Positions 1 to 5,023 of a stretch of 5,023 bases of DNA are shown piece by piece; positions within the stretch are counted from its first letter, which is position 1, and each line of letters opens with the position of its first letter. The DNA comes from Candidatus Sumerlaeota bacterium. Its GTDB lineage: Bacteria > CG03 > SLGR01. The notes beneath the pieces are model-generated. The model saw nothing but the letters and a program-made list of their open reading frames with translations. It made no database searches and was not told the DNA's origin. Location: positions 1 to 5,023 of the forward strand of contig SLGR01000256.1 in the NCBI GenBank assembly GCA_007136585.1, written 5' to 3'. A program made the translations under genes and the position numbers.

Positions 1-1
1 C

Positions 2-1837
2 GAAAGCCTGGATATAATTGAAAAAGATATTGAGAGGCTCTCGGAGGTCCCGGGTATAGGCGGAAAACGGATTGAGATGATAAAATCCGCCTGGGACGAG
101 CAGAAAAAGATAAGGGATCTCATAATATTCCTGCGCTCCCATGATATAAGCGCGGTTCACGCTTCAAAGATATTTAAAAAATACGGGAGCCAATCCTTGG
201 ATATTATAAGAAAAAACCCCTACCGTCTTGCCTCGGATATTACCGGGATAGGGTTTCTCACGGCCGACCGGATGGCTGAAAAACTCGGGGTCCCGCGGGG
301 TTCCCTCCTCAGGGCCGCTTCCGGGGTTCTTTATATCCTTGAAACCCTTTCGGAAGAGGGGCATCTCTACTTCCCTCTCCGGGAGTTTACCGCCAAAGCC
401 GTATCACTTCTGGGTGTGAGTGAGAAAATAATTGAGAAGGCGTTAGATGAGCTCAGTGCTGACGGCAGTATAGTAGTCTCAAGGGACCCGGGCCGGGAGA
501 GCGGGTCCGTATCTCTGGCCGGGTACTACCTCTGCGAGAAGAGCATAGCCTCGCGGCTCAGGGCTCTCTCCGGCCAGGGGGAGCTCTTCGGCGCCCCTGA
601 TATTGAGAGGGAGACAGACCGCATACAGGAAGAGATGCATATAGAGCTCTCTGACGGGCAGTTGGAGGCTCTCCGTCTGGCCGTATCAAATAAGGTCCTT
701 GTCGTAACCGGCGGACCGGGTACAGGAAAGACCACACTGATAAAGGCGCTGGTAGCTCTTTTCTCGGGAAAAAATGCCCCGGTGACACTCGCGGCTCCCA
801 CCGGCCGGGCGGCAAAGAAAATGAGCGAGGCCGCGGGGCGCGAGGCAAAGACCATCCACCGGCTTCTGGAGTACAGCTTTTCCGGGGGCGGGTTTCAGCG
901 GAACAGATCCAACCCCCTTCCGGGCGGTCTCCTTGTGATAGACGAGGTCTCAATGGTTGACGCACCCCTTATGAATCACCTGCTCAAGGCTCTCTCCCCG
1001 GGGATCACCCTTCTGCTTGTGGGAGACGCGGATCAGCTTCCGCCCGTGGGGCCCGGGAATATCCTCGGGGATATAATATCTTCGGGAGTAATCCCCGTGG
1101 TGGAGCTGAGAGAGATATTCCGGCAGGCGAAAGAAAGCCGTATCATTGTGAATGCCCACAGGATAAAAAACGGAAAAATGCCTCTCCTGCCGGATCCCGG
1201 AAGGGGACTCTCGGATTTTTACTTTATAGACAGGGATGAACCAGGTGAGGTAGAGCGTACGATAATCAGGCTTGTCAAGGAACGCATCCCGGCCCGCTTC
1301 GGATTTGAGAGTTTTGAGGATATACAGGTTATCGCCCCTATGCGTAAAGGCCCGGCGGGGGCTTACTCTCTTAATACGGCTCTCCGGGAGGCTCTCAACC
1401 CGTCTGGCGGCGTGAATCCCGGAGGGGTTTCGGGGTTCCGCGAGGGTGATAAGGTGATGCAGGTAAAAAACAATTACGAGAAAGAGGTCTTTAACGGCGA
1501 TGCGGGCCGGATAGCTGGTATTGACCGGGGGGAAGGAACTGTTACGGTAGATTACGGGGAGAGGCGTGTATCCTACGGGTCCGGGGAGATGGGCCAGCTG
1601 GTTCCCGCATACGCGATTACCGTGCATAAGGCCCAGGGTTCGGAGTATCCGGCGGTTGTGATGCCTGTGATTACCGGGCATTACGTGCTTCTACAACGCA
1701 ACCTGATCTATACGGCTGTCACCAGGGGGCGCACCCTGGTTGTTCTGGTCGGGTCCCGGAAGGCTCTGAGTATAGCGGTTCGAAATGAGAGCAGAAACAA
1801 GAGGTACACCCGCCTGGAAGGGCTTCTGAGGGGATAG
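2..1837 (+). CDS. recD2: RecD2-type SF1B 5'-3' DNA helicase (5' end outside window)
   Basis: This is an ATP-dependent DNA helicase of the RecD2/TraA branch, a cytoplasmic DNA repair enzyme that works without RecB and RecC. The frame is open from base 2, so the ATG at 77 is internal. The visible 611 residues lack roughly the first 110-190 of the usual 720-800. Residue numbers count from base 2. A helix-hairpin-helix (VPGIGGKRI, residues 16-24) and a second one (ITGIGFLTADR, from residue 80) precede the motor domains. The motor shows Walker A GGPGTGKT (237-244, Lys243), motif Ia APTGRAAKKM (about 265), Walker B VIDEVSM (Asp314, Glu315), motif III GDADQLPPVGPGN (from 341), the REIFRQ motif IV region, motif V YAITVHKAQGSEY (from 537) and motif VI NLIYTAVTRGR (567, arginine finger region 575-577). 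No motif is damaged. The HhH pair and lone context separate it from RecBCD RecD. The next gene has its own promoter. Confidence 0.96.
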   Translation, partial: ESLDIIEKDIERLSEVPGIGGKRIEMIKSAWDEQKKIRDLIIFLRSHDISAVHASKIFKKYGSQSLDIIRKNPYRLASDITGIGFLTADRMAEKLGVPRGSLLRAASGVLYILETLSEEGHLYFPLREFTAKAVSLLGVSEKIIEKALDELSADGSIVVSRDPGRESGSVSLAGYYLCEKSIASRLRALSGQGELFGAPDIERETDRIQEEMHIELSDGQLEALRLAVSNKVLVVTGGPGTGKTTLIKALVALFSGKNAPVTLAAPTGRAAKKMSEAAGREAKTIHRLLEYSFSGGGFQRNRSNPLPGGLLVIDEVSMVDAPLMNHLLKALSPGITLLLVGDADQLPPVGPGNILGDIISSGVIPVVELREIFRQAKESRIIVNAHRIKNGKMPLLPDPGRGLSDFYFIDRDEPGEVERTIIRLVKERIPARFGFESFEDIQVIAPMRKGPAGAYSLNTALREALNPSGGVNPGGVSGFREGDKVMQVKNNYEKEVFNGDAGRIAGIDRGEGTVTVDYGERRVSYGSGEMGQLVPAYAITVHKAQGSEYPAVVMPVITGHYVLLQRNLIYTAVTRGRTLVVLVGSRKALSIAVRNESRNKRYTRLEGLLRG

Positions 1838-1973
1838 GTACCGCGTCGGAGATATCCTGAATATAGCAGGTATAATTCTGGGAGTGATTTTCGACAGGTA
1901 AGCCGTCACCGTTTTACTATATTTTGACTGGAGGAAAGCGCCCTTTGAACCTGGGTCGAACCTTAATAAGTTG

Positions 1974-1998
1974 AAATCAATCTTTCTTTGATTTTTTT
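1974..1998 (+). terminator. Possible weak intrinsic terminator after recD2
   Basis: AAATCAA (1974-1980) is the exact reverse complement of TTGATTT (1988-1994), with a 7-base loop TCTTTCT. A run of seven T (1992-1998) overlaps and follows the right arm. This has the geometry of a rho-independent terminator, but the stem is almost entirely A/T and would be unstable. It also lies about 140 bases after the recD2 stop codon. It could end recD2 transcription or be a chance feature of AT-rich DNA. Confidence 0.35.
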
Positions 1999-2056
1999 AT
2001 AACCTGGGGATTTCTGTATCATTACCGAAGATTATCACTTAAGGCTACAATATTCC

Positions 2057-2085
2057 TTGACAAACCGTATTTTGTATGTTTAAAT
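2057..2085 (+). promoter_or_regulatory. Sigma-70-type promoter for the binding-protein gene
   Basis: A perfect -35 box TTGACA (2057-2062) is followed by a 17-base spacer and the -10 hexamer TTAAAT (2080-2085), four of six matches to TATAAT. A TGT triplet at 2077-2079 gives the extended -10 arrangement. Transcription should start near 2091-2093, leaving a leader of about 80 bases before the ATG at 2174. The ideal spacing, the perfect -35 and the position in a gap before a plus-strand gene support it. No experimental start is known. Confidence 0.7.
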
Positions 2086-2101
2086 ACCTTTTAGAAATAT
2101 A

Positions 2102-2119
2102 TTGTGAAAAGTTTCACAA
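2102..2119. promoter_or_regulatory. Perfect palindromic operator, Rex-like or CRP-like
   Basis: TTGTGAAA-AG-TTTCACAA is an exact 8-base inverted repeat with a 2-base centre. It matches the redox repressor Rex consensus TTGTGAA-N4-TTCACAA at every defined base, and also contains the CRP consensus TGTGA-N6-TCACA. It lies about 10-27 bases downstream of the predicted start. That position suits a repressor or roadblock such as Rex, which leaves DNA when NADH is high, better than a CRP-type activator. The palindrome is seen directly; the regulator's identity is inferred, since none is encoded in the window. Confidence 0.7.
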
Positions 2120-2127
2120 AGTTTAAT

Positions 2128-2144
2128 AAGTTTACGGTTAACTT
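2128..2144. promoter_or_regulatory. Imperfect inverted repeat in the leader
   Basis: AAGTTTA (2128-2134) and TTAACTT (2138-2144) are inverted copies matching at six of seven positions across a CGG centre. The element sits nine bases after the perfect palindrome and about 30 bases before the start codon. It could be a second operator or a small leader hairpin, but AT-rich DNA often yields such matches by chance. Confidence 0.25.
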
Positions 2145-2161
2145 GGGAAGAAATATATATT

Positions 2162-2168
2162 AAGAGGA
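2162..2168 (+). promoter_or_regulatory. Ribosome binding site
   Basis: AAGAGGA is a good Shine-Dalgarno sequence ending five bases before the ATG at 2174. It fixes that ATG as the start of the binding-protein gene, in agreement with the signal peptide that begins there. Confidence 0.8.
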
Positions 2169-2173
2169 ATTAA

Positions 2174-3136
2174 ATGTTGAAAAAAATACTTAAACACGCG
2201 GTAACGGCGCAGTTATTTCTGCTTTCGGCGGCTGTGGCAGTTACGGCAGGAGAGATCGCTGTGATAATAAACGTTTCTGAAGACCGGGCTGCAGGTCCGC
2301 ATTCAGAGATGCTGGAGGGGTTCAGCAACAGACTTGCGGAAGAGGGTGTTGAATATAAAAAATCCGTTTTCAACCTTGCCGGGGATCTCTCCGGCGAAGA
2401 GATACTAAGCCGGATAAAGGGTTCTTCACCGGAAGCAGTGATCCCGTTGGGGTCTTCGGCTGCGGAGTTTGCCAGAGAAAACATAACCGGGCTGCCTGTG
2501 ATATTTTCAATGTTGAGTAATCCGGTAGGGCGCGGGCTGGTTGATAATATCTCCGGTACCGGGACAAATTTCACCGGTGTGACACTTGATATTCCTCCCG
2601 CCAAGCAGCTTGAGATGGTAATGGAGGCGATGCCGGGTATTGAAAAAGTAGGTGTTATTTATGACCCCGCAAACTCTGAGAAGGTTGTAAATGAAGCGGA
2701 AACCGAATTGAAAAAATCGGGACTGGTTCTGATTAGAAAAACTGTAACCGAGGCCAGGGAAATATCCGGTGCGCTTGACGCTATCCGGGATGAGGGAGCG
2801 GATATCTTATGGGCCATACCGGACGGGACCGTTTACTCCGGGGCCTCTGTAAGGCAGGTCCTGCTTTACAGCCTGAGAAACAATCTTCCCGTTGCCGGGT
2901 TCTCGGAGCACTTTGTCAGGGCCGGTGCAGTTATGGGCATATACCCGGATTACACCGGTATCGGCAGACAGACAGCAGATCTTGCTCTGAGAGTAATTGG
3001 GGGCGAGGATCCCGGAGAGATACCCATAGCCTTTCCGGAGAGCGTCTCAATGGCCTTTAATCAGCGGGTTATAGCCGCCATAGGGAAGAATGTAGAGCAG
3101 TCTTCGCTTCAGCAGGCGCGCGAGATATTCCAGTAG
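2174..3136 (+). CDS. ABC transporter substrate-binding protein, ABC_sub_bind family (PF04392)
   Basis: This is an exported solute-binding protein of 320 residues, a normal length for the family. Residues 1-25 form a signal peptide: basic start MLKKILKH, hydrophobic core, and probable cleavage after VTA (23-25). There is no lipobox cysteine, so it should be a free periplasmic protein. Two alternating alpha/beta lobes follow. Family hallmarks are PVIFSMLSNPVG (108-119), NFTGVTLDIPPAKQLEM (132-148), VGVIYDPANSE (159-169), and NLPVAGFSEHFVRAGAVMG (237-255) running into the GRQTADLALRVIGG segment (264-277). The ligand cannot be read from sequence; family members are linked to amino acids (TrpX-like) and many are unassigned. 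No permease or ATPase gene adjoins it; the downstream gene converges on it. It may serve a distant transporter or a sensor. The promoter, palindrome and ribosome binding site just upstream indicate independent, regulated expression. Confidence 0.9.
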   Translation: MLKKILKHAVTAQLFLLSAAVAVTAGEIAVIINVSEDRAAGPHSEMLEGFSNRLAEEGVEYKKSVFNLAGDLSGEEILSRIKGSSPEAVIPLGSSAAEFARENITGLPVIFSMLSNPVGRGLVDNISGTGTNFTGVTLDIPPAKQLEMVMEAMPGIEKVGVIYDPANSEKVVNEAETELKKSGLVLIRKTVTEAREISGALDAIRDEGADILWAIPDGTVYSGASVRQVLLYSLRNNLPVAGFSEHFVRAGAVMGIYPDYTGIGRQTADLALRVIGGEDPGEIPIAFPESVSMAFNQRVIAAIGKNVEQSSLQQAREIFQ

Positions 3137-3143
3137 TACTTCC

Positions 3144-3161
3144 GCAGGGCTTATCCCCTGC
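3144..3161. terminator. GC-rich hairpin between convergent genes
   Basis: GCAGGG (3144-3149) and CCCTGC (3156-3161) form a perfect 6-base stem with loop CTTATC, starting 8 bases after the binding-protein stop codon. A weaker bulged pairing (TTCCGGG with CCCGGGAA) follows at about 3162-3182. Neither is followed by a T-run on either strand, so a classical intrinsic terminator is not shown. The hairpin may protect mRNA 3' ends or help stop transcription from both sides of this 75-base gap. Confidence 0.35.
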
Positions 3162-3211
3162 TTCCGGGGAAATCCGCCCGGGAAAATATGTTATACTGAC
3201 GGCATCTCTTT

Positions 3212-3775
3212 TTAGTAAGATGACGGGGTAAAATAGGTTGAAGCGGAATTTTCTCCCACGTAATAGAACCTTTCGCTATCCGGGGGGCTGTAGTATATGC
3301 TGAGGTAATTCGCTCCCTCTCCTTTTGAATGGGTTATCTCCAGGGTCTGGGGTCCTTCCCGGAGGAGTATGCTGGCATGGCCTTTTATTTCTCTTCCGTG
3401 GTGATATATGACAGGGGTTCCGTTCAGGAATATCCTGGTTTCTGTTCCGGAGAAGTAATCGGAAGAAATTAAAAAATCATACCGTCCTTCCGCCGTATGC
3501 ATTATAGTTGTCATAGCGGCAAAGAAATTATCTCTTACGCCGAGCGGACCCATTCGGTAATGTTTAAATTCCCGCGAGATAGGAAATCTTGCGGTATCCA
3601 CACCTGTTGAGCTCCACTCAGAAAATCCTTCACCCGGGGATGAAAGGTTTTCAATGAAAAGCTTCAGGTCTATCCTGTGAGGAACCTCAGGCAGAGGGCG
3701 CATTACCCAGAGATGAAATAATGTTAACGCGATCCCGGCAGTAAGAAGAAAATAATCTCTACCTTTCAACTTCAT
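3212..3775 (-). CDS. Membrane-anchored extracytoplasmic protein with PA14-like domain
   Basis: This 187-residue protein has a short basic start (MKLKGRD), one hydrophobic segment at about 8-25 and then a wholly soluble remainder, which suggests a signal anchor with the rest in the periplasm. Residues 97-165 resemble the PA14 beta-sandwich: EGRYDFLISSDYFSG, then RIFLNGTPVIYHHG, then HASILLREGPQTLEI, and last YLSIYYSPP. This follows the PA14 order of a glycine-led strand, SD turn, ligand-loop NG, 'I.L..G.H.I' strand and closing strand. PA14 domains often bind carbohydrate; binding here is inferred. The start is firm because an in-frame TGA lies two codons upstream (3779-3781). It overlaps the end of the PMT-like gene by 17 bases and has only a weak GGGA Shine-Dalgarno, which points to translational coupling. 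No named family is recognised for the whole protein. Confidence 0.75.
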   Translation of the reverse strand: MKLKGRDYFLLTAGIALTLFHLWVMRPLPEVPHRIDLKLFIENLSSPGEGFSEWSSTGVDTARFPISREFKHYRMGPLGVRDNFFAAMTTIMHTAEGRYDFLISSDYFSGTETRIFLNGTPVIYHHGREIKGHASILLREGPQTLEITHSKGEGANYLSIYYSPPDSERFYYVGENSASTYFTPSSY

Positions 3776-5023
3776 ATGTCAAATCCCAGCTTCTAAACCA
3801 GTCACGCCTTACAAATTCCCTGTATGTTATCTCCCGGTAATAAGAGATAGGGCTGAAAAAAAGATATACGGCAAAGAAATTGAAGAAAAAGAGTATTACC
3901 GATATATGTACTATCAGGTTTTTCTCCTTAACTTTTTTTCCAAAAAAATGAAAAAATATAAGGTAGGCAAGAAGAAAAGAAAAGATTAGAGGAATATGAT
4001 AATAGGTAATATAAACCGCCCTGTCCATTGAGATGAAAAACCACATGTATACGGTATAGAGAAATACATAGACTCTGATAAAAAAGAGGGTTCCGTTGCT
4101 TTCTATATCAGGGGTCCTGTCCCAGAGATAATGGGAAATAAAAATCGCAAAGGAAATGAAGAGAACGGCAAGTGAAATCAGCCATATAGCCGGATTCCCA
4201 TGGAAGATCACGAATTTTCCGGAATCCGGGGAGGAGTTTACGGCATAAACTATACTTTTATACCCGAAAGGCCATTTAAAGGGAGAAGTTGAATACTCAT
4301 CCTCTTCGGGCATTATAAGTGACATTCGCCTGAGTTCGGTTATGTTCAGGCTGTGGTTTGCGGCAAAATACTCAGCCATTCGATAATCCGGGTCAGGGCC
4401 TCTCAGGGCGGCCATTAAATGGTAGCTGTTGACCATAAAGGAAAAAGCAATGAAAATACTTAGGGAAGCGATAGCGAACCCGGTTCCTTTAATTGGTTTT
4501 TTCCAGGATTTTTCGGTATTGAAATGAACCAGCGCAGCTGCAATTATAAGCAGGATCAGTAATGCTCCGCTGCTTCGTATAAGCATCGTAACCCCCACGG
4601 CAGCCCCCAGCAGGAGATAGCTGTATATTGAGAATGACCTTTTTTTTATCATCCTGGTAAATACCAGCAGGCAGATAAGCATGAAAAAATACTCCATTGG
4701 AGGGAAGTTTGCGGTTCGGGTATGTACTATAATTGAATTTTCAAAAAGGTAAAAACCGGAAAACAGCCCTGCCAGATGGACATTTTTGACGGTGTTATAA
4801 AGTAGAAGAAAGAAAAGAAGCGGAGAGAGGGATCCCAGCAGAACCGGGAAAAACCGGACACCTTTAAAAGAAAATCCTTCCGGAAACTCCCGTATAACAG
4901 AAATCCGCCCGAGCCCGGAAGTGTCAACATCGGCGTTTGGGTTAAGTATAGTTTCCCCCAGGGCAATCAGACCTATGCCCAGCGGGGGATGAAACTCAGG
5001 GTAAGGATTGTTGTTTATGTACC
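3759..5023 (-). CDS. PMT/GT39-like protein O-mannosyltransferase, GT-C membrane glycosyltransferase (5' end outside window)
   Basis: This polytopic membrane enzyme should move a sugar from a polyprenyl-phosphate carrier to a protein or other acceptor on the outer face of the inner membrane. The frame is open to the right edge (420 residues visible), so the ATG at 4697 is internal. Numbering from the edge: YPEFHPPLGIGLIALGE (7-23) matches the PMT loop motif HPPLGK.L; RFFPVLLGSLSPLLFFLLL (56-74) and ENSIIVHTR (94-102) match the following helices, with Arg102 in the family's conserved 'N...Q.R' position. WPFGYKSIVY (from 250) and HGNPAIW (274-280) match the bacterial PMT C-terminal signature, as do DRAVYITYYHIPLIFSFLL (333-351) and the ending DWFRSW. 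The catalytic acidic pair of the first loop lies outside the window. The donor is probably a polyprenyl-phosphate sugar, not necessarily mannose. A/T-richness partly reflects Phe/Ile/Lys codons. Confidence 0.88.
   Translation of the reverse strand, partial: YINNNPYPEFHPPLGIGLIALGETILNPNADVDTSGLGRISVIREFPEGFSFKGVRFFPVLLGSLSPLLFFLLLYNTVKNVHLAGLFSGFYLFENSIIVHTRTANFPPMEYFFMLICLLVFTRMIKKRSFSIYSYLLLGAAVGVTMLIRSSGALLILLIIAAALVHFNTEKSWKKPIKGTGFAIASLSIFIAFSFMVNSYHLMAALRGPDPDYRMAEYFAANHSLNITELRRMSLIMPEEDEYSTSPFKWPFGYKSIVYAVNSSPDSGKFVIFHGNPAIWLISLAVLFISFAIFISHYLWDRTPDIESNGTLFFIRVYVFLYTVYMWFFISMDRAVYITYYHIPLIFSFLLAYLIFFHFFGKKVKEKNLIVHISVILFFFNFFAVYLFFSPISYYREITYREFVRRDWFRSWDLTYEVER

Follow-up and report, generated by a model that had tools for sequence, protein, structure and literature searches.

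A bacterial protein O-mannosyltransferase gene conserved next to a gene for a membrane-tethered PA14 protein, a putative accessory subunit

In the window (i.e. the whole stretch of DNA that was analysed, a complete contig of 5023 bp from a draft genome of 1.88 Mb), a gene for a bacterial protein O-mannosyltransferase (PMT) overlaps a small gene for a membrane-anchored protein with a predicted PA14 fold. The same pair of genes is kept across distant bacterial lineages. Judging from sequence comparison and structure prediction, the two genes probably encode one glycosylation unit facing the periplasm, made up of the bacterial PMT and a membrane-tethered, lectin-like PA14 accessory subunit.

The PMT gene and its PA14 partner

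The features of the window that are used below are the following.

3759..5023, minus strand: PMT gene (bacterial protein O-mannosyltransferase, GT39, GT-C fold), assigned with Pfam; the C-terminus is complete and the 5' end lies beyond the contig edge
4701..4703, minus strand: codon for PMT Pro107 at the EL2 acidic column (equivalent to D176 of MtPMT), located in the PMT alignment
3759..3775, minus strand: overlap of 17 nt between the PMT stop and the partner start, from the coordinates
3212..3775, minus strand: partner gene (187 aa, ATG start) for an N-terminal TM helix and a periplasmic PA14 beta-sandwich, from the AF2 model, structural matches and the family profile
3701..3763, minus strand: predicted transmembrane helix, partner residues 5-25, from AF2 secondary structure and hydropathy
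3215..3685, minus strand: PA14 domain, partner residues 31-187, from VIA-align ranges
3440..3463, minus strand: degenerate SDDG (DcisD) site, where SSDYFSGTETR replaces SDDGFRL, a change found in the window only

The first-pass annotation of this DNA had described a GT39-like gene overlapping a small gene, which agrees with our results. The open reading frame at 3759-5021(-) matched both Pfam PMT (E 9.9e-15) and PMT_4TMC (E 1.6e-18) above the cut-off, and is hence a genuine PMT. Its identity with complete PMTs of the same clade is 26-33%. Alignment to full-length relatives indicates that about 50 N-terminal residues are missing, including the catalytic DE motif. This acidic motif in EL1 lies beyond the contig edge in the window; all clade relatives with sequence across EL1 have it. 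The R-x2-[YF] motif of EL5 is intact (R334, Y337). The overlap of 17 nt with the partner gene is consistent with translational coupling.

Two other genes share the window. An ABC_sub_bind substrate-binding protein (2174-3136, plus strand; Pfam E 1.3e-35, below the NCBIfam TrpX cut-off) is convergent with the PMT-PA14 pair and appears ordinary. A helicase ORF open at its 5' end (2-1837, plus strand) has the Walker A motif GGPGTGKTT and is RecD2-like by eye.

The small protein had been described as single-pass anchored with an outer part resembling PA14, and the structure prediction of 3212-3775 that had been proposed as a check indeed gave a PA14 fold. The AF2 model (mean pLDDT 86.2) has a helix at residues 5-25 followed by an all-beta domain; the model of a Gilvimarinus relative reached a mean pLDDT of 95. 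Among solved structures, the PA14 domain of RsgI3 (6qe7) matched the partner model best, with a VIA Z of 16.0 over 138 residues, followed by MpPA14 (5j6y; Z 14.8) and Cea1 (Z 14.5), while Epa and Flo lectins matched at Z 12-13.5. The Gilvimarinus model matched 6m8m at Z 16.3. The short basic N-terminus suggests an N-in, C-out topology for the partner.

Direct homologue searches with the window partner returned no match in 98 related genomes, genome_contigs, viral_contigs, plasmids, PDB, Pfam, NCBIfam or PHROGs, because its sequence is too diverged; the route via relatives of the PMT did succeed. The window partner alone did not reach the Pfam PF07691 (PA14) cut-off, and four relatives obtained through their PMTs (L025, L027, L040 and L069) were all above it. 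A profile of these four relatives, from which the window sequence was left out, found the window partner at E 5e-10 among 4350 frames, while the next unrelated frame came at E 0.87. Furthermore, hhalign gave 96.5% for the window partner against its relatives. The match is thus beyond chance, and we confirm that the small protein of the window is a PA14 protein.

Conservation of the pair and modules of sister PMTs

The first relatives of the PMT that proved to be followed by the same gene came from a Spirochaetales member (L025), a delta-type bacterium (L027) and two Gilvimarinus (L040 and L069). A later survey used the profile of the small gene alone, independently of the PMT. This profile recovered three new full-length small genes in 244 genomes of the Gilvimarinus order, four in 296 genomes of Spirochaetota and three in 45 genomes of the phylum of L027. 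All ten were located directly downstream of a PMT. Of the two outcomes that the first-pass annotation had named as refutations (no PA14-like fold, or small genes regularly lacking a GT-C neighbour), neither was thus obtained. The adjacent pair, for which a conservation search had been suggested, is therefore kept across distant lineages.

In all 15 pairs now available, the PA14 gene lies directly downstream of the PMT gene on the same strand, at a distance of -37 to +58 nt. Ten of these pairs overlap and the remaining five are 0-58 nt apart. The distance matrices of the PMTs and their partners were correlated (r 0.66), a value that none of 5000 permutations equalled.

Co-occurrence was followed in the 540 genomes of Spirochaetota and the Gilvimarinus order together. 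None of them contained a full-length small gene without a PMT, whereas 9 of the 12 clade PMTs had the small gene. In the Gilvimarinus order, small gene and clade PMT each occurred in four of the 244 genomes, the same four in both cases. In Spirochaetota, the clade PMT was present in eight genomes and the small gene in five, all five shared and adjacent (Fisher 3e-9, uncorrected for shared ancestry). The proposal of the first-pass annotation that the small protein is an obligate partner hence stands for the small gene, which was never seen without the PMT, but not for the enzyme, since three of the eight clade PMTs of Spirochaetota lack the small gene. The dependence is one-way only.

In the PMT tree, the five rows with PA14 fall in one clade of 12 rows (99/99), intermixed with seven rows without PA14, and the window PMT has a long branch. 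A single origin of the PA14 partner is not apparent from this tree.

Natural fusions of the two genes had also been proposed as a line of inquiry. Among the profile matches and the C-terminal extensions of PMTs we found no PMT-PA14 fusion; the natural fusions carry NPCBM instead. An NPCBM domain fused at the C-terminus scored above the cut-off in three sister PMTs (L051, L052 and L066) and weakly in a fourth (L062). In L037, a TM-NPCBM gene adjoins the PMT, while PMTs of Peribacteria and Peregrinibacteria have neither a PA14 nor an NPCBM module. MtPMT reportedly ends in the periplasm (PMC12331936), so that a fused NPCBM and a tethered PA14 domain would share a compartment with the active site.

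PA14 matches in longer frames were considered as PMT fusions and rejected, as they belong to adhesin-like, sulfatase-like or other TM proteins. Genome G949 encodes LtaS-like membrane proteins of the sulfatase/phosphoglycerol-transferase type (classified by eye) with a C-terminal PA14 domain (L130 1474-3261 and L132 1465-3279, both on the minus strand), which is another envelope enzyme bearing a PA14 module. Three further proteins (L129 1426-2394, L131 532-1473 and L133 1426-2553, all on the minus strand) combine PA14 with a single TM and a helical region in the cytosol, a layout that the TM-NPCBM protein of L037 shares. In L131, the gene is transcribed divergently from a further GT-C-like gene and adjoins a GT2-like gene.

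The atypical copy in the window

The SDDG motif is kept in 14 of 14 relatives of the partner, where its alignment position corresponds to the DcisD Ca2+/sugar site in MpPA14. In the window partner, the second Asp of this motif is lost. The Gln-Gly of L11 in MpPA14 and the family motif YFQG are off by one or two positions in the alignment, and we claim no correspondence between them. Overall, the window partner deviates at 7 of 11 family-invariant positions, compared with at most four in the other relatives.

The PMT of the window is similarly unusual. It deviates at 16 of 48 positions that are invariant in 14 relatives, where no other sequence deviates at more than four, and the Lys of HPPLGK is lost. 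At the EL2 acidic column, the window has Pro107 where all other rows of the alignment have Asp or Glu; a Glu occurs three residues further on. In MtPMT, D176A and D176N abolish activity (PMC12331936). The Pro107 substitution would bear on activity, and assignment to the PMT family is based on the Pfam domains. With these PMT residues and the Asp-Asp motif changed, the window copy is an outlier of its family that may be altered, repurposed or failing; the pair may lack Ca2+/sugar binding, or may be inactive.

We regard it as a real possibility, although not the favoured one, that the window pair is decaying or has been repurposed, in which case the function of the family should not be deduced from it. 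In addition to the substitutions above, the pair has a GC content of 42-46%, against 51-55% in its neighbours. On the other hand, both frames are intact over some 600 codons with their overlap retained, the prediction of a PA14 fold remains confident, and R-x2-Y is preserved. Decay of this copy would be compatible with an accessory subunit in the family as a whole, and the function of the family is better probed on intact pairs (e.g. those of Gilvimarinus) than on the copy in the window.

Proposed function, alternatives and significance

According to the accessory-subunit reading, the PMT would act as a lipid-phosphate-sugar:protein glycosyltransferase, with the PA14 domain positioned over its periplasmic active site. 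The PA14 domain might bind a sugar already present on the acceptor, or the sugar head group of the donor. It could thereby help the PMT to hold or re-engage its substrate, leading to processive or site-directed modification, presumably of Ser/Thr-rich secreted proteins. Its task would resemble that proposed for MIR in eukaryotic PMTs, but on a separate chain. For MIR, the literature describes a part in both dimerisation and processive displacement (PMC7759382, cited in PMC12331936). B4GALNT3 depends for its activity on a PA14 domain fused to it (PMC11254600), which offers a precedent, by analogy, for this kind of role in an unrelated enzyme.

The genes next to several pairs bear on donor and acceptor. 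In L025, the gene order is GtrA (on the opposite strand), PMT, PA14 and GT2, with overlapping PA14 and GT2 frames, while in L116 and L117 a GtrA gene follows the PA14 gene. These neighbours are compatible with a polyprenyl-phosphate-sugar donor. We searched for proteins with at least 16 Ser/Thr in 25 residues, and found them in 11 of 304 ORFs near PMT loci versus 0 of 250 control ORFs (p 0.001); since the threshold was picked after the first examples and the controls came from four of the same genomes, this enrichment is only suggestive of candidate acceptors.

Candidate acceptors were also seen at individual loci. In L005, two Ser-rich secreted DUF5666 proteins (3730-4536 and 4548-5324, plus strand) are encoded directly upstream of a PMT with a C-terminal NPCBM-like domain. 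In Gilvimarinus, two FG-GAP lipoprotein-like genes (L069 7049-11179 and L040 3049-7155), one with a long Ser tract, follow closely on the PMT-PA14 pair in a conserved position.

The GtrA and GT2 (GtrB/DPMS-like) genes adjoining the pair in L025, L116 and L117 would also suit a GT-C enzyme acting on a glycan of the cell surface (LPS, capsule or exopolysaccharide), as GtrABC systems do, with the PA14 protein binding the polysaccharide acceptor; carbohydrate binding is common among PA14 domains. Yet the enzyme belongs to the PMT family and has PMT_4TMC, the characterised members of this family act on proteins (PMC12331936), and secreted proteins with Ser/Thr tracts are encoded near several loci. 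We therefore consider modification of a surface glycan unlikely.

It is more improbable still that the small gene is a mere operon neighbour that shares a promoter with the PMT and encodes a periplasmic lectin or envelope protein acting on its own. Clade PMTs without the small gene would fit such an arrangement, but the adjacency in 10 of 10 blindly found copies, the matching co-occurrence in two surveyed groups, the overlapping frames in Spirochaetota and Gammaproteobacteria, which are far apart, and the replacement of the module by a fused NPCBM in sister PMTs all argue against it. Finally, a PA14 protein that is a dedicated substrate of the PMT (a small glycosylated surface lectin) instead of a subunit would also be expected from a neighbouring gene, but this is very improbable given that neither a Ser/Thr-rich stretch nor a proline-rich linker is conserved in the alignment and that the analogous module is fused to the enzyme in sister PMTs.

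PMTs and PA14 domains are each well known. The proposed unit of PMT and PA14 subunit shares features with several known systems. Eukaryotic PMTs (Pmt1/Pmt2/Pmt4, POMT1/2) belong to the same catalytic family and have a soluble beta-fold lumenal module near the active site, but their MIR is a beta-trefoil in loop 4 of the same chain, whereas here a PA14 sandwich is carried by a separate single-pass protein. PA14 lectins (MpPA14 of MpAFP, RsgI3, Flo/Epa adhesins) share the fold (Z 12-16) and, with relatives of the window partner, the Asp-Asp Ca2+ site; they are adhesin or sensor domains, whereas the partner here is a tethered protein in its own right, linked to the gene of a glycosyltransferase. 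GtrA-GtrB-GtrC polyprenyl-phosphate-sugar systems resemble those PMT-PA14 pairs that have GtrA and GT2 genes beside them, but the GT-C enzyme here is a PMT. We know of no PA14 component in Gtr systems. The actinobacterial PMT (MtPMT, Rv1002c type) is likewise bacterial, without MIR, and has R-x2-Y and a periplasmic C-terminus (PMC12331936); no lectin-like partner has been described for it, and a WW-like hairpin in EL4 is reported instead. In B4GALNT3/4, a PA14 module serves a glycosyltransferase and is needed for its activity (PMC11254600), but this is an unrelated Golgi enzyme of another GT family with a fused module. The first-pass annotation did not recognise the pairing as a described system, and we too found no description of PA14 or NPCBM with PMT or GT39 in the open-access literature.

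We propose tentatively, at slightly less than even confidence, that several bacterial PMT lineages gained exchangeable periplasmic carbohydrate-binding modules, either as a tethered PA14 or NPCBM subunit or as a C-terminal fusion, which answer the missing MIR, and that the version with PA14 is a protein O-glycosyltransferase of two subunits not described so far. A module encoded by its own gene lends itself to deletion, exchange or separate purification, which is less simple with MIR. Named Gilvimarinus strains with intact pairs make the question directly testable. How bacteria compensate for the absence of MIR was left as an open question in a 2025 structure-function paper on the PMT of Mycobacterium tuberculosis (PMC12331936). 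The conserved, separate lectin-fold partner, with NPCBM as an alternative, provides a concrete candidate answer.
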